This document shows positions 1 to 64,000 of a DNA stretch of 64,000 bases, in pieces. Every line of letters starts with the position of its first letter. The stretch's first letter is position 1. Origin of the DNA: Streptomyces sp. NBC_00306 (lineage in GTDB: Bacteria; Actinomycetota; Actinomycetes; Streptomycetales; Streptomycetaceae); contig NZ_CP108032.1 in assembly GCF_036169555.1 (NCBI RefSeq), forward strand, positions 7,006,001 through 7,070,000, written 5' to 3'. The notes below the pieces were generated by a model, which was not told the DNA's origin, made no database searches, and saw only the letters and a program-made list of their open reading frames with translations. Both the position numbers and the translations under genes were made by a program.

Positions 1-34
1 ACGACCCGGACAGGGCCACGCCGTCCGCACACGC

Positions 35-72
35 GAAGGGACCCCGCAGTCACCCTCCTGCGGGGCCCCTTC
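35..72. terminator. Hairpin terminator downstream of tex
   Basis: An inverted repeat pairs GAAGGGACCCCGCAG with CTGCGGGGCCCCTTC, giving 15 bp with one mismatch around an 8-nt loop. It lies just past the 3' end of the minus-strand tex gene. It could also serve a plus-strand gene outside the window. There is no U-tract, as is common for Streptomyces terminators. Confidence 0.7.
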
Positions 73-88
73 GACGTACTCGTGAGCG

Positions 89-2452
89 TCAGCGCCCCCG
101 GCCCGGATCCGTGAGACCGGCGCGCCGCAGGGCGTCCGCCATCGCGCTGTTCGCCGGGGGAGGGGCCTGCCGGTCCCCGCCACGGCCGCCGCCCTGCTGA
201 CGCCGCTGCTGGGGCGCACGCCCGCCGCCACGCTCACCGCGCTGCTGCCGCGGTCCGCCGGCCGGCGCCTTCGGGGCCGCCTCGTCCTCCAGCCGCAGGG
301 TCAGCGAGATCCGCTTGCGCGGGATGTCGACGTCGAGGACCTTCACCTTCACCACGTCGCCCGGCTTGACCACGTCCCGCGGGTCCTTGACGAAGGTCTT
401 CGACATGGCGGAGACATGGACGAGACCGTCCTGGTGGACACCGACGTCGACGAACGCGCCGAACGCGGCCACGTTGGTCACCACGCCCTCGAGGATCATC
501 CCCGACGTCAGGTCGCCGATCTTCTCGACACCGTCCTTGAAGGTGGCCGTCTTGAAGGCGGGCCGCGGGTCGCGCCCCGGCTTCTCCAGCTCCCGCAGGA
601 TGTCCGTGACCGTCGGCAGGCCGAACGTGTCGTCGACGAAGTCCGCCGGCCTCAGCGAGCGCAGCACCGGCGCGTTGCCGACCAGCGAGGCGACCTGCTC
701 GCCCGCCGTCTTCACCATCCGGCGCACCACGGGATAGGCCTCCGGGTGCACGCTGGAGGCGTCGAGCGGGTCGTCGCCGTCGCGGATCCGCAGGAAGCCC
801 GCGCACTGTTCGTACGCCTTGGGGCCGAGCCGTGCCACGTCCTTGAGCGCCTTGCGGGAGCGGAAGGGGCCGTTGGCGTCGCGGTGGGCGACGATGTTCT
901 CCGCGAGTCCCGCGCCGATGCCCGACACCCGTGAAAGCAGCGGTGTGGAAGCGGTGTTGACGTCGACGCCGACGCCGTTCACACAGTCCTCGACGACCGC
1001 GTCCAGCGAGCGTGAGAGCTTCACCTCGGACAGGTCGTGCTGGTACTGGCCGACGCCGATCGACTTGGGGTCGATCTTCACGAGCTCGGCCAGCGGGTCC
1101 TGGAGCCGGCGCGCGATCGACACCGCGCCGCGCAGCGACACATCGAGCCCCGGCAGTTCCTGCGAGGCGAAGGCGGACGCCGAGTACACGGAGGCGCCCG
1201 CCTCCGAGACCATCACCTTGGTGAGGTTCAGCTCCGGGTGCTTGGTGATGAGTTCACCGGCGAGCTTGTCGGTCTCGCGGGAGGCCGTGCCATTGCCGAT
1301 GGCGACCAGGTCGACCGCGTGCTCCTTGGCGAGGCGCGCCAGCTTCGCCAGCGACTCGTCCCACTTGTTCGCGGGGACGTGCGGATAGATCGTGTCGGTG
1401 GCGACGACCTTGCCGGTCGCGTCGACCACGGCCACCTTCACACCCGTACGGAATCCCGGGTCCAGGCCCAGCGTCGCGCGCGTACCGGCGGGGGCGGCCA
1501 GCAGGAGATCGCGCAGATTCGCGGCGAAGACCCGTACCGCCTCGTCCTCGGCCGCCGTGCGCAGCCGCAGCCGCAGATCGATCCCGAGGTGCACGAGGAT
1601 CCGCGTCCGCCAGGCCCAGCGCACGGTGTCCGCCAGCCACTTGTCGCCCGGCCGGCCGCGGTCGGCCACTCCGAAACGCCGGGCGACCATGTTCTCGTAG
1701 GCGGACGGGCCGGGCTGCTCGGACGGCTCCTCCGGCTCCAGCGAGAGGTCGAGAACATCCTCCTTCTCGCCCCGGAACATCGCCAGCACCCGGTGCGAGG
1801 GCAGCTCCGTGAAGGCCTCCGCGAAGTCGAAGTAGTCGGCGAACTTCGCGCCCGCCTCCTCTTTGCCGTCCCGCACCTTCGCCGCCAGCCGGCCGCGCGT
1901 CCACATCCGTTCGCGCAGTTCGCCGATCAGATCGGCGTCCTCGGAGAAGCGCTCGGTGAGGATCGACCGCGCGCCCTCCAGCGCCGCGGCGGCGTCCGCC
2001 ACACCCTTGTCGGCGTCGACGAACGCGGCGGCCGCCGACAGCGGATCCACCGACGGGTCGCCCAGCAGCCCCTCGGCCAGCGGCTCCAGACCGGCCTCGC
2101 GGGCGATCTGCGCCTTGGTGCGCCGCTTGGGCTTGAACGGCAGGTAGATGTCCTCCAGACGCGCCTTGGTGTCGGCGGCCCGGATCTGCGCCTCCAGCGC
2201 CTCGTCCAGCTTGCCCTGCTCGCGTACGGACTCCAGGACGGCGGTCCGGCGCTCCTCCAGCTCCCGCAGATAACGCAGCCGCTCCTCGAGCGTGCGCAGC
2301 TGCGCGTCGTCGAGCAGCTCGGTCGCTTCCTTGCGGTAGCGCGCGATGAACGGCACGGTCGAGCCGCCGTCGAGCAACTCCACGGCCGCCCTGACCTGCC
2401 GCTCCCGTACGCCGAGTTCCTCGGCGATCCTGCCTTCGATGGACGTCGTCAC
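89..2452 (-). CDS. tex: Tex family RNA-binding transcriptional accessory protein
   Basis: The product is 787 aa and belongs to the Tex/Spt6-like family of RNA-binding transcription accessory proteins. An N-terminal helical region begins with residues TTSIEGRIAEELG. A YqgF/RNase H-like fold follows from about residue 330 (TLGLDPGFRTGVKVAVVD). Helix-hairpin-helix segments lie at about 500-575 (GIGAGLAENIVAHR), and an S1 domain at about 650-725 (GMILEGVVTNVAAFGAFVDVG). A Gly/Arg/Gln-rich disordered tail follows. I chose the GTG at 2452: it is where Tex homology begins, and GGGGAA lies about 4 nt upstream. The reading frame stays open about 100 codons further, but that part is low-complexity and overlaps the 43-aa LPFR micro-gene. 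The family is involved in transcription and stress or toxin expression in other bacteria; its role here is inferred. Confidence 0.93.
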   Translation of the reverse strand: MTTSIEGRIAEELGVRERQVRAAVELLDGGSTVPFIARYRKEATELLDDAQLRTLEERLRYLRELEERRTAVLESVREQGKLDEALEAQIRAADTKARLEDIYLPFKPKRRTKAQIAREAGLEPLAEGLLGDPSVDPLSAAAAFVDADKGVADAAAALEGARSILTERFSEDADLIGELRERMWTRGRLAAKVRDGKEEAGAKFADYFDFAEAFTELPSHRVLAMFRGEKEDVLDLSLEPEEPSEQPGPSAYENMVARRFGVADRGRPGDKWLADTVRWAWRTRILVHLGIDLRLRLRTAAEDEAVRVFAANLRDLLLAAPAGTRATLGLDPGFRTGVKVAVVDATGKVVATDTIYPHVPANKWDESLAKLARLAKEHAVDLVAIGNGTASRETDKLAGELITKHPELNLTKVMVSEAGASVYSASAFASQELPGLDVSLRGAVSIARRLQDPLAELVKIDPKSIGVGQYQHDLSEVKLSRSLDAVVEDCVNGVGVDVNTASTPLLSRVSGIGAGLAENIVAHRDANGPFRSRKALKDVARLGPKAYEQCAGFLRIRDGDDPLDASSVHPEAYPVVRRMVKTAGEQVASLVGNAPVLRSLRPADFVDDTFGLPTVTDILRELEKPGRDPRPAFKTATFKDGVEKIGDLTSGMILEGVVTNVAAFGAFVDVGVHQDGLVHVSAMSKTFVKDPRDVVKPGDVVKVKVLDVDIPRKRISLTLRLEDEAAPKAPAGGPRQQRGERGGGRAPQQRRQQGGGRGGDRQAPPPANSAMADALRRAGLTDPGRGR

Positions 2453-2480
2453 GGTTCCCCGACTCGCCTTCTCGTGCTGG

Positions 2481-2500
2481 CAATGCTTGAGAGTGCATTG
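2481..2500. promoter_or_regulatory. Inverted repeat CAATGC-N8-GCATTG upstream of tex
   Basis: Perfect 6-bp arms CAATGC and GCATTG flank an 8-nt spacer in the 82-bp gap between the LPFR micro-gene and tex. It may be an operator in the tex leader or a weak intergenic hairpin. Only the symmetry is seen; the role is inferred. Confidence 0.3.
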
Positions 2501-2534
2501 TGCCGGGTGGCCGGGTGCCGTGTCGCGCGCCGCC

Positions 2535-2666
2535 TCACACGCGGCGGGTGCGCCGTCCGCCGCCGGACGCACCGCCGAAGAGCTTGGCGAGCAGGCGGAA
2601 GGGCAGCGTGACCACCGTGGCGATGGCGGAGCCGACTGTACGAAGTGCGTCTGCGATGGCGCGCAC
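2535..2666 (-). CDS. LPFR-motif small protein (43 aa)
   Basis: A 43-aa micro-protein reads from a GTG at 2666 that has a perfect GGAGG five nucleotides upstream. The protein has a short amphipathic or hydrophobic N-terminal helix and then the motif LPFRLLAKLFGG near residues 21-32. A Gly/Arg-rich tail ends in TRRV. The LPFR motif is a hallmark of a conserved streptomycete small-protein family of unknown function, and one membrane-associated helix is plausible. It is encoded just upstream of tex on the same strand, so the two may be co-transcribed. It is short enough to be missed by gene callers, but the ribosome binding site and motif make it convincing. Confidence 0.75.
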   Translation of the reverse strand: MRAIADALRTVGSAIATVVTLPFRLLAKLFGGASGGGRRTRRV

Positions 2667-2776
2667 GGGAACCTCCAGTGTCGATGACCTTGCACCGGTC
2701 GGGTTGCCGTGAAGATCCCCGGCAAACGTCGCCCCGAGAAGGGCCGACGCACTGCCGGTGGCCGGACCGCCGGTCG

Positions 2777-3631
2777 TCAGCCGACGGCATCCGACGGGAA
2801 GGCTCCCGCCGACAGCGCCTGCGTCAGGAACCCGCGCGCGAGCTCGGTGAGCCGCTCGACGCCCTCGGCACCCAGGTGTTCGTACGGTGCGCGGTCGATG
2901 CGGTCCGTGAGGTCCTCCAGCTCCGCCCTCAGCGCGGTGCCGGCGTCGGTCAGTTCACCCTCGGGGGAGAGCAGGCCGCGCTCCCGCAGCCGGCTCTCGG
3001 CCGCCTCCCAGTCCGTGCGCCGCCAGCCGCGCGTCGCGAGGATCCAGCGCGGCGCCATGCCGCGGCCCGTGGCGGTGTGACTCACCAGCGCCTCCAGCGG
3101 GTCCAGCTCCATGGCCAGCAGTGCCGCGACATGACCGTCGCCGCGGTGCTCGCGCAGCAGCGTCGCGGCGTGCCAGTACGCGAGATGCGGCTCGTCGGGG
3201 ACGGGCAGATCGGCGTGTGCGGCGTACAGCGGCCGGGCGTGGCGCGTGCACGCCTCGGCGGCGCGCAGGGCCAGCTCGGCGGCCTCGGCCAGTTCCTCGG
3301 AGGCGATCGCCTCGGCGCCCAGCAGCCGCCGCAGCGTGGTGTCCACGGCGCGCAGCCGCGCCTGGAGCACCTGCTCGGGAGACGCGGTCTCCCACACCGC
3401 CGGCAGGTGCCGCGCGATCAGCTCGTGGTTGAAGTTGTAGAAGGTCGCCGTCACGGCGCCGGGCCCGACGGCTCCCATCGCGGCGGCACGGGCAGCGAAG
3501 TACGCGGCGCTGGAGTCCTCAATGCCGATCCCGGCCATCTCCGACGCCAGGTCGGGCGAGAAGTACACCGTCGAGTGCATCGGATTGAGTGCGTGGTGGC
3601 AGCGGCGTCCCGCGCGCGGCGAAGAGGTCAT
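2777..3631 (-). CDS. SCO6745-family protein (SalK-like, HTH-containing)
   Basis: A 284-aa soluble protein of the SCO6745 family, also labelled SalK-like. Family features visible are an N-terminal MHSTVYFSPD segment, AAYFAARAAAMGAVGPG followed by TATFYNFNHELIARHLP, and a C-terminal winged-helix-like region (WEAAESRLRERGLLSPEGELTDAG). The ATG at 3631 was chosen; a GTG at 3640 is an alternative, and neither has a strong ribosome binding site. A perfect palindrome lies about 12 bp upstream, between this gene and the divergent GlxA-type regulator. The biochemical function of the family is not established. Confidence 0.8.
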   Translation of the reverse strand: MTSSPRAGRRCHHALNPMHSTVYFSPDLASEMAGIGIEDSSAAYFAARAAAMGAVGPGAVTATFYNFNHELIARHLPAVWETASPEQVLQARLRAVDTTLRRLLGAEAIASEELAEAAELALRAAEACTRHARPLYAAHADLPVPDEPHLAYWHAATLLREHRGDGHVAALLAMELDPLEALVSHTATGRGMAPRWILATRGWRRTDWEAAESRLRERGLLSPEGELTDAGTALRAELEDLTDRIDRAPYEHLGAEGVERLTELARGFLTQALSAGAFPSDAVG

Positions 3632-3642
3632 GGACTGCACGT

Positions 3643-3658
3643 TACCGACTGGTCGGTA
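3643..3658. promoter_or_regulatory. TetR-type operator palindrome
   Basis: TACCGAC-TG-GTCGGTA is a perfect 7-2-7 palindrome of the ACCGAC(N2)GTCGGT type bound by many TetR-family repressors. It sits immediately upstream of the SCO6745-family gene start, so a bound repressor would block that gene and perhaps the divergent glxA-type gene. No TetR gene is adjacent. The site is seen directly; the binding family is inferred. Confidence 0.5.
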
Positions 3659-3779
3659 CGGCAGTGAAGGCGGGTGCCCGGGCCGCCGCTCGGGCCCGTC
3701 AGCTCCGCGCCGCCATCATGGCAGGAAAGGTGGGTTCTTCGTCATTGCGGACATCGGCGGTCCGGCGAAGGATGAAGGC

Positions 3780-4787
3780 ATGACCGACCGATCCGTGCTA
3801 GTCGTCCTCTTCGACGGAGTGCAGAGCCTCGATGTGACGGGCCCCGTGGAGGTGTTCACGGGCGCCGGCAAGGTGACCGGCGGCCGCGGTGGCTACCCGC
3901 TGCGGACGGCCGCGCTCGGCACCGCGCCCGTACGGACGACCAGCGGGCTGACCCTGCTCCCGGACACCACCCTGGCCGGGGCGCCGGCGCCGCACACCCT
4001 GCTCGTCCCCGGCGGACAGGGCACCCGACGGCCCGACCCCGCCCTGATCGACTGGCTTCGCGAGAACGGCCCCCGGGCCGAGCGCCTCGTCTCCGTCTGC
4101 ACCGGAGCCCTGCTGCTCGCCGAGGCCGGCCTGCTCGACGGCCGCCGGGCCACCACCCACTGGGCCGTCTGTGATCACTTCGCCCGCACCTATCCGCGGG
4201 TCGAGGTCGACCCGGACCCGGTCTACGTGCGCGACGGACACATCGCGACCTCCGCGGGCGTCACGGCGGGCATCGACCTGGCCCTCGCGCTCGTCGAGGA
4301 GGATCACGGCCGTGACATCGCACTGACCGTCGCCCGTCACCTCGTCGTGTTCCTCCGGCGGCCGGGCAACCAGGCGCAGTTCAGCACGCAGCTCGCCGCC
4401 CAGACCGCGCACCGCGAGCCGCTGCGCGAGGTCCAGCAGTGGGTCACCGAGCACCCCGGCGGCGATCTGTCCGTCGAGGCGCTGGCCGGCCGGGCCCGGC
4501 TGTCGCCGCGTCACTTCGCCCGGGCGTTCCAGGCCGAGACGGGGACGACGCCCGGGCGTTATGTCGACGGCGTACGGCTCGAACACGCCAGACGGCTGCT
4601 GGAGGACACCGCCGACGGGGTCGAGGAGGTCTCGCGCGCGTCCGGCTACGGCACGCCCGAGGCGATGCGCCGGGCGTTCCTGAAAGCCCTCGGCACCGGG
4701 CCCGCGGAGTACCGCCGCCGCTTCCGCGCCGCGGCACCGCACGCGAAGCCGTCACTCCCCGGCTCCCGACCTGCCACCACGCCCTGA
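3780..4787 (+). CDS. GlxA family transcriptional regulator (DJ-1/PfpI + AraC HTH)
   Basis: A 335-aa two-domain regulator. Residues 1 to about 170 form a DJ-1/PfpI (class I glutamine amidotransferase-like) domain, with the nucleophile-elbow motif SVCTGALLLAEAGLLDGRRATTHW. The C-terminal ~100 residues are an AraC-type double HTH (LSPRHFARAFQAETGTTPGRYV, then VEEVSRASGYGTPEAMRRAFLKALG). The start at 3780 follows GGATGAAGG. The family acts as transcription activators; the effector is unknown. The next gene, 28 bp downstream, encodes a stand-alone paralogue of its N-terminal domain, so it is a likely target or functional partner. Confidence 0.9.
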   Translation: MTDRSVLVVLFDGVQSLDVTGPVEVFTGAGKVTGGRGGYPLRTAALGTAPVRTTSGLTLLPDTTLAGAPAPHTLLVPGGQGTRRPDPALIDWLRENGPRAERLVSVCTGALLLAEAGLLDGRRATTHWAVCDHFARTYPRVEVDPDPVYVRDGHIATSAGVTAGIDLALALVEEDHGRDIALTVARHLVVFLRRPGNQAQFSTQLAAQTAHREPLREVQQWVTEHPGGDLSVEALAGRARLSPRHFARAFQAETGTTPGRYVDGVRLEHARRLLEDTADGVEEVSRASGYGTPEAMRRAFLKALGTGPAEYRRRFRAAAPHAKPSLPGSRPATTP

Positions 4788-4815
4788 CCTGCCGCCAATC
4801 CCGACAAGGAACCCG

Positions 4816-5460
4816 ATGCAGATCGCCGTTCTCCTCTTCGACCGATTCACCTCGCTGGACGCCGTCGGCCCGTACGAGCTCCTCGCCCGCGTCCCGGGTG
4901 CGGAGACGGTCTTCGTGGCCCAGCAGCCCGGCCCGGTACGCAACGACCAGGGCTCGCTCGCCCTGGTCGCCGACCGGGCGCTGACAGAGGTGACGGCCCC
5001 CGACATCGTGCTGGTGCCCGGTGGCCCCGGCGCCCGCGAGGCGATGCGGGACGAGACGGTCCTCTCGTGGCTGCGCACGGCGGACGCCACCAGCACCTGG
5101 ACCACGTCCGTGTGCACCGGTTCCCTCGTGTTGGCCGGCGCCGGGCTCCTGCGGGGCCGCCGGGCCACCTCGCACTGGCTGGCGCTGGAGGAACTCGTAC
5201 CGCTGGGCGCCGAACCCAGCGGTGAGCGGGTGGTGTTCGACGGGAAGTACGTCACCGCCGCGGGCGTCTCGTCCGGCATCGACATGGCGCTGCATCTGCT
5301 GGGCCGGATCGGCGGCGACGAGCTGGCCCAGACGGTGCAGCTGCTGACCGAATACGATCCGCAGCCGCCGTACGACGCCGGATCACCCGACAAGGCCCCG
5401 GCCCGGATCGTCGACCGCTGGCGGCGCGGGGCCGAGAGGGTCCTGAGCGGGGAGAGCTGA
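4816..5460 (+). CDS. DJ-1/PfpI family protein
   Basis: A 214-aa DJ-1/PfpI superfamily protein. It keeps the elbow cysteine in TSVCTGSLVLAGAGLLRGRRATSHW and the preceding VLVPGGPGAREAM. Stand-alone proteins of this type include isonitrile hydratases and amidase-like enzymes, so an enzymatic role is plausible but the substrate is unknown. The start ATG has AAGGA about 8 nt upstream. It follows the GlxA-type regulator with a 28-bp gap and shares clear similarity with that regulator's N-terminal domain, which points to an old duplication. Confidence 0.87.
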   Translation: MQIAVLLFDRFTSLDAVGPYELLARVPGAETVFVAQQPGPVRNDQGSLALVADRALTEVTAPDIVLVPGGPGAREAMRDETVLSWLRTADATSTWTTSVCTGSLVLAGAGLLRGRRATSHWLALEELVPLGAEPSGERVVFDGKYVTAAGVSSGIDMALHLLGRIGGDELAQTVQLLTEYDPQPPYDAGSPDKAPARIVDRWRRGAERVLSGES

Positions 5461-5471
5461 CGCCGTCGGGC

Positions 5472-6230
5472 TCACACGGTCCAGGTGAAGCGCGGCGCGC
5501 GCCGCTCCAGGAAGGCGGCGATGCCCTCGGCGGTATCGCCGCCGCCGTGCGCCTGCGCCTGCCAGTACGCGTCCCGGTCCGTGCGGCCCGTCGCGAACTC
5601 CTTCGCGGCGGCCTGCGTGAGCTGCGAACGCGTCGCCACGACCCGGGTGAACTCGGCCACCCGCTTGCCCAGCTCTCCGGGCGGCAGCACCTCGTCCACC
5701 AGCCCGGTGCGCAGCGCCCGTGCGGTGTCGATCAACTCGCCCGAGAACAGCAGGTACTTGGCCGCGGAGGGGCCCACCAGGGACACCAGCCGGCGGGTGG
5801 AGGAGGACGGATACACGATGCCGAGCTTCGCCGGGGTCACCCCGAACAGGGCGTCAGTCTCGGCGAATCGCAGATCGCAGGCGGCCGCCAGCTGACAGCC
5901 GCCGCCCACGCAGTAGCCGCGGACGGCCGCGACGGTCGGCTTGGCGAACGCGGCGAGCGCCTCCTCGGCCCGCACGGCGAGGTCCTGCGGGCTCTCACCG
6001 GGCTCCCGCAACGACGAGATGTCGGCCCCCGCGCAGAAAGTCGGGCCCTCGCCGGTCAGCACGAGAGCGCGGACGGACGCGTCGGCTTCCAGGCGTCCGA
6101 GCAGCTCCGGCAGGGCCCGCCACATCGCGGCGGTCATGGCGTTGCGCTTGGCGGGATTGCTGATGACGACGGTGGCGACGCCGTCCGTGACGGTGTGCAC
6201 CAGCCGCGGACCCGGTTCCGACTGCTCCAT
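5472..6230 (-). CDS. Enoyl-CoA hydratase/isomerase family protein
   Basis: A 252-aa crotonase-fold enzyme. Recognisable features are the oxyanion-hole segment GEGPTFCAGADISSLRE and the second signature AAVRGYCVGGGCQLAAACDLRFAE, followed by FGVTPAKLGIVYPSSSTRRLVSLVG. It likely hydrates or isomerises an acyl-CoA. The specific acyl group cannot be told from sequence. It is convergent with the PfpI gene, leaving an 11-bp gap, and stands alone with no pathway neighbours. The ATG start at 6230 lacks a strong ribosome binding site. Confidence 0.88.
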   Translation of the reverse strand: MEQSEPGPRLVHTVTDGVATVVISNPAKRNAMTAAMWRALPELLGRLEADASVRALVLTGEGPTFCAGADISSLREPGESPQDLAVRAEEALAAFAKPTVAAVRGYCVGGGCQLAAACDLRFAETDALFGVTPAKLGIVYPSSSTRRLVSLVGPSAAKYLLFSGELIDTARALRTGLVDEVLPPGELGKRVAEFTRVVATRSQLTQAAAKEFATGRTDRDAYWQAQAHGGGDTAEGIAAFLERRAPRFTWTV

Positions 6231-6512
6231 GCGCGGGATGCTATCCGCCGCGTCCGTCGGGTGATCGCTCAGGTACGCCGGGGCCCTCGCCCGGGCCTGC
6301 CCGGCCGTGGTCAGAAGGAGATGTCCGATTCCGCCGGAGAAGTGACCAGAACAAGATCAGGAACAGTCGCGCGCTTGACCCTGTCATACGCACCCGGTCA
6401 AAAGACGTCGATAGATGCTGACTTCTGTTCAGCCTCTCGGTCCGGACCAACTCACTGCCAACACTGATTACTCGATGGTCAGGAGCAGTCGATTCAAGGG
6501 TGGTGCCGGACT

Positions 6513-7010
6513 ATGGAGAGCCGCGGGAGCGTCCCGGCCCGGCCGCTGTCGTACGAGGGCATCTGGCGCTTCACCGCACCCGCGGTCGACGTGTCGGTAC
6601 CCCAAGCGCGACACGCCGTGCGGGACCTGCTCAACCGTCAGGGCGTACCGGTCCAGGACGACCTCGTCCAGGGGCTGTTGCTGATCGTCTCCGAGCTGGT
6701 GACCAATGCCGTACGGCACGCGGCCCTGCTCTCGCCCGAGATCGCGGTCGAGGTCGCCATCGGCACCGAGTGGATCCGGGTCTCCGTGGAGGACAACCAC
6801 CCCTACCGCCCCAAGGCGCTGGTGACCGACTGGGGGCAGACCGGCGGCCGGGGGCTGCTGCTCGTCCGGGAGATCACGCTGGAGGCCGGCGGCTCCTGCG
6901 ACGTCGAGCACACCGCCGGCGGTGGAAAGATCATCTGGGCGGCGCTGCCCCTGCGGCCGGACGCGCAACCGGCGCCGGCGCCGCAGGACGCAGGCACCGC
7001 GCCGCTCTAG
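6513..7010 (+). CDS. ATP-binding protein, RsbW-like anti-sigma kinase fold
   Basis: A 165-aa HATPase_c-domain protein of the RsbW/SpoIIAB-like class abundant in streptomycetes. The N-box is visible as IVSELVTNAVRHA, the G1 region as VSVEDNHPYRPKA, and the G2-like glycine-rich segment as GQTGGRGLLLVREI. A short Pro/Ala-rich tail follows. Such proteins phosphorylate anti-anti-sigma factors or sequester sigma factors; the partner here is unknown because no STAS or sigma gene is adjacent. The 282-bp stretch before it carries no gene and presumably holds its promoter; a TTGACC hexamer lies near 6375. Confidence 0.85.
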   Translation: MESRGSVPARPLSYEGIWRFTAPAVDVSVPQARHAVRDLLNRQGVPVQDDLVQGLLLIVSELVTNAVRHAALLSPEIAVEVAIGTEWIRVSVEDNHPYRPKALVTDWGQTGGRGLLLVREITLEAGGSCDVEHTAGGGKIIWAALPLRPDAQPAPAPQDAGTAPL

Positions 7011-7029
7011 GCACCGGCACGGCGCCGCA

Positions 7030-7113
7030 CCGGCACCGCACCAAGCTCCGGAGTGAAGCCGCCCCGGCACCGCACCGCTCCCAGCTCCGGCGTCGCCCGG
7101 CGTGAAGCCGCCC
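7030..7113. repeat. Degenerate direct repeat between convergent genes
   Basis: The blocks CCGGCACCGCACC (7030-7042 and 7064-7076), AGCTCCGG (7044-7051 and 7083-7090) and GTGAAGCCGCCC (7053-7064 and 7102-7113) occur twice in the same order. This indicates a small local duplication with indels in the gap after the ATPase gene and before the 3' end of idi. No function is evident. Confidence 0.55.
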
Positions 7114-7122
7114 GGGGCTGGT

Positions 7123-7716
7123 TCACCAGCCGCTGGACGGACCCGTCAGTTCCTTGACCGCCGGACGCGCCGCGTCGAGCACCGTCATGAACCACGCCGA
7201 GAACGGGCCCTCGGCATGCCGCTCCGCCAGTTCCTCCGGCGTCACGAACGCCGTCTCGCCGACCTCCTCCGGATTCGGCCGCAGCGGAGCCTGCACCAGA
7301 CCGACGAAGAGGTGGTTGTACTCCTGCTCCACCAGGCCCGAGTCCGGGTCCGGGTGGTTGTAGCGGACCGTGCCCGCCTCGGCGAGCAGCGAGGGCGAGA
7401 TACCCAGCTCCTCGTGCGTCCGCCGGGCTGCGGCGGCGAAGGGTGCCTCGCCCGGATAGGGGTGTCCGCAGCAGGTGTTCGACCAGACACCGGGGGAGTG
7501 GTACTTCCCCGCCGCGCGGCGCTGGAGCAGCAGCCGGCCGTGCTCGTCGAAGAGGAACACGGAGAACGCCCGGTGCAACCGGCCGGGAGCCTGGTGGGCC
7601 GAGAGCTTCTCAGCGGTGCCGACGGTATTGCCGTCCTCGTCGACCAGTTCGAGCAGGATCGCTGGTGAGACGCCGTTCGACGTGCTGTTCGTGGCGGTGG
7701 CGGGTGAGGTCGGCAT
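7123..7716 (-). CDS. idi: Isopentenyl-diphosphate delta-isomerase (type I)
   Basis: A 197-aa Nudix-fold type I IPP isomerase that interconverts IPP and DMAPP. Characteristic motifs are RAFSVFLFDEHGRLLLQRRA, the catalytic-cysteine region SPGVWSNTCCGHPYPGE, the Nudix-like RRTHEELGI and the metal-binding EQEYNHLFVG with catalytic Glu. The ATG at 7716 has GAAGG about 7 nt upstream; an in-frame ATG at 7722 sits directly on that site and is less likely. It balances the C5 pools feeding isoprenoids such as the hopanoids encoded 12 kb downstream, but it is not in that operon. Confidence 0.93.
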   Translation of the reverse strand: MPTSPATATNSTSNGVSPAILLELVDEDGNTVGTAEKLSAHQAPGRLHRAFSVFLFDEHGRLLLQRRAAGKYHSPGVWSNTCCGHPYPGEAPFAAAARRTHEELGISPSLLAEAGTVRYNHPDPDSGLVEQEYNHLFVGLVQAPLRPNPEEVGETAFVTPEELAERHAEGPFSAWFMTVLDAARPAVKELTGPSSGW

Positions 7717-7851
7717 AACCATCCTTCGCGTCGGTCCTCGGCCCTCGGGGGCCTGCCCAGTCTGCCGTACAAAAGCGGCTTGTCCGCACTTCGGCAGTCC
7801 GGGCATGTCCGTCCCCGCCGCGCCGGCGTGCGGCGGGGACGGATTCATGCA

Positions 7852-9108
7852 TCAGACGCCGAAAGCCTCCGGGTAGCGGATCGTGCCCCGCGGCACACCG
7901 GAAGAACCGTCGAGCACAAGGGCCATCATGGCCTCATCAGGTACCTCGAAAGATGGCCGGATTCCGTACTGCGAAGCAGGTTCGAAACCGAACCGCGGAT
8001 AGTAGTCCGGATGGCCGAGGACCAGCACCAGCGGTTCCCCCTGCATCCGTGCCACATCGAGTACCGCCCGCACGACGGCCTGACCCGCTCCGCCGCGCTG
8101 GTGCTCCGGCGACACGGCGACCGGCGCCAGGGCCAGTGCCGGGGCGCCGTCGACATGACAGCGGGTGAGCAGCGCGTACGCGGCGACCGAGCCGTCCGCC
8201 GCCTCGGCGACGTACGACATGCCCGGCACCCACGCCCCGGCGTCCCGCCGCAGGGCGTCCACGAGCCCCGCCTCCTCCGCGGTGGGGAAGGCGGACGCGT
8301 TGACCGCACGGACCGCCGGGACGTCGTCCGCCGTCTCCGGCCTGGTGCGCCAGCGCGGATCGGCGGCCCGCAGCGCGTAGCCGGTGTAGCCGTACTCCGT
8401 GCCCAGGTCGCGGCGTACCGCGATCTCCTGCCGGGTGGCGGCGAGCGCCTCCGTCATGCCCGGAGTGGAGGAGTCGGCGGCGTCGGCGCGGGCGCCGAGC
8501 GGCCCGTAGTACTCCTCCCAGTCGCTCTCGGGCTGCTGGTGCACCCCGAGAACGTGGTAGCCCGCTGCGACGGCCGCGGCGATGTTCTCGCCGCTCGTGC
8601 GCAGCGGACAGTGCTGGTCCCAGAAGGCGCGCGCGTCGGCCGACGGGGTGCCGGTCGTCCACTCGCACTCGGTGACCACGAGCGCGCCGCCCGGCGCGAG
8701 CAGCCGCCGCCACCGGCGCAGGGCGGTGTCGAAGCCGATGCTGTAGGCGGAGCTCTCGGCCCAGACGAGATCGAACGAGCCGTCGGGGTAGGGGAGATCG
8801 GCCATGTCGGCCGTGACGGTGCTGATCGCGTCGCCGAGCCCGCGGGCTTCGGCGCTCTGCCGCAGCTCGTCGAGGAACGGCTGATGCAGATCGACCGCCG
8901 TCACCCGGGCGCCGGCCTCGGCGGCCAGCAGCAGGGCGGCACGGCCGGGGCCGCAGCCGAGATCGAGTACCCGCGGAGCAGCGGGCAGCGTGCCGGCGAG
9001 CGACGCGAGAGCGAGCAGCCGGCGGGTGGTGTCGTCAGAACCTGGACCCTGCCGCGGAAGACCGTGGTGCAGGGCGAAGAAGGCGTCGTGCATGGCGTTG
9101 TCGGACAA
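7852..9108 (-). CDS. SAM-dependent methyltransferase fused to GNAT acetyltransferase
   Basis: A 418-aa bifunctional protein. The N-terminal ~250 residues are a class I methyltransferase with SAM motif I VLDLGCGPG, then VTAVDLHQPFL and DLVWAESSAYSIGFD. The C-terminal ~150 residues are a GNAT domain with acetyl-CoA loop VSPEHQRGGAGQAVV and GHPDYYPRFGFEPASQYGI. The start is uncertain. TTG at 9108 has AAGGG eight nucleotides upstream. ATG at 9093 lacks a ribosome binding site but would shorten the protein by only five residues. Substrates of both halves are unknown. A 22-codon leader ORF with a good ribosome binding site precedes it (9160-9228). Confidence 0.85.
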   Translation of the reverse strand: MSDNAMHDAFFALHHGLPRQGPGSDDTTRRLLALASLAGTLPAAPRVLDLGCGPGRAALLLAAEAGARVTAVDLHQPFLDELRQSAEARGLGDAISTVTADMADLPYPDGSFDLVWAESSAYSIGFDTALRRWRRLLAPGGALVVTECEWTTGTPSADARAFWDQHCPLRTSGENIAAAVAAGYHVLGVHQQPESDWEEYYGPLGARADAADSSTPGMTEALAATRQEIAVRRDLGTEYGYTGYALRAADPRWRTRPETADDVPAVRAVNASAFPTAEEAGLVDALRRDAGAWVPGMSYVAEAADGSVAAYALLTRCHVDGAPALALAPVAVSPEHQRGGAGQAVVRAVLDVARMQGEPLVLVLGHPDYYPRFGFEPASQYGIRPSFEVPDEAMMALVLDGSSGVPRGTIRYPEAFGV

Positions 9109-9159
9109 CGTGGAAACCCTTGAGTGTGTGAGGGCTCCGGCCGACGTACGAGATACGGG

Positions 9160-9228
9160 TCAGCCGGTAACCCGGAAGCCGAGGACGGACCGGGGGCTGC
9201 ACAGGGCAGCCGTCCCTGCGACGGTCAT
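9160..9228 (-). CDS. Candidate 22-aa leader peptide
   Basis: ATG at 9228 is preceded by GAGAGGAG at 8-nt spacing. It reads a 22-codon ORF beginning MTVAGTAALC and ending FRVTG, with a stop 51 nt before the methyltransferase-GNAT start. The strong ribosome binding site and its position in the leader suggest a translated upstream ORF with a regulatory role, possibly sensing an amino acid. No run of a single codon is evident. I do not recognise the peptide. Confidence 0.4.
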   Translation of the reverse strand: MTVAGTAALCSPRSVLGFRVTG

Positions 9229-9282
9229 CAACTCAGCTCCTCTCAAGCGTGGGTGCCAGCGTAACAGCCCGGTGCACAGCCC

Positions 9283-10224
9283 TCAGTGGCAGAGCCGGGC
9301 CTCGTGCTCGGCATGGCCGACCGGCTCCAGCTGGAAGGTGCAGTGCTCCACGTCGAAGTGGCCGCCGACGCATCCCTGGAGATCGTGCAGCAGCTTCTCG
9401 TGGCCCACCGCGTCCAGCACATCCGGGTCCACCACCACATGCGCGGAGAGCACCGGCATCCCGGAGGTGATCGTCCAGGCGTGCAGGTCGTGCACGTCCT
9501 CCACGCCCTGAAGGCCCAGGAGGTGCGTGCGCACCTCCGCCATGTCGACGCCCTTGGGCGCCGCCTCCAGCAGGACGTTCAGCGTCTCGCGGAGCAGTTT
9601 CAGGGTGCGCGGCACGATCATGAGGCCGATCACCAGTGAGGCGATCGGGTCGGCGGCCTGCCAGCCGGTGAAGAGGATGATCGTCGCCGCCACCAGCACG
9701 GTGAGCGATCCGAGGGTGTCCGCCAGCACCTCCAGATAGGCGCCGCGGACATTGAGGCTCTCCTTCTGCCCGCGCATCAGCAGCGAGAGGGATACGGCGT
9801 TGGCGACCAGACCGACGAGGGCGAACGCGATGGCGAGTCCGCCCTTGGTCTCGGCCGGGGTGATGAACCGCTCCACCGCCTCGTAGAGCAGGAAGCCGCC
9901 GACGCCGAGGAGCAGCACACAGTTGGCGAGGGCCGCGAGTATCTCGGCCCGCGCGAAACCGAAGGTGCGGTTGCCGCCGGCCGGCCGGTTGGCGAAGTGG
10001 ATCGCCAGCAGCGCCATCGCGAGACCGACCGCGTCCGTCGCCATGTGGGCGGCGTCGGCGATCAGGGCGAGAGAATCGGCCAGCACACCGCCGACGATCT
10101 CCAGCACCATCACACCGAGCGTGATCGTCAGCGCGATGCGCAGCCGTCCCTTGTAGGCGGAGGCCGCGGTGCCGGTCGGCGGCGGGCCGCCGTGCGCATG
10201 CCCGTGGTCGTGCCCAGCCCCCAT
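9283..10224 (-). CDS. Cation diffusion facilitator family transporter
   Basis: A 313-aa CDF-family metal/proton antiporter of the inner membrane. The His-rich N-terminus (GHDHGHAHGG) is a cytosolic metal-binding tail. About six membrane segments follow. The transport-site motif DAAHMATDAVGL is in TM2, and TM5-6 end near ILFTGWQAADPIASLVIG. The C-terminal cytosolic domain contains VHDLHAWTITSG. It most likely exports Zn2+ or Co2+, as in ZitB/CzcD. The ATG at 10224 has GGAGG seven nucleotides upstream. No metal regulator gene is adjacent. Confidence 0.92.
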   Translation of the reverse strand: MGAGHDHGHAHGGPPPTGTAASAYKGRLRIALTITLGVMVLEIVGGVLADSLALIADAAHMATDAVGLAMALLAIHFANRPAGGNRTFGFARAEILAALANCVLLLGVGGFLLYEAVERFITPAETKGGLAIAFALVGLVANAVSLSLLMRGQKESLNVRGAYLEVLADTLGSLTVLVAATIILFTGWQAADPIASLVIGLMIVPRTLKLLRETLNVLLEAAPKGVDMAEVRTHLLGLQGVEDVHDLHAWTITSGMPVLSAHVVVDPDVLDAVGHEKLLHDLQGCVGGHFDVEHCTFQLEPVGHAEHEARLCH

Positions 10225-10325
10225 GAGAACGCCTCCGGTCGTCGGAAATCGTGCTGCCGAGACCTCAGTGAACTACGCCCGCGGGGTACCGGGCAACACG
10301 GCACTGAACACCGTTGTCATATCGC

Positions 10326-10354
10326 CTGACCTGCGGAAACGACCCGCAGGTCAG
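10326..10354. terminator. Hairpin between galE and the CDF gene
   Basis: A perfect 11-bp stem, CTGACCTGCGG with CCGCAGGTCAG, closes a 7-nt loop just beyond the galE stop codon on the minus strand. It is a likely galE terminator. It lies about 100 bp upstream of the CDF gene start, so it also insulates that promoter. Confidence 0.7.
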
Positions 10355-10366
10355 ACGCGTGAAAGA

Positions 10367-11350
10367 TCACTTCGAGCGGGCTTCCGGGTGCCGCAGGCAC
10401 CAGCCCTCCCAGGCCGACTCCACCATCTCGCGCACCCCGCGCGAGGCGCTCCAGCCGAGCTCCTCGGTGATCAGGTCGACCGAGGCGACCGCCTTCGCGG
10501 CATCGCCCGCGCGCCGTGGCTCGATGACCGGCCGGGCGTCGTACCCGGTGATCTCGCCCACCAGATCGGCGAGCTCGCGCACCGAGACCCCGACCCCGCG
10601 ACCGATGTTGACCGTGAGATCGCCGGCACTCTGCTGCTCGGCCAGCCGGCGGGCGACGGTCAGATGGGCGTCGGCCAGGTCCGCGACATGGATGTAGTCG
10701 CGGACACAGGTGCCGTCCGGGGTCGGGTAGTCGTCGCCGAAGATGCGAGGTGCCTCACCCCGCGTGATCCGGTCGAAAAACATCGGAATGATGTTGAACA
10801 CTCCGGTGTCGGCGAGCTCGGGGCGGGCCGCGCCGGCCACGTTGAAGTACCGCAGGCAGGCCGTCGAGATTGAGTGCGCCCGGCCCGTGGCCCGTACCAG
10901 CCACTCACCGGCCAGCTTGGTCTCGCCGTACGGATTGATGGGGACGCAGGGCGCCGACTCCGGGATCAGGTCCAGCTCGGGCACCCCGTACACGGCGGCC
11001 GACGACGAGAACAGGAACTGCCGCACGCCCGCCTCGACGACCGCCTCCAGCAGCACGGTGAGTCCGTGCAGATTCTCCCGGTAGTAGTGCAGCGGCTGCT
11101 CGACGGACTGCCCGACCTGCTTCTTCGCCGCGAGATGGACGACGCCGGTGACATCGTGATCGGCGAAGGTACGGTCCAGCAGCTCGCGGTCCAGGACGGC
11201 TCCCCGCACCAGTTCGATCCCCTCGGGCAGCCGCTCGGTGACCCCCGACGAGATGTCGTCGAGCACGACGACCTTCTCGCCCGCCGCCGTCATGGCCAGC
11301 GCCACATGTGCGCCGATATATCCCGCTCCACCTGTGATCAGCCAAGTCAT
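10367..11350 (-). CDS. galE: UDP-glucose 4-epimerase
   Basis: A 327-aa extended short-chain dehydrogenase that interconverts UDP-glucose and UDP-galactose using bound NAD. The Rossmann motif TGGAGYIGAHV lies at residues 5-15, the active-site Ser/Tyr/Lys as FSSSAAVYGVPE and YGETK, and NVAGAARPE and NIGRGVGVSVRELA further on. The start ATG at 11350 gives the canonical MTWLITGGAGYIG; the longer frame upstream is low-complexity. It diverges from the envelope-polymer operon that starts 258 bp away and could supply a UDP-sugar to it, although no co-transcription is possible. Confidence 0.93.
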   Translation of the reverse strand: MTWLITGGAGYIGAHVALAMTAAGEKVVVLDDISSGVTERLPEGIELVRGAVLDRELLDRTFADHDVTGVVHLAAKKQVGQSVEQPLHYYRENLHGLTVLLEAVVEAGVRQFLFSSSAAVYGVPELDLIPESAPCVPINPYGETKLAGEWLVRATGRAHSISTACLRYFNVAGAARPELADTGVFNIIPMFFDRITRGEAPRIFGDDYPTPDGTCVRDYIHVADLADAHLTVARRLAEQQSAGDLTVNIGRGVGVSVRELADLVGEITGYDARPVIEPRRAGDAAKAVASVDLITEELGWSASRGVREMVESAWEGWCLRHPEARSK

Positions 11351-11608
11351 GGCGGCCAGCTTAGGGTCTGCGGTCGCGATCGGGCCGGGCGGTTCCTGGG
11401 CCGGGCCCCGCGGTTTGTGGGGCGAGGCGGTGATCGACAATGATGAGGCCGCGGACCCTCCCGGGGGTTCCGCCGTGTCGAGCGGGGCGTAAACGGCCAG
11501 TGAACTCCGGCCTCAGCGCATCCGATAGCCTCTGCCGACGAGCCGCCGCCCGCACACCGGGCCGAGCCGCCGCGCATCCGCACCCTCGGTTCCAAGGAGT
11601 GAGTCCGT

Positions 11609-13567
11609 CTGTCGACCGCCATCCTCACCGGTCCGCCCGTACCCGGATCGTCGCTCGAGGGCGATCTGCGGTCACTGGGCTTCGACGTACGCGTCGCTCC
11701 GGGTGCCGCCGAGAGCGAGGCGCTCCTCGCCGCCGTCCCGGCCGCGGAGCGCGTCGCGGTGGTGGACGCGCGCTTCGTGGGCCACGTCCACTCCCTGCGG
11801 CTGGCCCTGACGGACCCCCGCTTCCCGGCCTCCGCGGTCCCCGGCGCACTCACGGCGCAGCCCGAGGCGCGTGCGGCCCTGGCGAAGGCCTTCGCGGCCA
11901 CCACGGCTCCCGCCCCCGCGGCGGAGACGGCCGCCGGAGTCTCGGACCTGCCCGGCGACGCCGACGCTTCCGCTGCGGCACCGCAGAGCGCTGCGGCGAC
12001 CCCGGACGCGCAGACGACCCCGGACACGGAGGCGAGTGCGGACACGGAGGCGAGCGCGGCCGGCCTCGGAACCGCCCTGCGCGCGCCCGACCTGCCCGGC
12101 CTGCTCGCCGTCACCCTGGACTCCGCCGGCACCCCCGTCCACCGGCCCGAGCTCGGTTCGCTCGTCGCGACCGTGCCCGCCGATCCGCAGACCCGCAACG
12201 AGGCCCGTCAGGCCGTCGCGGCCGTCGACGACGAAGAGGTACGGCTGCGGTCGGCCGTGAAGGCCCGGGACGGCTTCTTCACCACCTTCTTCATCAGCCC
12301 GTACTCGCGCTACATCGCCCGCTGGTGCGCGCGCCGGGGGCTGACCCCCAACCAGGTCACCACCGCATCCCTGATCACCGCCCTGATCGCGGCCGGGGCC
12401 GCGGCCAGCGGCACCCGCGGCGGGTACATCGCGGCCGGCCTGCTGCTGCTCTTCTCCTTCGTCCTGGACTGCACGGACGGGCAGCTCGCCCGGTACTCGC
12501 TCCAGTACTCGACGATGGGCGCCTGGCTCGACGCCACCTTCGACCGCGCCAAGGAGTACGCCTACTACGCGGGCCTGGCACTGGGCGCGGCCCGCGGCGG
12601 TGACGACGTCTGGGCGCTGGCCCTGGGCGCGATGGTGCTGCAGACGTGCCGCCATGTCGTGGACTTCTCGTTCAACGAGGCGAACCACGACGCCGAGTCC
12701 AACACCAGCCCGACCGCCGCACTCTCCGACAAGCTCGACAGCGTCGGCTGGACGGTGTGGGTGCGCCGCATGATCGTGCTGCCGATCGGTGAGCGGTGGG
12801 CCATGATCGCGGTCCTGACCGCCGTCACCACACCCCGGATCGTCTTCTACGCCCTCCTCGTCGGCTGCGCCTTCGCCGCCTGCTACACCACGGCCGGCCG
12901 GCTGCTGCGCTCCCTCACCCGCAAGGCGCGCAGGACCGACCGTGCCGCGCAGGCCCTGGCGGACCTCGCCGACTCGGGGCCGCTCGCGGAGGCGGTCGCG
13001 CGCGCGGGCCGCAGGTTCGTCGCCGGGCTCCCCGCGATGGCGCCGCCCGCCATCGCGTTCGTGGGCGGTGCGGGCCTGGTGGCCGCCGCCGTGTTCAGCG
13101 ACTACGGCTCCCTCTGGCCGGTCGTCGCGGCCGTGACGTATGTCATCACCTCCGGCCTCGCCGTCGCCCGCCCCCTCAAGGGCGCGCTCGACTGGCTCGT
13201 CCCACCCGTGTTCAGGGCCGCCGAATACGGGGCGATCCTGGCGCTCGCGGTGGCCGCGGACGTGAACGGAGCACTGCCCGCGGCCTACGGCCTGGTGGCC
13301 GCGGTCGCCTACCATCACTACGACACGGTGTACCGCATCCGCGGCGGCACGGGCGCTCCGCCGCACTGGCTGGTACGGGCGACCGGAGGACACGAGGGGC
13401 GGATCCTGCTCGTCGTGCTGCTGGCCGCCCTGGTCACCGACACCGACTTCACCATCGCGCTGGCGGCCCTCGCTGTCGCCGTCGCACTCGTGGTGCTCGT
13501 GGAGAGCATCCGCTTCTGGGTGTCCTCCGCAGCACCCGCAGTTCATGACGAAGGAGAACCCGCATGA
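11609..13567 (+). CDS. DUF5941 protein with CDP-alcohol phosphatidyltransferase domain, likely CTG start
   Basis: About 652 aa. An N-terminal domain (about 1-210) starts STAILTGPPVPGSSLEG and contains an Ala/Thr/Asp-rich linker. A CDP-alcohol phosphotransferase domain follows, with LDCTDGQLARYSLQYSTMGAWLDATFDR, matching DG-x2-AR-x8-G-x3-D-x3-D. Several membrane helices and the DUF5941 region come after that. The in-frame stop at 11600 is followed by no ATG, GTG or TTG until 11759, yet the intervening codons encode plausible protein. AAGGAG at 11594-11599 lies nine nucleotides before a CTG at 11609, which I take as the start. The GTG at 11759 would give 602 aa. It overlaps the next gene by 4 nt and heads a putative envelope-polymer operon. 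Confidence 0.82.
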   Translation: MSTAILTGPPVPGSSLEGDLRSLGFDVRVAPGAAESEALLAAVPAAERVAVVDARFVGHVHSLRLALTDPRFPASAVPGALTAQPEARAALAKAFAATTAPAPAAETAAGVSDLPGDADASAAAPQSAAATPDAQTTPDTEASADTEASAAGLGTALRAPDLPGLLAVTLDSAGTPVHRPELGSLVATVPADPQTRNEARQAVAAVDDEEVRLRSAVKARDGFFTTFFISPYSRYIARWCARRGLTPNQVTTASLITALIAAGAAASGTRGGYIAAGLLLLFSFVLDCTDGQLARYSLQYSTMGAWLDATFDRAKEYAYYAGLALGAARGGDDVWALALGAMVLQTCRHVVDFSFNEANHDAESNTSPTAALSDKLDSVGWTVWVRRMIVLPIGERWAMIAVLTAVTTPRIVFYALLVGCAFAACYTTAGRLLRSLTRKARRTDRAAQALADLADSGPLAEAVARAGRRFVAGLPAMAPPAIAFVGGAGLVAAAVFSDYGSLWPVVAAVTYVITSGLAVARPLKGALDWLVPPVFRAAEYGAILALAVAADVNGALPAAYGLVAAVAYHHYDTVYRIRGGTGAPPHWLVRATGGHEGRILLVVLLAALVTDTDFTIALAALAVAVALVVLVESIRFWVSSAAPAVHDEGEPA

Positions 13568-14316
13568 TCGGCCTTGTTTTGGCAGCCGGTGCCGGACGGC
13601 GTCTGCGCCCCTACACCGACACGCTCCCCAAGGCCCTCGTGCCCGTAGGCCCTGAACAGGACGGCGAGGCCACGACCGTCCTCGACATCGCCCTGAAGAA
13701 CTTCGCGGAGATCGGGCTCACCGAGGTCGCCGTCGTCGTCGGCTACCGCAAGGAGGCCGTGTACGAGCGCCAGGCGGCCCTGGAGGCGAAGTACGGCCTC
13801 AAGCTCACCCTCGTCGACAACGACAAGGCCGAGGAGTGGAACAACGCCTACTCCCTGTGGTGCGCCCGTGACGTCCTGAAGAAGGGCGTCATCCTCGCCA
13901 ACGGCGACACCGTCCACCCGGTGTCGGTCGAGCACTCCCTTCTCGCCGCCCGCGGCGACGGCCGGAAGATCATCCTCGCCCTCGACACGGTGAAGCAGCT
14001 CGCCGACGAGGAGATGAAGGTCATCACGGACGGCGACCAGGGCGTGCAGCGCATCACCAAGCTGATGGACCCGGCCGCCGCGACCGGCGAGTACATCGGC
14101 GTCACCCTCATCGAGCCCGAGGCGGGCGAGGAGCTGGCCGACGCGCTGAAGTCCACCTTCGAGCGCGACCCCGACCTCTACTACGAGGACGGCTACCAGG
14201 AGCTCGTCAACCGCGGCTTCCGGATCGACGTGGCTCCCATCGGCGACGTCCCGTGGGTCGAGATCGACAACCACGACGACCTCGCGAAGGGCCGTGAGAT
14301 CGCGTGCCTGTACTGA
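13564..14316 (+). CDS. Sugar/alcohol-phosphate nucleotidyltransferase (phosphocholine cytidylyltransferase-like)
   Basis: A 250-aa NTP_transferase-family enzyme. The nucleotide-binding signature GLVLAAGAGRRLRPYT with downstream PKALVPV is at the N-terminus, and DNDKAEEWNNAYSLWCAR is typical of the LicC/phosphocholine-cytidylyltransferase-like branch. It probably makes a CDP-activated alcohol or sugar for the two CDP-alcohol transferases in this operon. ATGA overlap with the DUF5941 gene and a 13-nt overlap with the next gene indicate tight translational coupling. The identity of the activated alcohol is unknown. Confidence 0.87.
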   Translation: MIGLVLAAGAGRRLRPYTDTLPKALVPVGPEQDGEATTVLDIALKNFAEIGLTEVAVVVGYRKEAVYERQAALEAKYGLKLTLVDNDKAEEWNNAYSLWCARDVLKKGVILANGDTVHPVSVEHSLLAARGDGRKIILALDTVKQLADEEMKVITDGDQGVQRITKLMDPAAATGEYIGVTLIEPEAGEELADALKSTFERDPDLYYEDGYQELVNRGFRIDVAPIGDVPWVEIDNHDDLAKGREIACLY

Positions 14317-15368
14317 CCCGGCTGATCCCGTCCCCGGTCGTCGTCGACATCCGCGCGGGAGCCCTGGACGACCTGGCGGGCCTTCTGGCCGACCAGCGGA
14401 TCTCCGGATCCGGCAAGCTGGCCGTCGCCATCAGCGGCGGCTCGGGGCAGGCACTGCGCGAGCGACTCGCGCCGGCGCTGCCCGGCGCCGACTGGTTTGA
14501 GGTCCGCGACGGGACCATCGACTCCGCCGTGCAGCTCGCCGACGACGTGAAGGGCAAGCGGCGCTACGACGCCGTGGTCGGTCTCGGCGGCGGCAAGATC
14601 ATCGACGTGGCGAAGTACGCCGCGGCGCGCGTCGGTCTTCCGATGGCCGCAGTCGCGACGAACCTCGCGCACGACGGACTGTGCTCACCGATCTCCATCC
14701 TCGACAACGACAACGGCCGCGGTTCCTACGGTGTCCCGTCACCCATCGCGATGGTGATCGACCTCGACGTGGTCCGCGACGCTCCCGTACGGTTCGTCCG
14801 CTCCGGCATCGGCGACGCGATCTCCAACATTTCGGCGATCGCGGACTGGGAGCTGGCGCACCAGGTCAACGGCGAGCAGGTCGACGGGCTGGCCGCCGCC
14901 ATGGCCCGCACCTCCGGCGAGGCCGTTCTGCGCCACCCCGGCGGCGTCGGCGACGACGAGTTCCTCACCGTGCTCGCCGAGGCGCTGGTGCTCTCCGGCA
15001 TCGCCATGTCGATCAGCGGCGACAGCCGCCCCTCGTCCGGTGCCTGCCACGAGATCAGCCACGCCTTCGACCTGCTGTATCCGAAGCGGGCCGCCAGCCA
15101 TGGCGAACAGGTCGGCCTGGGAGCCGCCTTCGCGATGTATCTGCGCGGCGCCCACGAGGAGTCGGGGCTCTTCGCGGACGTACTCCGCAGACACGGACTT
15201 CCCGTGCTGCCCGATGGCATCGGCTTCTCCGCGGACGAGTTCGTCCGAGCCGTGGAGTACGCGCCGCAGACCCGTCCGGGCCGTTTCACCATCCTCGAGC
15301 ACCTTGACCTCACCACCGATCAGATCAGGGACGCGTACGCCGACTATGCCAAGACCATCCGTAGCTGA
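14304..15368 (+). CDS. Iron-containing alcohol dehydrogenase, sn-glycerol-1-phosphate dehydrogenase-like
   Basis: A 354-aa protein of the dehydroquinate synthase/iron-containing alcohol dehydrogenase superfamily. It has the NAD loop VVGLGGGKIIDVAKYAA, a substrate region TNLAHDGLCSPISI and metal ligands in SSGACHEISHAFDLL and RAASHGEQVG. The pattern resembles glycerol-1-phosphate dehydrogenases (AraM/EgsA) that reduce dihydroxyacetone phosphate. With a nucleotidyltransferase and two CDP-alcohol transferases alongside, it may provide a polyol phosphate for a phosphodiester polymer. The GTG start lies inside the end of the previous gene. Substrate assignment is inference. Confidence 0.85.
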   Translation: MPVLTRLIPSPVVVDIRAGALDDLAGLLADQRISGSGKLAVAISGGSGQALRERLAPALPGADWFEVRDGTIDSAVQLADDVKGKRRYDAVVGLGGGKIIDVAKYAAARVGLPMAAVATNLAHDGLCSPISILDNDNGRGSYGVPSPIAMVIDLDVVRDAPVRFVRSGIGDAISNISAIADWELAHQVNGEQVDGLAAAMARTSGEAVLRHPGGVGDDEFLTVLAEALVLSGIAMSISGDSRPSSGACHEISHAFDLLYPKRAASHGEQVGLGAAFAMYLRGAHEESGLFADVLRRHGLPVLPDGIGFSADEFVRAVEYAPQTRPGRFTILEHLDLTTDQIRDAYADYAKTIRS

Positions 15369-16125
15369 ACTCCGCCCGGTCGTTCACCCGGCGGGAGTGA
15401 AGGACCGGCGCAGCGGAGAGCACTGGGGCGGACGCCTGTACATGCGCGAGATCTCGCTGCGCATCACCCGCCTCCTGGTCACCACGAAGGTCACGCCGAA
15501 CCAGCTGACGTACGTGATGACCATCTGCGGCGTGCTCGCCGCCCCGGCGCTGCTGGTGCCGGGCATCTGGGGCGCCGTCCTCGGCGTCGTCGCCGTCCAG
15601 CTCTATCTGCTGCTGGACTGTGTCGACGGTGAGGTCGCCCGCTGGAAGAAGCAGTTCTCGCTCTCCGGGGTCTACCTGGACCGCGTCGGCGCCTATCTGT
15701 GCGACGCGGCGGTCCTCGTCGGTCTCGGCCTGCGCGCCGCCGACCTGTGGGGCCCGGGGCAGATCGACTGGCTCTGGGCGTTCCTCGGCACCCTCGCCGC
15801 ACTCGGCGCGATCCTGATCAAGGCCGAGACCGACCTGGTCGGGGTCGCGCGCCACCAGGGCGGACTGCCTCCGGTCAAGGACGCCGCCGCCGAGCCGCGC
15901 TCCTCCGGTATGGCACTCGCCCGCCGGGCCGCCGGGGCGCTCAAGTTCCACCGGCTGATCCTCGGCATCGAGGCGTCGCTGCTCATCCTGGCGCTCGCCG
16001 TGGTGGACCAGATCCGCGGCGATCTGTTCTTCACCCGCCTCGGAGTCGCGGTCCTCGCCGGTATCGCGCTGCTCCAGACGCTGCTGCACCTGGTGTCCGT
16101 CCTCGTCTCCAGCAGGCTGAGGTGA
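15346..16125 (+). CDS. CDP-alcohol phosphatidyltransferase family protein
   Basis: A 259-aa membrane enzyme with the complete family motif in LLDCVDGEVARWKKQFSLSG followed by VYLDRVGAYLCD. Four to six hydrophobic segments include VMTICGVLAAPALLVPGIWG and FTRLGVAVLAGIALLQTLLH. It transfers a phosphoalcohol from a CDP carrier to a lipid or glycan acceptor. The ATG at 15346 overlaps the preceding dehydrogenase by 23 nt. It is a second transferase in the operon besides the DUF5941 protein, which suggests two sequential phosphoalcohol transfers (primer and repeat unit). That last point is inference. Confidence 0.88.
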   Translation: MPRPSVAELRPVVHPAGVKDRRSGEHWGGRLYMREISLRITRLLVTTKVTPNQLTYVMTICGVLAAPALLVPGIWGAVLGVVAVQLYLLLDCVDGEVARWKKQFSLSGVYLDRVGAYLCDAAVLVGLGLRAADLWGPGQIDWLWAFLGTLAALGAILIKAETDLVGVARHQGGLPPVKDAAAEPRSSGMALARRAAGALKFHRLILGIEASLLILALAVVDQIRGDLFFTRLGVAVLAGIALLQTLLHLVSVLVSSRLR

Positions 16126-16130
16126 GTGCC

Positions 16131-17018
16131 GTGAAGCCGCTGAAGGTCGGCGCCGTCATCATCACCATGGGCAACCGTCCGGACGACCTGCGCGCGCTCC
16201 TCGACTCGGTCGCCAAGCAGGACGGCGACCCGATCGAGACCGTGGTCGTCGGCAACGGTGCCCCGGTGACGGGTGTCGAGGACTTCCCGTTCGTCCGGAC
16301 CGTGGATCTGCCCGAGAACCTGGGCATCCCCGGCGGCCGCAACGTCGGCATCGAGGCCTTCGGGCCGTCCGGCTCCGGCGTCGACGCGCTGCTCTTCCTC
16401 GACGACGACGGTCTGCTCCCCGGCACCGACACCGCGGAGCTGGTGCGACAGGCCTTCGCCGACGATCCGAAGCTGGGCATCGTCAGCTTCCGCATCGCCG
16501 ACCCGGAGACCGGCCTCACCCAGCGCCGCCACGTCCCGCGGCTGCGTGCCTCCGACCCGATGCGCTCCTCGCGGGTGACGACCTTCCTCGGCGGCGCCAA
16601 CGCCGTACGCACACAGGTCCTCGCCGAGGTCGGCGGCCTGCCCGACGAGTTCTTCTACGCCCACGAGGAGACGGATCTCGCCTGGCGTGCCCTCGACGCC
16701 GGCTGGGCCATCGACTACCGCGCGGACATGGTGCTGTTCCACCCGACCATGCCCCCGTCGCGGCACGCGGTCTATCACCGGATGGTGGCCCGTAACCGGG
16801 TCTGGCTCGCCCGCCGGAATCTGCCCGCCCCGCTGGTGCCGATCTATCTCGGTGTCTGGGTGCTGCTCACCCTCGCCCGGCGCCCCTCGGTGTCCGCCCT
16901 CAAGGCATGGATGGGCGGCTTCAAGGAGGGCTGGCGGACCCCCTGCGGTCCCCGCCGGCCCATGAAGTGGCGTACGGTATGGCGGCTCACCCGACTGGGC
17001 CGACCTCCTGTCATCTGA
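16131..17018 (+). CDS. Glycosyltransferase family 2 protein
   Basis: About 295 aa with a GT-A fold. It starts KVGAVIITMGNRPDDLRALL, has the acidic metal-binding motif LLFLDDDGLLPG, FLGGANAVRTQVLAEVGG, and the acceptor-side EFFYAHEETDLAWRALDAG typical of rhamnosyl/galactofuranosyl-type GT2 enzymes. GAGGTGA at 16119-16125 lies ideally before the GTG at 16131. A GTG at 16122, overlapping the previous stop, is the alternative start. A C-terminal hydrophobic stretch (PLVPIYLGVWVLLTLARR) may tether it to the membrane. It probably adds a sugar to the exported polymer. Confidence 0.87.
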   Translation: MKPLKVGAVIITMGNRPDDLRALLDSVAKQDGDPIETVVVGNGAPVTGVEDFPFVRTVDLPENLGIPGGRNVGIEAFGPSGSGVDALLFLDDDGLLPGTDTAELVRQAFADDPKLGIVSFRIADPETGLTQRRHVPRLRASDPMRSSRVTTFLGGANAVRTQVLAEVGGLPDEFFYAHEETDLAWRALDAGWAIDYRADMVLFHPTMPPSRHAVYHRMVARNRVWLARRNLPAPLVPIYLGVWVLLTLARRPSVSALKAWMGGFKEGWRTPCGPRRPMKWRTVWRLTRLGRPPVI

Positions 17019-17117
17019 CAAGCTCGGTCCTGAGAGCATCGGGCACGTCCGGGTACCCGGCGCGTCCGACGCCGCGCCCCCATCTGCCGCGCATCTTGAA
17101 GACGAAAGTTTCAACTT

Positions 17118-18047
17118 GTGAGTGACACAACCCACGACGGTGCGATCACGATGACCGCCCCGCCATCCGCCGACCAGGGCCTTTCCGCGGCGGACCTCGC
17201 CGCCAAGTACGGCCTGTCGGTCAGCGGTGCCCGGCCCGGGATGGCCGAGTACATCAGGCAGCTGTGGGGCCGACGCCACTTCATCCTGGCCTTCTCGCAG
17301 GCCAAGCTGACGGCCCAGTACAGCCAGGCGAAGCTCGGCCAGCTGTGGCAGGTCGTGACGCCCCTGCTGAACGCGATGGTCTACTACCTGATCTTCGGGG
17401 TCATCCTGGGGACCAGGGAGGGCATCTCCAACGACGTCTTCATCCCGTTCCTGGTCACGGGCGTCTTCGTCTTCACCTTCACCCAGAGCTCGGTGATGGC
17501 GGGTGTCCGGGCGATCTCCGGCAATCTCGGCCTGGTCCGCGCCCTGCACTTCCCCCGGGCGTCCCTGCCGATCTCCTTCGCCCTCCAGCAGCTCCAGCAG
17601 CTGCTCTTCTCGATGATCGTGCTGTTCGTGATCGCGGTGGGCTTCGGCAGCTACCCGAGTCTGTCCTGGCTGCTGATCATCCCGGCGCTGGTTCTGCAGT
17701 TCGTCTTCAACACCGGCCTGGCGCTCGTCATGGCCAGGCTCGGCAGCAAGACGCCCGACCTCGCCCAGCTGATGCCCTTCATCATGCGGACGTGGATGTA
17801 CGCCTCGGGCGTCATGTACTCCATCCCGATCATGCTGAAGGACAAGCCGGCCTGGATCTCGGACGTCCTCCAGCTGAACCCCGCGGCGGTCTACATGGAC
17901 CTCATCCGCTTCGGTCTGATCGACGGCTACGGCTCGGAGAACCTGCCGCCGCACGTCTGGATGTGGGCCGTGGGCTGGGCGGTCCTCTTCGGCATCTGTG
18001 GATTCGTGTACTTCTGGAAGGCTGAAGAACGGTACGGCCGTGGCTGA
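17118..18047 (+). CDS. ABC-2 type permease, TagG/Wzm-like polysaccharide exporter
   Basis: A 309-aa permease with about six transmembrane segments and a cytosolic N-terminus (to about residue 60) containing FSQAKLTAQYSQAKLGQLWQVVTPLLN, the hallmark of TagG/RfbA-type exporters. The membrane core includes MVYYLIFGVILGT, FLVTGVFVFTFTQSS and the C-terminal VGWAVLFGICGFVYFWKAEERYGRG. It exports a lipid-linked glycopolymer together with the ATPase encoded next, with which it overlaps by 8 nt. About 100 bp separate it from the glycosyltransferase gene, so it may have its own promoter as well as read-through. Confidence 0.9.
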   Translation: MSDTTHDGAITMTAPPSADQGLSAADLAAKYGLSVSGARPGMAEYIRQLWGRRHFILAFSQAKLTAQYSQAKLGQLWQVVTPLLNAMVYYLIFGVILGTREGISNDVFIPFLVTGVFVFTFTQSSVMAGVRAISGNLGLVRALHFPRASLPISFALQQLQQLLFSMIVLFVIAVGFGSYPSLSWLLIIPALVLQFVFNTGLALVMARLGSKTPDLAQLMPFIMRTWMYASGVMYSIPIMLKDKPAWISDVLQLNPAAVYMDLIRFGLIDGYGSENLPPHVWMWAVGWAVLFGICGFVYFWKAEERYGRG

Positions 18048-18822
18048 CAAGAACCTGGGGCGCGTCCCCACAGTGATCGCCGACGACGTGCACATCGTGT
18101 ACCGCGTGCACGGCAGCTCGGGCGGCAAGGGCAGCGCCACCGCAGCCCTGAACAGGATCATCAAGCGCGACAAGGGCGAGTCCCGCGGTGTGCGCAAGGT
18201 CCACGCCGTACGGGGCGTCTCCTTCACCGCGTACCGCGGCGAGGCCATCGGCCTGATCGGCACCAACGGTTCCGGCAAGTCCACCCTGCTGCGGGCCATA
18301 GCCGGCCTGCTCCCCACCGAGCACGGCAAGGTCTACACCGACGGCCAGCCCTCGCTGCTCGGCGTGAACGCCGCGCTGATGGGCGACCTGACCGGTGAGC
18401 GCAATGTCATCCTCGGTGGCCTGGCCATGGGCATGTCGCGCGAGGAGGTCCGCGAGCGATACCAGGACATCGTCGACTTCTCCGGGATCAACGAGAAGGG
18501 CGACTTCATCACCCTGCCGATGCGCACCTACTCCTCGGGCATGGGCGCACGGCTCCGGTTCGCCATCGCGGCGGCCAAGGACCACGACGTCCTGATGATC
18601 GACGAGGCGCTGGCGACGGGCGACCGCAAGTTCCAGATCCGCTCCGAGCAGCGCATCCGGGAGCTCCGGGAGCACGCGGGCACGGTGTTCCTGGTCAGTC
18701 ACAGCCTCGGCTCCATCAGGGACACCTGCGACCGCGTCCTGTGGCTGGAAAAGGGCGAGCTGCTGATGGACGGTCCCACCGCTGAGGTCCTCAAGGCGTA
18801 CGAGAAGGAGACCGGCCGCTAG
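18040..18822 (+). CDS. ABC transporter ATPase, TagH/Wzt-like
   Basis: A 260-aa ATPase of the teichoic-acid/O-antigen exporter class. Walker A is GLIGTNGSGKST, the signature region is TYSSGMGARLRFAIAAA, Walker B is DVLMIDEALATGD, and the H-loop is VFLVSHSLGSI. It lacks a long C-terminal carbohydrate-binding domain, so export is probably of the TagGH kind rather than Wzt with capping. GTG at 18040 lies within the 3' end of the permease gene. It closes the operon, followed by a strong terminator. Confidence 0.92.
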   Translation: MADKNLGRVPTVIADDVHIVYRVHGSSGGKGSATAALNRIIKRDKGESRGVRKVHAVRGVSFTAYRGEAIGLIGTNGSGKSTLLRAIAGLLPTEHGKVYTDGQPSLLGVNAALMGDLTGERNVILGGLAMGMSREEVRERYQDIVDFSGINEKGDFITLPMRTYSSGMGARLRFAIAAAKDHDVLMIDEALATGDRKFQIRSEQRIRELREHAGTVFLVSHSLGSIRDTCDRVLWLEKGELLMDGPTAEVLKAYEKETGR

Positions 18823-18855
18823 GTCCCCGAGGCCGTTTCCTGGACCGGTCCGCGA

Positions 18856-18891
18856 AAAGGCCCCCGCCCTGGCATCCGGGCGGGGGCCTTT
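18856..18891 (+). terminator. Strong terminator of the envelope-polymer operon
   Basis: A perfect 14-bp stem, AAAGGCCCCCGCCC with GGGCGGGGGCCTTT, closes an 8-nt loop 33 nt past the ABC ATPase stop codon. The arm ends in TTT followed by CTG. It separates this operon from the hopanoid operon. Confidence 0.9.
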
Positions 18892-19234
18892 CTGCGTCCT
18901 GTCAGTCGACGGGCCACCGGACGCGCCCGGCGGCGGGCGGGCCTCGGAGCCGGGCCCAGGCGGTCGTGGCCCCGGAACGTCAAGGGCGGGTCAATTCCTG
19001 TCCGGACAGGGATGGTTGACCACGATTGGAGTGTTCTTGTAATGCGCGCAACACCCCGGCGTATCACTGGGCGTTGTACAACGTAAGCTGTACCGGTGCT
19101 GAATCACGGCAAGTGGGGCGATACGCCCTCGGTATCGCCCCCGCCGGGCGGGACCCCCGCAGACGGCGCGACGGGCGGCGTGTCCGAAATAGGATGGATT
19201 GGATCGGCAGTGTAGAACGGGAGATGTGACGGCA
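18892..19234. other. Intergenic region before the hopanoid operon
   Basis: About 340 bp without a convincing protein gene. It contains an AT-richer patch at about 19018-19090, a perfect palindrome at 19072-19083 and a second AT-richer patch at about 19186-19240 just before the small upstream ORF. The hopanoid promoter is expected here, but I could not fix -35 and -10 boxes with confidence. Confidence 0.5.
19072..19083. promoter_or_regulatory. Perfect palindrome CGTTGTACAACG upstream of hpnC
   Basis: The 12-bp self-complementary sequence CGTTGTACAACG lies about 220 bp before hpnC in an AT-richer patch. It is a candidate regulator-binding site for the hopanoid operon. The binding protein is unknown. 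Confidence 0.4.
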
Positions 19235-19297
19235 ATGATCGAAAATCTCCAGCTCCTCGAGGCTTTCGCCGTCCCCTCGCCGGGCAGCCACGTATGA
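19235..19297 (+). CDS. Candidate 20-aa upstream ORF coupled to hpnC
   Basis: An ATG at 19235 (or the in-frame GTG at 19226) reads MIENLQLLEAF and on to a TGA that overlaps the hpnC ATG in an ATGA junction (19294-19297). GGGAG lies at 19219-19223. The exact stop-start overlap suggests translational coupling of hpnC to this peptide. hpnC itself has no clear ribosome binding site upstream of its ATG, which supports coupling. The peptide sequence is not recognised. Confidence 0.4.
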   Translation: MIENLQLLEAFAVPSPGSHV

Positions 19298-20226
19298 CCG
19301 GCACCCGGCAGACACGCGTGGCGACCTCGGCTGATTCCGCACGTGCCACCCTCGACAAGGCCGCGGACGAGAACTTTCCCGTGGCCCCCTTCTTCCTGCC
19401 ACGCGCCTGGCGCGACGATCTGATGGCCGTGTACGGCTTCGCCCGTCTGGTCGACGACATCGGCGACGGCGACCTCGCCCCGGGCGGTGCGGACGCCCGC
19501 CATCTCGGCGTGGACCCGGCCGACGCCGACGACCGCCTCGTGATGCTGGACGCCTTCGAGACCGATCTGCGGCGCGTCTTCACCCCCGACGGCGACGAGA
19601 CGCCGCACCACCCGCTGCTGCGGGGGCTGCTCCCCACCGTGCGGCGCTGCTCGCTCGACCCCGGGCCCTTCGCCGGGCTGATCGCCGCGAACCGTCAGGA
19701 TCAGCTGGTGCGGCGGTACAAGACGTACGACGAACTCCTCGCCTACTGCGAGCTGTCCGCCAACCCCGTCGGCCGGCTCGTCCTCCGGATCACCGGTACG
19801 GCCAGTCCCGAGCGGGTGCGCCGGTCCGACGCCGTGTGCACCGCGCTCCAGATCGTCGAGCACCTCCAGGACGTGACCGAGGACCTCGCGCGCGACCGGA
19901 TCTATCTGCCTGCCGACGACATGCAGCGGTTCGGGGTGACGGAGGCCGATCTGGCCGCGCCGGCCGGGAGTGCGTCGGTGCGTGCCCTGATCGCCTACGA
20001 GTGCGAGCGCGCCTGCCGGCTGCTGGACGAAGGCATTCCGCTGGTCGGCAGCGTCCACGGCCGGCTGCGGCTGCTGCTCGCCGGCTTCGTGGGCGGCGGG
20101 CGTGCCGCCCTCGCCGCGATCGCGGCCGCCGGTCACGACGTCCTGCCGGGACCGCCCAGACCTGCCAGGACAAGGCTGTTGCGCGAAGTCGGAGCAGTCC
20201 TGCGAAGAGCGCGTAGAGAGGGGTGA
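19294..20226 (+). CDS. hpnC: Squalene synthase HpnC (hydroxysqualene synthase)
   Basis: A 310-aa trans-isoprenyl diphosphate synthase-like protein of the squalene/phytoene synthase family. The first aspartate-rich motif is in FARLVDDIGDGDLAPGG and the second region is QIVEHLQDVTEDLARDRIYLPADDM. In the three-enzyme route, HpnD makes presqualene diphosphate, HpnC converts it to hydroxysqualene and HpnE reduces this to squalene. It overlaps hpnD by 4 nt (GTGA). It is the first substantial gene of the hopanoid operon. Confidence 0.93.
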   Translation: MTGTRQTRVATSADSARATLDKAADENFPVAPFFLPRAWRDDLMAVYGFARLVDDIGDGDLAPGGADARHLGVDPADADDRLVMLDAFETDLRRVFTPDGDETPHHPLLRGLLPTVRRCSLDPGPFAGLIAANRQDQLVRRYKTYDELLAYCELSANPVGRLVLRITGTASPERVRRSDAVCTALQIVEHLQDVTEDLARDRIYLPADDMQRFGVTEADLAAPAGSASVRALIAYECERACRLLDEGIPLVGSVHGRLRLLLAGFVGGGRAALAAIAAAGHDVLPGPPRPARTRLLREVGAVLRRARREG

Positions 20227-21167
20227 GCGGGACGATGGAGGGACCGACCGACGTGTCGCCACCGGTGCAGGCCGCGTACAGCTACTGCGAGGCCGTCACC
20301 GGACAGCAGGCGCGTAACTTCGCCTACGGGATCAGGCTGCTGCCGACCGACAAGCGGCAGGCCATGTCCGCGCTGTACGCGTTCTCCCGCCGTGTCGACG
20401 ACATCGGCGACGGCACGCTCGCGCCCGAGGCCAAGCGCGACCGCCTCGAAGTGACGCGGGCCCTGCTGGACCGCGTCCGGCAGGGTGCGATCGCCGAGGA
20501 CGACACCGACCCGGTCGCCGTCGCTCTCGCGGACGCGGCACAGCGCTTCCCGATCCCGCTCGACGGGCTCGACGAGCTCATCGACGGTGTCCAGATGGAC
20601 GTACGCGGCGAGGCCTACGAGACCTGGGACGACCTCAAGGTCTACTGCCGCTGCGTGGCGGGCGCGATCGGACGGCTCTCCCTCGGCGTGTTCGGTACTC
20701 AGCCCGGCGCACGCGGCGCCGAACGCGCTCCCGAGTACGCCGACACGCTGGGCCTCGCCCTCCAACTCACCAACATCCTCAGGGACGTTCGCGAGGACGC
20801 GGCCAACGGGCGCACCTACCTGCCCGCCGACGATCTCGCCAAGTTCGGCTGCTCCGCCGGATTCCACTCGGCGACCCCGCCGGCCGGCTCCGACTTCGCG
20901 GGCCTCGTCCACTTCGAAGTACGGCGCGCCCGGGCCCTCTTCGCCGAGGGCTACCGGCTGCTGCCCATGCTCGACCGGCGCAGCGGTGCCTGTGTCGCCG
21001 CCATGGCCGGCATCTACCGCCGCCTGCTCGACCGCATCGAGCGCGACCCCGAAGCGGTGCTGCGCGGCCGCGTCTCGCTCCCCGGCCGCGAGAAGGCGTT
21101 CGTGGCGGTGCGCGGTCTGTCGGGGCTCGACGCCCGGCACATCACCCGTCAGAGAGGGCGCGCCTGA
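20223..21167 (+). CDS. hpnD: Presqualene diphosphate synthase HpnD
   Basis: A 314-aa squalene/phytoene synthase-family enzyme that condenses two farnesyl diphosphates into presqualene diphosphate. It carries FSRRVDDIGDGTLAPE and ALQLTNILRDVREDAANGRT with YLPADDLAKFG, the two Mg-diphosphate-binding regions. GTG at 20223 overlaps the hpnC stop with GAGAGG just upstream; an ATG at 20235 is a possible alternative. Acts with HpnC and HpnE encoded on either side. Confidence 0.94.
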   Translation: MSGTMEGPTDVSPPVQAAYSYCEAVTGQQARNFAYGIRLLPTDKRQAMSALYAFSRRVDDIGDGTLAPEAKRDRLEVTRALLDRVRQGAIAEDDTDPVAVALADAAQRFPIPLDGLDELIDGVQMDVRGEAYETWDDLKVYCRCVAGAIGRLSLGVFGTQPGARGAERAPEYADTLGLALQLTNILRDVREDAANGRTYLPADDLAKFGCSAGFHSATPPAGSDFAGLVHFEVRRARALFAEGYRLLPMLDRRSGACVAAMAGIYRRLLDRIERDPEAVLRGRVSLPGREKAFVAVRGLSGLDARHITRQRGRA

Positions 21168-21252
21168 TGCCACGGCCCGACACGCACAACCGGCGGGCAA
21201 CCGTCCGGACCGGTCCGGCGTCCCTGACGGCAACGGCCCGAGGGGAGGTCGC

Positions 21253-22638
21253 ATGACGGACGAGGACATGCGTTCCCGGCACGCGGTGGTGATCGGCGGC
21301 GGACTGGCCGGTATCACCGCGGCGCTTCAGCTCGCCGACGCGGGCGTGGGCGTCACTCTCGTCGAAGGCCGCCCACGACTGGGCGGCCTCGCCTTCTCCT
21401 TCCAGCGCGGCGCCCTGACCGTCGACAACGGCCAGCACGTCTATCTGCGCTGCTGCACCGCCTACCGCTGGTTCCTCGACCGCGTCGACGGTGCCGCGCT
21501 GGCCCCGCTCCAGGACCGGCTGGACGTCCCCGTCCTGGACGTGGCCCGCGCCGGCGGACCCCGGCTCGGCCGGCTGCGCCGCACCGCGCTGCCCGTACCG
21601 CTGCACCTCGCCGCCAGCCTCGCCACCTATCCGCATCTCTCGCTCGCCGAGCGGGCGAGTGCGGGACGCGCCGCCCTCGCGCTCGGCAGGCTCGACCCGG
21701 CCGATCCCGCGCTGGACGGCATCGACTTCGCGACCTGGCTCGGGCGGCACGGCCAGTCGCAGCGCACCATCGAGGCGCTCTGGGACCTCGTGGGGGTCGC
21801 GACCCTGAACGCCACCGCGCCCCACGCCTCCATGGGGCTCGCCGCGATGGTCTTCAAGACCGGACTGCTCTCCGAGCCGGGTGCCGCGGACATCGGCTGG
21901 GCCCGGGTGCCGCTCGGTGACCTGCACGACACCCTCGCCCGCAAGGCCCTCGACTCCGCCGGTGTCCGCACCGAGCTGTCGACCCGGGTGCGCGCCGTAT
22001 CCCGCGCGGACCACGGCCGGTGGCACGTCGACATCGCCGGCGAGCGGCTGGAGGCCGACACCGTCGTCCTCGCCGTGGCGCAGCGCGAGGCCCACGACCT
22101 GCTGCCCGAGGGCGCCGTCGAGGACCCCGACCGGCTGCTCGACATCGGCACCGCGCCGATCCTCAACATCCATGTCGTGTACGACCGCAAGGTGCTGCGC
22201 CGGCCGTTCTTCACCGCGCTGGGCACCCCGGTCCAGTGGGTGTTCGACCGTACGGAGGCATCGGGGCTCACGGAGGGTCAGTACCTGGCGCTGTCCCAGT
22301 CGGCCGCCCAGGACGAGATCGACACCCCGGTCGCCGAGCTGCGCGCACGCTATCTGCCGGAGCTGGAGCGGCTGTTGCCCGCCGCCCGCGGTGCGCAGGT
22401 GCGTGACTTCTTCGTCACCCGTGAGCGCACGGCGACCTTCGCACCCTCGCCGGGCGTCGGCAGGCTGCGCCCCGGTGCCCGAACCCGTGCGCCGGGGCTG
22501 TACCTTGCGGGCGCGTGGACCGCCACCGGCTGGCCCGCGACCATGGAGGGTGCCGTACGCAGCGGCTTCAGTGCCGCCGGCGCCGCGCTCTCCGCTCTCG
22601 GCCGCTCCCATGAACATCCGCTCAAGGAGGCGGCGTGA
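21253..22638 (+). CDS. hpnE: Hydroxysqualene dehydroxylase HpnE
   Basis: A 461-aa FAD-dependent amine-oxidase-fold enzyme. The dinucleotide-binding motif VVIGGGLAGITAALQLADAG is at the N-terminus, followed by GRPRLGGLAFSF. The C-terminal FAD segment is GLYLAGAWTATGWPATMEGA. It reduces hydroxysqualene to squalene. The ATG at 21253 has GGAGG four nucleotides upstream, which fixes the start; the 85 bp after hpnD are non-coding or a short leader. A GTGA overlap couples it to the prenyl synthase gene. Confidence 0.93.
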   Translation: MTDEDMRSRHAVVIGGGLAGITAALQLADAGVGVTLVEGRPRLGGLAFSFQRGALTVDNGQHVYLRCCTAYRWFLDRVDGAALAPLQDRLDVPVLDVARAGGPRLGRLRRTALPVPLHLAASLATYPHLSLAERASAGRAALALGRLDPADPALDGIDFATWLGRHGQSQRTIEALWDLVGVATLNATAPHASMGLAAMVFKTGLLSEPGAADIGWARVPLGDLHDTLARKALDSAGVRTELSTRVRAVSRADHGRWHVDIAGERLEADTVVLAVAQREAHDLLPEGAVEDPDRLLDIGTAPILNIHVVYDRKVLRRPFFTALGTPVQWVFDRTEASGLTEGQYLALSQSAAQDEIDTPVAELRARYLPELERLLPAARGAQVRDFFVTRERTATFAPSPGVGRLRPGARTRAPGLYLAGAWTATGWPATMEGAVRSGFSAAGAALSALGRSHEHPLKEAA

Positions 22639-23744
22639 GCATCAGTACTGGAACAAGAGGAGAGACCGTGCCGACAGTGCCTTCGGCGAACCCGGCTGAC
22701 GACACCGCAGCGGACGTGGACATCGTCGCGCTGCTGGAGCGCGGGCGGACCATGTCGACGCCGGTGCTGCGTGCGGCCGTGGACCGGCTCGCACCGCCCA
22801 TGGACACCGTCGCCGCGTACCACTTCGGCTGGATCGACGCCGAGGGCCGGCCTTCGGACGGTGACGGCGGCAAGGCCGTGCGCCCCGCGCTCGCCCTGCT
22901 GTCCGCCGAGGCGGCCGGGGCGTCGCCCGAGACCGGCATCCCCGGCGCGGTCGCGGTCGAGCTGGTGCACAACTTCTCGCTGCTGCACGACGACCTGATG
23001 GACGGCGACGAGCAGCGCCGTCACCGCGACACCGTGTGGAAGGTGCACGGCCCGGCGCAGGCGATCCTCGTCGGTGACGCGCTGTTCGCCCTGGCGAATG
23101 AGGTCCTGCTGGAGCTCGGCACGGTCGATGCCGGGCGGGCGACCCGGCGGCTGACCACCGCGACCCGCAAGCTGATCGACGGCCAGGCCCAGGACATCTC
23201 CTACGAGCACCGCGAGCGGGTCACCGTCGAGGAGTGCCTGGAGATGGAGGGCAACAAGACCGGCGCGCTGCTCGCCTGCGCCGTCTCCATCGGCGCCGTG
23301 CTCGGCGGGGCGGACGACCGTACCGCCGACACGCTGGAGGCGTACGGCTACCACCTCGGACTCGCCTTCCAGGCCGTGGACGATCTGCTGGGCATCTGGG
23401 GCGACCCCGTCGCCACCGGCAAGCAGACCTGGAGCGATCTGCGCCAGCGCAAGAAGTCCCTGCCGGTCGTCGCCGCGCTCGCCGCGGGAGGACCCGCCTC
23501 GCAGCGCCTCGGGGAGCTGCTCGCGGCCGACGCCAAGAGCAACGACTTCGACAGCTTCTCCGAGGAGGAGTTCGCCACCCGGGCGGCCCTCATCGAGGAG
23601 GCCGGCGGTCGTGAGTGGACCTCCCAGGAGGCACGCAGGCAGCACGCGATCGCCGTCGACGCCCTGAACGGTGTCGAGATGCCCGCGCACGTCCGGGCGC
23701 AGCTCGTCGCGCTCGCCGACTTCGTCGTCGTCAGGAAGAGATGA
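22635..23744 (+). CDS. Polyprenyl synthetase (farnesyl diphosphate synthase-type)
   Basis: A 369-aa all-alpha trans-prenyltransferase. The first aspartate-rich motif is FSLLHDDLMDGDEQRR (DDxxD) and the second is FQAVDDLLGIWGD (DDxxG-type). It elongates DMAPP with IPP. Its position between hpnE and shc suggests that it supplies farnesyl diphosphate for HpnD, but product length cannot be set from sequence alone. AAGGAGG at 22624-22630 precedes the GTG, which overlaps the hpnE stop. Confidence 0.9.
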   Translation: MSISTGTRGETVPTVPSANPADDTAADVDIVALLERGRTMSTPVLRAAVDRLAPPMDTVAAYHFGWIDAEGRPSDGDGGKAVRPALALLSAEAAGASPETGIPGAVAVELVHNFSLLHDDLMDGDEQRRHRDTVWKVHGPAQAILVGDALFALANEVLLELGTVDAGRATRRLTTATRKLIDGQAQDISYEHRERVTVEECLEMEGNKTGALLACAVSIGAVLGGADDRTADTLEAYGYHLGLAFQAVDDLLGIWGDPVATGKQTWSDLRQRKKSLPVVAALAAGGPASQRLGELLAADAKSNDFDSFSEEEFATRAALIEEAGGREWTSQEARRQHAIAVDALNGVEMPAHVRAQLVALADFVVVRKR

Positions 23745-23857
23745 TCGCTATCGCCTGCACCATATGAATCGCAGTCGCCGGCCGGCGACCGGGCAACCGG
23801 TTGCCGGCCGACGGAGACCCCAGCACAGCAGATCAGCACTGCAACGAAGGGGAAGCC

Positions 23858-25876
23858 ATGACAGCGACGACCGACGGAAGCAGCGGGCCACTCAAGTCCC
23901 GCGCAGCCGCGGCCAGTTCAACAACCGACACACCGTTCGTCTCCCTCACGGGCCCGGCCACGAGCGATCCGCCCGAGGCCGCACGGCATGCCGCGGAACG
24001 CTCCGTCGAGTATCTGCTGAGCATCCAGGACGCCGAGGGCTGGTGGAAGGGCGACCTCGAGACCAATGTGACGATGGACGCCGAGGACCTGCTGCTCCGT
24101 CAGTTCCTCGGTATCCAGGACGCGCGCACCACCGAGGCGGCCGGCCGCTTCATCCGCGGTGAGCAGCGCGAGGACGGCACCTGGGCGACGTTCTACGGCG
24201 GTCCCGCGGAGCTCTCCACCACCGTCGAGGCCTACGTCGCGCTCCGGCTGGCGGGCGACCTGCCGGACGATCCGCACATGGCGCGCGCCGCCGCCTGGAT
24301 CAGGGAACACGGCGGCATCGCGCAGAGCCGGGTCTTCACCCGCATCTGGCTCGCGCTGTTCGGCTGGTGGAAGTGGGACGACCTCCCGGAACTGCCGCCC
24401 GAGCTGATCTTCCTGCCCTCGTGGTTCCCCCTGAACATCTACGACTTCGGCTGCTGGGCCCGGCAGACCATCGTGCCGCTCACGGTCGTCTCGGCGAAGC
24501 GGCCGGTGCGGCCGGCGCCGTTCGCGCTCGACGAGCTGCACACCGATCCCGCGCGGCCGAACCCGGGCAAGCCGCTTGCGCCCGCCGCCAGTTGGGACGG
24601 CTTCTTCCAGCGCACCGACAAGGCGCTGCACCTGTACCGCAAGGTCGCCCCGCGCAAGCTGCGCCGGGCGGCGATGAACGCCGCCGCGCGGTGGATCATC
24701 GAGCGCCAGGAGAACGACGGCTGCTGGGGAGGGATCCAGCCGCCCGCCGTGTACTCGATCATCGCCCTGCACCTGCTGGGATACGACCTCCGGCATCCGG
24801 TGATGCGGGCAGGGCTGGAGTCGCTGGACCGCTTCACCGTGTGGCGCGAGGACGGCGCCCGCATGATCGAGGCCTGTCAGTCGCCGGTCTGGGACACCTG
24901 CCTCGCCACCATCGCCCTCGCCGACGCGGGACTGCCCGCCGACCATCCCGCCCTGGTGAAGGCGGCCGACTGGATGCTCGGCGAGGAGATCGTGCGGCCC
25001 GGCGACTGGGCGGTGCGCAGGCCCCAACTCGCGCCGGGCGGCTGGGCGTTCGAGTTCCACAACGACAACTACCCGGACATCGACGACACCGCCGAGGTCA
25101 TCCTCGCGCTGCGCAGGGTCAAGCACCCCGACCCCTCGCAGGTCGAGGGCGCCATCGTCCGGGCCGGCCGCTGGACGCTGGGCATGCAGTCGAAGAACGG
25201 CGCCTGGGGCGCTTTCGACGCCGACAACACCAGTGCCTTCCCCAACCGGCTGCCGTTCTGCGACTTCGGTGAGGTGATCGACCCGCCGTCGGCGGACGTC
25301 ACCGCGCATGTCGTGGAGATGCTCGCGCACGAGGGAAGGGCCCATCACCCGCGCACCCGCCGCGGTATCGACTGGCTCCTCGCCGAACAGGAGCCGAACG
25401 GCGCCTGGTTCGGCCGCTGGGGAGTCAACTACGTCTACGGAACCGGCTCGGTGGTCCCCGCACTCGCCGCCGCCGGGGTGCCCGCATCGCATCCAGCGAT
25501 CCGCCGTGCGGTCCGCTGGCTCGAATCCGTCCAGAACGACGACGGCGGCTGGGGCGAGGACCTGCGCTCCTACCGGGAGGAGGAGTGGGTCGGCCACGGC
25601 GCCTCCACGGCCTCCCAGACCGCGTGGGCACTGCTCGCGCTGCTGGCTGCGGGGGAGCGGGGGAGCAAGGCGGTCGAGCGGGGTGTCACCTGGCTGGCGG
25701 TGACCCAGCGGGCCGACGGTTCCTGGGACGAGCCCCACTTCACGGGGACCGGCTTCCCCTGGGACTTCTCGATCAACTACCACCTCTACCGGCAGGTCTT
25801 TCCGCTGACCGCGCTCGGCCGGTACGTGCACGGCGAACCGTTCGCCGGGCGCGCGCCCGCCCGCAAGGGGGGCTGA
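23858..25876 (+). CDS. shc: Squalene-hopene cyclase
   Basis: A 672-aa class II triterpene cyclase converting squalene to hopene and hopanol at the membrane. The catalytic DXDD acid motif appears as DIDDTAE near residue 407. Multiple QW repeats are visible (e.g. QRADGSWDEP, QNDDGGWGED, QENDGCWGG). The length fits bacterial SHCs, with a disordered ~35-aa N-terminal Ser/Thr-rich extension. The ATG at 23858 has GAAGGGGAAG upstream. Its stop overlaps the hpnG start. Confidence 0.96.
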   Translation: MTATTDGSSGPLKSRAAAASSTTDTPFVSLTGPATSDPPEAARHAAERSVEYLLSIQDAEGWWKGDLETNVTMDAEDLLLRQFLGIQDARTTEAAGRFIRGEQREDGTWATFYGGPAELSTTVEAYVALRLAGDLPDDPHMARAAAWIREHGGIAQSRVFTRIWLALFGWWKWDDLPELPPELIFLPSWFPLNIYDFGCWARQTIVPLTVVSAKRPVRPAPFALDELHTDPARPNPGKPLAPAASWDGFFQRTDKALHLYRKVAPRKLRRAAMNAAARWIIERQENDGCWGGIQPPAVYSIIALHLLGYDLRHPVMRAGLESLDRFTVWREDGARMIEACQSPVWDTCLATIALADAGLPADHPALVKAADWMLGEEIVRPGDWAVRRPQLAPGGWAFEFHNDNYPDIDDTAEVILALRRVKHPDPSQVEGAIVRAGRWTLGMQSKNGAWGAFDADNTSAFPNRLPFCDFGEVIDPPSADVTAHVVEMLAHEGRAHHPRTRRGIDWLLAEQEPNGAWFGRWGVNYVYGTGSVVPALAAAGVPASHPAIRRAVRWLESVQNDDGGWGEDLRSYREEEWVGHGASTASQTAWALLALLAAGERGSKAVERGVTWLAVTQRADGSWDEPHFTGTGFPWDFSINYHLYRQVFPLTALGRYVHGEPFAGRAPARKGG

Positions 25877-26529
25877 TGGCAGCTTCCCCGGGGCCCTCCG
25901 GCTCCGCCTCGCCGCTGCTGATCGCCTGTGCGCTCGGTATCGAGAAGGCCGCCCTGCGCAGCGGCGACCGCAGCGGCGCGCGGGGGCCGGTGACCGTGCT
26001 GCGTACGGGCATGGGGCCGCAGAACGCGGAACGTGCCGTACGCGCGGCCCTGAGTGCCACGGCCATGGGCGGGGCGCCGGTCGTGGCGTCCGGATTCTGT
26101 GCGGGGCTCGCCCCGGGGATGCATCCCGGGGACCTGATCGTCGCCGACGAGACCCGCCACCCCGCCGGTACCAGCCGCTGCACGGACACGGAACTGCTGG
26201 TCAAGGCCGTGGCCAGGGCCGTGCCCGGGCGCGCGGTGCACTGCGGTCCGCTGATCGGTTCCGATCATGTCGTCCGCGGTCCCGAGCGGGCGGCCCTGTG
26301 TGCCACCGGCGCGATCGCGGTGGACATGGAGTCCGCCGTCACGCTCCGCACAGCGCTGGGCGCCGGACCCCGCCCGGTTGCGGCCGTCCGAGTGGTCGTG
26401 GACGCTCCAGAGCATGAGCTCGTCCGTATTGGCACGGTCCGCGGTGGAATATCAGCCTTCCGTGTTCTTCGTGCCGTGCTTCCTGCTTTCTTTGAATGGC
26501 ACCGTTCTTTGCTGCTCCCCAGGAGGTGA
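25876..26529 (+). CDS. hpnG: Adenosylhopane nucleosidase/phosphorylase HpnG
   Basis: A 217-aa protein of the purine/uridine phosphorylase-like (MTA/SAH nucleosidase) superfamily. It has VVASGFCAGLAPGMHPGDLIVADE, and the base/ribose site VDMESAVTLRTALGAG with GSDHVVRGPERA. In hopanoid clusters HpnG removes adenine from adenosylhopane to give ribosylhopane or its phosphate. The ATG overlaps the shc stop by one base. It precedes hpnH, which makes its substrate. Confidence 0.92.
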   Translation: MAASPGPSGSASPLLIACALGIEKAALRSGDRSGARGPVTVLRTGMGPQNAERAVRAALSATAMGGAPVVASGFCAGLAPGMHPGDLIVADETRHPAGTSRCTDTELLVKAVARAVPGRAVHCGPLIGSDHVVRGPERAALCATGAIAVDMESAVTLRTALGAGPRPVAAVRVVVDAPEHELVRIGTVRGGISAFRVLRAVLPAFFEWHRSLLLPRR

Positions 26530-26534
26530 GCTAG

Positions 26535-27557
26535 ATGGCCATGCCGCTTCGTCAGACCATCAGGGTCGGGACGTACCTCTTCGAACAGAAACTCCGCAAG
26601 CGGGAGAAGTTTCCGCTCATCGTCGAGCTGGAGCCGCTCTTCGCCTGCAATCTGGCGTGTGAGGGGTGCGGGAAGATCCAGCATCCGGCCGGTGTCCTCA
26701 AGCAGCGCATGCCGGTGGCGCAGGCGGTGGGTGCGGTGCTCGAATCGGGCGCGCCCATGGTCTCCATCGCCGGCGGTGAGCCGCTGATGCATCCTCAGAT
26801 CGACGAGATCGTGCGCCAGTTGGTCGCGAAGAAGAAGTACGTCTTCCTCTGCACCAACGCGATGCTGCTGCGCAAGAAGATCGAGAAGTTCACCCCCTCC
26901 CCGTACTTCGCCTTCGCCGTGCACATCGACGGGCTGCGCGAGCGGCACGACGAGTCGGTGGCCAAGGAAGGCGTCTTCGACGAGGCCGTGGAGGCGATCA
27001 AGGAGGCCAAGCGCCGCGGCTTCCGGGTCACGACGAACTCGACCTTCTTCAACACCGACACCCCGCAGACCGTCATCGAGGTGCTCAACTACCTGAACGA
27101 CGAGCTGAAGGTGGACGAGATGATGATCTCGCCCGCGTACGCGTACGAGAAGGCACCCGACCAGGAGCACTTCCTGGGTGTCGAGCAGACCCGCGAGCTG
27201 TTCAAGAAGTCCTTCGCGGGCGGCAACCGGCGGCGCTGGCGGCTCAACCACTCGCCGCTGTTCCTCGACTTCCTCGAGGGCAAGGCGGACTTCCCGTGCA
27301 CGGCGTGGGCGATCCCCAACTACTCGCTCTTCGGCTGGCAGCGGCCCTGCTACCTGATGAGCGACGGGTACGTCCCCACGTACCGGGAGCTCATCGAGGA
27401 GACGGACTGGAGCAAGTACGGCCGGGGCAAGGACCCGCGCTGCGCCAACTGCATGGCGCACTGCGGCTACGAGCCCACCGCCGTCCTCGCCACCATGGGC
27501 TCCCTCAAGGAGTCCATCAGGGCGGCGCGGGAGACCGTCTCGGGAAACCACGGGTGA
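26535..27557 (+). CDS. hpnH: Adenosyl-hopene transferase HpnH (radical SAM)
   Basis: A 340-aa radical SAM enzyme that adds the 5'-deoxyadenosyl group of SAM to diploptene, giving adenosylhopane. The cluster motif CNLACEGC uses Cys38, Cys42 and Cys45. [10 protein letters not shown] is the GGE motif, and a C-terminal SPASM-like cysteine set appears in [24 protein letters not shown] just upstream of the ATG is among the best ribosome binding sites in the window. It commits the operon to extended (C35) hopanoids. Confidence 0.95.
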
Positions 27558-27561
27558 CGTG

Positions 27562-28725
27562 ATGTCCTCAGAGCCTGTCGCACTGGGGCTCCCGGTGCTG
27601 CCGGCCCGGCCGATCGCGATGCGCCGCCACTCGCGGCGCATCCAGGTCGGGTCGGTGGCCGTCGGCGGGGACGCCCCGGTGTCGGTGCAGTCGATGACGA
27701 CGACCAGGACGTCGGACATCGGTGCCACGCTGCAGCAGATCGCTGAACTGACCGCGTCCGGTTGCCAGATCGTGCGGGTGGCGTGCCCGACGCAGGACGA
27801 CGCGGACGCGTTGTCGACGATCGCGCGGAAGTCGCAGATCCCGGTGATCGCGGACATTCATTTTCAGCCGAAGTATGTGTTCGCGGCGATCGACGCGGGC
27901 TGTGCGGCGGTGCGGGTGAACCCGGGGAACATCAAGCAGTTCGACGACAAGGTGAAGGAGATCGCGCGGGCGGCGGGTGATGCGGGGACCCCGATCCGGA
28001 TCGGGGTGAACGCGGGTTCGCTGGATGCGCGGCTGCTGGCGAAGTACGGGAAGGCTACGCCGGAGGCGCTGGTGGAGTCGGCGCTGTGGGAGGCGTCGCT
28101 GTTCGAGGAGCACGGTTTCCGGGACATCAAGATCTCGGTGAAGCACAACGACCCGGTCGTGATGGTCAACGCCTACCGGCAGCTGGCTGCGCAGTCGGAC
28201 TATCCGCTGCACCTGGGTGTGACGGAGGCGGGTCCCGCCTTCCAGGGCACGATCAAGTCGGCGGTGGCGTTCGGTGCGCTGCTGAGTGAGGGGATCGGGG
28301 ACACGATCCGGGTTTCTCTGTCGGCGCCGCCGGCGGAGGAGGTGAAGGTCGGTATCCAGATTCTGGAGTCGCTCAATCTGCGTCAGCGCCGGCTGGAGAT
28401 CGTGTCGTGTCCGTCGTGCGGTCGGGCGCAGGTGGATGTGTACAAGCTGGCGGATGAGGTGACGGCGGGTCTGGAGGGCATGGAGGTGCCTCTGCGGGTC
28501 GCGGTCATGGGGTGTGTGGTGAACGGCCCGGGTGAGGCCCGTGAGGCCGATCTGGGTGTGGCGTCCGGCAATGGCAAGGGTCAGATCTTCGTCAAGGGCG
28601 AGGTCATCAAGACGGTGCCCGAGTCGAAGATCGTGGAGACCCTCATCGAAGAGGCGCTGAAGATCGCCGAACAGATGGAGGACACCGGGGCGGTATCGGG
28701 TCCGCCCGCCGTCACCGTGAGCTGA
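27562..28725 (+). CDS. ispG: 4-hydroxy-3-methylbut-2-enyl diphosphate synthase (flavodoxin)
   Basis: A 387-aa GcpE/IspG enzyme of the MEP pathway. It has a TIM-barrel N-terminus ([27 protein letters not shown]). The C-terminal 4Fe-4S domain has ligands in [11 protein letters not shown] and [15 protein letters not shown]. It converts MEcPP to HMBPP. Streptomycetes usually carry another ispG elsewhere, so this is probably a hopanoid-dedicated copy. From about 27640 to 28600 it favours G-ending codons (GCG, GTG, CGG, GGG) more than its C-ending neighbours, which hints at a separate history. ATG at 27562 preferred; GTG at 27559 possible. Confidence 0.95.
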
Positions 28726-28750
28726 ACCGGCAAGTGAAGGGGGTCCGACC

Positions 28751-30625
28751 GTGACGATTCTGGAGAGCATCAGGGGGCCGCGCGATCTCAAGGCGCTGAC
28801 CGACGAGGAAATCGAGGAACTCGGCAGAGAGATCAGAGAGTTCCTGGTCCATGCGGTGGCCAGAACGGGGGGCCATCTCGGCCCCAATCTCGGCGTGGTG
28901 GAGCTGACGCTGGCTCTGCACCGCGTGTTCGAATCGCCCGTCGACCGCATCCTGTGGGACACCGGCCACCAGAGCTATGTGCACAAGCTGCTCACCGGCC
29001 GTCAGGACTTCTCCAAGCTGCGGGGCAAGGGCGGGCTCTCCGGCTACCCCTCCCGTGAGGAGTCGGAGCACGACGTCATCGAGAACTCCCACGCGTCCAC
29101 CGTGCTCGGCTGGGTCGACGGACTCGCCAAGGCTCATCAGGTGCTCGGTTCCACCGGCCATGTCGTGGCCGTCATCGGGGACGGCGCGCTGACCGGCGGT
29201 ATGGCCTGGGAGGCGCTGAACAACATCGCCGCGGCCAAGGACCGCCCGCTGATCATCGTCGTGAACGACAACGAGCGTTCCTACGCGCCCACGATCGGCG
29301 GCCTCGCGAACCACCTCGCCACTCTCCGGACGACCGACGGCTACGAGCGCTTCCTCGCCTGGGGCAAGGACGTCCTCCACCACACCCCGGTCGTCGGCAA
29401 GCCGCTGTACGAGTCCCTGCACGGGGCCAAGAAGGGCTTCAAGGACGCCTTCGCCCCGCAGGGGATGTTCGAGGACCTGGGCCTGAAGTACGTGGGACCC
29501 ATCGACGGGCACGATGTGGCGGCGGTCGAGTCGGCGCTGCGGCGGGCCGCCCGTTTCCACGGGCCCGTCCTGGTCCACTGTCTGACCGAAAAGGGCCGCG
29601 GCTACCAGCCGGCGGTCGAGGACGAGGCCGACCGGTTCCACACGGTCGGCGTGATGGACCCGCTCACCTGCGAGCCGCTGACGCCCGCCGGCGGACCGTC
29701 GTGGACCTCGGTGTTCGGTGACGAGATCGCCGAGATCGGTGCGGAGCGGCCGGACGTCGTCGCGATCACCGCCGCGATGCTTCACCCGGTCGGCCTCACC
29801 CGGTTCGCCGAGCGCTTCCCGGACCGTGTGTGGGACGTCGGGATCGCCGAGCAGCACGCCGCGGTCTCCGCGGCCGGACTGGCCACCGGCGGACTGCATC
29901 CCGTCGTCGCCGTCTACGCCACCTTCCTCAACCGCGCCTTCGACCAGCTGCTGATGGACGTCGCCCTGCACCGGTGCGGCGTGACCTTCGTGCTGGACCG
30001 GGCCGGGGTCACCGGAGTCGACGGGCCCTCGCACAACGGCATGTGGGACATGTCGATCCTCCAGGTCGTCCCGGGCCTGCGGATCGCCGCTCCCCGCGAC
30101 GCCGAGCGGCTGCGCCAGGAGCTGCGCGAGGCCGTCGCGGTGGACGACGCACCGACCGTGCTGCGCTTCCCGAAGGAGACGGTGAGCGAGCCCGTCGAGG
30201 CCGTCGACCGGGTCGGCGGCATGGACGTCCTGCACCGTGCGGAGGACCCCGAGGTGCTGCTGGTGTCCGTGGGCGCACTCGCCTCCGTCTGCCTTCAGGC
30301 GGTGGACCTGCTCCGCGGGCGCGGGATCCGCTGCACGGTGGTGGACCCGCGGTGGGTCAAGCCGGTGGACGAACAGCTCCCACCGCTCGCCGCGGCGCAC
30401 CGGCTGGTGGCCGTCGTGGAGGACAACAGCCGGGCCGGCGGCGTGGGTTCGGCCGTGGGGCAGGCGCTCCGGGACGCGGGAGTGGACGTGCCGCTGCGCA
30501 CGTTCGGCATCCCCGAGCAGTTCCTCGCCCACGCCAAACGCGGCGAGGTGCTCGCCGACATCGGCCTCACACCGGTGGAGATCGCGGGACGGATCAGTGC
30601 CGCCCTCGTGCCTAAGGAGAACTGA
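28751..30625 (+). CDS. dxs: 1-deoxy-D-xylulose-5-phosphate synthase
   Basis: A 624-aa ThDP enzyme making DXP from pyruvate and glyceraldehyde-3-phosphate, the first MEP step. The ThDP/Mg site is [18 protein letters not shown]. The transketolase-type central domain has [18 protein letters not shown] and the C-terminal domain ends in the transketolase_C fold. The length is as expected. It lies 25 bp after ispG and probably boosts C5 supply for hopanoid synthesis alongside a housekeeping copy. The GTG at 28751 is preceded by GAAGGGGGT. Confidence 0.95.
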
Positions 30626-30628
30626 GGA

Positions 30629-32056
30629 ATGACCGAGCCGCTCAAGGCATGCGAGCAGCCTCCCGGCGCGGAGCCGCCCAAGGGCTTCGACCTCGCGAAG
30701 CTGCTCGCCGAGCGCGGGGCCGAGCGCTACGACCTGCATCTGCGGCACCTCAATCACCAACTGCCGCGCATGCTGCACACCATCGGCTTCGACAAGGTCT
30801 ACGAACGGGCCGAAGGCGCCTACTTCTGGGACGCCGAGGGCAACGACTACCTCGACATGCTCGCGGGCTTCGGGGTGATGGGCCTCGGCCGCCACCACCC
30901 CGTCGTCCGCAAGGCGCTGCACGACGTGCTCGACGCCTCGCTCGCCGATCTCACCCGCTTCGACTGCCAGCCCCTGCCGGGGCTGCTGGCCGAGAAGCTG
31001 CTGGCGCACAGCCCGCATCTGGACCGGGTGTTCTTCGGCAACAGCGGTACGGAAGCGGTCGAGACCGCGCTGAAGTTCGCGCGGTACGCCACCGGCAGGC
31101 CGAGGGTGCTGTACTGCACCCACGCCTTCCACGGGCTGACCACCGGATCCCTGTCCGTCAACGGCGAGGCGTCCTTCCGGGACGGGTTCGCCCCGCTGCT
31201 GCCCGACACCGCCGTCGAGCCCGGCGACCTCGCCGCGCTGGAGCGCGAGCTGAGGCGCGGCGACGTGGCCGCCCTGGTGGTCGAGCCGATCCAGGGCAAG
31301 GGGGTCATCGAGCCCCCGCCCGGGTTCCTGCGCGCCGCTCAGGACGCACTGCGCCGGCACAAGGCGCTGCTGATCGCCGACGAGGTGCAGACCGGCCTCG
31401 GCCGTAGCGGCGACTTCTACGCCTACCAGCACGAGGACGTCGAGCCGGACCTCGTCTGCGTGGCGAAGGCGCTCTCCGGTGGCTACGTACCGGTGGGGGC
31501 GACCCTCGGCAAGGACTGGATCTTCAAGAAGGTCTACTCCTCGATGGACCGGGTCCTCGTGCACTCGGCGAGCTTCGGCTCCAACGCCCAGGCCATGGCC
31601 GCGGGGCTGGCTGTCCTGTCGGTGATCGAGGACGAGCAGGTCGTGGCGAACGCGCGGGCGACCGGCGATCTGCTGCGGTCCCGGCTGGCCGCGCTCGTCG
31701 ACCGGTACGAGTTCCTGCACGAGGTACGCGGACGCGGTCTGATGATCGGCATCGAGTTCGGGCGGCCCGATTCGATCAAGCTCCGCAGCCGCTGGGCGAT
31801 GCTCCAGGCAGCCCGCAAGGGTCTGTTCGCGCAGATGGTCGTGGTGCCCCTGCTCCAGAAGCACCGCATTCTCACCCAGGTCTCCGGCGACCATCTGGAG
31901 GTGATCAAGTTGATTCCGCCGCTGACGATCGGTGAACGGGAGGTCGACCGGTTCGTCGCCGCCTTCACGGCCGTGATGGACGACGCGCACGCCGGGGGCG
32001 GTCTGATGTGGGACTTCGGCAAGACTCTGGTGAAGCAGGCCGTCGCCAACCGCTGA
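30629..32056 (+). CDS. hpnO: Class III aminotransferase HpnO (aminobacteriohopanetriol synthesis)
   Basis: A 475-aa PLP-dependent class III aminotransferase. It has the PLP-Asp motif LLIADEVQTGLGRSG and the Schiff-base lysine in CVAKALSGGYVPVG (near residue 280), plus NSGTEAVETALKFAR. In hopanoid clusters the HpnO type converts a ribosylhopane-derived aldehyde to 35-aminobacteriohopane-32,33,34-triol. It follows dxs by 3 nt and ends the operon. A double-palindrome element 5 nt past the stop separates it from the XRE regulator. Confidence 0.9.
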   Translation: MTEPLKACEQPPGAEPPKGFDLAKLLAERGAERYDLHLRHLNHQLPRMLHTIGFDKVYERAEGAYFWDAEGNDYLDMLAGFGVMGLGRHHPVVRKALHDVLDASLADLTRFDCQPLPGLLAEKLLAHSPHLDRVFFGNSGTEAVETALKFARYATGRPRVLYCTHAFHGLTTGSLSVNGEASFRDGFAPLLPDTAVEPGDLAALERELRRGDVAALVVEPIQGKGVIEPPPGFLRAAQDALRRHKALLIADEVQTGLGRSGDFYAYQHEDVEPDLVCVAKALSGGYVPVGATLGKDWIFKKVYSSMDRVLVHSASFGSNAQAMAAGLAVLSVIEDEQVVANARATGDLLRSRLAALVDRYEFLHEVRGRGLMIGIEFGRPDSIKLRSRWAMLQAARKGLFAQMVVVPLLQKHRILTQVSGDHLEVIKLIPPLTIGEREVDRFVAAFTAVMDDAHAGGGLMWDFGKTLVKQAVANR

Positions 32057-32061
32057 GCTTT

Positions 32062-32094
32062 TGCCTCTGAGGCAAACAGTTTGCCTCAGAGGCA
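32062..32094. promoter_or_regulatory. Nested double palindrome upstream of the XRE regulator
   Basis: TGCCTCTGAGGCAAA, a CAG spacer, then TTTGCCTCAGAGGCA form a perfect 15-bp inverted repeat. Each arm is itself a palindrome built on TGCCTC-N-GAGGCA. Two symmetric half-sites spaced 18 bp apart fit an operator bound by two dimers, probably the XRE-cupin regulator acting on its own gene. As RNA, the same sequence is a strong hairpin that could terminate the hopanoid operon. Confidence 0.65.
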
Positions 32095-32116
32095 CTTTCT
32101 CTGGCCCAATGGATGC

Positions 32117-32704
32117 ATGACCAGCCATACGGGAGAGTCGCCGGGCGCGCTGCCCGACGTCGCGCCCCGGCTGCGCGATCTGCGCCGCCGCCGAGGGCTC
32201 ACCCTGGAAGCAGCCGCGCATCGCGCCGAGCTGTCACCCGCCCATCTGTCCCGGCTGGAGACCGGCCGCCGGCAGCCGTCGCTGCCGATGCTGCTCGGTC
32301 TCGCCAGGATCTACGGTACGACGGTCGCCGAGCTTCTCGGCGAGCAGGCGCCCGAGCGTGAGCCCGTCATCCGGGCCGGTGCGCGCGAGCCCACCGCGGC
32401 GGACGGCTGGACCTACCACCAGGCCGGCGGATCCGGCCGCGCGATGCAGGCCCTGCGGGTGGTGGTGCCGTACGGAGCCCAGGGCGACCTGGTGCGCGTG
32501 CATCCGGGCGAGGAGTGGATCCACGTCCTCGACGGACGGCTGCGGCTGAGCCTCGGCGACACGGTGCACGAACTGGCCCCCGGGGACAGCGCGCACTTCG
32601 ACTCGCTGACTCCGCACCGCATCGCGGCGGCCACCCCGGACGGGGCCGAGCTGCTGTTCGTGCACACGCTGCTGCAGAGCCCCGATCTGCATCCGCACGC
32701 CTGA
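32117..32704 (+). CDS. XRE family regulator with cupin domain
   Basis: A 195-aa regulator. The HTH_3 domain spans about 14-68 (LRDLRRRRGLTLEAAAHRAELSPAHLSRLETGRRQPSLPML). A cupin_2 domain is at about 105-190 (VHPGEEWIHVLDGRLRLSLGDTVHELAPGDSAHFDSLTPHR). Such proteins sense small ligands through the cupin. The ATG at 32117 has no obvious ribosome binding site, so the transcript may be leaderless. A nested palindrome ends 22 bp upstream. The order hpnO, XRE, DUF6126 is, to my recollection, kept in other streptomycetes, but a role in hopanoid control is not shown. Confidence 0.9.
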   Translation: MTSHTGESPGALPDVAPRLRDLRRRRGLTLEAAAHRAELSPAHLSRLETGRRQPSLPMLLGLARIYGTTVAELLGEQAPEREPVIRAGAREPTAADGWTYHQAGGSGRAMQALRVVVPYGAQGDLVRVHPGEEWIHVLDGRLRLSLGDTVHELAPGDSAHFDSLTPHRIAAATPDGAELLFVHTLLQSPDLHPHA

Positions 32705-32759
32705 TCCGCACGCCTGATCCGGGGACCCTCCGTACCGCCGAGCCGAAAGCGAGACCGTC

Positions 32760-32885
32760 GTGTCCGAGAGCAACGAGGAGAAGTCGTTTCCCCGGGGGCT
32801 GGTGATCCGGCTCTTCGCGTATCTGGTGGCGGGCCATGTCTTCGCCGGGTTCCTCTACCTGCTGTTCACCGTGGGGGCGAAGTAG
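32760..32885 (+). CDS. DUF6126 family small membrane protein (41 aa)
   Basis: A 41-aa protein beginning MSESNEEKSFPRGLVIRLF with one hydrophobic helix from about residue 14 to 38 (LVIRLFAYLVAGHVFAGFLY) and a terminal GAK. This pattern fits DUF6126, a family of short streptomycete membrane peptides found next to XRE regulators. The GTG at 32760 follows the regulator stop by 55 bp, so the two are probably co-transcribed. Function unknown. Confidence 0.8.
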   Translation: MSESNEEKSFPRGLVIRLFAYLVAGHVFAGFLYLLFTVGAK

Positions 32886-32904
32886 CCGGTTTCGGCGAGC
32901 GAGA

Positions 32905-32937
32905 GGTTCACGTACGGCGAGGGGCCGCACGTGAACC
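32905..32937. terminator. Bidirectional hairpin between DUF6126 and phosphatase genes
   Basis: GGTTCACGT pairs with ACGTGAACC (9 bp) and continues inward with CGG/CCG. It sits between convergent genes, 20 bp past the DUF6126 stop, and can terminate both. Confidence 0.75.
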
Positions 32938-32943
32938 GGTACG

Positions 32944-32993
32944 CTCACGCCGAGGGGCTCACGCCGAGGGGCTCACGCCGAGGGGCTCACGCC
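32944..32993. repeat. 14-bp tandem repeat CTCACGCCGAGGGG
   Basis: Three exact head-to-tail copies of CTCACGCCGAGGGG (32944-32985) are followed by a partial fourth (CTCACGCC). The minus-strand phosphatase stop codon falls in the last partial copy, so the array forms the start of its 3' UTR. It looks like replication slippage. Confidence 0.85.
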
Positions 32994-33799
32994 TCGTCGA
33001 GGAGCCGGGACCGCAATTGCTCGCGCGTCTCGGGGCTCACCTTCAGGCCCTCGGTGAGATAGCGGTCGGTGGTGCCCCAGGTCTGGTCGATCGTGTCGAA
33101 CGCGGCGTGCAGATACGTGGAGCGGGCGTCGAAGAGGGGGCTCAGCAGCTCCATCCCCTCCGGCGACATGCCGGCGGGAGAGTTGTCCTTGCGCCGGACC
33201 ACGTAACGCCGGTGCGGGTCGTTGGACTTGAGGTAGTCCGCCTCGATCGCCTCGCGCTCCACCCCGACCGCCATCAGGGACACGGCGATCGACAGACCCG
33301 CGCGGTCCTTGCCCGCGGCGCAGTGCATCAGGGCCGGCACGCTGTTCTCGGCGAGTGCGTGCAGGACACGGCTGTGCTCGCCGGTGCGCTGCGTGATGAT
33401 CGTGCGGTAGGAGGCGGACATCCTGTCCGCCGCCTTGCCGTCCGAGAGGATCGAGCGCAGCTGGTCGATGTTGCCCTCGCGGACCATCTTCCAGAACTCC
33501 GCGCCGTCGGCCGGGTCGGTGAGCGGCAGGTTCAGATTGCGTACGCCGGGAAGCTCGACGTCAGGACCTTCCAGCCGCATGTCCGCCGCGTTGCGGAAGT
33601 CGAAGATCGTGTGCAGGCCGAGCGTCGTCAGGAACGAGGCGTCGGCCGCGGTCGCGTTCGCGAGATGGCCGCTGCGGAAGAGCTTTCCGTACCGCACCTG
33701 CCTGCCGTCCACGGTCGGCAGACCACCCACGTCCCGAAAGTTGCGCACACCGGCCAGTTCGGGCTCGGTCGACGGGACCTGCGGCAGCTGCTGCGTCAC
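32987..33799 (-). CDS. Tyrosine-protein phosphatase
   Basis: A 270-aa tyrosine/serine phosphatase of the Y_phosphatase3 type. The catalytic P-loop HCAAGKDRAG (HCx5R) has Cys near residue 160. The N-terminal NFRDVGGLPTVDGRQVRYGKLFRSGHL is diagnostic of this family. It may act on phosphotyrosine proteins or phosphoinositides. The GTG at 33799 has AGGAG five nucleotides upstream, which excludes the longer Arg-rich frame upstream. The stop lies in a 14-bp tandem repeat. Confidence 0.9.
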   Translation of the reverse strand: MTQQLPQVPSTEPELAGVRNFRDVGGLPTVDGRQVRYGKLFRSGHLANATAADASFLTTLGLHTIFDFRNAADMRLEGPDVELPGVRNLNLPLTDPADGAEFWKMVREGNIDQLRSILSDGKAADRMSASYRTIITQRTGEHSRVLHALAENSVPALMHCAAGKDRAGLSIAVSLMAVGVEREAIEADYLKSNDPHRRYVVRRKDNSPAGMSPEGMELLSPLFDARSTYLHAAFDTIDQTWGTTDRYLTEGLKVSPETREQLRSRLLDEA

Positions 33800-33979
33800 G
33801 TGAGCTCCTGAAGTCACTGCGGTCGGCGCCGGTCGCCGACGACGGCGGTCTCGACGATACGACATGGATTCGTCGGGCAATCATCTTGGCCCCGACCCCG
33901 CAGAGGCGTTGCACGGGCGGTGGTCCGCGTCGGATGATGTGCGGGCCTGTGCGGACCTGTGAGTATCTGAGGGGTCGGG

Positions 33980-36073
33980 ATGATCGAGAGCGTTGGCAAG
34001 GGTCGTACGTGGGTTCTCTCCGGACCGACGAGCAGCTATGCGCTGCACCTCACGGACGACGACGAGCTGTTGCATCTCCACTGGGGGCCGCACATATCCG
34101 GTGCGGACGCCGAGGCGCTCGCGGACCGGGGGCTGCCGCCCTACTGGCCGTTCGAGTCCCCTCTCGACGGGCACGAGGAGTACCCCGTCGAGGGTGGCCC
34201 CCGTTTCGTCCGCCCCTCCCTCTCCGTCCGCACACCCCAGGTGCGCGGTACCGAGTGGGCCTTCGCCGACGCCTCCGCGGACGGCGACGAGCTGCGGCTG
34301 CGCTTCACGGACGCCGTGCACGGGCTGGGGCTCATCCTTCACCACCGCATGTGCGACGAGGCCGATGTGATCGAGCGCTGGGTGACGGTCGCCCATGAAG
34401 GGGAGGGGCCCGATCTGGAGCTGCTGCGGGCCGACGCGGCCGCCTGGACGCTGCCGCAGCGCGACGCCTGGCGGCTGAGCCAGCTGCACGGCCGGTGGGC
34501 CGCCGAGTCCCTGCTCGTACGGTCCCCGCTCACCTATGGCGAAAAGGTGCTCAGCAGCCGCCGCGGCCACACCGGCCACCAGCACCTTCCCTGGGTCGCG
34601 CTCGACGCGGACGGAGCGACCGAGGAACACGGCGAGGTCTACGGCTGCGCGCTCGGCTGGTCCGGGTCCTGGCGCATCAGCGTCCAGCAGCTGCCCGACG
34701 GCCTGGTGCAGATCACCGGCGGGGCCGGTTACGACGACTCCGGACTGCTCAAGCTCGCTCCCGGGCAGAGCTACACCTCACCCGTATTCGCCGGTCTGTG
34801 GAGCGCCGAGGGGTTCGGCGGCGCCAGTCGTGCCTGGCACACGTGGCAGCGCGCGCGGGTGATCCCGGACGCCGCCGCCGACCGGCCCGTGCTCTACAAC
34901 TCCTGGGAGGCGACGAACTTCGACATCTCCGAGGACCAGCAGCGCGCGCTCGCCCGGCGGGCGGCGGACGTGGGCGTCGAGCTGTTCGTGGTCGACGACG
35001 CCTGGTTCGGGCAGCGGACGAGCGACCGCGCCGGCCTCGGCGACTGGACCCCCAACCCGGACCGCTTCCCGAACGGCCTGCGGCCGCTCGCGGACGAAGT
35101 GCACGAGCTGGGCATGCAGTTCGGCATCTGGGTCGAGCCGGAGATGGTCAACGCCGACAGCGATCTCTACCGGGCGCATCCCGACTGGGTGCAGCACCAC
35201 CCCGGACGGACCAGGACCGAGCTCCGCAATCAGCTGGTCCTGAACCTCGCCCGCAAGGACGTGCAGGACTACCTGTGGGAGCAGTTGCACACGCTGCTCG
35301 GCAGCGCACCGATCGACTATGTGAAGTGGGACTTCAACCGCTGCTTCACGGACGCCGGCTGGCCCGGTGAGGACTATCCGCAGCGGCTGTGGGTGGAACA
35401 CGTCGACGCCCTCTACGCGCTCCTGGAGCGGCTGCGTGCCGCACACCCCGGTGTCGCGTTCGAGTCCTGCTCCGGCGGTGGCGGCCGGATCGATCTGGGG
35501 ATCCTCTCCCGCACCGACCAGGTGTGGACCTCGGACAACACCGATCCGCTGGACCGGCTCGCGATCCAGGACGGCTTCACCCAGATCCACCCCGCGCGGG
35601 TGATGGCCGCCTGGGTCACCGACAGCCCCAATGTCCAGCTCAACGGGCGATTCAGCAGCCTGCGCTTCCGCTTCGTGAGCGCCATGGCGGGTGTGCTCGG
35701 GGTGGGCGGCGACCTGACCGAGTGGACCGAGGAGGAGCTGGCCGAGGCGCGCGACTGGGTGGAGCTCTACAAGAGGATCCGGCCGGTCGTGCAGCACGGA
35801 GACCTGTACCGGCTGCGGGCACCGGAGGGCGGGCTCAGCGCCGTGCAGTACCTGCGCGGGGACGAGACCGTCGTCCTCGCCTGGCTCCAGGCGCAGCACT
35901 ACGGCGAGCAGCCGCCGCGGCTGAGGCTGCGCGGCCTCGACCCGGCCGCGGCCTACGAGTGCCAGGACACCGCGCAGGTGCACCGGGGATCGGTGCTGCT
36001 CCATCACGGGCTGCAGACCGGGCTGAAGGGCGACATGGACGCCATGGTGATCAGGTTGCGGCGAATTGGCTGA
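33980..36073 (+). CDS. Alpha-galactosidase (GH36)
   Basis: A 697-aa GH36 enzyme releasing alpha-linked galactose. The nucleophile Asp is in DYVKWDFNRCF (near residue 452) and the acid/base Asp in VWTSDNTDPLDR (near 518). An N-terminal beta-supersandwich and a C-terminal beta-sheet domain flank the TIM barrel. No signal peptide is visible, so it is probably cytoplasmic and acts on imported oligosaccharides. AGGGG precedes the ATG. No sugar transporter or regulator is adjacent. Confidence 0.93.
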   Translation: MIESVGKGRTWVLSGPTSSYALHLTDDDELLHLHWGPHISGADAEALADRGLPPYWPFESPLDGHEEYPVEGGPRFVRPSLSVRTPQVRGTEWAFADASADGDELRLRFTDAVHGLGLILHHRMCDEADVIERWVTVAHEGEGPDLELLRADAAAWTLPQRDAWRLSQLHGRWAAESLLVRSPLTYGEKVLSSRRGHTGHQHLPWVALDADGATEEHGEVYGCALGWSGSWRISVQQLPDGLVQITGGAGYDDSGLLKLAPGQSYTSPVFAGLWSAEGFGGASRAWHTWQRARVIPDAAADRPVLYNSWEATNFDISEDQQRALARRAADVGVELFVVDDAWFGQRTSDRAGLGDWTPNPDRFPNGLRPLADEVHELGMQFGIWVEPEMVNADSDLYRAHPDWVQHHPGRTRTELRNQLVLNLARKDVQDYLWEQLHTLLGSAPIDYVKWDFNRCFTDAGWPGEDYPQRLWVEHVDALYALLERLRAAHPGVAFESCSGGGGRIDLGILSRTDQVWTSDNTDPLDRLAIQDGFTQIHPARVMAAWVTDSPNVQLNGRFSSLRFRFVSAMAGVLGVGGDLTEWTEEELAEARDWVELYKRIRPVVQHGDLYRLRAPEGGLSAVQYLRGDETVVLAWLQAQHYGEQPPRLRLRGLDPAAAYECQDTAQVHRGSVLLHHGLQTGLKGDMDAMVIRLRRIG

Positions 36074-36334
36074 TACCGCTCACCATTCTTTATATCTGGG
36101 CTTTCTGTCCGAATTGAACTGTTCGCCATAGCCTGCCCCATCTGGAATGGAGATGGGAAAAGGCCCGTGAGCAGGATCTCATTCGTGACGGACCGTGGCT
36201 GATCCACCGGCCAGAACTGCGACACCAGAAGGAAGTTGACGCTCCCTCGTCCACGGAGTGTGACCGGAATTTCCCGTCAGATATGTATGTGGCCCCTGAT
36301 CGGAAAAAGAGGTGGCTTGTTCCCGTCCGCAATG
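36074..36334. other. AT-richer intergenic region before the riboswitch
   Basis: About 260 bp with noticeably lower GC than the surroundings (for example around 36080-36125). It contains one short hairpin at 36137-36157 and no convincing gene. It presumably carries the promoter for the riboswitch-controlled peptidase transcript. Confidence 0.5.
36137..36157. terminator. Short hairpin after the alpha-galactosidase gene
   Basis: CCCATCT and AGATGGG form a perfect 7-bp stem with a 7-nt loop, followed by four A residues, 64 bp past the alpha-galactosidase stop. It is a weak terminator candidate. Confidence 0.4.
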
Positions 36335-36537
36335 CTCGCTTACGGTCACGGAAATCCGGACGGACCGCCTAATCCTGCCGCCGACCGGAATACCCACCCA
36401 CCCACGTGTGGCAGGAGCGGGGGACCCAGGTAGTACGCCGTCCGGTGCTCCGGACGGCTTGGGGTGAAGTCACGCAGCAACGTGACCGGGCATCTCCAGC
36501 CCGAACCCGACAGCTCACCTCGCCGGCGCCGGAGAGG
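36335..36537 (+). ncRNA. c-di-AMP riboswitch (ydaO/yuaA type)
   Basis: The leader of the LysM/M23 peptidase gene carries the conserved blocks of the ydaO-yuaA riboswitch in order. These are CGCCTAATCCTGCCGCC, GGCAGGAGCGGGGGACCCA, CTTGGGGTGAAGTC, GACCGGGCATCTCCAGCCCG and AACCCGACAGCTCACC, ending in CGCCGGCGCCGG next to the ribosome binding site. This class senses cyclic di-AMP and in actinobacteria precedes cell-wall hydrolase and resuscitation-factor genes, usually turning expression off at high ligand. The 5' boundary is approximate. Confidence 0.92.
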
Positions 36538-36545
36538 AATGCGCC

Positions 36546-37496
36546 ATGCCCGGAAAGGGTAAGCACCGCCGTCCCAAGTCCCGTTCCCTCTCCCGCGGTT
36601 TCGTCGCCGCGGGTACCGGTGGCGCAGCCATCGCCCTCCCGCTGATGGGTGCGGCAGGCGCCCACGCCGCGGACAAGGCGGCTCCCGCCGCGGCCCCGGC
36701 CGTCGCTCCGCAGAAGGCGGCCGCCGTTCCGGCCGCTTCCACCGCGCAGAAGCCGGCCGCCCCCACGTCGTACCGCGTCGTCGCCGGTGACTATCTGTCC
36801 AAGATCGCCGCCGAGCACGACGTCCGTGGCGGCTGGCAGAAGCTGTACGCGGACAACCGTGCCGCCGTGGGCGACGACCCCGCGCTGATCCACCCGGGCC
36901 TCAAGCTCACCATCGGCGCCAAGGCCCAGGAGCAGCCGGCCGAGAAGCCGGCGCGGAAGGCCGCCCCCGCGAAGCCGAAGGCCTCGGACAACGAGGACCG
37001 CGCCTCCCGCAGCGAGTCCCGCGAGAGCGGCACGGCCGCGAAGGCCTCGACGAGCGACGCGGCCGAATCCGCGCCGCAGGAGAACGCCTCCGGCTACTCC
37101 GCGCCGCTGGACTCCGCCGCCGTCACGACCCCCTACCGCGCCTCCGGCGCCATGTGGTCCAGCGGCTACCACACCGGTATCGACTTCGCCGCGTCCACCG
37201 GCACCACGGTCAAGTCCGTGGGCCCGGGCAGCGTCGTCTCCGCCGGGTGGAGCGGTGCGTACGGCAACGAGGTCGTCATCCAGCACACCGACGGCACCTA
37301 CTCCCAGTACGCCCACCTCTCGTCGCTGACCGTCTCCGCGGGTCAGAACGTGAGCGGTGGACAGCAGATCGGCCTTTCCGGCAGCACGGGCAACTCCAGC
37401 GGCCCGCACCTGCACTTCGAGATCCGCACCGGCCCGAGCTACGGCTCGGACATGGACCCGGTCTCGTACCTGCGCCAGTACGGCGTTTCTCTCTGA
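36546..37496 (+). CDS. Secreted LysM and M23-family peptidoglycan endopeptidase
   Basis: A 316-aa exported cell-wall hydrolase. A signal peptide runs from basic residues KHRRPKSRSLSRG through a hydrophobic stretch to AGAHAAD. A LysM domain (SYRVVAGDYLSKIAAEHDVRGG with YADNRAAVGDDP) lies at about residues 77-123, followed by an Ala/Lys/Ser linker. A C-terminal M23 domain has zinc ligands in YHTGIDF and HLHFEI. It cleaves peptide cross-links in peptidoglycan. The riboswitch immediately upstream ties it to c-di-AMP, and a 17-bp-stem terminator follows. The ATG is preceded by GGAGAGGA. Confidence 0.94.
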   Translation: MPGKGKHRRPKSRSLSRGFVAAGTGGAAIALPLMGAAGAHAADKAAPAAAPAVAPQKAAAVPAASTAQKPAAPTSYRVVAGDYLSKIAAEHDVRGGWQKLYADNRAAVGDDPALIHPGLKLTIGAKAQEQPAEKPARKAAPAKPKASDNEDRASRSESRESGTAAKASTSDAAESAPQENASGYSAPLDSAAVTTPYRASGAMWSSGYHTGIDFAASTGTTVKSVGPGSVVSAGWSGAYGNEVVIQHTDGTYSQYAHLSSLTVSAGQNVSGGQQIGLSGSTGNSSGPHLHFEIRTGPSYGSDMDPVSYLRQYGVSL

Positions 37497-37510
37497 CGCA
37501 CCCAAAACGC

Positions 37511-37553
37511 CCGAATCCCCCCGTGCCGCCCCTTTTGGCACGGGGGGATTCGG
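37511..37553 (+). terminator. Strong terminator after the LysM/M23 gene
   Basis: A perfect 17-bp stem, CCGAATCCCCCCGTGCC with GGCACGGGGGGATTCGG, closes a 9-nt loop 14 nt past the stop codon. Confidence 0.92.
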
Positions 37554-37657
37554 CGTATTCCGCGCTTGTCGAAACTTGACCGGTGGCAAAGATCACGCAC
37601 CGTCAACCCCTCCTTACGGTCGCGTAGGTCACACCCGTAAGGACAGGATGAGTCCTT

Positions 37658-38449
37658 GTGGCAGACGATTCGAGAACAGACGGAACAGGCGCAATCGGGT
37701 CGTACGCGGCGATCGGTGACAGCTTCACCGAAGGCGTCGGAGACCCGGGACCGGACGGGGCGTTCGTCGGCTGGGCGGACCGGTTCGCGGTCCTGCTCGA
37801 CGACCGGATGCCCGAACACACCTTTCGCTACGCCAACCTCGCCGTGCGCGGCCGGCTGCTCGACCAGATCGTCGCGGAGCAGGTGCCGCGGGCGAAGGAA
37901 CTCGCCCCGGACCTGGTGACGTTCTGCGCCGGCGGCAACGACATCATCCGCCCGGGCAGCGACCCCGACGACGTGGCCGAACGCTTCGAGCGAGCCGTCG
38001 CCGACCTCACCGGCGCGGTCGGGACGGTGATGGTCACCACCGGCTTCGACACCCGCGGTGTGCCGGTGCTGCGCCATCTGCGCGGCAAGATCGCCACGTA
38101 CACGGCCCATGTCCGCGCCATCGCCGATCGCTACGACTGTCCCGTGCTCGACCTCTGGTCGCTCAAGTCGGTCCAGGACAGGCGGGCGTGGGACGGCGAC
38201 CGGCTGCACCTGTCGCCCGAGGGGCACACCCGGGTCGCCCTGCGCGCCGCCCAGGTCCTCGGACTCGACGTGCCCGCCGACCCGGACCAGGAGTGGCCGG
38301 TCCTGCCGCCGCGCGCTCCCTTCGAGGTGCGCCGCGACAACGTCCAGTGGGCACGCGAGCACCTGGTGCCGTGGATCGGCCGCAGGCTGCGCGGCGAGAG
38401 CTCGGGCGACCACGTCGCGGCGAAGCGGCCGGACCTGCTGCCGCTGTGA
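37658..38449 (+). CDS. SGNH/GDSL-type hydrolase
   Basis: A 263-aa SGNH-fold esterase/lipase. Block I is AAIGDSFTEGVGD with Ser22, block III is FCAGGNDIIRPG, and the catalytic Asp-His is in GDRLHLSPEGHTRVAL. No signal peptide is seen, so it is probably cytoplasmic; many streptomycete homologues of this type are. The GTG start has a weak upstream GGATGAG. It ends 20 bp from the convergent STM4011-type gene. Substrate unknown. Confidence 0.9.
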   Translation: MADDSRTDGTGAIGSYAAIGDSFTEGVGDPGPDGAFVGWADRFAVLLDDRMPEHTFRYANLAVRGRLLDQIVAEQVPRAKELAPDLVTFCAGGNDIIRPGSDPDDVAERFERAVADLTGAVGTVMVTTGFDTRGVPVLRHLRGKIATYTAHVRAIADRYDCPVLDLWSLKSVQDRRAWDGDRLHLSPEGHTRVALRAAQVLGLDVPADPDQEWPVLPPRAPFEVRRDNVQWAREHLVPWIGRRLRGESSGDHVAAKRPDLLPL

Positions 38450-38468
38450 GGCGGGCGGTGGGGAACGG

Positions 38469-39323
38469 CTAGCGGCCGGCAGGTCGGGCCGGGATCCGCT
38501 CCAGCACCCCGCCGGCGAACACGTCGTACAACGGCAACGACTCCAGGTGGACATAGCCGATGTGGCAGTCGCAGACGGCCAGCGGACAGGCGCGGGGGCG
38601 CAGCGCCTGCCGGTAGGTGCCGTCGTAGAGGTTCCCGAGCTCGTCCGGGACGAAGTGACAGCGCCGCACCGTGCCGTCCCCGTCCACGGAGACGACCGAT
38701 TCGCCCGTCCGGCAGGGCAGCCCGGCCGACCGGTGCGGATGGCGGCTGTACGCGAACAGCGGGTCGAGTTCGCTCCACTCGGCGGCCTCGGCGTGGGTGT
38801 AGGTGCGGCCCTCCGCCGCGTTCACCCAGAGGTAGACATGGGCCGGCAGTTCGGCGCGGAGCCGGCGGGCGTGCTCCAGGTGCTCGGGGAAGCCGACGAT
38901 GCCGACGCTGAAGCGGACGCCGCGCGCGGCGAGATCCCGGCACTTGCCGAGGAAGCGGTCGTACGGCGTCTGGCCCGGGTGGTAGGTGCACCAGAGCGCC
39001 AGGGTGTCCGGGTCCGCGTCCGCGAGCCAGCCGGTGCGGCAGCTCAGGTTGGTCTGGATCGCCACCCGCCGGACCTGCGGCAGCCGGGACAGATCGACGA
39101 GCGCCCTGCGGTACCAGGAACGGACCAGCCCCTCGCCCCAAGGCGTGAACAGCACCGCCAGACGGTCGTCGGTCTGCGCGGACACCCATCCGGCGAAGCG
39201 CTCCAGAGCTGCCCGGTCAGCACGCAGCTGCTCGGTGCTGTCCCGCCGCTTGGCGAACGGGCAGTAGGGGCAGTCGTAGTCGCACGAAGCGAGCGGGCCC
39301 CGGTACAGGAGGGTCAGATCCAT
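38469..39323 (-). CDS. STM4011 family radical SAM protein
   Basis: A 284-aa radical SAM enzyme of the STM4011 family. The cluster motif CDYDCPYC (Cys14, Cys18, Cys21) is very close to the N-terminus. LFTPWGEGLVRSWY is in the usual GGE position. The C-terminal region has a SPASM-like cysteine set (CRTGESV, RRCHF, RACPLAVCDCHIGY), suggesting an auxiliary Fe-S cluster as in peptide-modifying maturases. The ATG at 39323 matches family length. It is the last gene of the five-gene STM4011-4015 operon, 7 bp after STM4012. Substrate unknown. Confidence 0.88.
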   Translation of the reverse strand: MDLTLLYRGPLASCDYDCPYCPFAKRRDSTEQLRADRAALERFAGWVSAQTDDRLAVLFTPWGEGLVRSWYRRALVDLSRLPQVRRVAIQTNLSCRTGWLADADPDTLALWCTYHPGQTPYDRFLGKCRDLAARGVRFSVGIVGFPEHLEHARRLRAELPAHVYLWVNAAEGRTYTHAEAAEWSELDPLFAYSRHPHRSAGLPCRTGESVVSVDGDGTVRRCHFVPDELGNLYDGTYRQALRPRACPLAVCDCHIGYVHLESLPLYDVFAGGVLERIPARPAGR

Positions 39324-39330
39324 CTGCGGC

Positions 39331-40668
39331 TCACTTCGGTTCGTACGCGGCCATGGCGGCGCGCACGGCGGGTGAGAAGAGCTCCGGACCGAGCGCGTCA
39401 GAGTGCGCCAGGCCCTCCGCACTGAGCCTCAGCCGGTCCGGTGCGGCGGTGTCGTCGAGCCAGCCGAGCGACGCGAACCGCTCCAGCTCCGCCCCGAAGT
39501 CGAGGGCAGGGTGGTGTCCGAACCGCTGCCGGTACTCCTTCACCTCCATGCCCTCCGCCTGGAGAAGCGACTGGAGCAGATGGCGTCGCCGGGCCTCGGA
39601 CTCGTCGATGCGGCGGCCGACCTCGGCACGGCCGAAGTCCTCGGTGGCCGTGTAGTCGTCGATGATGCTGCGGACCTGGTGCATGTCCACGGCGTAGTCG
39701 AAGGAGTAGTGCAGGGCGGAGGTGTAGGAGCGGGCGCCGCAGCCGAGGCCGATCATGCCGTCGGTCTGGCAGGCGTAGTCGTCCGCGCCCTGTGCGGGAG
39801 CCCCCGTGCGGCGGAACATCCGCATCGACACCTGCTCGTATCCCTCGGCGAGGAGATGGTCACGGCCCTCGCGGTACAGCTCCAGCCGCTGGGCGTCCCA
39901 TGCCTCGTTGCTGCCCGTCGCTCGACGGCCCAGACCCGTGAGGGGCCTGACGTACAACGGGTAGAGATACAGCTCCTCCGGCTCCCAGGCGAGCGCGGCG
40001 TCCAGCGAACGGCGCCAGCTCCCCGGGGTCTGGCCCTCGATGCCGTAGATCAGGTCGATGTTGAGGACGGGGATGCGGGCGTCGCGTATCCGGGACAGCG
40101 CGGACTCCACGTCGGCGCGGCGCTGCGGTCGGACGGCGGCCCGGGCCTCCTGGTCGTCGAAGCTCTGTACGCCGATGCTGAGCCGGGTGGCACCACGGTC
40201 GGCGAGGACGGCGAGCCGGTCCGCGGTCGCGGTGGCCGGAGAGGTCTCCACGGACAGCGGGACGGCGCGCAGATCCACGCCGGTCCTCTTCTCGGCGATG
40301 TCGCACAGCCGGTCCAGCTCGCCGGCGGTCAGGAAGGTGGGGGTGCCACCACCGAAGGCCGCGGCGGCGAAGCGCACCGGATCCCGGCCCCCGAGCGCGT
40401 CCCGGACAGCGGTCGCCTGGCGGTCCAGCGCGTCGAGATAGCGGGTGCTCAGCTCGTCGGGAGCGCCGATGCGGGTGAAGAGATTGCAGAAGCCGCAGCG
40501 GACCTCACAGAACGGTATGTGCAGATAGAGGGAGAGCGCGTCCTTGCGCTCCGCCGACCACAGCTCGCGCAGCGACGGCCGGTCGGGGAGCGGACGGTAC
40601 GCCGTCTTGTGCGGATACGCGTAGACATAACTCTGGTACGGGCGGGGGCGGTTCACCGGTGCGCTCAT
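39331..40668 (-). CDS. STM4012 family radical SAM protein (HemN-like)
   Basis: A 445-aa radical SAM protein resembling coproporphyrinogen III dehydrogenase HemN/HemW. The motif YLHIPFCEVRCGFCNLF contains Cys54, Cys58 and Cys61. AAFGGGTPTFLTAGELDRL, SIGVQSFDDQEARAAVRP and the C-terminal HemN wing (RHLLQSLLQAEGM) follow. Genomic context argues against a haem role, since no haem genes are nearby. It overlaps the STM4013-type gene by 4 nt (ATGA), so it is translationally coupled. Function in the family is uncharacterised. Confidence 0.9.
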   Translation of the reverse strand: MSAPVNRPRPYQSYVYAYPHKTAYRPLPDRPSLRELWSAERKDALSLYLHIPFCEVRCGFCNLFTRIGAPDELSTRYLDALDRQATAVRDALGGRDPVRFAAAAFGGGTPTFLTAGELDRLCDIAEKRTGVDLRAVPLSVETSPATATADRLAVLADRGATRLSIGVQSFDDQEARAAVRPQRRADVESALSRIRDARIPVLNIDLIYGIEGQTPGSWRRSLDAALAWEPEELYLYPLYVRPLTGLGRRATGSNEAWDAQRLELYREGRDHLLAEGYEQVSMRMFRRTGAPAQGADDYACQTDGMIGLGCGARSYTSALHYSFDYAVDMHQVRSIIDDYTATEDFGRAEVGRRIDESEARRRHLLQSLLQAEGMEVKEYRQRFGHHPALDFGAELERFASLGWLDDTAAPDRLRLSAEGLAHSDALGPELFSPAVRAAMAAYEPK

Positions 40669-41624
40669 GCCGTGGCCCCTTCGAGGAAGAAGTGGACGTA
40701 CGGCACGGTCCAGACGGCCTCATGACCGAGACGGTGCCCGGTGTAGCCGTCGTCCCCGTAGGCCGTGCCGTGGTCGGAGCAGACGATGGCGAAGCAGCGC
40801 CGGCGGCTGCGCGCGGCGGCGAACAGCCGGCCGATATGACGGTCGACGTACTCCAGGGCTGCCGCGTGGGTCTCCCGCGTGTCGCCCGACTCCCGGGTGG
40901 CGCCCGGGAGATGGAACCAGTTGGGCTGGTGCAGCGAGGGAACGTTGACGAACAGGAACAGGCGCTGCTCGTGCGGGAGCCCGGCGACGATCTGCTCGGC
41001 ACGCTCCACCTGCGCCTCGAAGGAGGTGGGCGACGCGACCCCGAACTCCGGCTCCCAGTGGCTCTCCTGGAACATCCCCGGGAGGACGGAGCCCAGCGGG
41101 CCCTGCTGGTTGAAGAAGCCCACGCCACCGACGCAGACCGTGCGGTACCCGGCCTGCGCCAGACCGGAGACGAGGTCGGGGGTGTCGAAGACGTAGGTCC
41201 TGGGGGCGGTCGTCTCACTGCCCGCGAAGCGTGCGGCGAACAGCCGCGGATGCGGTCCCGGTGCGGCCGGTGTCGGCAGGAAACCCGCGAAGATCGCCTG
41301 GTGGGAGGCGTAGGTGAAGCTGCCCGGCGCGTGTCGCTCCTGCCAGCGTCCGCCGGGCAGATGACGGGCCAGATGGGGAATGCGGCCGGCGGCCGCGAGC
41401 TCGGCGGCGACGTCGAAACGCAGTGTGTCGAGGGTGACGAGCAGCAGATCGTCGCGCCCGACGACCTCGTTCATGTCCGGGTCCGGGTCGGGGTCTGACG
41501 CCGGTGCCGGTGCCGGTGCCGGTGCCGGTACGGATGCCGGGGCTGCGGCCGGGTGTGAGGGTGGTGCCGGATTCGGGTGCGGGGCCCCGGACGTCGGGTG
41601 GGCGGAGGTCTCAGGCGGTGGCAC
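40665..41624 (-). CDS. STM4013/SEN3800 family hydrolase (alkaline phosphatase superfamily)
   Basis: About 319 aa. The catalytic domain, from MNEVVGRDDLLLVTLDTLRFD, is a sulfatase/phosphodiesterase-like alkaline phosphatase fold with SFTYASHQAIFAGFLP near the nucleophile position and the metal-ligand segment VCSDHGTAYGDDGY. I prefer GTG at 41624 because AAGGA lies about 8 nt upstream and it overlaps the STM4014 stop by 14 nt. The internal ATG at 41474 (269 aa) has no ribosome binding site. The extra ~50 residues are Pro/Ala-rich and end in AP and DP dipeptide repeats. Substrate unknown; it is the third gene of the five-gene operon. Confidence 0.82.
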   Translation of the reverse strand: MPPPETSAHPTSGAPHPNPAPPSHPAAAPASVPAPAPAPAPASDPDPDPDMNEVVGRDDLLLVTLDTLRFDVAAELAAAGRIPHLARHLPGGRWQERHAPGSFTYASHQAIFAGFLPTPAAPGPHPRLFAARFAGSETTAPRTYVFDTPDLVSGLAQAGYRTVCVGGVGFFNQQGPLGSVLPGMFQESHWEPEFGVASPTSFEAQVERAEQIVAGLPHEQRLFLFVNVPSLHQPNWFHLPGATRESGDTRETHAAALEYVDRHIGRLFAAARSRRRCFAIVCSDHGTAYGDDGYTGHRLGHEAVWTVPYVHFFLEGATA

Positions 41625-42756
41625 GGTGCACGTTCCTTCTTCTGCCGGGATCGGCGGCTCTGCGTACGGCGGCGATCTGCGCCGCGTAGGTGTCCTGGCC
41701 CTCGGCCCCGCTGCCCGGCAGACCGGTGAGGCCCGGCAGCAGGTCGCCGAAGGCATTGACCTCGCCGACGGCGAAGCGCCGCCATCCGGTGGCGGGCAGC
41801 ACATCGACGCCCACCCGCAGCGAGCCGGGGAAACAGGCCGCGGCCCGCTCGCACAGCTCCAGCATGCCGGTCCAACTGCCGCCCGCTGCCTCGGTCGCGG
41901 CGCGGGCAGCCGCCAGATCCCCGCGTGCTCCGCCGAGATGGAGGTTCGTCATCGGAGAGCGGCTCGTTCTGACGACCGCGTGGGTGGCGCGGCCGGCGAC
42001 GACGACCACCCGCAGGTCGGCCGACCTTCCGCGTTGCGAGGCCTTGGGCACCCAGCGCTCGATGTGCAGACCGTCCGGTGCGAGGGCGTCGACGAGGGCC
42101 GCCACCTCACGCTCGGTCGAATAGCGGCGTACGCGCAGGGAGTTGAAGAGCCGGCCCTGATCGTCCCGCTCCACGGAGGTCGTCGCCTGCACTCGGCCGC
42201 CGCCTGCCGTCTCCACGGCGAGCACGCCCGACGCCGAGGAGCCGTGGGCGAGTTTGACGAACATCCGGCGCAGCCCGGTGTCCTGCTGCAGGGCACGGAC
42301 GTCCTCCCAGCCCCGTACCCTCGGTGCGGCTTCGCCGGACGTGGGCGAGTCGGGCACCGGGACCCCGGCTTCCCGCAACACACCGTGACAGCGCCGCTTG
42401 TCGAACAGCACCGCCAATTCGACCGGGTCGTCCAGCAACGTCGCTCCGGCACCCGTCGCGAGCTCCGCCACGGTCCTGGCGGCGCGCACGAACCGCTCGT
42501 ACCAGCGGGCCGTACCCTCGACCCTCGCCGCGTCGTCCATGCCCCGCAGCTCCCGGTCCACCAGCGGATCCTCGCCGGGCGACTCGATGCGGACCCACTC
42601 GCCGGGGCGGAACCGTGCCCGGCCGCGCAGCACGTCGATCCACGGCACGGCGCGCACGTCGATACCGTCGGCACGCGCCGCGTCCCGGTACAGCGTGACG
42701 CGGCGGTTGCCGGGGATGCCGACCACCGCGAGCCGCGGCGAGGGCCGCACTGTCAC
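41611..42756 (-). CDS. STM4014 family protein (ATP-grasp-like)
   Basis: A 381-aa protein of the STM4014 family. Its layout resembles an ATP-grasp ligase: an N-terminal pre-ATP-grasp fold (LAVVGIPGNRRVTLYRDAA), a lid and lysine region (RRMFVKLAHGSSASGVLAVE), then a metal-binding C-terminal segment with DLRVVVVAG and FAVGEVNAFGDLLPG. It may form amide or ester bonds on a peptide or metabolite. The GTG start overlaps the STM4015 stop (GTGA), and its own end overlaps the STM4013 start. The ligase assignment is inference from motifs. Confidence 0.85.
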   Translation of the reverse strand: MTVRPSPRLAVVGIPGNRRVTLYRDAARADGIDVRAVPWIDVLRGRARFRPGEWVRIESPGEDPLVDRELRGMDDAARVEGTARWYERFVRAARTVAELATGAGATLLDDPVELAVLFDKRRCHGVLREAGVPVPDSPTSGEAAPRVRGWEDVRALQQDTGLRRMFVKLAHGSSASGVLAVETAGGGRVQATTSVERDDQGRLFNSLRVRRYSTEREVAALVDALAPDGLHIERWVPKASQRGRSADLRVVVVAGRATHAVVRTSRSPMTNLHLGGARGDLAAARAATEAAGGSWTGMLELCERAAACFPGSLRVGVDVLPATGWRRFAVGEVNAFGDLLPGLTGLPGSGAEGQDTYAAQIAAVRRAADPGRRRNVHRATA

Positions 42757-43694
42757 TCCGCCACGGCCGTGTAGCGGTCCTCCCGGCCTTCCGCGCTCTC
42801 GTCCTCGGACAGGTCGACCTCCACGCCGTCCGCCCCGAACGCGCCGGACAGCCGGTCGGCCATCGGCTTGCTGATGAAGTGGTGGTGCAGATCGAGCTTC
42901 TTCAGATGTGAGAGCGGCTGCCCGTTCAGCAGGGCTTCGGCACCTTCGTCGCCCAGCGTGCCCATCGAGAGATCGAGGGTCTCCAGCCGCGCGACGACCG
43001 GGGCGCCGGCCACCGCCACGGCGATCTCGTCCTGTATCTCGCTGTTGCGCAGGGCCAGATACGTCAGGGAAGGAAGCCGGGTGCCCGCGAGGATCGGTTC
43101 CAGATCGGACACATCGGCGTTCGCGCCGTACCAGGAGGTGCCGAGCCAGAGGTCGAGGTGCTCCAGCGCGGGCAGATCACTCGCCGCGACACCGCGCACC
43201 ACGGCCGCGTCCAGTCCGCCCGCCTCGATGGTGAGCGAGCGGAGCTTCTCGTGCCGCACGGCGGGAAAGGCCAGGCCCTGACCGCCGCGCACCCCGAACT
43301 CCAGGAGCTCGGGATAGGCGTCGAGGAGTGGCGTCACCAGCCCCTGGTTGATCCAGGAGATCTCGCACTCCTCGTACGTGATGTCGCCGACGAACAGCGC
43401 CCGCAGCCGCGGAAGTCGCTCGCGGGCCTCGACCAGCGCCGAGATGATGGGCTCCGGACCGGAGTCGAACGCCTCGCTCCACGGCCCGACGATCAGCGCC
43501 CGCACCTGCGTGGTGTCCACCGCGCCGAGGAAGCGGGCGAAGGCTTCCTCCCACTCCTCCTCGCTGTCGTACGAGTCGACCGCTATCCGCCACGCCACAG
43601 AAGGCACGCTCGGCAGTTCGGCCTTCGACCCGGCGTCGGGGAAGTCGAACACGGGCAGCCCGTGCAGCTCCTGCAGATGCTCCGAAATGGTCAT
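42753..43694 (-). CDS. STM4015 family leucine-rich repeat protein
   Basis: A 313-aa LRR protein of the STM4015 family and first gene of the STM4011-4015 operon. It begins TISEHLQELHGLPVFDFPD. Several ribonuclease-inhibitor-like LRRs follow (LPRLRALFVGD, LPALEHLDLWLG, LPSLTYLALRNSEIQDE, VARLETLDLSMGTLGDEGAEAL, LSHLKKLDLHHHFIS). The fold suggests a protein-binding scaffold, perhaps docking the enzymes or substrate. The ATG at 43694 has GGAG five nucleotides upstream. A TTGTCAGTG-N8-TAGAAC motif lies 57 bp upstream of the start codon. Confidence 0.88.
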   Translation of the reverse strand: MTISEHLQELHGLPVFDFPDAGSKAELPSVPSVAWRIAVDSYDSEEEWEEAFARFLGAVDTTQVRALIVGPWSEAFDSGPEPIISALVEARERLPRLRALFVGDITYEECEISWINQGLVTPLLDAYPELLEFGVRGGQGLAFPAVRHEKLRSLTIEAGGLDAAVVRGVAASDLPALEHLDLWLGTSWYGANADVSDLEPILAGTRLPSLTYLALRNSEIQDEIAVAVAGAPVVARLETLDLSMGTLGDEGAEALLNGQPLSHLKKLDLHHHFISKPMADRLSGAFGADGVEVDLSEDESAEGREDRYTAVAE

Positions 43695-43750
43695 GCGGGC
43701 TCCAGACACCGGACGGTGCGGTCGGGACGGCGTACATCGCTGACGAGCAG

Positions 43751-43774
43751 AGTTCTACCAAGCCGCACTGACAA
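43751..43774 (-). promoter_or_regulatory. PafBC/RecA-NDp-like promoter of the STM4015-4011 operon
   Basis: On the minus strand, TTGTCAGTG is separated by exactly eight bases from TAGAAC. This fits the actinobacterial RecA-independent DNA-damage promoter consensus TTGTCRGTG-N8-TAnnnT, except that the last base is C, with T next. A transcription start about 7 nt on would leave a ~50-nt leader before the STM4015 ATG, a normal distance. Confidence 0.65.
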
Positions 43775-43869
43775 CGCTCTCCGCGGGGCCGGGCGACCGC
43801 GGCCGCGTCGCCGGACGAGGCCGGTCCGCCCGGGGCCCGATCGCCGTGCCGCCGCTGGTCCGGGCGGCG

Positions 43870-43892
43870 TTGTCAGACCCTGCCTCTAGCGT
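43870..43892 (+). promoter_or_regulatory. PafBC/RecA-NDp-like promoter of the DUF6745 operon
   Basis: TTGTCAGAC, eight bases, then TAGCGT on the plus strand. It matches TTGTCRGTG-N8-TAnnnT at all positions except two (AC instead of TG at positions 8-9). It lies 46 bp before the ATG of the 108-aa protein and is oriented divergently from the matching element at 43751-43774. Confidence 0.55.
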
Positions 43893-43938
43893 CGGTATCA
43901 GCTTCGGCGCACTCGGCGTCGGAAGTGAGGGGAGAGCC

Positions 43939-44265
43939 ATGTACCGGCAGGGAGATGTGCTGATCGTGCCCGTCGCGGAGGAGGCTGTGCCGTCGCACAT
44001 CGCGGGCACTCCCGGTGAGGCGCGGGACGGGCGGGGGCGGCTGGTCCTCGCGCTCGGCGAGGTGACGGGCCATGCCCACGCGGTCACCGGGCCCGGCCGG
44101 CTGGTGCGCGAACCGGGGCCGTTCGGCCCGATGGTCCTCCAACTGCCGGAGGGCGGCCGGGTGGTGCACGAGGAGCACGCGGCGATCACGCTGCCGAAGG
44201 GCTGGTACCGCGTCGTGCGCCAGCGCGAGTACCTGCCGGGCGCGGTGCGCATCGTCGCGGACTGA
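43939..44265 (+). CDS. Conserved hypothetical protein (108 aa) upstream of the DUF6745 gene
   Basis: A 108-aa soluble protein with a compact, beta-rich pattern: MYRQGDVLIVPV, then LVLALGEVTGHAHAV, VLQLPEGGRVVHEEHAAITLP and WYRVVRQREYLPG. The His-containing stretches (GHAHAV, HEEHA) could bind metal, as in a cupin or double-psi barrel, but I do not recognise a named family. The ATG has GGGGAG six bases upstream. It precedes the DUF6745 gene by about 105 bp and probably shares its promoter. Confidence 0.8.
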   Translation: MYRQGDVLIVPVAEEAVPSHIAGTPGEARDGRGRLVLALGEVTGHAHAVTGPGRLVREPGPFGPMVLQLPEGGRVVHEEHAAITLPKGWYRVVRQREYLPGAVRIVAD

Positions 44266-44295
44266 ACGACGAGCGGGACGGCAGGCACAGAGACA

Positions 44296-44329
44296 CACAA
44301 CGCACAGAGCAACACAACGCACAGAGCAA
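44296..44329. repeat. 17-bp tandem repeat in the spacer before the DUF6745 gene
   Basis: Two exact copies of CACAACGCACAGAGCAA (44296-44312 and 44313-44329) are followed by a related CAGCAACAGCGACA stretch. The tract is A/C-rich and unlike the surrounding G-rich DNA. It lies in the untranslated spacer between the 108-aa protein and DUF6745 genes. Confidence 0.8.
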
Positions 44330-44369
44330 CAGCAACAGCGACACGGCCGGACAGGGGACGGGGAAGAAC

Positions 44370-45419
44370 ATGCAGGACGTGGACATGTGGCGGGCCGTGG
44401 CGACGGCCACCGGCCCGGCGGACCGGGCGGCGGCCGAGGAGGGCCTGCGCCTCGCCTACCGCACCGCGGGGCTCGCGGAGCCGGAGCGGATCATCTGGGC
44501 CGCCTCGCCCCGTTCGGGCGTGAGCGAGGTGCGTGCCCTCCAGGGCGCCGGACGCTCCGTCCGCGACGAGGTACGCACCAGGCCCTGGGCCGAGGAACGC
44601 CGCCGTGTCCACGACGAGTTGGGCCCGGCGGGCTGGACGGAGCTGTGGAGCGTGACCGGCGCCCGGCTCTGGGACGGCACCCGCGCACTCGCCGAGCGGA
44701 TCCGGACAGGTGTGGTGGACGACCTCCTCGCCGGAGAGCAGACCGAGACGCCTGCGGACCCGGCGACGCGGGGCGCCGCGACGCGGGCAGCCGAGACCGC
44801 GATACGCCTGATCCTGCTGGACGCCGTGCTCGGACAGCACGACGCGGCCTGGCTCGCCGCCTTCGACGGCCGCAGCGAACGGCTCAACGGGCTGGCCCGT
44901 GTCGCTCGCCAGGCCTGCTGGTGGTGGCCGTTCGAGAAGGCGGTCGTGATCTGCGAACGGCCCGTGGAACTGCACCGTGACGAGGCGGGCCGGCTCGACC
45001 ACGGAGAAGGACCCGCGCTCGCCTTCTCCGACGGATTCGCTCTCCACGCATGGCGGGGCATGCCCGTGCCCGCCGCGTTCCTGCGGGAACTCTCCTCGCT
45101 CACACCCCAGCGCATACGCACCGAGGAGAACGCGGAACTGCGCCGGGTGATGCTCGAGTACTACGGCTACGACCGCTACCTCGCCGAGTCGGGTGCCCAG
45201 CCGGTCCACACCGACGAGTCCGGCACTCTGTGGCGGATCGCGCTGACCGACGACGAGGACGTGGTGATGGTCGAGGTGCTCAACTCCACCCCGGAGCCGG
45301 ACGGCACACACCGCACCTACTGGCTGCGAGTGCCGCCCACGACCAGGACCGCGAGGGAAGGCGTGGCCTGGACCTTCGGCCTCGCGGAGGAGGCGTACGA
45401 ACCACTGCTGCAGACCTGA
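44370..45419 (+). CDS. DUF6745 domain-containing protein
   Basis: A 349-aa protein of the DUF6745 type. It has a helical N-terminal half. The characteristic segment is WWWPFEKAVVICERPVELHRDEAGRLDHGEGPALAFSDGFALHAWRG, and the C-terminal part contains LWRIALTDDEDVVMVEVLNSTPEPDG and VPPTTRTAREGVAWTFGL. No catalytic motif is obvious. GGGGAAG precedes the ATG. With the upstream 108-aa protein it forms an operon divergent from the STM4011-4015 genes and may belong to the same pathway. Confidence 0.85.
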   Translation: MQDVDMWRAVATATGPADRAAAEEGLRLAYRTAGLAEPERIIWAASPRSGVSEVRALQGAGRSVRDEVRTRPWAEERRRVHDELGPAGWTELWSVTGARLWDGTRALAERIRTGVVDDLLAGEQTETPADPATRGAATRAAETAIRLILLDAVLGQHDAAWLAAFDGRSERLNGLARVARQACWWWPFEKAVVICERPVELHRDEAGRLDHGEGPALAFSDGFALHAWRGMPVPAAFLRELSSLTPQRIRTEENAELRRVMLEYYGYDRYLAESGAQPVHTDESGTLWRIALTDDEDVVMVEVLNSTPEPDGTHRTYWLRVPPTTRTAREGVAWTFGLAEEAYEPLLQT

Positions 45420-45564
45420 GCGGGGTCGGACCCCGGGCAGATCGGACCTGAGCAGATCAGACGTGCGCGGAACGGGCCTGAGCCGGTCGGACCGTCTGCG
45501 GCCCGACCGGCACGGACCTGAACTGCTCCCGATCGACCTCTCGGATCCGGGACCGACCAGCCCC

Positions 45565-45592
45565 GGCCCCGGGTCCGACCGGTCCCGGGGCC
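45565..45592. terminator. Bidirectional hairpin between DUF6745 and PfkB genes
   Basis: GGCCCCGGG pairs perfectly with CCCGGGGCC across a 10-nt loop. It sits in a 220-bp gap between convergent genes that is otherwise filled with degenerate GGACCTGA- and GATCGGAC-like repeats. No gene is seen in the gap. Confidence 0.6.
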
Positions 45593-45639
45593 GACGGCCC
45601 CGCACCCGGCCGGCTCAGGCCAAGCCTGCTCGGACCGGC

Positions 45640-46611
45640 TCAGACCTGTGCCGCGCGGATCTGCTCCTGGCCGATCAGTGCGGTACTGCCCTCGCCCGTA
45701 CAGGCGTGGGCGCCGGCGAGCGCTCCCAGCCGGGCGCACTCCTCCAGGTCGCGTCCGCCCAGCTTTCCGTAGAGGAAGCCGCTGACGTAGGCGTCTCCGG
45801 CGCCATTGGAGTCGACCACACGGCCGGGCGGGGCGACGGCGGGCACCGGTCGCGGTGTACTGCTCCCGTCGCGAGTGAGGAGATACGAGCCGCCGGCCCC
45901 GGCTGTCGCGACCACGGCCTGCGCGCGGCCGTCGCGCAGGATCTCCCGCATCACGTTCGCGATGCGCTCACCGGCGCCCGCGGCGCTGAGAAAGACGAGA
46001 TCCGCACGCAGGGCGAACTCCCGCTGGTGGTCCGCGAGTCCGTCCCAGTCGTGCAGATCGGTGGATACGGGGACACCGAGTTCCTCGATGTCGTCGAAGA
46101 GGAAGCGAGCGAAGTTCACGATCGACAAATGGACATGGCGGGCCTGCCGCAGATGAGGGAGGTAGGCATCGCGCGGCATCCGCAGATCGGCGGGGTCGCG
46201 GCCGTCGTAGAACGACATGCGGTGGCCGGACGGATCGACCAGATTGACCGCCCGGCGGGTTCCGGCGGGGGATATCAGTGCCTCGAACGCGACATCACCG
46301 GCGGCCAGCCGTTCCCGGACCTGGCGGCCCGGCCAGTCGTCGCCTATGTAGTCGAGGAGGGTGACGTTCAGGCCCAGGGCCCGGCAGCCCAGGGCCACGT
46401 TTCCGCCGGTGTGGCCGGGCCATTCGAGGATGGGGCCGACACCGAGCGAGTCGGAGAGCGGTACGGGCAGCGTGTCGACACGGACGACCGTGTCCACACC
46501 GGTGCCACCGATGACGAGTACGTCGGGGGGTGTATCGGAGGGAGGCACATCGGGAGAGGAAGAGGAAAGGGGGGCGGTATGTTCCGTCTGGCGCTGCGAC
46601 AGGTGCGACAC
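45640..46611 (-). CDS. PfkB family carbohydrate kinase
   Basis: About 323 aa with the ribokinase fold. An N-terminal VLVIGGTGVDTVVRVD is followed by the substrate motif GGNVALGCRALGLNVTLLDYIGDD and the ATP/anion-hole motif VVDSNGAGDAYVSGFLYG with catalytic Asp. It phosphorylates a sugar or nucleoside that cannot be defined from sequence. The GTG start at 46611 lacks a good ribosome binding site and the first ~28 residues are Ser/Pro-rich. It lies 86 bp downstream of a TetR gene on the same strand. Confidence 0.88.
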   Translation of the reverse strand: MSHLSQRQTEHTAPLSSSSPDVPPSDTPPDVLVIGGTGVDTVVRVDTLPVPLSDSLGVGPILEWPGHTGGNVALGCRALGLNVTLLDYIGDDWPGRQVRERLAAGDVAFEALISPAGTRRAVNLVDPSGHRMSFYDGRDPADLRMPRDAYLPHLRQARHVHLSIVNFARFLFDDIEELGVPVSTDLHDWDGLADHQREFALRADLVFLSAAGAGERIANVMREILRDGRAQAVVATAGAGGSYLLTRDGSSTPRPVPAVAPPGRVVDSNGAGDAYVSGFLYGKLGGRDLEECARLGALAGAHACTGEGSTALIGQEQIRAAQV

Positions 46612-46697
46612 AGTTGCCCAGTATGGCTGTTGGGACTCCTGTGGTGCAGGCGATGACCGGTCAGGGGGAGGCGTTGGACGGCCAACCGGTGGTCCGG

Positions 46698-47318
46698 TCA
46701 GCGGGTGGCGGCGGCGAGTTCCGCGCGCTCCAGGCCGAGTTCACGGGCGAGCGCCTCGTCGGTCCACTCCAGCATCGCGGCCCGGGACAGCGAACCGCCG
46801 TACGACGTCATCTGGACGGCGAGACCGTCGAGGAACGCGGTCAGCCGCCACGCCGCCGCCGCGGGATCGTCGCAGGGGAACTCGCCCTCGGCGGCGCCCT
46901 GCGAGATGACCTCGGTCAGAGCGGCCTTCCACTGCTGGTCGAGGTCACGGGCGACCTCGCGGAGCGCGGGCTCGCGCAGCGATGCCGCCCAGCTCTCGAT
47001 CCACAGCCGCCAGCCCTTGGCGGTGCCGGTGGGCGCGTACCAGCGGACGGCCGATCGCAGTCGGCGCACCGCGGTCGTGCGGCGGCCCAGCAGTTTGCGC
47101 AGATGGGCCAGGTCGCCGTCGGCGGCATGCGTGAACGCCGCCGCGACGAGCTTCTCCTTGGTCGAGAAGTGGTACAGGACCAGCGCGTTGCTCACCCCGA
47201 GGGACGCGGCCACATCGGCGATGCGTACGGCAGCGACACCGCGTTCCTCGATCTGCGCGACGGCAGCACCGAGAAGCTCCTCACGCCGCTCCGCCACGCT
47301 CAACCGGACTCTTGCCAC
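46698..47318 (-). CDS. TetR/AcrR family transcriptional regulator
   Basis: A 206-aa repressor. The N-terminal HTH is LLGAAVAQIEERGVAAVRIADVAASLGVSNALVLYHFSTKEKLV (about 16-59). A helical ligand-binding domain with the C-terminal TetR_C-like FLDGLAVQMTSYGG follows. The GTG at 47318 has GGGTGAG about 5 nt upstream. Targets may include itself, the downstream PfkB kinase or the upstream dehydrogenase; no operator was found close to its start. Confidence 0.88.
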   Translation of the reverse strand: MARVRLSVAERREELLGAAVAQIEERGVAAVRIADVAASLGVSNALVLYHFSTKEKLVAAAFTHAADGDLAHLRKLLGRRTTAVRRLRSAVRWYAPTGTAKGWRLWIESWAASLREPALREVARDLDQQWKAALTEVISQGAAEGEFPCDDPAAAAWRLTAFLDGLAVQMTSYGGSLSRAAMLEWTDEALARELGLERAELAAATR

Positions 47319-47447
47319 GTTCTCACCCTACACAGCCGATCTTGGTGGGAGCCATGGATGTGCGTCCGGGCCGGCCGCCGGCGTGACCTGCCCCGGGGGC
47401 CTCACCGTCGGCGCCGTCGTCGGCGGGCCACAGTGCGGGGGCTGCCG

Positions 47448-48626
47448 TCAGCGGTACCAGCCGAAGCGTTCGGCGATGACCGGCAGCCGGTCGGCGACGA
47501 TGGCGTGCGCGGCCGCCCGCGGGGTGGTGCCGTCCGCCTCCGCCCGCGCCAGCATCTGGTCGATCAGCTCGCGCATCGACCGACGGGTGTACGCGAACGC
47601 CTCACCCGCATCGGCCTCGATGTCCCCGAACAGGGTCCACCACCACCAGGCGTTGGTGCCGGAGTTGACCACCACGTCCGGCAGTACGGTGACGCCCCGC
47701 CCGGCGAGCAGTTCCTCCGCCTCCTGGAGCACCGGCATGTTCGCCGCCTCCACGATCCACGAGGCGGTGATCTGCGCCTGGTTGGCCGTGTCGATCGCAT
47801 ACGACACCGCGGCGGGCACCAGCACCTCGGCATCCACCGACAGCCAGGCGTCGCCCGGCAGTTCCAGGTCCTCGGGGCGAAGTGCCGTCCGGTCGACGGT
47901 GCCGTAGGAGTCACGTGCGGCGAGGAGCGCGTCGACGTCCAGGCCGTCCGGGTTGGCGACCGTGCCCTTGATGTCGGCGACGGCCACGATCTTCAGTCCG
48001 GCGCGCGCGAGGAACCGCGCCGTGGCTCCGCCCATCGTGCCGAGCCCCTGTACGGACACCCGCGTGCCCTCGTGGGCGACGCCCGCACGGTCGAGCGCCA
48101 CCAGGACCGACTCGGCGACACCGCAGCCGCCGACGAGTTCGTCGAGTCCGATGCCGTCGACCTCGACGGCGAAGGCGTCCGCGAGCCGCCGGCGGGCCGT
48201 GGCCTCGTCGTCCAGCAGGTGGTACACGGCCTGGATGGAGGAGACCAGTCCCGCCTCCGACGCGGCGCGGTCGACGATGTCCTGCGTCAGCCCGAGGTCC
48301 TCGCCGGTGGTCCACATCGCCTCGACATACGGGCGCACGGCCCGCAGATAGCGGACGAGGATGCCGTACGCGCGCGGGTCCTGCGGATCGCAGTCGATGC
48401 CGCCCTTCGCGCCCCCGAGAGGGATGTACTTCCCGTCCGGGTTGTAGTGCAGGGCCTCCTTCATGGTCATCCCGCGGGCGAGACCCGCCACTTCGTCGAG
48501 CGTGCAGCCCTCCCGCATCCGCAGACCGCCACTGGAGACTCCGCGCACGAGCCGGTCGATCACCAGATGGCCCTGGCGGCCGGTGACATGGTCGGTCCAG
48601 GTGAGCGAGAGCACGGGGGCGGTCAT
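47448..48626 (-). CDS. Glu/Leu/Phe/Val dehydrogenase family protein
   Basis: A 392-aa amino-acid dehydrogenase. The catalytic-lysine motif is IPLGGAKGGIDCDP (Lys about 74), and the NAD-binding glycine motif is VQGLGTMGGATARF. The C-terminal sequence is VVNSGTNAWWWWTLFGD. Members oxidatively deaminate glutamate, leucine or valine. The run of tryptophans near the substrate side is unusual. GAGGAG precedes the ATG. The start overlaps the ThDP-enzyme stop (ATGA), so the two are co-translated and may act on one branched-chain or keto-acid pathway. Confidence 0.88.
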   Translation of the reverse strand: MTAPVLSLTWTDHVTGRQGHLVIDRLVRGVSSGGLRMREGCTLDEVAGLARGMTMKEALHYNPDGKYIPLGGAKGGIDCDPQDPRAYGILVRYLRAVRPYVEAMWTTGEDLGLTQDIVDRAASEAGLVSSIQAVYHLLDDEATARRRLADAFAVEVDGIGLDELVGGCGVAESVLVALDRAGVAHEGTRVSVQGLGTMGGATARFLARAGLKIVAVADIKGTVANPDGLDVDALLAARDSYGTVDRTALRPEDLELPGDAWLSVDAEVLVPAAVSYAIDTANQAQITASWIVEAANMPVLQEAEELLAGRGVTVLPDVVVNSGTNAWWWWTLFGDIEADAGEAFAYTRRSMRELIDQMLARAEADGTTPRAAAHAIVADRLPVIAERFGWYR

Positions 48627-50611
48627 CGAGAGGTCTCCTCGGGAACGGTGATCACAGTGGGACCGGGGGTGGCGAACGCGCGGGTGAGCGCGGCGGCCAG
48701 CGCCTCGGGGGTGGTGGCGGATGTGCCGTGCCCGCCGTACGCCCGGGCGATGCCGGGCAGATCGACGGGCGCGAGGTCGACGGCGGCGGGGGTGTCGCCG
48801 CGGGCGGCCATTTCGTCACGGATCTCGCCGTAGCCGCCGTTGTCGAACACGACGACCGGCAGGGGCAGTCGGAGCTGCGCCGCCGTGGCGAGTTCCTGGA
48901 TCGAGAACTGGAGTCCGCCGTCCCCGCTGAGCGCGAGAACCTGTCGGTCGGGGTGGGCGCTCTTCGCGCCGATCGCGGCGGGAAGTGCGTAGCCGAGGGT
49001 GCCGAAGCCCGTGGGGTGCAGATAGCGGGCGTCGGGGCCGATCGGCAGGTGGGGGAGCGCGCCGTAGTAGCAGCACTGGGCGCTGTCGGAGGTGATGACG
49101 GCGTCGGCGTCGAGCACGGAGCGGATGGCGTGGAGGTACGGCAGCCAGCGGGCGTCGCGCTCCCGGGTCTCGCCGTCGCGGGCGACCCGCAGCTCGGCGA
49201 CGGCGGCGACGCCGGTCCGGTGTTGGGCGACGCCCAGCCGGTGGTCGACGGTGGCGTCCTCCGGCTCGTGGTCGGCGCCGGCGGCGACGCCCATCAAGTG
49301 GTCGGCGGTGGCATCCCGCGGCTCGTGGTCGGCGCCGGCCATCCCGGACCCGCGGTCCGCGACGACGTCGGCGCCGGCCTGCGGGCCCGAAGTGTCGATC
49401 ACGGCGCCCGGCCCCGCGGCGACCGGCCTTGCGTCGGCTGCCCGGAGTCCGGGGCCGCGCCTGTCCTCGACCGCTTCGGCCCCTTCTGCCGCGCCCGTAT
49501 GCGGGCCGCTCTCGTCACCCCGGACCAGCCGCAGTTCGACGGCCCGGTGTGCGCCCGCCGCAGTACCGCCGCCCGTGGCCAGGCGCAGGGACGGGGCCGC
49601 CGAGCTCCCGCTCCGGCCTTCGCGGCACGCACCGAGCAGCGCCGACACGATCTCCCGCGCATCGCCCACGAGCGGGATGTGCGCGGGGATCCCCGCGTAC
49701 ATCTGGGCCGGATCCAGATCGACCCGCACCAGCGTTCCGCCGAGCGGGACGGGCTCGGACCACAGGTCCGACTCGGCCAGTTCGGTGCCCACCGCCAGGA
49801 CCACATCGCAGTCCGCCAGCCACTTCTGGACGGCCGGGCTGTGCAACGACACACCGAGGGACAGGGGATGGGACTCGTCCACGATGCCCTTGCCGTTGGC
49901 CGTGGTGACCACGGGTGCGGCCAACTCCTCGACCAGGGAGCACAGTTCGCTCGCGGCCCCGCGGGCGCCGCCGCCCAGCACGAGTGCGGGACGGCTCGCC
50001 GTCCGCAAGGCCTCGCCGGCCCGGGCGAGTTGCTCGGACCGGGGCGCGGCCGGCCGCACGGGCGGGGAGAGGCGCAGGGGTGCGACGGATTCCGCGGACT
50101 CCAGCAGGTCCAGCGGGATCTCGATGTGCACCGGCCGCGGCCGCTCGGTCGTGAACAGCGTGAACGCCCGGGCCACGGCCGTACCGATCTCGTCGACGGA
50201 CGACACCCGGTGGCTGAACGCCGCCACTCCGCGCAGTGCCTCCGTCTGGCTGCGCATCTCGTGCAGCAGCCCGGTCGCCTGTCTCGGATGCCGCAGCGGC
50301 ATGCCGGGGGAGACCACGAGCAGCGGCACACTGTCCGAGTAGGCCTGACCGACCGCTGCCGCGATGTTCAGCAGGGCGGGCCCGGTGGTGGTGATCGCGA
50401 CGCCGGGCCGCCCGGTGACCCGTGCGTAGCCGTCCGCCGCGTATCCCGCGCCCTGCTCGTGGCGCGGGGTGACATGGTCGATGCCGTAGGCGGCGAGATG
50501 CCGGTAGATCTCGAGGTTGTGGGTGCCGGGGATGCCGAAGGCCCGGACGGTGCCGTGCAGAGCCAGCGCGCGTACGGCCGTTTCGCCGCCGGTGAGGGGC
50601 ATGGCCGACAT
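48623..50611 (-). CDS. Thiamine diphosphate-dependent enzyme (acetolactate synthase-like) with internal repeat insertion
   Basis: A 662-aa ThDP enzyme. The N-terminal PYR domain has the catalytic-Glu motif PRHEQGAGYAADGYAR, the central domain has LVLGGGARGAASEL, and the C-terminal PP domain has ALSGDGGLQFSIQELATAAQ ending VVVFDNGG. Between the central and PP domains, about residues 345-460 form a low-complexity insertion including two 19-aa repeats (AGADHEPRDATADHLMGVA-like). Without it, the length would be about 545, normal for the family. The ATG at 50611 has GGGGG upstream. Substrate may be a 2-keto acid. Confidence 0.88.
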   Translation of the reverse strand: MSAMPLTGGETAVRALALHGTVRAFGIPGTHNLEIYRHLAAYGIDHVTPRHEQGAGYAADGYARVTGRPGVAITTTGPALLNIAAAVGQAYSDSVPLLVVSPGMPLRHPRQATGLLHEMRSQTEALRGVAAFSHRVSSVDEIGTAVARAFTLFTTERPRPVHIEIPLDLLESAESVAPLRLSPPVRPAAPRSEQLARAGEALRTASRPALVLGGGARGAASELCSLVEELAAPVVTTANGKGIVDESHPLSLGVSLHSPAVQKWLADCDVVLAVGTELAESDLWSEPVPLGGTLVRVDLDPAQMYAGIPAHIPLVGDAREIVSALLGACREGRSGSSAAPSLRLATGGGTAAGAHRAVELRLVRGDESGPHTGAAEGAEAVEDRRGPGLRAADARPVAAGPGAVIDTSGPQAGADVVADRGSGMAGADHEPRDATADHLMGVAAGADHEPEDATVDHRLGVAQHRTGVAAVAELRVARDGETRERDARWLPYLHAIRSVLDADAVITSDSAQCCYYGALPHLPIGPDARYLHPTGFGTLGYALPAAIGAKSAHPDRQVLALSGDGGLQFSIQELATAAQLRLPLPVVVFDNGGYGEIRDEMAARGDTPAAVDLAPVDLPGIARAYGGHGTSATTPEALAAALTRAFATPGPTVITVPEETSR
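49231..49344. repeat. 57-bp in-frame tandem duplication in the ThDP-enzyme gene
   Basis: Positions 49231-49287 and 49288-49344 are two adjacent diverged copies of a 57-bp unit. Both contain GGCTCGTGGTCGGCGCCGGC. The unit length is a multiple of three, so each copy encodes 19 residues of the linker insertion. Confidence 0.8.
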
Positions 50612-51167
50612 GTCACATGCCCCCTGCGCTGATCAGCCGCATGATGTCCGAGATGCTCCCCTCGATCCCCGCCGCCCCGGCGTCGGGCAACCACTGGTCC
50701 GCCGGCCGGCGGGGCGAGTGACTCCGTCCGTCGGGCGTCGGCACCGCTGCCCGGGTGCAGTATGCAGCTTTTCCGGGTGCCGCGAGCGTCGCCCGGCGCC
50801 CGTCGGCCAGAGCGCACCGGCCTTCCCGTGGCCGGATCCGGTCGTGCGCGAGCGCGCGTCCGGGCCCGGCGGCGCGGGGCCCGCCGGTCGTGTGCGGGAC
50901 CGGCTCCGCGGGGAGCTCCGGCATGCTGCCTCCAGGCGTGACAGGGAACTTCTAACTGAATCGTCAGTCAGTATCTGAATGGCTGAGGCCCGCTGTCAAC
51001 ATGATCGCCGGGCGGCTGCCCGTACGGATCGGGAGCGAGGGAGCGCGCGTGGCCCGGCCCGTGAGGGACGCGCGATCCGGGACCGGAGCACCGGGCCGAC
51101 AGCGAGCCGGAGGGAAGAGGAAGGAGTCTTCAGGAACACCGGAAGCGGGGCATGCGTTGCTTTGGTC
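50612..51167. other. Divergent intergenic region with candidate operator
   Basis: A 556-bp gap between the ThDP-enzyme gene and the PPOX gene. It contains an inverted repeat ACTGAATCGTCAGT (50955-50968), whose ACTGA-N4-TCAGT symmetry resembles TetR-type sites, next to a further TCAGTCAGTA. The rest is G/C-rich with open frames I could not support as genes. Promoters for both flanking genes are expected here. Confidence 0.4.
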
Positions 51168-51608
51168 ATGACGGAATCCGACGTGCGGCAGGAATCCCTG
51201 CTCCAGCTGGTCGCCGACCATGACGGAGGAGTGCTGGTCACCCTCAAGAAGGACGGCCGGCCCCAGCTGTCGAACGTGAACCACGCCTATGACCCGCGGG
51301 AGCGGACCATCCGGGTGTCGATCACGGACGACCGGGCCAAGACCAGGAACCTGAGGCGCGACCCCCGCGCGTCGTACCACGTCACGAGCCCCGACCGATG
51401 GGCGTGGACGGTGGCCGAGGGCACCGCGGAGCTGTCCGCGGTCGCGGCCGATCCGTACGACGACGCCGTCGAGGAGCTGATCCGCCTCTACCGCGACGTC
51501 CAGGGGGAGCACCCGGACTGGGACGACTACCGGCACGCAATGGTCCGCGACCGGCGCCTGGTGATGAGGCTGCGCGTCGAGCGCGCCTACGGCCAGCCCC
51601 GAGCATGA
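51168..51608 (+). CDS. PPOX class F420-dependent oxidoreductase
   Basis: A 146-aa split-barrel flavin/deazaflavin-binding protein of the PNPOx-like family. It begins TESDVRQESLLQLVADHDGGVLVTLKKDGRPQLSNVNHAYD and continues with RTIRVSITDDRAKTRNLRRDPRASYHV, a pattern common to F420H2-dependent reductases in actinobacteria. The ATG at 51168 was chosen because homology begins there; no good ribosome binding site is present, so the start is less certain. The substrate is unknown. Confidence 0.85.
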   Translation: MTESDVRQESLLQLVADHDGGVLVTLKKDGRPQLSNVNHAYDPRERTIRVSITDDRAKTRNLRRDPRASYHVTSPDRWAWTVAEGTAELSAVAADPYDDAVEELIRLYRDVQGEHPDWDDYRHAMVRDRRLVMRLRVERAYGQPRA

Positions 51609-51699
51609 GCGGACCCGATGCTTCCGCGTCTGCGGATCACCCTCCCCTACCGGCACACCCCGCGCACATAATGGAAAGACCCCGACATCAGGAGGTGCC

Positions 51700-52941
51700 G
51701 TGACCGGCGCTGGTTCCCCCCACACGCTGAGATCCCGGCTGCGTGCGCTGCGCCCCGCCGCGTTCGGCGCCGACCCTGCCGGAGAGCGGATGGAGCGGAT
51801 CCGCCGCTCGCCGAACTTCTCGGACGGCACGTTCCAGAACCCGGTGGGAGCGCGGACGAGGCCGTCCGGTGGCTCCATGGTCGAGTTCGCCAAGATCTAC
51901 TTCCAGAAAGAGGCACGGGCCCGCCGGTCGCCGGTCGGCCAGGTGCCGCTGCACGCCACCACGCTGAAGGACCTGGAGCACCCGCCGGTCTCCGGGCTCC
52001 GTCTGACCTGGGTGGGGCACTCCAGCGTGCTCGCCGAGATCGACGGACGCCGGGTGCTGTTCGACCCGGTCTGGGGCAACCGCTGCTCGCCGTTCGCCTT
52101 CGCCGGACCCAAGCGGCTGCACCCCGTGCCCCTGCCGATCGCCTCGCTCGGTCCCGTCGACGTCGTCGTGATCTCGCACGATCACTACGACCACCTCGAC
52201 ATGCCCTCCATCAAGGCCCTGGCCTCCACCGACACCGTCTTCGCGGTGCCGCTCGGCGTCGGTGCGCACCTCGAGCGCTGGGGCGTCCCGGCCGACCGGC
52301 TGCGCGAGCTGGACTGGAACGAGACGACCGAGGTGGCGGGCATCAGGCTCACGGCCACCCCCGCCCGGCACTTCTGCGGCCGCGGCATCCGTAACCAGCA
52401 GCACACCCTCTGGGCCTCCTGGGCGGTCGCGGGTCCCGAGCACCGGATCTACCACAGCGGTGACACCGGGTACTTCCCCGGCTTCAAGGACATCGGCGCC
52501 GAGCACGGGCCCTTCGACGCCACCATGATCCAGATCGGCGCGTACAGCGAGTACTGGCCCGACATTCACATGACCCCCGCCGAGGGCATGCGCGCCCATC
52601 TCGACCTCCAGGGCGGCGAGCCGTCCGGGGTCATGCTGCCCATCCACTGGGGCACGTTCAATCTCGCCCCCCACCCGTGGGCGGAGCCGGGTGAGGGTAC
52701 GGCCGCGGCCGCCGCGGAAGCGGGTGCCCGGCTCGCACTGCCGCGCCCGGGAGAGCCCTTCGAGCCGACCACGGAGAACGTCCCGGACGAGCCGTGGTGG
52801 CGCCCGGCGGCGACCGCGCCCGCCGGTGGATGGTCCGCCCATCCCCGCCGAGACGGCGCCCGCGCGGACGGCGGTCCCGCGGGACAGGGCGGCGGCAAGA
52901 GCGCCGGTACCGGCAGCCCGGAGGTCGCGCCCACCGGCTGA
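51700..52941 (+). CDS. MBL-fold metallo-hydrolase (NAPE-PLD-like)
   Basis: A 413-aa metallo-beta-lactamase-superfamily hydrolase. It has WVGHSSVLAEIDGRRVLFDPVWGNR, the zinc motif VISHDHYDHLDMPS (HxHxDH), YHSGDTGYFPGF and a later HWGTFNLAPHPWAEP. This arrangement matches the N-acyl-phosphatidylethanolamine phospholipase D-like branch. The last ~50 residues are Gly/Ala/Pro-rich and probably disordered. AGGAGGT precedes the GTG, the best start evidence in this region. Confidence 0.92.
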   Translation: MTGAGSPHTLRSRLRALRPAAFGADPAGERMERIRRSPNFSDGTFQNPVGARTRPSGGSMVEFAKIYFQKEARARRSPVGQVPLHATTLKDLEHPPVSGLRLTWVGHSSVLAEIDGRRVLFDPVWGNRCSPFAFAGPKRLHPVPLPIASLGPVDVVVISHDHYDHLDMPSIKALASTDTVFAVPLGVGAHLERWGVPADRLRELDWNETTEVAGIRLTATPARHFCGRGIRNQQHTLWASWAVAGPEHRIYHSGDTGYFPGFKDIGAEHGPFDATMIQIGAYSEYWPDIHMTPAEGMRAHLDLQGGEPSGVMLPIHWGTFNLAPHPWAEPGEGTAAAAAEAGARLALPRPGEPFEPTTENVPDEPWWRPAATAPAGGWSAHPRRDGARADGGPAGQGGGKSAGTGSPEVAPTG

Positions 52942-53222
52942 CCCTCTCCCGCTCCCACGCCTCATCGGCGTCCGACCCCTGTCGTGGCCCCCGCCGCGGC
53001 AGGGGTCAATTGTGTGTTGTCGAGCTGGTGTGCGATGCCTCATACCAGAGCGGGACGATTCGCGGGCAAGTTTGTCAACTGCCCGTCGCACGTGACGAAC
53101 TGGCGACTACCGTGTGTGCCCGGTGATCAACGGTGGGCTCATATCGCCATTCCCGGGCCGTCGTTGAACCGTGCCGACCCCATGCACGCCGAATCCTGGG
53201 ACCCCACGTACCAAGGACGCTG

Positions 53223-55094
53223 ATGTCTCAACTACGCGCACCTGCCGCGCGGCCGGACCGCCGCGAGGGCGGGCGCCACGGCCGGACTGCCGCCCGCTCC
53301 GCCTCACCGGCGGGCAGACAGCATTCCGCGCCGTCGTCGCCGGAAACCCGCATACGCCCGCAACTGCTGCGTACGGCGGTGCTGCCGGCCCTGGTCGCCG
53401 CGCTGAGCGGCGCCGCCGCGGTGATCTTCACCATCCGCTCGGCCACGCCTCAGCCGTCCGGCGGTCTCTGGGTCGTGCTGACCGGCTCGGCGGCGCTCGC
53501 GATAGCGGCCGTGGCCGCCGCGGCGCTCGGCGCGGACCGGATGGCCCGGTCGGTGCTCGACCGGTGCGCGGCACTGCGCCGCACCACCGCCCGCAGCCAG
53601 GCGGACCTGCGTACCGTGGTCGACCGGCTCCGCCGGGGCGAAGGCCCGCCGGCCCCCCGTCCGGCGCTGCCCGCGGCACAGCGCGGTGACGAATTCGACC
53701 TGCTCACGCACGAGTTGGGCCGTTCCCACGAGGCCGCGGTCGCCGCCGTGGTGCAGGCATCCCGGCTGTCCAGCAGCGTCGGCAACGAACAGAAGGTCGA
53801 GGTCTTCGTCAATCTCGCCCGGCGGCTCCAGTCGCTGGTCCACCGCGAGATCCAGCTCCTCGACGAGCTGGAGAACGAGGTCGAGGACCCCGAGCTGCTC
53901 AAGGGCCTCTTCCACGTCGACCACCTCGCGACGCGTATCCGCAGGCACGCGGAGAACCTCGCGGTCCTCGGCGGCGCGATCTCCCGCCGGCAGTGGTCCA
54001 ACCCGGTCACCATGACCGAGGTGCTGCGCTCCGCGATCGCGGAGGTCGAGCAGTACCCGAGGGTCAAGCTGGTGCCGCCCATCGACGGCACCCTGCGCGG
54101 CCACGCGGTCGCCGACGTCATCCATCTGCTGGCCGAGCTGGTGGAGAACGCCACGCTGTACTCCGCGCCGCACACCCAGGTGCTGATGCGCGCCCAGCAC
54201 GTCACGGCCGGTCTCGCCGTCGAGGTCGAGGACCGCGGACTCGGCATGCCCCTCGGTGAGCAGACCAAGATGAACGCTCTGCTCGCCGACCCCGACCAGG
54301 TCAACGTGGCACATCTGCTCCAGGACGGGCGGATCGGTCTGTTCGTCGTCTCGGCGCTCGCTCGCCGGCACGGCATCGCGGTACGGCTCCAGTCCAACAT
54401 CTACGGCGGAGTGCAGGCCACCCTCGTCCTGCCGGAAGGACTGCTCGGCACCGAGCCGGGAGGACTCCAGCAGTCCGATACCACCGATTCCACCGCCGCC
54501 GCGCCCGAGGGCGGCGGGCGCCGCCGCAGGGCGCAGCCGACCGTCACCCAGGCGACCTCGCCGCCCGCGATTCCCCGGCAGCTACAGCCACAGCATCAGG
54601 CGCCACAGCACCAGCGGCCGCAGGCACCACCACCACAACAGCATCAACCGCCTCCGCCGCAGCACCACCCCGCGCAACCGCAGCACCAGCCGCAGCCGGC
54701 CCACGCCACACCCGGCGCAGCGGCACCCCTGCCCGTCCGGGCCGCGCACCCCGACCGCCCCAATCCCGCCGAGGCACCCCCGGGCTTCAGCGCCGCGGGA
54801 CCCTCCCAGGGCCCTCCCGCCGGTGAGACGGCCTCCGCGCCGGGCACCCGGCCCCCCGGGGTGGTGCGCGGCACCATGGGCCGGCCCCAACTACCCAGGC
54901 GGCGCAGCCAGGAGCACCTCGTTCCGCAGCTCAAGAACCCCCCACCGCCCCGCAAGGACGACGAACACGCCCTGCACGACCCCGGTCTGATGGCCGCCTT
55001 CCAGCGCGGCATCGGACTGGCCGAGGCGCAGCCCCCCGCGGATTCCGTCCGGCGGGGCGAACCGCAGCGCCACGACAACACCCCCAAGGAGTAG
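53223..55094 (+). CDS. Conservon sensor histidine kinase-like ATPase CvnA
   Basis: A 623-aa membrane sensor kinase of the conservon type. Two transmembrane helices at about 51-71 and 81-103 border a short extracytoplasmic loop, so sensing may be intramembrane. A dimerisation region with FHVDHLATRIRRHAENLAVLGG and an HATPase_c domain with N-box LAELVENATLYSAP and G1 VEDRGLGMP follow. The C-terminal ~200 residues are disordered, with a Pro/Gln/His-rich tract (PQHQAPQHQRPQAPPPQ). The ATG at 53223 follows AAGGA. It heads the cvnA-D plus GAF operon. Confidence 0.93.
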   Translation: MSQLRAPAARPDRREGGRHGRTAARSASPAGRQHSAPSSPETRIRPQLLRTAVLPALVAALSGAAAVIFTIRSATPQPSGGLWVVLTGSAALAIAAVAAAALGADRMARSVLDRCAALRRTTARSQADLRTVVDRLRRGEGPPAPRPALPAAQRGDEFDLLTHELGRSHEAAVAAVVQASRLSSSVGNEQKVEVFVNLARRLQSLVHREIQLLDELENEVEDPELLKGLFHVDHLATRIRRHAENLAVLGGAISRRQWSNPVTMTEVLRSAIAEVEQYPRVKLVPPIDGTLRGHAVADVIHLLAELVENATLYSAPHTQVLMRAQHVTAGLAVEVEDRGLGMPLGEQTKMNALLADPDQVNVAHLLQDGRIGLFVVSALARRHGIAVRLQSNIYGGVQATLVLPEGLLGTEPGGLQQSDTTDSTAAAPEGGGRRRRAQPTVTQATSPPAIPRQLQPQHQAPQHQRPQAPPPQQHQPPPPQHHPAQPQHQPQPAHATPGAAAPLPVRAAHPDRPNPAEAPPGFSAAGPSQGPPAGETASAPGTRPPGVVRGTMGRPQLPRRRSQEHLVPQLKNPPPPRKDDEHALHDPGLMAAFQRGIGLAEAQPPADSVRRGEPQRHDNTPKE

Positions 55095-55100
55095 ATGCAC

Positions 55101-55535
55101 ATGGCGAGCGATGTGCCGAACGGCCATGTCTCGGACCTCGACTGGCTGCTCAGCGGCCTGGTCCAGCGCGTGCCGTACACCCGCAACGCGGTACTGCTCT
55201 CCTCGGACGGCCTGGTGAAATCCGTACACGGCCTGGACCACGACAGTGCCGACCACATGGCAGCCCTCGCGTCGGGCCTCTACTCCCTCGGCCGCAGCGC
55301 CGGAACGCGCTTCGGCGACGGGGGAGAGGTGCGTCAGGTGGTCGTGGAACTCGACAGCACGCTGCTGTTCGTCTCCACCGCCGGTTCCGGGACCTGTCTG
55401 GCCGTGCTGGCGGGCCGTGAGGCGGACGCCGCCGTCCTCGGCTACGAGATGGCGATGCTGGTCAAGAGCGTGCGGCCGTACCTCGCCACGCCTGCCAGAC
55501 AGGCGGCCGGGGCGACCGGCGTCGCGGGGCCGTGA
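55101..55535 (+). CDS. Roadblock/LC7 domain protein CvnB
   Basis: About 144 aa with a roadblock/LC7 fold: LDWLLSGLVQRVPYTRNAVLLSSDGLVKSVH, then MAALASGLYSLGRSAG and LLFVSTAGSGTCLAVLA. In conservons this MglB-like protein binds and probably regulates the CvnD GTPase. AAGGAG lies nine nucleotides before the ATG at 55101; an ATG at 55095 sits only three from it. The end overlaps cvnC by 4 nt (GTGA). Confidence 0.92.
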   Translation: MASDVPNGHVSDLDWLLSGLVQRVPYTRNAVLLSSDGLVKSVHGLDHDSADHMAALASGLYSLGRSAGTRFGDGGEVRQVVVELDSTLLFVSTAGSGTCLAVLAGREADAAVLGYEMAMLVKSVRPYLATPARQAAGATGVAGP

Positions 55536-55909
55536 ACGTGCCGTCCCCCACGGACGGGCCGCTGCTCGACGACGCCGCAGGCCGCCTCATCCGCCCCTAC
55601 ACGGTGAGCGGCGGACGTACCCGCCCGACGGCCACGCTGGATCTGCTCTCCCTGGTGATGGCCACCGGCACGGTGCCCCAGACGCACCTCGGGCCCGAGC
55701 ACGCGACCGCGCTCGGGCTGTGCGGCGGGCCGACCTCCGTCGCCGAGATCTCGGCGCATCTGCGACTGCCGGCCGTCGTCACCAAGGTGCTGCTCTCCGA
55801 CCTCGTGGACTGCGGTGCGGTGACCGCCCGGGCTCCGCGCTGCAACGACGCATCCACCGACCGCTCTCTGCTGGAGGCAGTGCTCGATGGCCTACGACGA
55901 CGGCTCTGA
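55532..55909 (+). CDS. DUF742 domain protein CvnC
   Basis: A 125-aa DUF742 protein, the third conservon component. It carries RLIRPYTVSGGRTRPTATLDLLSLV and a winged-helix-like C-terminal half with ISAHLRLPAVVTKVLLSDLVDCG. The family is found almost only in conservons and presumably helps assemble the membrane complex. GTGA overlap with cvnB and a 23-nt overlap with cvnD mean strict co-translation. Confidence 0.93.
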   Translation: MNVPSPTDGPLLDDAAGRLIRPYTVSGGRTRPTATLDLLSLVMATGTVPQTHLGPEHATALGLCGGPTSVAEISAHLRLPAVVTKVLLSDLVDCGAVTARAPRCNDASTDRSLLEAVLDGLRRRL

Positions 55910-56501
55910 CGTGGAAGTCCTCTTTCCGACCGCGCTCAAGATCCTGATAGCGGGCGGGTTCGGGGTGGGCAAGACGACCTTCGTGGGAGCGGTCAGCGAG
56001 ATCGAACCACTCAGCACGGAGGAGCTGCTGACCCAGGTCGGGGCGGCGACGGACAGCCTCGACGGCATCGAGTCCAAGACCACCACCACGGTCGCCATGG
56101 ACTTCGGCCGGATCACCCTGGACGAGCGCCATGTGCTGTACCTCTTCGGCACACCGGGTCAGGAGCGCTTCTGGTTCATGTGGGACGAGCTCTCCGAAGG
56201 GGCGCTCGGCGCGATCATCCTTGCCGACACGCGCAGACTCGAGGACTCCTTCTCCGCCGTCGACTTCTTCGAACGGCGCGGCATCGGGTTCGTCGTCGCC
56301 GTGAACGAGTTCGACGGCGCCTACCGCTACGAACCCGAAGAGGTGCGGGCCGCGATCGACCTCAAGCCGGAGGTGCCCGTCATGCTGTGCGACGCGCGGA
56401 TCGCCAGCTCGGGGATCGGGACCCTGGTCACCCTCGTCCAGCATCTGCTCACCACCACCGCGGTGCCGGCTCCGGCGCCGAGCTACGGAGCACCGACATG
56501 A
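55887..56501 (+). CDS. Conservon small GTPase-like protein CvnD
   Basis: A 204-aa Ras/MglA-like NTPase. Walker A is GGFGVGKTT (residues 23-31), the switch-II motif is LFGTPGQERFWFMWDEL, and the usual G4 base-specificity motif NKxD is replaced by VNEFD. It is the signalling output of the conservon, cycling with CvnA and CvnB. The ATG lies inside cvnC, and its stop overlaps the GAF gene start (ATGA). Confidence 0.93.
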   Translation: MAYDDGSDVEVLFPTALKILIAGGFGVGKTTFVGAVSEIEPLSTEELLTQVGAATDSLDGIESKTTTTVAMDFGRITLDERHVLYLFGTPGQERFWFMWDELSEGALGAIILADTRRLEDSFSAVDFFERRGIGFVVAVNEFDGAYRYEPEEVRAAIDLKPEVPVMLCDARIASSGIGTLVTLVQHLLTTTAVPAPAPSYGAPT

Positions 56502-57073
56502 CCTACGACCCGACCGGCCATCTGCTGCTGACGCCCGTCGACCGGGAGGCGCCCACGCGCGTCCGGCGGCTGCGCCAGCTCGGACTCGGGGAGCGGCCCG
56601 ACCAGGCTTTCGACGAGTTCGCCCGCAAGCTCGCGGAGGTGACCGGCGCTCCGTACTCCATGGTCAACTTCATCGACGAGAACCGGCAGTTCTTCGCCGG
56701 ACTGCACACCCCGGCGGGCACGCACAGCGGCAGCGACCTGGGCGCGGCGGCCGCGTCGGGCGGCGCCGAGGTCAATCGCTTCATGGCCCGTGACCACGGC
56801 TACTGCCCGCATGTCGTCGTACGGCGCAAGGCACTCGTCCTCGAAGACGTCTGCGACTACCCGCGGTTCGCCGGCAACCCGGTGGTGGACGAGATCGGCA
56901 TCCGCTCCTATCTGGGTGCGCCGCTGATCGACCGTTCGGGGATCGCGCTGGGCACGATCTGCGTGGTGGACACCGAGCCGCGCCCCTGGGGGAGGGCGGG
57001 GCTGGAGACCATCAAGTCCCTGGCGGCGGAGCTGGTCGACCAGATCCACCGGCGCGAGGACAGCGGTATCTAG
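56498..57073 (+). CDS. GAF domain-containing protein of the conservon
   Basis: A 191-aa single GAF domain: FARKLAEVTGAPYSMVNFIDENRQFFAGLH, then CPHVVVRRKALVLEDVCDYPRFAGNP and IRSYLGAPLIDRSGIALGTICVVDTEPR. It may bind a small ligand or haem and feed into the CvnD switch. It is fused to the conservon by a 4-nt overlap with cvnD. Some conservons instead carry a cytochrome P450 at this position, so the fifth gene marks the conservon subtype. Confidence 0.9.
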   Translation: MTYDPTGHLLLTPVDREAPTRVRRLRQLGLGERPDQAFDEFARKLAEVTGAPYSMVNFIDENRQFFAGLHTPAGTHSGSDLGAAAASGGAEVNRFMARDHGYCPHVVVRRKALVLEDVCDYPRFAGNPVVDEIGIRSYLGAPLIDRSGIALGTICVVDTEPRPWGRAGLETIKSLAAELVDQIHRREDSGI

Positions 57074-57101
57074 AGCCAGGCCCACGTGGGCAGGGCGGTG
57101 C

Positions 57102-57134
57102 CCGGCCCGGTACGCCTCGGGCGGACCGGGCCGG
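57102..57134. terminator. Bidirectional hairpin between conservon and acyl-CoA dehydrogenase
   Basis: CCGGCCCGGT pairs perfectly with ACCGGGCCGG (10 bp) across a 13-nt loop, 29 bp past the GAF gene stop and 15 bp before the 3' end of the convergent dehydrogenase gene. Confidence 0.7.
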
Positions 57135-57148
57135 TACGGAGGTCCCGT

Positions 57149-58345
57149 TCACACCGCCGGCTCCAGTCCGACCACCTCGGACAGCCTCTGAGACCACTGG
57201 CCCTTCGCCGTCCCGAGAGCCACTTCCGCGAGGCGGAGCAGCTGGACGTCGGATGTGCCGGCGGGGGCGAACATGTGCAGCGCGTCCCGCAGATAGCGCT
57301 CGATGGGCCGGTCGGTGAAGAGCCCGGCGGCGGCGTGGATCTCCATGGCGTTGCGGGCCGAGTCGATGGCCGACTCCACATTGATGAGCTTGGCGTTCAT
57401 CAGCTCCGCGTCGCACGGCAGGCCCGCGTCGAGGAGATGCACCGCGTGATAGGCGGCCAGCCGGGCGGTCATGAGCCGTGACTGGAGCTTGCCGAGCTTC
57501 AGCTTGATGGTCGGCAGCTCGTGCAGGGGCTTGCCGTAGCGCCGGCGCTGCTCGCAGAACCGGGTCGTCTCGTCCAGGATCGCCTGGTGGATGCCGAGCG
57601 AGACGGCGGTGAGGTTCGCGCGTCCGTACAGCACGCTCGAGGAGTACGCCACGGCCAGACCGTCGCCTTCCCGGCCGAGCCGGTTCGCCGCGGGCACCCG
57701 GCAGTCGTGGAAGTGGAGTTCGCCGAAGCTGAAGCCGTGCAGACCCATCGTCGGCCGCTGGTCGCCGACACGCACACCGGGGCGGTCCGACTCGACGAGG
57801 AAGGCGGTCAGACCGCCCGATCCGGAGCCGGTCCGCACCACCACGCCGTGCAGATCGCCCACATGACTGTTGCCGACGTACACCTTCCGGCCGTTCAGGA
57901 CGTAGTCGTCACCGTCCCGTACCGCGGTGGCACTCATGCCGAGGACATGGCCCCCCGACTCGGGTTCGGTCACCGCGATCGTCGGCAGACACTCGCCGGC
58001 GGCGATGGCGGGCAGCCAGGTCTTCTTCTGTGTCTCGTTGCCGAAGTGGACGATCTTGGCCACGCCCAGCTGGGAGGCCTGCACCATCGCGCCCATGGCT
58101 CCGCTGACGCGGGCCAGCTCCTCGATGATGATCGTCTTGGCGAGGTGTCCCGCGCCCATGCCGCCGTGGCCTCGGCTGATCGTCGCCCCCAGCCAGCCCT
58201 GCCGGGCTATGAGCCGGGACAGATCGTGGTGGACCGAGCGGGCAGCCTCCATGGCGGGGATTCTGGGGCGTACCTCCCTCTCCGCGAAGCGCCGTACCTC
58301 TGCGCGTAGTTGATGATGCAGCCGACTGGCGAAGTAGCCGTCCAA
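57149..58345 (-). CDS. Acyl-CoA dehydrogenase family protein, TTG start
   Basis: A 398-aa flavoprotein with the acyl-CoA dehydrogenase fold. The N-terminal domain is ELARVSGAMGAMVQASQLGVAKIV. The FAD/substrate motif is AVTEPESGGHVLGMSATAVRDGDDYVLNGRKVYVGN. The C-terminal four-helix bundle has TRFCEQRRRYGKPLHELPTIK and IHAAAGLFTDRPIERYLRD. I place the start at TTG 58345 because AGAGGAGGG is seven nucleotides upstream and MDGYFASRLHHQLRAEVRRFAEREV aligns with the family. The frame remains open far upstream but lacks homology. Often in secondary metabolism; no partner genes here. Confidence 0.85.
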   Translation of the reverse strand: MDGYFASRLHHQLRAEVRRFAEREVRPRIPAMEAARSVHHDLSRLIARQGWLGATISRGHGGMGAGHLAKTIIIEELARVSGAMGAMVQASQLGVAKIVHFGNETQKKTWLPAIAAGECLPTIAVTEPESGGHVLGMSATAVRDGDDYVLNGRKVYVGNSHVGDLHGVVVRTGSGSGGLTAFLVESDRPGVRVGDQRPTMGLHGFSFGELHFHDCRVPAANRLGREGDGLAVAYSSSVLYGRANLTAVSLGIHQAILDETTRFCEQRRRYGKPLHELPTIKLKLGKLQSRLMTARLAAYHAVHLLDAGLPCDAELMNAKLINVESAIDSARNAMEIHAAAGLFTDRPIERYLRDALHMFAPAGTSDVQLLRLAEVALGTAKGQWSQRLSEVVGLEPAV

Positions 58346-58865
58346 CGCGAGCCCTCCTCTGCGAAACGCCTGCTCGGGCGGTTGTTCGAGCAGGTGGTGC
58401 ATCGGCAGTGGTCCCGTCCCGAACAGGCCCGCCATGTGGTCGTGTTGATCAGTTGCACGTGGCACAGGAGCGACGCCGACGGTGTCCTGATGCCGGCCGT
58501 CGATGGGTTGAGGGATGGTGGGTTGCGCGTGGTGGTGGCCCGTCCGGTACTGCGGTACGGCATTCCCCGTGTACTTCTTTCTGCCACATGCCAACGGCAA
58601 AGGTTTCGTAGGCATATGGCACTGAGGGACAGCCGCTGCTGGCGAACGGGCCCCGAAGCGGGCATCCGTGCGCACCGGGAGGACCGCTACGGCAAGGCTC
58701 CGGGCGGGAAGCGGCACGGCCGGACCGGGCTCGCGGCGGGCGGCCCGGCGCTGCCCGCGTACAGCGGTGCATTTCGGCGCGTGGGGCGTGCACGGGGCGC
58801 CAGGGGCGCATGCACCGGCGTATTCGGCCTGACAGGGCCCCGCTACGCGCGACGCCCGCCCCGGG
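58346..58865. other. Long intergenic region with imperfect inverted repeat
   Basis: A 520-bp stretch with no supported gene between two minus-strand genes. TGCCACATGCC (58582-58592) and GGCATATGGCA (58611-58621) form an 11-bp inverted repeat with one mismatch and an 18-nt spacer, in an AT-richer patch about 240 bp upstream of the acyl-CoA dehydrogenase start. This is the likely promoter/operator zone of that gene. The rest shows nothing recognisable. Confidence 0.5.
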
Positions 58866-60053
58866 TTACGCCCGGCGCTCCAGTACGTCGACGGCCAGCT
58901 CGCGCACCACCGCCTCGTCGACCTCGACGCCGAGACCCGGCGCGTCGGGAACACGGGCCACGCCCTTCTCCACCCGTACGGTCTCACCCGCGTACGGCGA
59001 ATCGATGAACTGCCGCCCGTTCAGGTCGACCGGGGTGTCGATGCCGTACGCCGAGAACAGATGGAGCGACGCGGCCAGCCCCAGATCAGAGTCGGTGAGC
59101 CCCGACCCCATCAGCCGCACCCCGCAGTCCTCGGCGAGCGAACACAGTCGGCGCGACAGGGTGAGTCCGCCGCTGCGCTGCACCTTGGCGATCGCCACGT
59201 CGACGGCTTCCAGGCGTACGAAGGTCGCCAGATCGGTCGGGTGGCGCAGGCTCTCGTCGAGGGCCACCGGCACGGGGGAGTGCTCGCGCAGCCGGCGAAG
59301 CCCTGCGATGTCGTTGGCGGGCAGCGGCTGTTCGAAGGCGGTGATGCCGATCTCGTCCAGCCGCCGGGCCATGCGCAGTGCGGCATCCACCGTGTACGCC
59401 TGATTCGCGTCCACCCACACCGGGGCGCCCGGCGCGTGCTCGCGCACAGCGGCCACCACGGCGGCGTCCGTGTCCTCGTCATGGAGCCCGATCTTGACCT
59501 TGAACGCACGGTGGCCTGCGTCCGATCCCTCCGCCACGCTGTCGCCGACCTCGGCGGGGGACTGTCCGGACACGATCCACCCGAGCTCGATCGTCTCCGA
59601 CCGGCGCTGTCCCCACAGCACGCCGAGCGGTACGCCGGCGGCCCGCCCCAGCAGGTCGTGCAGGGCGGTGTCGACCGCGCTCTTGGCGAGGGGGGCCCCG
59701 ATGGTGAAGCCGCGGTTGATCGCCCGATCGAAGGCGCGGTCGACGGCGTCGAGATTCCAGACCGGAGTGCCGATGACGGCCGGTGCGAGATAGCGGTCGA
59801 TGGTGGTGACGATGGACTCGGCCGTCTCGTAGGTCCAGGCCGGCAGCGGCGTGGCCTCGCCCCAGCCGTGCGCCCCGTCCGCGGTCACCTTCACCAGCAC
59901 CCGTATCGAGGGCTGTCCGGCGACGGCGACGGCCCCGCCCGAGACGCCGAAGGAACGGCGGGTCGGCAGCGCGACCGCGAAGGTCTCGACACGGTCGATC
60001 GTGGCCTGCACGGGGGAGGTGCTCCGTTCGGTCAGCGGGCTGTGCGCGGTCAT
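58866..60053 (-). CDS. Enolase-superfamily enzyme (mandelate racemase/muconate lactonizing type)
   Basis: A 395-aa enzyme with the MLE-subgroup signature. The KxK catalytic pair is AFKVKIG. The metal ligands appear as VWVDANQAY, FEQPLPANDI and ALDESLRHP, and a catalytic-lysine region as DVAIAKVQRSGGLT. It abstracts an alpha-proton from a carboxylate; cycloisomerase, epimerase and dehydratase are all possible. AAGGA precedes the ATG at 60053. Its start overlaps the LacI-regulator stop by 4 nt, so enzyme and regulator are co-expressed, probably for catabolism of an unknown acid. Confidence 0.88.
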   Translation of the reverse strand: MTAHSPLTERSTSPVQATIDRVETFAVALPTRRSFGVSGGAVAVAGQPSIRVLVKVTADGAHGWGEATPLPAWTYETAESIVTTIDRYLAPAVIGTPVWNLDAVDRAFDRAINRGFTIGAPLAKSAVDTALHDLLGRAAGVPLGVLWGQRRSETIELGWIVSGQSPAEVGDSVAEGSDAGHRAFKVKIGLHDEDTDAAVVAAVREHAPGAPVWVDANQAYTVDAALRMARRLDEIGITAFEQPLPANDIAGLRRLREHSPVPVALDESLRHPTDLATFVRLEAVDVAIAKVQRSGGLTLSRRLCSLAEDCGVRLMGSGLTDSDLGLAASLHLFSAYGIDTPVDLNGRQFIDSPYAGETVRVEKGVARVPDAPGLGVEVDEAVVRELAVDVLERRA

Positions 60054-61123
60054 CGACGAGTCCTTTCCGCAAGGGAATCGGGGGGAGGTGGCGCGGCGCT
60101 GGCCCGCAGGACGACCTCGCCGCCGGCCCGCACCACACGTGAGCGCGGTCCGCGTGGCTCCCGCAGGGCCAGGGCCATGACCTGCTGCCCCATCGCGGCG
60201 AGCGGCAGGGCGACGGTGGTCAGGGGCGGTGAGAGCTCCCGTACGAGCGGGATGTCGTCGAAGCCCGCCAGGGAGATGTCCTCGGGGACCCGTACGCCCT
60301 CCTCCCGGAAGGCGGCGAGTGCCCCGACCGCCATCACGTCGGTGACGGCGAAGACGCAGGTCGGCCGGGTGGGCCGGGTCAACAGCTCGCGTGCGGCCGC
60401 GTATCCCCCGTCGCGGGTGAACGGGCCCTCCACGACGCGCTCCTGGGGCAGCGTGACACCGGCCCCGGCAAGGCCGTCACGGAAGCCCGCCAGCCGGTCG
60501 GAGACGGTGGTCAGTTCCGGCGGGCCGCTGAGCACGGCGAACTCCCGGTGCCCGAGGCCCAGCAGAGCACGCGCCAGGGCCGCCGCGCCGGCGCGGTTCT
60601 CGGGCAGCACGGCGTCCACCCGCAGGCTGCGGTGCCGGCTCACCACCGCGACCCGGCCGCCGGCGCGGACGTACGGTTCGAGTTCGGCGGCGAGGGCCCG
60701 CTCCCAGGCGCGGTCCTGGAAGCCCGAGCCGATGAGCAGGATCGCGCGGGCCCGCTGTGCGCGGAGCGTGGAGACGTACGCGATCTCGCGCTCGGGTTCC
60801 CGGAAGGTGCTGGCGAGCATGACGAGGAGGTCCTGCTCGGCGGCCGCGCGCATCACTCCGGCGGCGATCGCGGCGAAGTACGGGTCGCCGACGTCGTGGC
60901 AGATCAGTCCGACCGTGTTGTTGGAGGCGCTGGCGAGCGCCTGGGCATGGGCGTTGGGTATGTAGCCGAGCAGATCCGCGGCCGCGCGGACCCGCCGGCG
61001 CAGGTCCTCCCGGACCCGTGTGGTCCCGTTGAGCGCGCGGGAGGCCGTGGCCAGGGAGACCCCGGCCTGCCGCGCGACGACGTCGAGCGTCACATGGACG
61101 GGTGTTGCTTGCCGTTCACTCAC
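60050..61123 (-). CDS. LacI family transcriptional regulator
   Basis: A 357-aa LacI/GalR repressor. The HTH is TLDVVARQAGVSLATASRALNGTTRVREDLRRRV (about 12-45), with the hinge DLLGYIPNAHAQALAS. The periplasmic-binding-like effector domain spans about 70-340 (VGLICHDVGDPYFAAIAAG, FAVTDVMAVGAL, EDISLAGFDDIPL). The GTG at 61123 has a G-rich Shine-Dalgarno; the longer open frame upstream runs through the operator and IS end and is rejected. It probably controls its own operon and the plus-strand ABC genes via the palindromes at 61196-61222. Confidence 0.9.
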   Translation of the reverse strand: MSERQATPVHVTLDVVARQAGVSLATASRALNGTTRVREDLRRRVRAAADLLGYIPNAHAQALASASNNTVGLICHDVGDPYFAAIAAGVMRAAAEQDLLVMLASTFREPEREIAYVSTLRAQRARAILLIGSGFQDRAWERALAAELEPYVRAGGRVAVVSRHRSLRVDAVLPENRAGAAALARALLGLGHREFAVLSGPPELTTVSDRLAGFRDGLAGAGVTLPQERVVEGPFTRDGGYAAARELLTRPTRPTCVFAVTDVMAVGALAAFREEGVRVPEDISLAGFDDIPLVRELSPPLTTVALPLAAMGQQVMALALREPRGPRSRVVRAGGEVVLRASAAPPPPDSLAERTRR

Positions 61124-61152
61124 CGCACCCCCCGAAACTTCGGGACGACCTA

Positions 61153-61182
61153 TTGACCGTGCGTACAGGCAGTCATTAGCGT
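61153..61182 (+). promoter_or_regulatory. Candidate sigma70-type promoter facing the ABC operon
   Basis: TTGACC (61153-61158) is followed after 18 bp by TAGCGT (61177-61182) on the plus strand, a good HrdB-like promoter. The predicted start near 61189 lies just before the LacI-type palindromes. It points toward the ABC permease gene, which now lies beyond the IS element. Confidence 0.6.
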
Positions 61183-61195
61183 GGCGACACCTTAC

Positions 61196-61222
61196 CAGAA
61201 AGCGCTTTCTGAAAGCGTTTTC
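61196..61222. promoter_or_regulatory. Overlapping LacI-type operators
   Basis: CAGAAAGCGCTTTCTG (61196-61211) is a perfect 16-bp palindrome with the central CG typical of LacI-family sites. GAAAGCGTTTTC (61211-61222) is a second, imperfect site overlapping it by one base. They lie 73 bp upstream of the lacI-type gene start and just downstream of the plus-strand promoter. Confidence 0.8.
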
Positions 61223-61250
61223 CGCAGATGTCAGTCCACAGCTCTTCTTA

Positions 61251-62107
61251 GACGCCATCTCATTTGGCGAGTCTGCGGTAGCAGATGAGGGTGCAGGCGA
61301 TGCTGGTGAAGGCGAGGAAGTGGTCGGCTTTGCGTTCGTAGCGTCGGTGGAGGCGGCGGCAGCCGGCGAGCCAGGCCATGGTGCGTTCCACGGTCCAGCG
61401 ATGGCGGCCCAGCCGTTGTGAGGACTCGACTCCCTTGCGGGCGATGCGGTGGGTGATGCCGCGCGTGCGTAACCATTTCCGCAGGTGGGCGTAGTCGTAG
61501 CCCTTGTCGGCGTGGAGTTTGGCGGGCTTGCGCCGTCGCCGGCCGCGGCGCGAGCGGATGGGCGGGATGCCCTTCACGAGCGGGATCAGGGCCTGGCTGT
61601 CGTGCAGATTGGCCCCGGAAATGCCGACGGATATGGGCAGACCCGATCGTTCCGTGATCAGGTGGATCTTCGAGCCGTACTTGCCCCGGTCGACAGGATT
61701 CGGACCTGTCAGGTCCCCCTTTTCAGGGCCCGCATGTTCACCGAGTCGATCGCGCACCTCGACCAGTCCAGCTCGCCGCGGGCACCGAGTTCGTCGAGGA
61801 CCAGGCGGTGGAGTTTGGCCCACACCCTGGCCTTGGACCACTCCGCAAACCGCCGGTGGGCGGTCGCTCCGGACGGGCCGAACGACGCCGAAGGCAGCTG
61901 CTGCCAGGTGCAACCCGATGTCGCCACGAAGACGATCGCCGCCAGCACTTCCCGGTCGCCGTGCCGACGCCGACCACCGCCCTGCGGCCGCGACGGCGCC
62001 TCCGGTACCACCCGCTGGAACAACTCCCACAACTCGTCCGGCACCAACCGCTCAACGATCCCCACCATGACTCACAGACTACCGAGTCACCCAAATGAGA
62101 TGGCTTC
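61251..62107. mobile_element. IS5-family insertion sequence (857 bp)
   Basis: The ends are 17-bp inverted repeats, GACGCCATCTCATTTGG at 61251-61267 and its complement CCAAATGAGATGGCTTC at 62091-62107, with one mismatch. The element is flanked by a TTA direct repeat (61248-61250 and 62108-62110), consistent with the short TA-type duplications of the IS427 group of IS5. It encodes one transposase on the minus strand, in two overlapping frames. Both ends and all catalytic residues are present, so it may be active. Confidence 0.92.
61260..62068 (-). CDS. IS5 family transposase, made by -1 frameshift of two frames
   Basis: The first frame (61709-62068) begins MVGIVERLVPDELWELF, and its HTH-like region and first catalytic Asp lie in CAIDSVNMRALKRGT. 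The second frame (stop at 61260) resumes with EKGDLTGPNPVDRGKYGSK and carries the second Asp in LHADKGYDY and the Glu in RWTVERTMAWLAG. The frames join at AAAAGGGGG (61715-61723, minus strand). A -1 shift gives a single 269-aa DDE transposase; without it the first frame yields only 119 aa. The stop codon lies within the left inverted repeat. Confidence 0.88.
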
Positions 62108-62139
62108 TTAGCCGCTCCGGAGACCGGAGGAGTTGACCC

Positions 62140-63003
62140 GTGAGCCAGAGCGTCATCAACGCAACACCCGAGAAAGTGGCGGGAGTTGCCCAGCGGAACA
62201 AGCCGGGAACGGGGGAGCGGATCACTCGCGCCCTGGACCGGAGCTGGCGCCCCGTGGCGCTGCTGCTGGTCTGCTTCGGCGCGTGGTGGGTGATCGCCGC
62301 GGCCGAACTGGTCGAGCCCTACCTCGTCCCCTCGCCCGGCGCGACGCTCGACGTCCTGACCGGCAAGACCGACTACCTCTGGCAGCACACCTGGGTGACC
62401 ACCTACGAGACGCTGCTCGGCTTCCTGATCGCCGTCGTCGTCGGCGTCGCCGCCGCGGTGATCATGGTCTACTCGACGACCGTCGAGAAGACGCTCTATC
62501 CGATCCTGCTCTTCGCCCAGGTCGTTCCCAAGATCGCCATCGCGCCGCTGTTCGTCGTCTGGCTCGGCTTCGGCATCGCCCCGAAGATCCTGATCGCCGT
62601 GCTGATCGCCTTCTTCCCCGTTGTCATCTCGATGGTGACCGGACTCAAGGCGGTCGACCCGGAGATGCTCCAGCTGTCGTCGACGATGGGCGCGAACTCC
62701 TGGCAGACCTTCGTCAAGATCCGCTTCCCCGCCTCCCTCCCGCACCTTTTCTCCGGCCTCAAGGTCGCGGTCACGCTCGCCGTCACCGGCGCCGTCGTCG
62801 GCGAGTTCGTCGGTGCCAACGAGGGACTCGGCTACGTCATCCTCCAGGCCAACGGCAACCTCGACACCCCGATGCTCTTCGCGGGACTGCTCGTGATGTC
62901 GCTGATCGGCGTGATCCTCTTCGTCCTCGTCGAGATCGCCGAGAAGTTCCTGCTCCCGTGGCACGCCAGCCGCCGGGACTCCGGTGCCACCACCGCCTAC
63001 TGA
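62140..63003 (+). CDS. ABC transporter permease (SsuC/TauC-like)
   Basis: A 287-aa BPD_transp_1 permease with about six membrane segments (VALLLVCFGAWWVIAAAELV, LLGFLIAVVVGVAAAVIM and others). The EAA-type cytosolic loop is LQLSSTMGANSWQTFVKIRFPASLPHLFSGLKVAV. It belongs to the nitrate/sulfonate/taurine-type importers. GGAGGAG precedes the GTG at 62140. The promoter-proximal end is displaced because the IS element ends only 33 bp upstream. It is followed 36 bp later by the binding-protein gene. Confidence 0.9.
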   Translation: MSQSVINATPEKVAGVAQRNKPGTGERITRALDRSWRPVALLLVCFGAWWVIAAAELVEPYLVPSPGATLDVLTGKTDYLWQHTWVTTYETLLGFLIAVVVGVAAAVIMVYSTTVEKTLYPILLFAQVVPKIAIAPLFVVWLGFGIAPKILIAVLIAFFPVVISMVTGLKAVDPEMLQLSSTMGANSWQTFVKIRFPASLPHLFSGLKVAVTLAVTGAVVGEFVGANEGLGYVILQANGNLDTPMLFAGLLVMSLIGVILFVLVEIAEKFLLPWHASRRDSGATTAY

Positions 63004-63038
63004 TCCCGCACGACCCACGCTGACGAGAAGGACCAGCC

Positions 63039-64000
63039 ATGACTGCGCGCAGAGTTCTGATCGGCCTCGTTCCGCTGCTCCTGGTCGCCACGGCCTGCGG
63101 TGAGGACGGCTCCGACAAGAGCACCAGTGACTCGGGCAAGAAGCTCGACAAGGTCACCCTGACCCTCAACTGGTACCCGTACGGCGAGCACGCGCCGTTC
63201 TACTACGGCAAGCAGCAGAAGATCTTCGAGAAGCACGGCATCGACCTCACCATCCAGGCCGGACAGGGGTCCCAGAAGACCGTCCAGGCCACCGGCGCGG
63301 GCCAGACCGACTTCGGCTGGGCGGACACTCCCGCGGTGCTCTCCGGCGTCGACTCCGGCGTCAAGGTCAAGAGCCTCGGTGTCTTCCTCCAGACCACGCC
63401 GTCCTCCGTGCAGTTCTTCGCGTCGCAGGGCATCAAGGCCCCCGCCGACCTCAAGGGCAAGACCATCGCGGGCACCGCGGGCGACGCGCTCTCCAAGACG
63501 TTCCCGATCTTCCTGAAGAAGAACAACCTCCAGGAGTCGGACGTCAAGGTCCAGAACACCGACCCGGCGGGCAAGATCGCCGCGGTGATCTCCGGCAAGA
63601 CGGACGGGCTGCTCGGCTACGCCAGCGACCAGGGCCCCACCATGCAGAACAAGGCCAAGAAGCCGGTCGCGTATCTGCGCTTCTCCGAGAACGGGCTCAA
63701 CTTCTACTCCAACGGCCTCATCACCGGGCAGCGTTTCCTGACCACCAAGAAGGACGTGGCCGCCCGCATGGCCAAGGCGGTCAGCGAGTCCTTCGCCGCC
63801 GCCGAGAAGTCACCCGACCCGGCCGTCGGCGCGATGGACGGCGCGAGCGAGCAACTCCCGCCCAAGGAGGTGTTGTCGGAGCAGTTCAAGACGACCCTGA
63901 CCCTGCTGCACACCCAGGCGACCCAGGGCAAGGCACCGGGCGTCAACACCGATGCCGACTGGCAGCAGACGATCGACGTCTTCTCCGAGGCCGGCCTGGT
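63039..64000 (+). CDS. ABC transporter substrate-binding lipoprotein (NMT1/SsuA-like), partial at window end
   Basis: At least 320 aa, truncated by the window end. The signal sequence MTARRVLIGLVPLLLVATAC has a lipobox with Cys20, so it is a lipoprotein. The mature domain reads LTLNWYPYGEHAPFYYGKQQKIFEKHGIDL, GQTDFGWADTPAVLSGVDSG and DLKGKTIAGTAGDALSKTFP, the NMT1/ThiY-type fold. NMT1 proteins carry thiamine precursors, sulfonates or aromatic acids, so ligand identity is open. AAGGA precedes the ATG. The ATPase gene is expected just outside the window. Confidence 0.9.
   Translation, partial: MTARRVLIGLVPLLLVATACGEDGSDKSTSDSGKKLDKVTLTLNWYPYGEHAPFYYGKQQKIFEKHGIDLTIQAGQGSQKTVQATGAGQTDFGWADTPAVLSGVDSGVKVKSLGVFLQTTPSSVQFFASQGIKAPADLKGKTIAGTAGDALSKTFPIFLKKNNLQESDVKVQNTDPAGKIAAVISGKTDGLLGYASDQGPTMQNKAKKPVAYLRFSENGLNFYSNGLITGQRFLTTKKDVAARMAKAVSESFAAAEKSPDPAVGAMDGASEQLPPKEVLSEQFKTTLTLLHTQATQGKAPGVNTDADWQQTIDVFSEAGL

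What the first reader, a model, noticed from the sequence alone, without database searches (positions are those of the whole stretch)
38469..45419. Divergent STM4011-4015 and DUF6745 locus as an undescribed modification system
Five overlapping or nearly abutting minus-strand genes encode two radical SAM enzymes, an alkaline-phosphatase-fold hydrolase, an ATP-grasp-like protein and an LRR protein. A plus-strand pair (108-aa protein, DUF6745) starts 244 bp from the LRR gene. Families STM4011 to STM4015 are named only from Salmonella loci and have no assigned function that I know of. Two radical SAM enzymes plus an ATP-grasp fold usually signal peptide or protein modification. The LRR protein could be scaffold or target, and the hydrolase could trim or release the product. 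The 4-14 nt overlaps imply fixed stoichiometry. I found no convincing precursor peptide within the locus.
Basis: partly seen in the sequence, partly recalled or inferred. Interest (0 to 1): 0.85.

Follow-up and report, generated by a model that had tools for sequence, protein, structure and literature searches.

The report
LRR-protein tail modification gene cassette
A conserved five-gene set found across five bacterial phyla appears to chemically modify the last few amino acids, always ending in glutamate, of its own leucine-rich-repeat proteins; the tail that is probably modified had gone unnoticed, and the pathway has no assigned function.

Summary
The locus is real and is a conserved unit. 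STM4011-STM4015 occur together in five phyla; in 395 class-wide genomes STM4015 and STM4011 pass cut-off in the same 56. The 108-aa/DUF6745 pair is a frequent but optional addition.

I propose that it is the C-terminus of STM4015, the LRR protein. All 220 distinct STM4015 sequences collected end in Glu, within a conserved tail ([RY][YF]x[AS]V[SAGT]E) behind a variable acidic linker. Actinobacteria carry one to five divergent STM4015 genes per single enzyme set.

STM4014, the 'ATP-grasp-like' protein, is closest in sequence profile and predicted fold to RimK and LysX/ArgX, which attach amino acids to a protein's C-terminus. STM4011 carries the complete cysteine signature of the Twitch-type sactisynthase SkfB.

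Best explanation: STM4014 loads or extends the C-terminal Glu of the LRR proteins, and the radical SAM enzymes then modify that tail. The link from enzymes to tail is inferred; the substrate amino acid, product and biological role are unknown. It works like LysX/LysW or RimK/S6 but is a member of neither.

The parts
38469..39323 (-). STM4011-family radical SAM enzyme with a Twitch-type auxiliary cluster domain
   Evidence: NF038073, 418.6 bits. Invariant CX3CX2C (C17, C21, C24), C207-X12-G220-X4-C225 and C249-X4-C254-X-C256 in numbering of window:38472-39332. Best solved relative SkfB 6efn, E 1.5e-4. Start ATG at 39323 chosen by conservation.
39331..40668 (-). STM4012-family radical SAM enzyme (HemN/HemW/HutW-like fold family, not HemW)
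   Evidence: NF006067, 648.5 bits; below cut-offs of HemN, HemW and HutW models. Separate HemW elsewhere in the genome.
40665..41474 (-). STM4013 hydrolase, alkaline-phosphatase superfamily, closest to nucleotide pyrophosphatase/phosphodiesterase; candidate Thr nucleophile (T54)
   Evidence: NF038075, 424.1 bits. NPP 7n1s/2gsn E about 1e-7. Invariant D16, T54, D234, H235, H247, H251.
41611..42756 (-). STM4014, RimK/LysX-type ATP-grasp ligase; proposed to act on the C-terminal Glu of STM4015
   Evidence: NF038074, 443.7 bits. Profile hits LysX 1uc8 E 7.4e-6 and RimK 5zct. AF2 pLDDT 89.4. Fold matches ArgX-LysW complex 3vpb Z 25.1 and RimK Z 24.4.
42753..43694 (-). STM4015, LRR protein; proposed substrate/carrier
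   Evidence: NF038076, 399.3 bits. AF2 pLDDT 93.2 with lower-confidence C-terminus. Fold match 2ra8.
42777..42815 (-). variable acidic linker of STM4015 (approximate bounds)
   Evidence: Positions -8 to about -20 have 2.4-3.6 bits entropy and are rich in D/E.
42756..42776 (-). conserved C-terminal tail RYTAVAE of STM4015, invariant terminal Glu; proposed modification/attachment site
   Evidence: 220 of 220 distinct sequences end in Glu; synonymous codon variation shows conservation is at protein level; Glu-ending tail also in Salmonella, Paenibacillus, Deinococcus, Methylobacterium, Bacteroides.
43939..44265 (+). 108-aa protein with invariant GHxH and H(E/D)EH motifs (possible metal site); optional accessory
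   Evidence: phrog_27831 E 2.4e-13.
44370..45419 (+). DUF6745 protein; optional accessory
   Evidence: PF20530 E 8.8e-117; LRR-like N-terminus in the Deinococcus and Methylobacterium versions.

Best explanation
The cassette is a protein C-terminus modification system whose substrates are its own LRR proteins (STM4015). Inferred steps: (1) STM4014, a RimK/LysX-type ATP-grasp ligase, activates the C-terminal Glu of the STM4015 tail and forms an amide with an amino acid or amine (identity unknown). (2) The Twitch-type radical SAM enzyme STM4011 and the HemW-like radical SAM enzyme STM4012 modify the loaded group or the adjacent conserved tail residues. (3) STM4013, a phosphodiesterase/phosphatase-like metalloenzyme, acts on a phosphorylated intermediate or reverses/releases the modification. 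The LRR domain plays the part a leader peptide plays in a RiPP and may also select partners, which would explain arrays of divergent LRR copies sharing one tail and one enzyme set. Shown: gene linkage, tail conservation, copy-number pattern, ligase fold (predicted model), auxiliary-cluster signature. Inferred: that the enzymes act on the tail, the order, and the product.
For: Co-occurrence: the same 56 of 395 genomes hold STM4015 and STM4011 over cut-off; among 121 Streptomyces, 52 hold STM4015, STM4014 and STM4011. Five-gene order kept in Deinococcota, alpha- and gammaproteobacteria and Bacillota; reduced version in Bacteroidota. Tail: 220/220 end in Glu, low entropy at -7 to -1 except -2 and -5, which are limited to a few small residues. 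Arrays: 112 STM4015 copies in 56 genomes, one to five per genome, against one STM4011. Ligase: profile and fold place STM4014 next to LysX/ArgX and RimK; LysX joins an amino acid to the gamma-carboxyl of the C-terminal Glu of LysW, which ends EDWGE (PMC10433800), and RimK adds Glu to the C-terminus of S6 (PMC7343187, PMC8939145). STM4011 matches the SkfB CX9-15GX4C and CX4CXC pattern. Only orphan STM4015 copies lose the Glu: 3 of 4 in genomes lacking the enzymes, 3 of 24 where they are present (Fisher p 0.022, not corrected for kinship). No other gene in the window's genome was found to end in this tail. No separate precursor ORF.
Against: No direct evidence that any enzyme touches the tail. 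One orphan (L046, genome G311) keeps the tail with neither STM4014 nor STM4011 detected. Four of the six tail losses form one clade, three of whose members share a different ending, and two of these four lie in genomes that have the enzymes, so the loss test has about three independent events. STM4014 is only about 12-24% identical to RimK/LysX/ArgX, and the shared fold also covers D-Ala-D-Ala ligases, glutathione synthetase and PPIP5K. Several divergent LRR proteins fit a recognition role better than a plain carrier.
Confidence: 0.6

Rival explanations
1. The tail is a docking or recognition motif, not a modification site: the free C-terminal carboxylate of the LRR protein is read by a partner (one of the enzymes, the 108-aa/DUF6745 pair, or a protease), and the enzymes act on a separate small molecule or protein.
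For: Conserved C-terminal motifs behind flexible acidic linkers are typical of binding tails (general knowledge). AF2 leaves the last residues at lower confidence. Arrays of divergent LRR proteins with a common tail fit adaptors.
Against: The ligase of the cassette belongs structurally to enzymes that act on protein C-termini. A Glu-ending tail is kept in Salmonella, Paenibacillus and Bacteroides loci that lack the 108-aa/DUF6745 pair.
Confidence: 0.22
2. Classical RiPP pathway: the enzymes modify a separate small precursor peptide, with STM4015 as an accessory scaffold.
For: Radical SAM plus ATP-grasp combinations occur in RiPP and graspetide loci (PMC8939145). Graspetide ligase PsnB is among the fold matches.
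Against: No conserved small ORF between STM4015 and the 108-aa gene or within 900 nt beyond STM4011. No leader, transporter or peptidase genes recur in the annotated loci inspected.
Confidence: 0.08
3. STM4012 is a haem enzyme (HemW, HemN or HutW type) and the operon serves porphyrin or haem metabolism.
For: STM4012 matches HutW, HemN and HemW models at E 1e-37 to 1e-41.
Against: All these matches are far below the curated cut-offs while the STM4012 model scores 648.5. The genome has a HemW over cut-off elsewhere (232.7 bits; STM4012 130.2). No other haem gene recurs in the annotated loci inspected.
Confidence: 0.04

Closest known systems
LysX/ArgX with LysW (amino-group carrier protein; lysine and arginine biosynthesis)
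   Same: RimK-like ATP-grasp ligase paired with a protein that has an acidic tail ending in an invariant Glu; best fold match of STM4014 is ArgX in complex with LysW.
   Different: LysW is a Zn-binding protein of about 54 residues ending EDWGE; STM4015 is an LRR protein of about 280-360 residues, in arrays of up to five, with two radical SAM enzymes instead of kinase, reductase and aminotransferase.
RimK with ribosomal protein S6 (RpsF)
   Same: Same ligase fold; acts on the C-terminus of a folded protein (PMC7343187).
   Different: Substrate, gene context and radical SAM partners differ; rimK_fam model score 19.9 bits against cut-off 143.4.
SkfB and other SPASM/Twitch peptide-modifying radical SAM enzymes
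   Same: STM4011 has the same CX9-15GX4C and CX4CXC cysteine pattern.
   Different: SkfB has an N-terminal RRE peptide-binding domain and a small Cys-containing precursor; STM4011 begins directly with the radical SAM domain and the proposed substrate tail has no Cys.
NCBIfam families STM4011-STM4015 (NF038073, NF006067, NF038075, NF038074, NF038076)
   Same: The window genes are members of all five.
   Different: The models carry no function; only two papers in the library mention any of the genes, in passing.

Membership tests
STM4011-STM4015 NCBIfam families | Score above each curated cut-off | tested here: met
   All five pass.
ATP-grasp RimK/LysX-type ligase (STM4014) | RimK/LysX fold with ATP-grasp conserved residues | tested here: met
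   AF2 pLDDT 89.4; the nine highest Z (25.1-22.9) are all ArgX, LysX or RimK; DK, FVK..GSSASG, DLRV, TNLHL and EVNAFGD positions conserved.
RimK proper | Score above rimK_fam cut-off | tested here: not met
   19.9 bits against 143.4.
LysX proper | Score above LysX_arch cut-off | tested here: not met
   15.8 bits against 275.6.
LysW amino-group carrier protein | C-terminal Glu on an acidic tail | tested here: met
   220/220.
LysW amino-group carrier protein | Small Zn-binding Cys-rich body with EDWGE ending | tested here: not met
   STM4015 is an LRR protein; consensus tail RYVAVSE-like.
LysW amino-group carrier protein | Covalent amino-acid loading on the Glu | not testable with these tools
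   Needs mass spectrometry.
SPASM/Twitch radical SAM (STM4011) | CX3CX2C plus CX9-15GX4C and further C-terminal Cys | tested here: met
   Invariant in nine sequences from actinobacteria, alpha- and gammaproteobacteria, Deinococcus and Paenibacillus; motif definition PMC6231123.
HemW/HemN/HutW (STM4012) | Score above the equivalog cut-offs | tested here: not met
   HemW 129.8/205.4, HemN 131.1/325, HutW 141.8/400; separate HemW in the genome.
RiPP pathway | Separate small precursor peptide gene | tested here: not met
   None conserved in the intergenic regions tested.
Graspetide pathway | ATP-grasp ligase with a multi-acidic core peptide precursor | tested here: inconclusive
   Fold matches include PsnB but no core peptide repeat was found; the tail has one invariant acid.
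Anti-phage defence system | Match to a PADLOC model | tested here: inconclusive
   Only weak matches, STM4012 to PDC-M51A at 1.4e-6 and STM4015 at 0.002.

The most novel reading that the evidence does not exclude
Arrays of divergent LRR proteins act as targeting modules that all receive the same radical-SAM-tailored group on their C-terminal Glu, so that one enzyme set arms many recognition proteins: a kind of bacterial effector or sensor maturation with no described counterpart.
Probability: 0.25. Interest if true: 0.92.

Novelty: new variant of a known kind. Interest (0 to 1): 0.78.

Why it matters
The cassette occurs in Salmonella, Bacteroides, Deinococcus, Paenibacillus, Methylobacterium and many actinobacteria with no assigned function. 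The tail turns an open question into a simple test: look for a mass shift on the last residues of one protein. If true, it adds radical SAM chemistry on a folded repeat protein's C-terminus to the known kinds of protein modification, and shows a folded domain doing the work of a RiPP leader peptide. It also gives annotators a functional hypothesis for five families now named only after Salmonella locus tags.

Tried and rejected
Separate precursor peptide: six-frame ORFs in the STM4015-to-108-aa gap and beyond STM4011 gave only extensions or shadow frames of known genes. Other tail-bearing proteins in the window's genome: one further DNA match (5523339) is a 41-aa shadow ORF antisense to a longer ORF. 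HemW identity of STM4012: rejected. Known defence system: no strong PADLOC match. Cassette in E. coli: no megablast match with Salmonella-plasmid DNA, which would miss divergent copies. Function of the 108-aa protein and DUF6745 from solved structures: no usable match. Literature on the genes: two passing mentions and none for DUF6745; no held paper joins radical SAM, ATP-grasp and leucine-rich repeat. A complex model of STM4014 with the tail could not be run with the monomer tool. 'Tail kept only where the enzymes exist' was considered as a strong test but is weakened by kinship among the orphans and by L046.
Full report
What is there. All five minus-strand proteins pass the curated cut-offs of the NCBIfam STM4011-STM4015 families, and the second plus-strand gene is DUF6745. 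Using starts conserved in relatives, the junctions are two 4-nt overlaps, one 7-nt gap and one 136-nt gap, so the claim of uniform overlaps is only half right.

It is a unit. In 80 actinobacterial loci fetched by the LRR protein, nearly all hold the same gene order with the divergent pair beside it. In a class-wide sample of 395 genomes, STM4015 and STM4011 exceed their cut-offs in exactly the same 56 genomes. Among 121 Streptomyces, 56 have STM4015, 53 STM4014 and 55 STM4011, with 52 holding all three; some of the remainder are broken or fragmented. Plasmid-borne copies show the five genes in the same order in Deinococcus, Methylobacterium, Paenibacillus and Salmonella. A Bacteroides plasmid has STM4015, STM4014, a fragment of STM4013 and STM4011. 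The 108-aa/DUF6745 pair is present in Deinococcus and Methylobacterium, absent from the Salmonella, Paenibacillus and Bacteroides loci and from part of the actinobacterial loci, and occurs as a pair in Microcystis phage Ma-LMM01, gp175-gp174. It is an accessory, not a core part.

The overlooked element. Every STM4015 protein of an intact locus ends in a short tail behind a variable acidic linker: RYTAVAE in the window, RYVAVSE, RFVAVGE, YYPEVTE, YYTAVSE and the like elsewhere. Of 220 distinct sequences, all 220 end in Glu; position -6 is Tyr in 184 and Phe in 33; positions -8 to -20 vary at 2.4-3.6 bits. Codons at the conserved positions vary synonymously (GAG/GAA, TAC/TAT), so the constraint is on the protein. 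The terminal Glu is kept in Deinococcus (RFVALGE), Methylobacterium (RSIAVSE), Paenibacillus (RYPSLTE), Salmonella (MNAMYTE) and Bacteroides (YYPMITE). A DNA pattern for the tail finds only this gene and one shadow ORF in the 8.5-Mb genome. The AF2 model of STM4015 is a confident LRR solenoid (pLDDT 93.2) whose last residue blocks fall to 72 and 56; its closest solved structure is 2ra8 from Bacteroides fragilis.

Copy numbers. In the 56 genomes there are 112 STM4015 copies over cut-off, one to five per genome, against one STM4011. In arrays such as those of G359, G556 and G643 the copies are divergent, each 39-57% identical to the window protein, yet share the tail and a single STM4014-4011 set. 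Several substrates per enzyme set is the pattern expected if STM4015 is what the enzymes act on.

The ligase. A profile of 21 STM4014 proteins finds LysX of Thermus thermophilus first among solved structures (E 7.4e-6), then 3vpd and E. coli RimK. The AF2 model (pLDDT 89.4) matches RimK, LysX and ArgX first with Foldseek and with VIA-align 2: ArgX bound to LysW Z 25.1 (rmsd 2.6, 271 residues), RimK 24.4, LysX 24.3, before glutathione synthetase 22.6 and others. LysX joins the amino group of its substrate to the gamma-carboxyl of the C-terminal Glu of LysW, whose tail is EDWGE, and an E54A mutant of the haloarchaeal ArgW is an arginine auxotroph (PMC10433800). RimK extends the C-terminus of S6 with Glu (PMC7343187; PMC8939145). 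Finding a ligase of this group next to a protein with an invariant C-terminal Glu is the core of the argument.

The radical SAM enzymes. STM4011 has the radical SAM CX3CX2C, then C207-X12-G220-X4-C225 and C249-X4-C254-X-C256, all invariant in nine diverse sequences. This is the CX9-15GX4C and CX4CXC arrangement described for the Twitch-type sactisynthase SkfB (PMC6231123), its only solved-structure match (E 1.5e-4). Unlike SkfB it has no N-terminal RRE domain, so recognition of the substrate must come from elsewhere; I suggest the LRR domain. STM4012 is HemW-like but below all haem-family cut-offs, and the genome has its own HemW. STM4013 is closest to nucleotide pyrophosphatase/phosphodiesterases, with candidate nucleophile and metal residues invariant. 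A HAD phosphatase adjoins STM4011 in Salmonella and is fused to it in Bacteroides, which hints at phosphate chemistry.

A natural test, and its limits. Orphan STM4015 genes away from the locus keep the terminal Glu in 21 of 24 cases where the genome has the enzymes and in 1 of 4 where it lacks them (Fisher p 0.022). The counting was done by hand from these outputs. The six losses fall into about three events on the tree, which is a quick tree (the careful search did not finish); one of them is a clade with its own shared ending in genomes both with and without the enzymes, so this is suggestive only. No copy linked to an intact locus was seen to lack the Glu.

Mechanism and confidence. The most likely reading is that STM4014 loads or extends the C-terminal Glu and the radical SAM enzymes modify the tail or the loaded group, with STM4013 acting on a phosphorylated intermediate or in reversal. 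I put 0.6 on the tail being the site of action of these enzymes and less on any particular order or product. The main rival is that the tail is a docking motif.

Novelty. The gene families are catalogued, but I found no function, no mention of the tail and no description of this combination in the held library; most subscription papers are not in it. It works like LysX/LysW or RimK/S6 and resembles a RiPP pathway, but fails the membership tests for each. I therefore call it a new variant of a known kind.

Noticed in passing
L135, L136, L137, L138, L139: In five Streptomyces genomes an orphan, tail-bearing STM4015 gene is followed on the same strand by a gene of one shared family; the member scanned has six wHTH-HSP90_Na-associated repeats (PF24410).
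   Followed up: partly
L189:2968-4499: Microcystis phage Ma-LMM01 gp175-gp174 are homologues of the 108-aa protein and DUF6745, as an adjacent pair without the radical SAM cassette.
   Followed up: partly
L188:5918-9935: Bacteroides finegoldii plasmid: STM4015 has an N-terminal WGR domain and STM4011 is fused to a HAD hydrolase; STM4013 appears as a fragment.
   Followed up: partly
L127, L130, L131: One orphan STM4015 lineage has swapped the Glu tail for a different shared ending, I[SC]VGP[LV][ST]Y.
   Followed up: partly
L095:7950-10267: Rhizobium plasmids carry an STM4012-like gene beside a methyltransferase gene and, in R. tropici, pseudoazurin and ccoNOQP, without the other four families; probably a separate subfamily under the same name.
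   Followed up: no
L142: Streptomyces genome G262 holds a decaying copy of the locus with stops and split frames and no STM4013 match.
   Followed up: no
L090:11076-12392 and L188:13832-14984: HipA-family genes lie a few kb from the cassette in Methylobacterium and Bacteroides; possibly chance.
   Followed up: no
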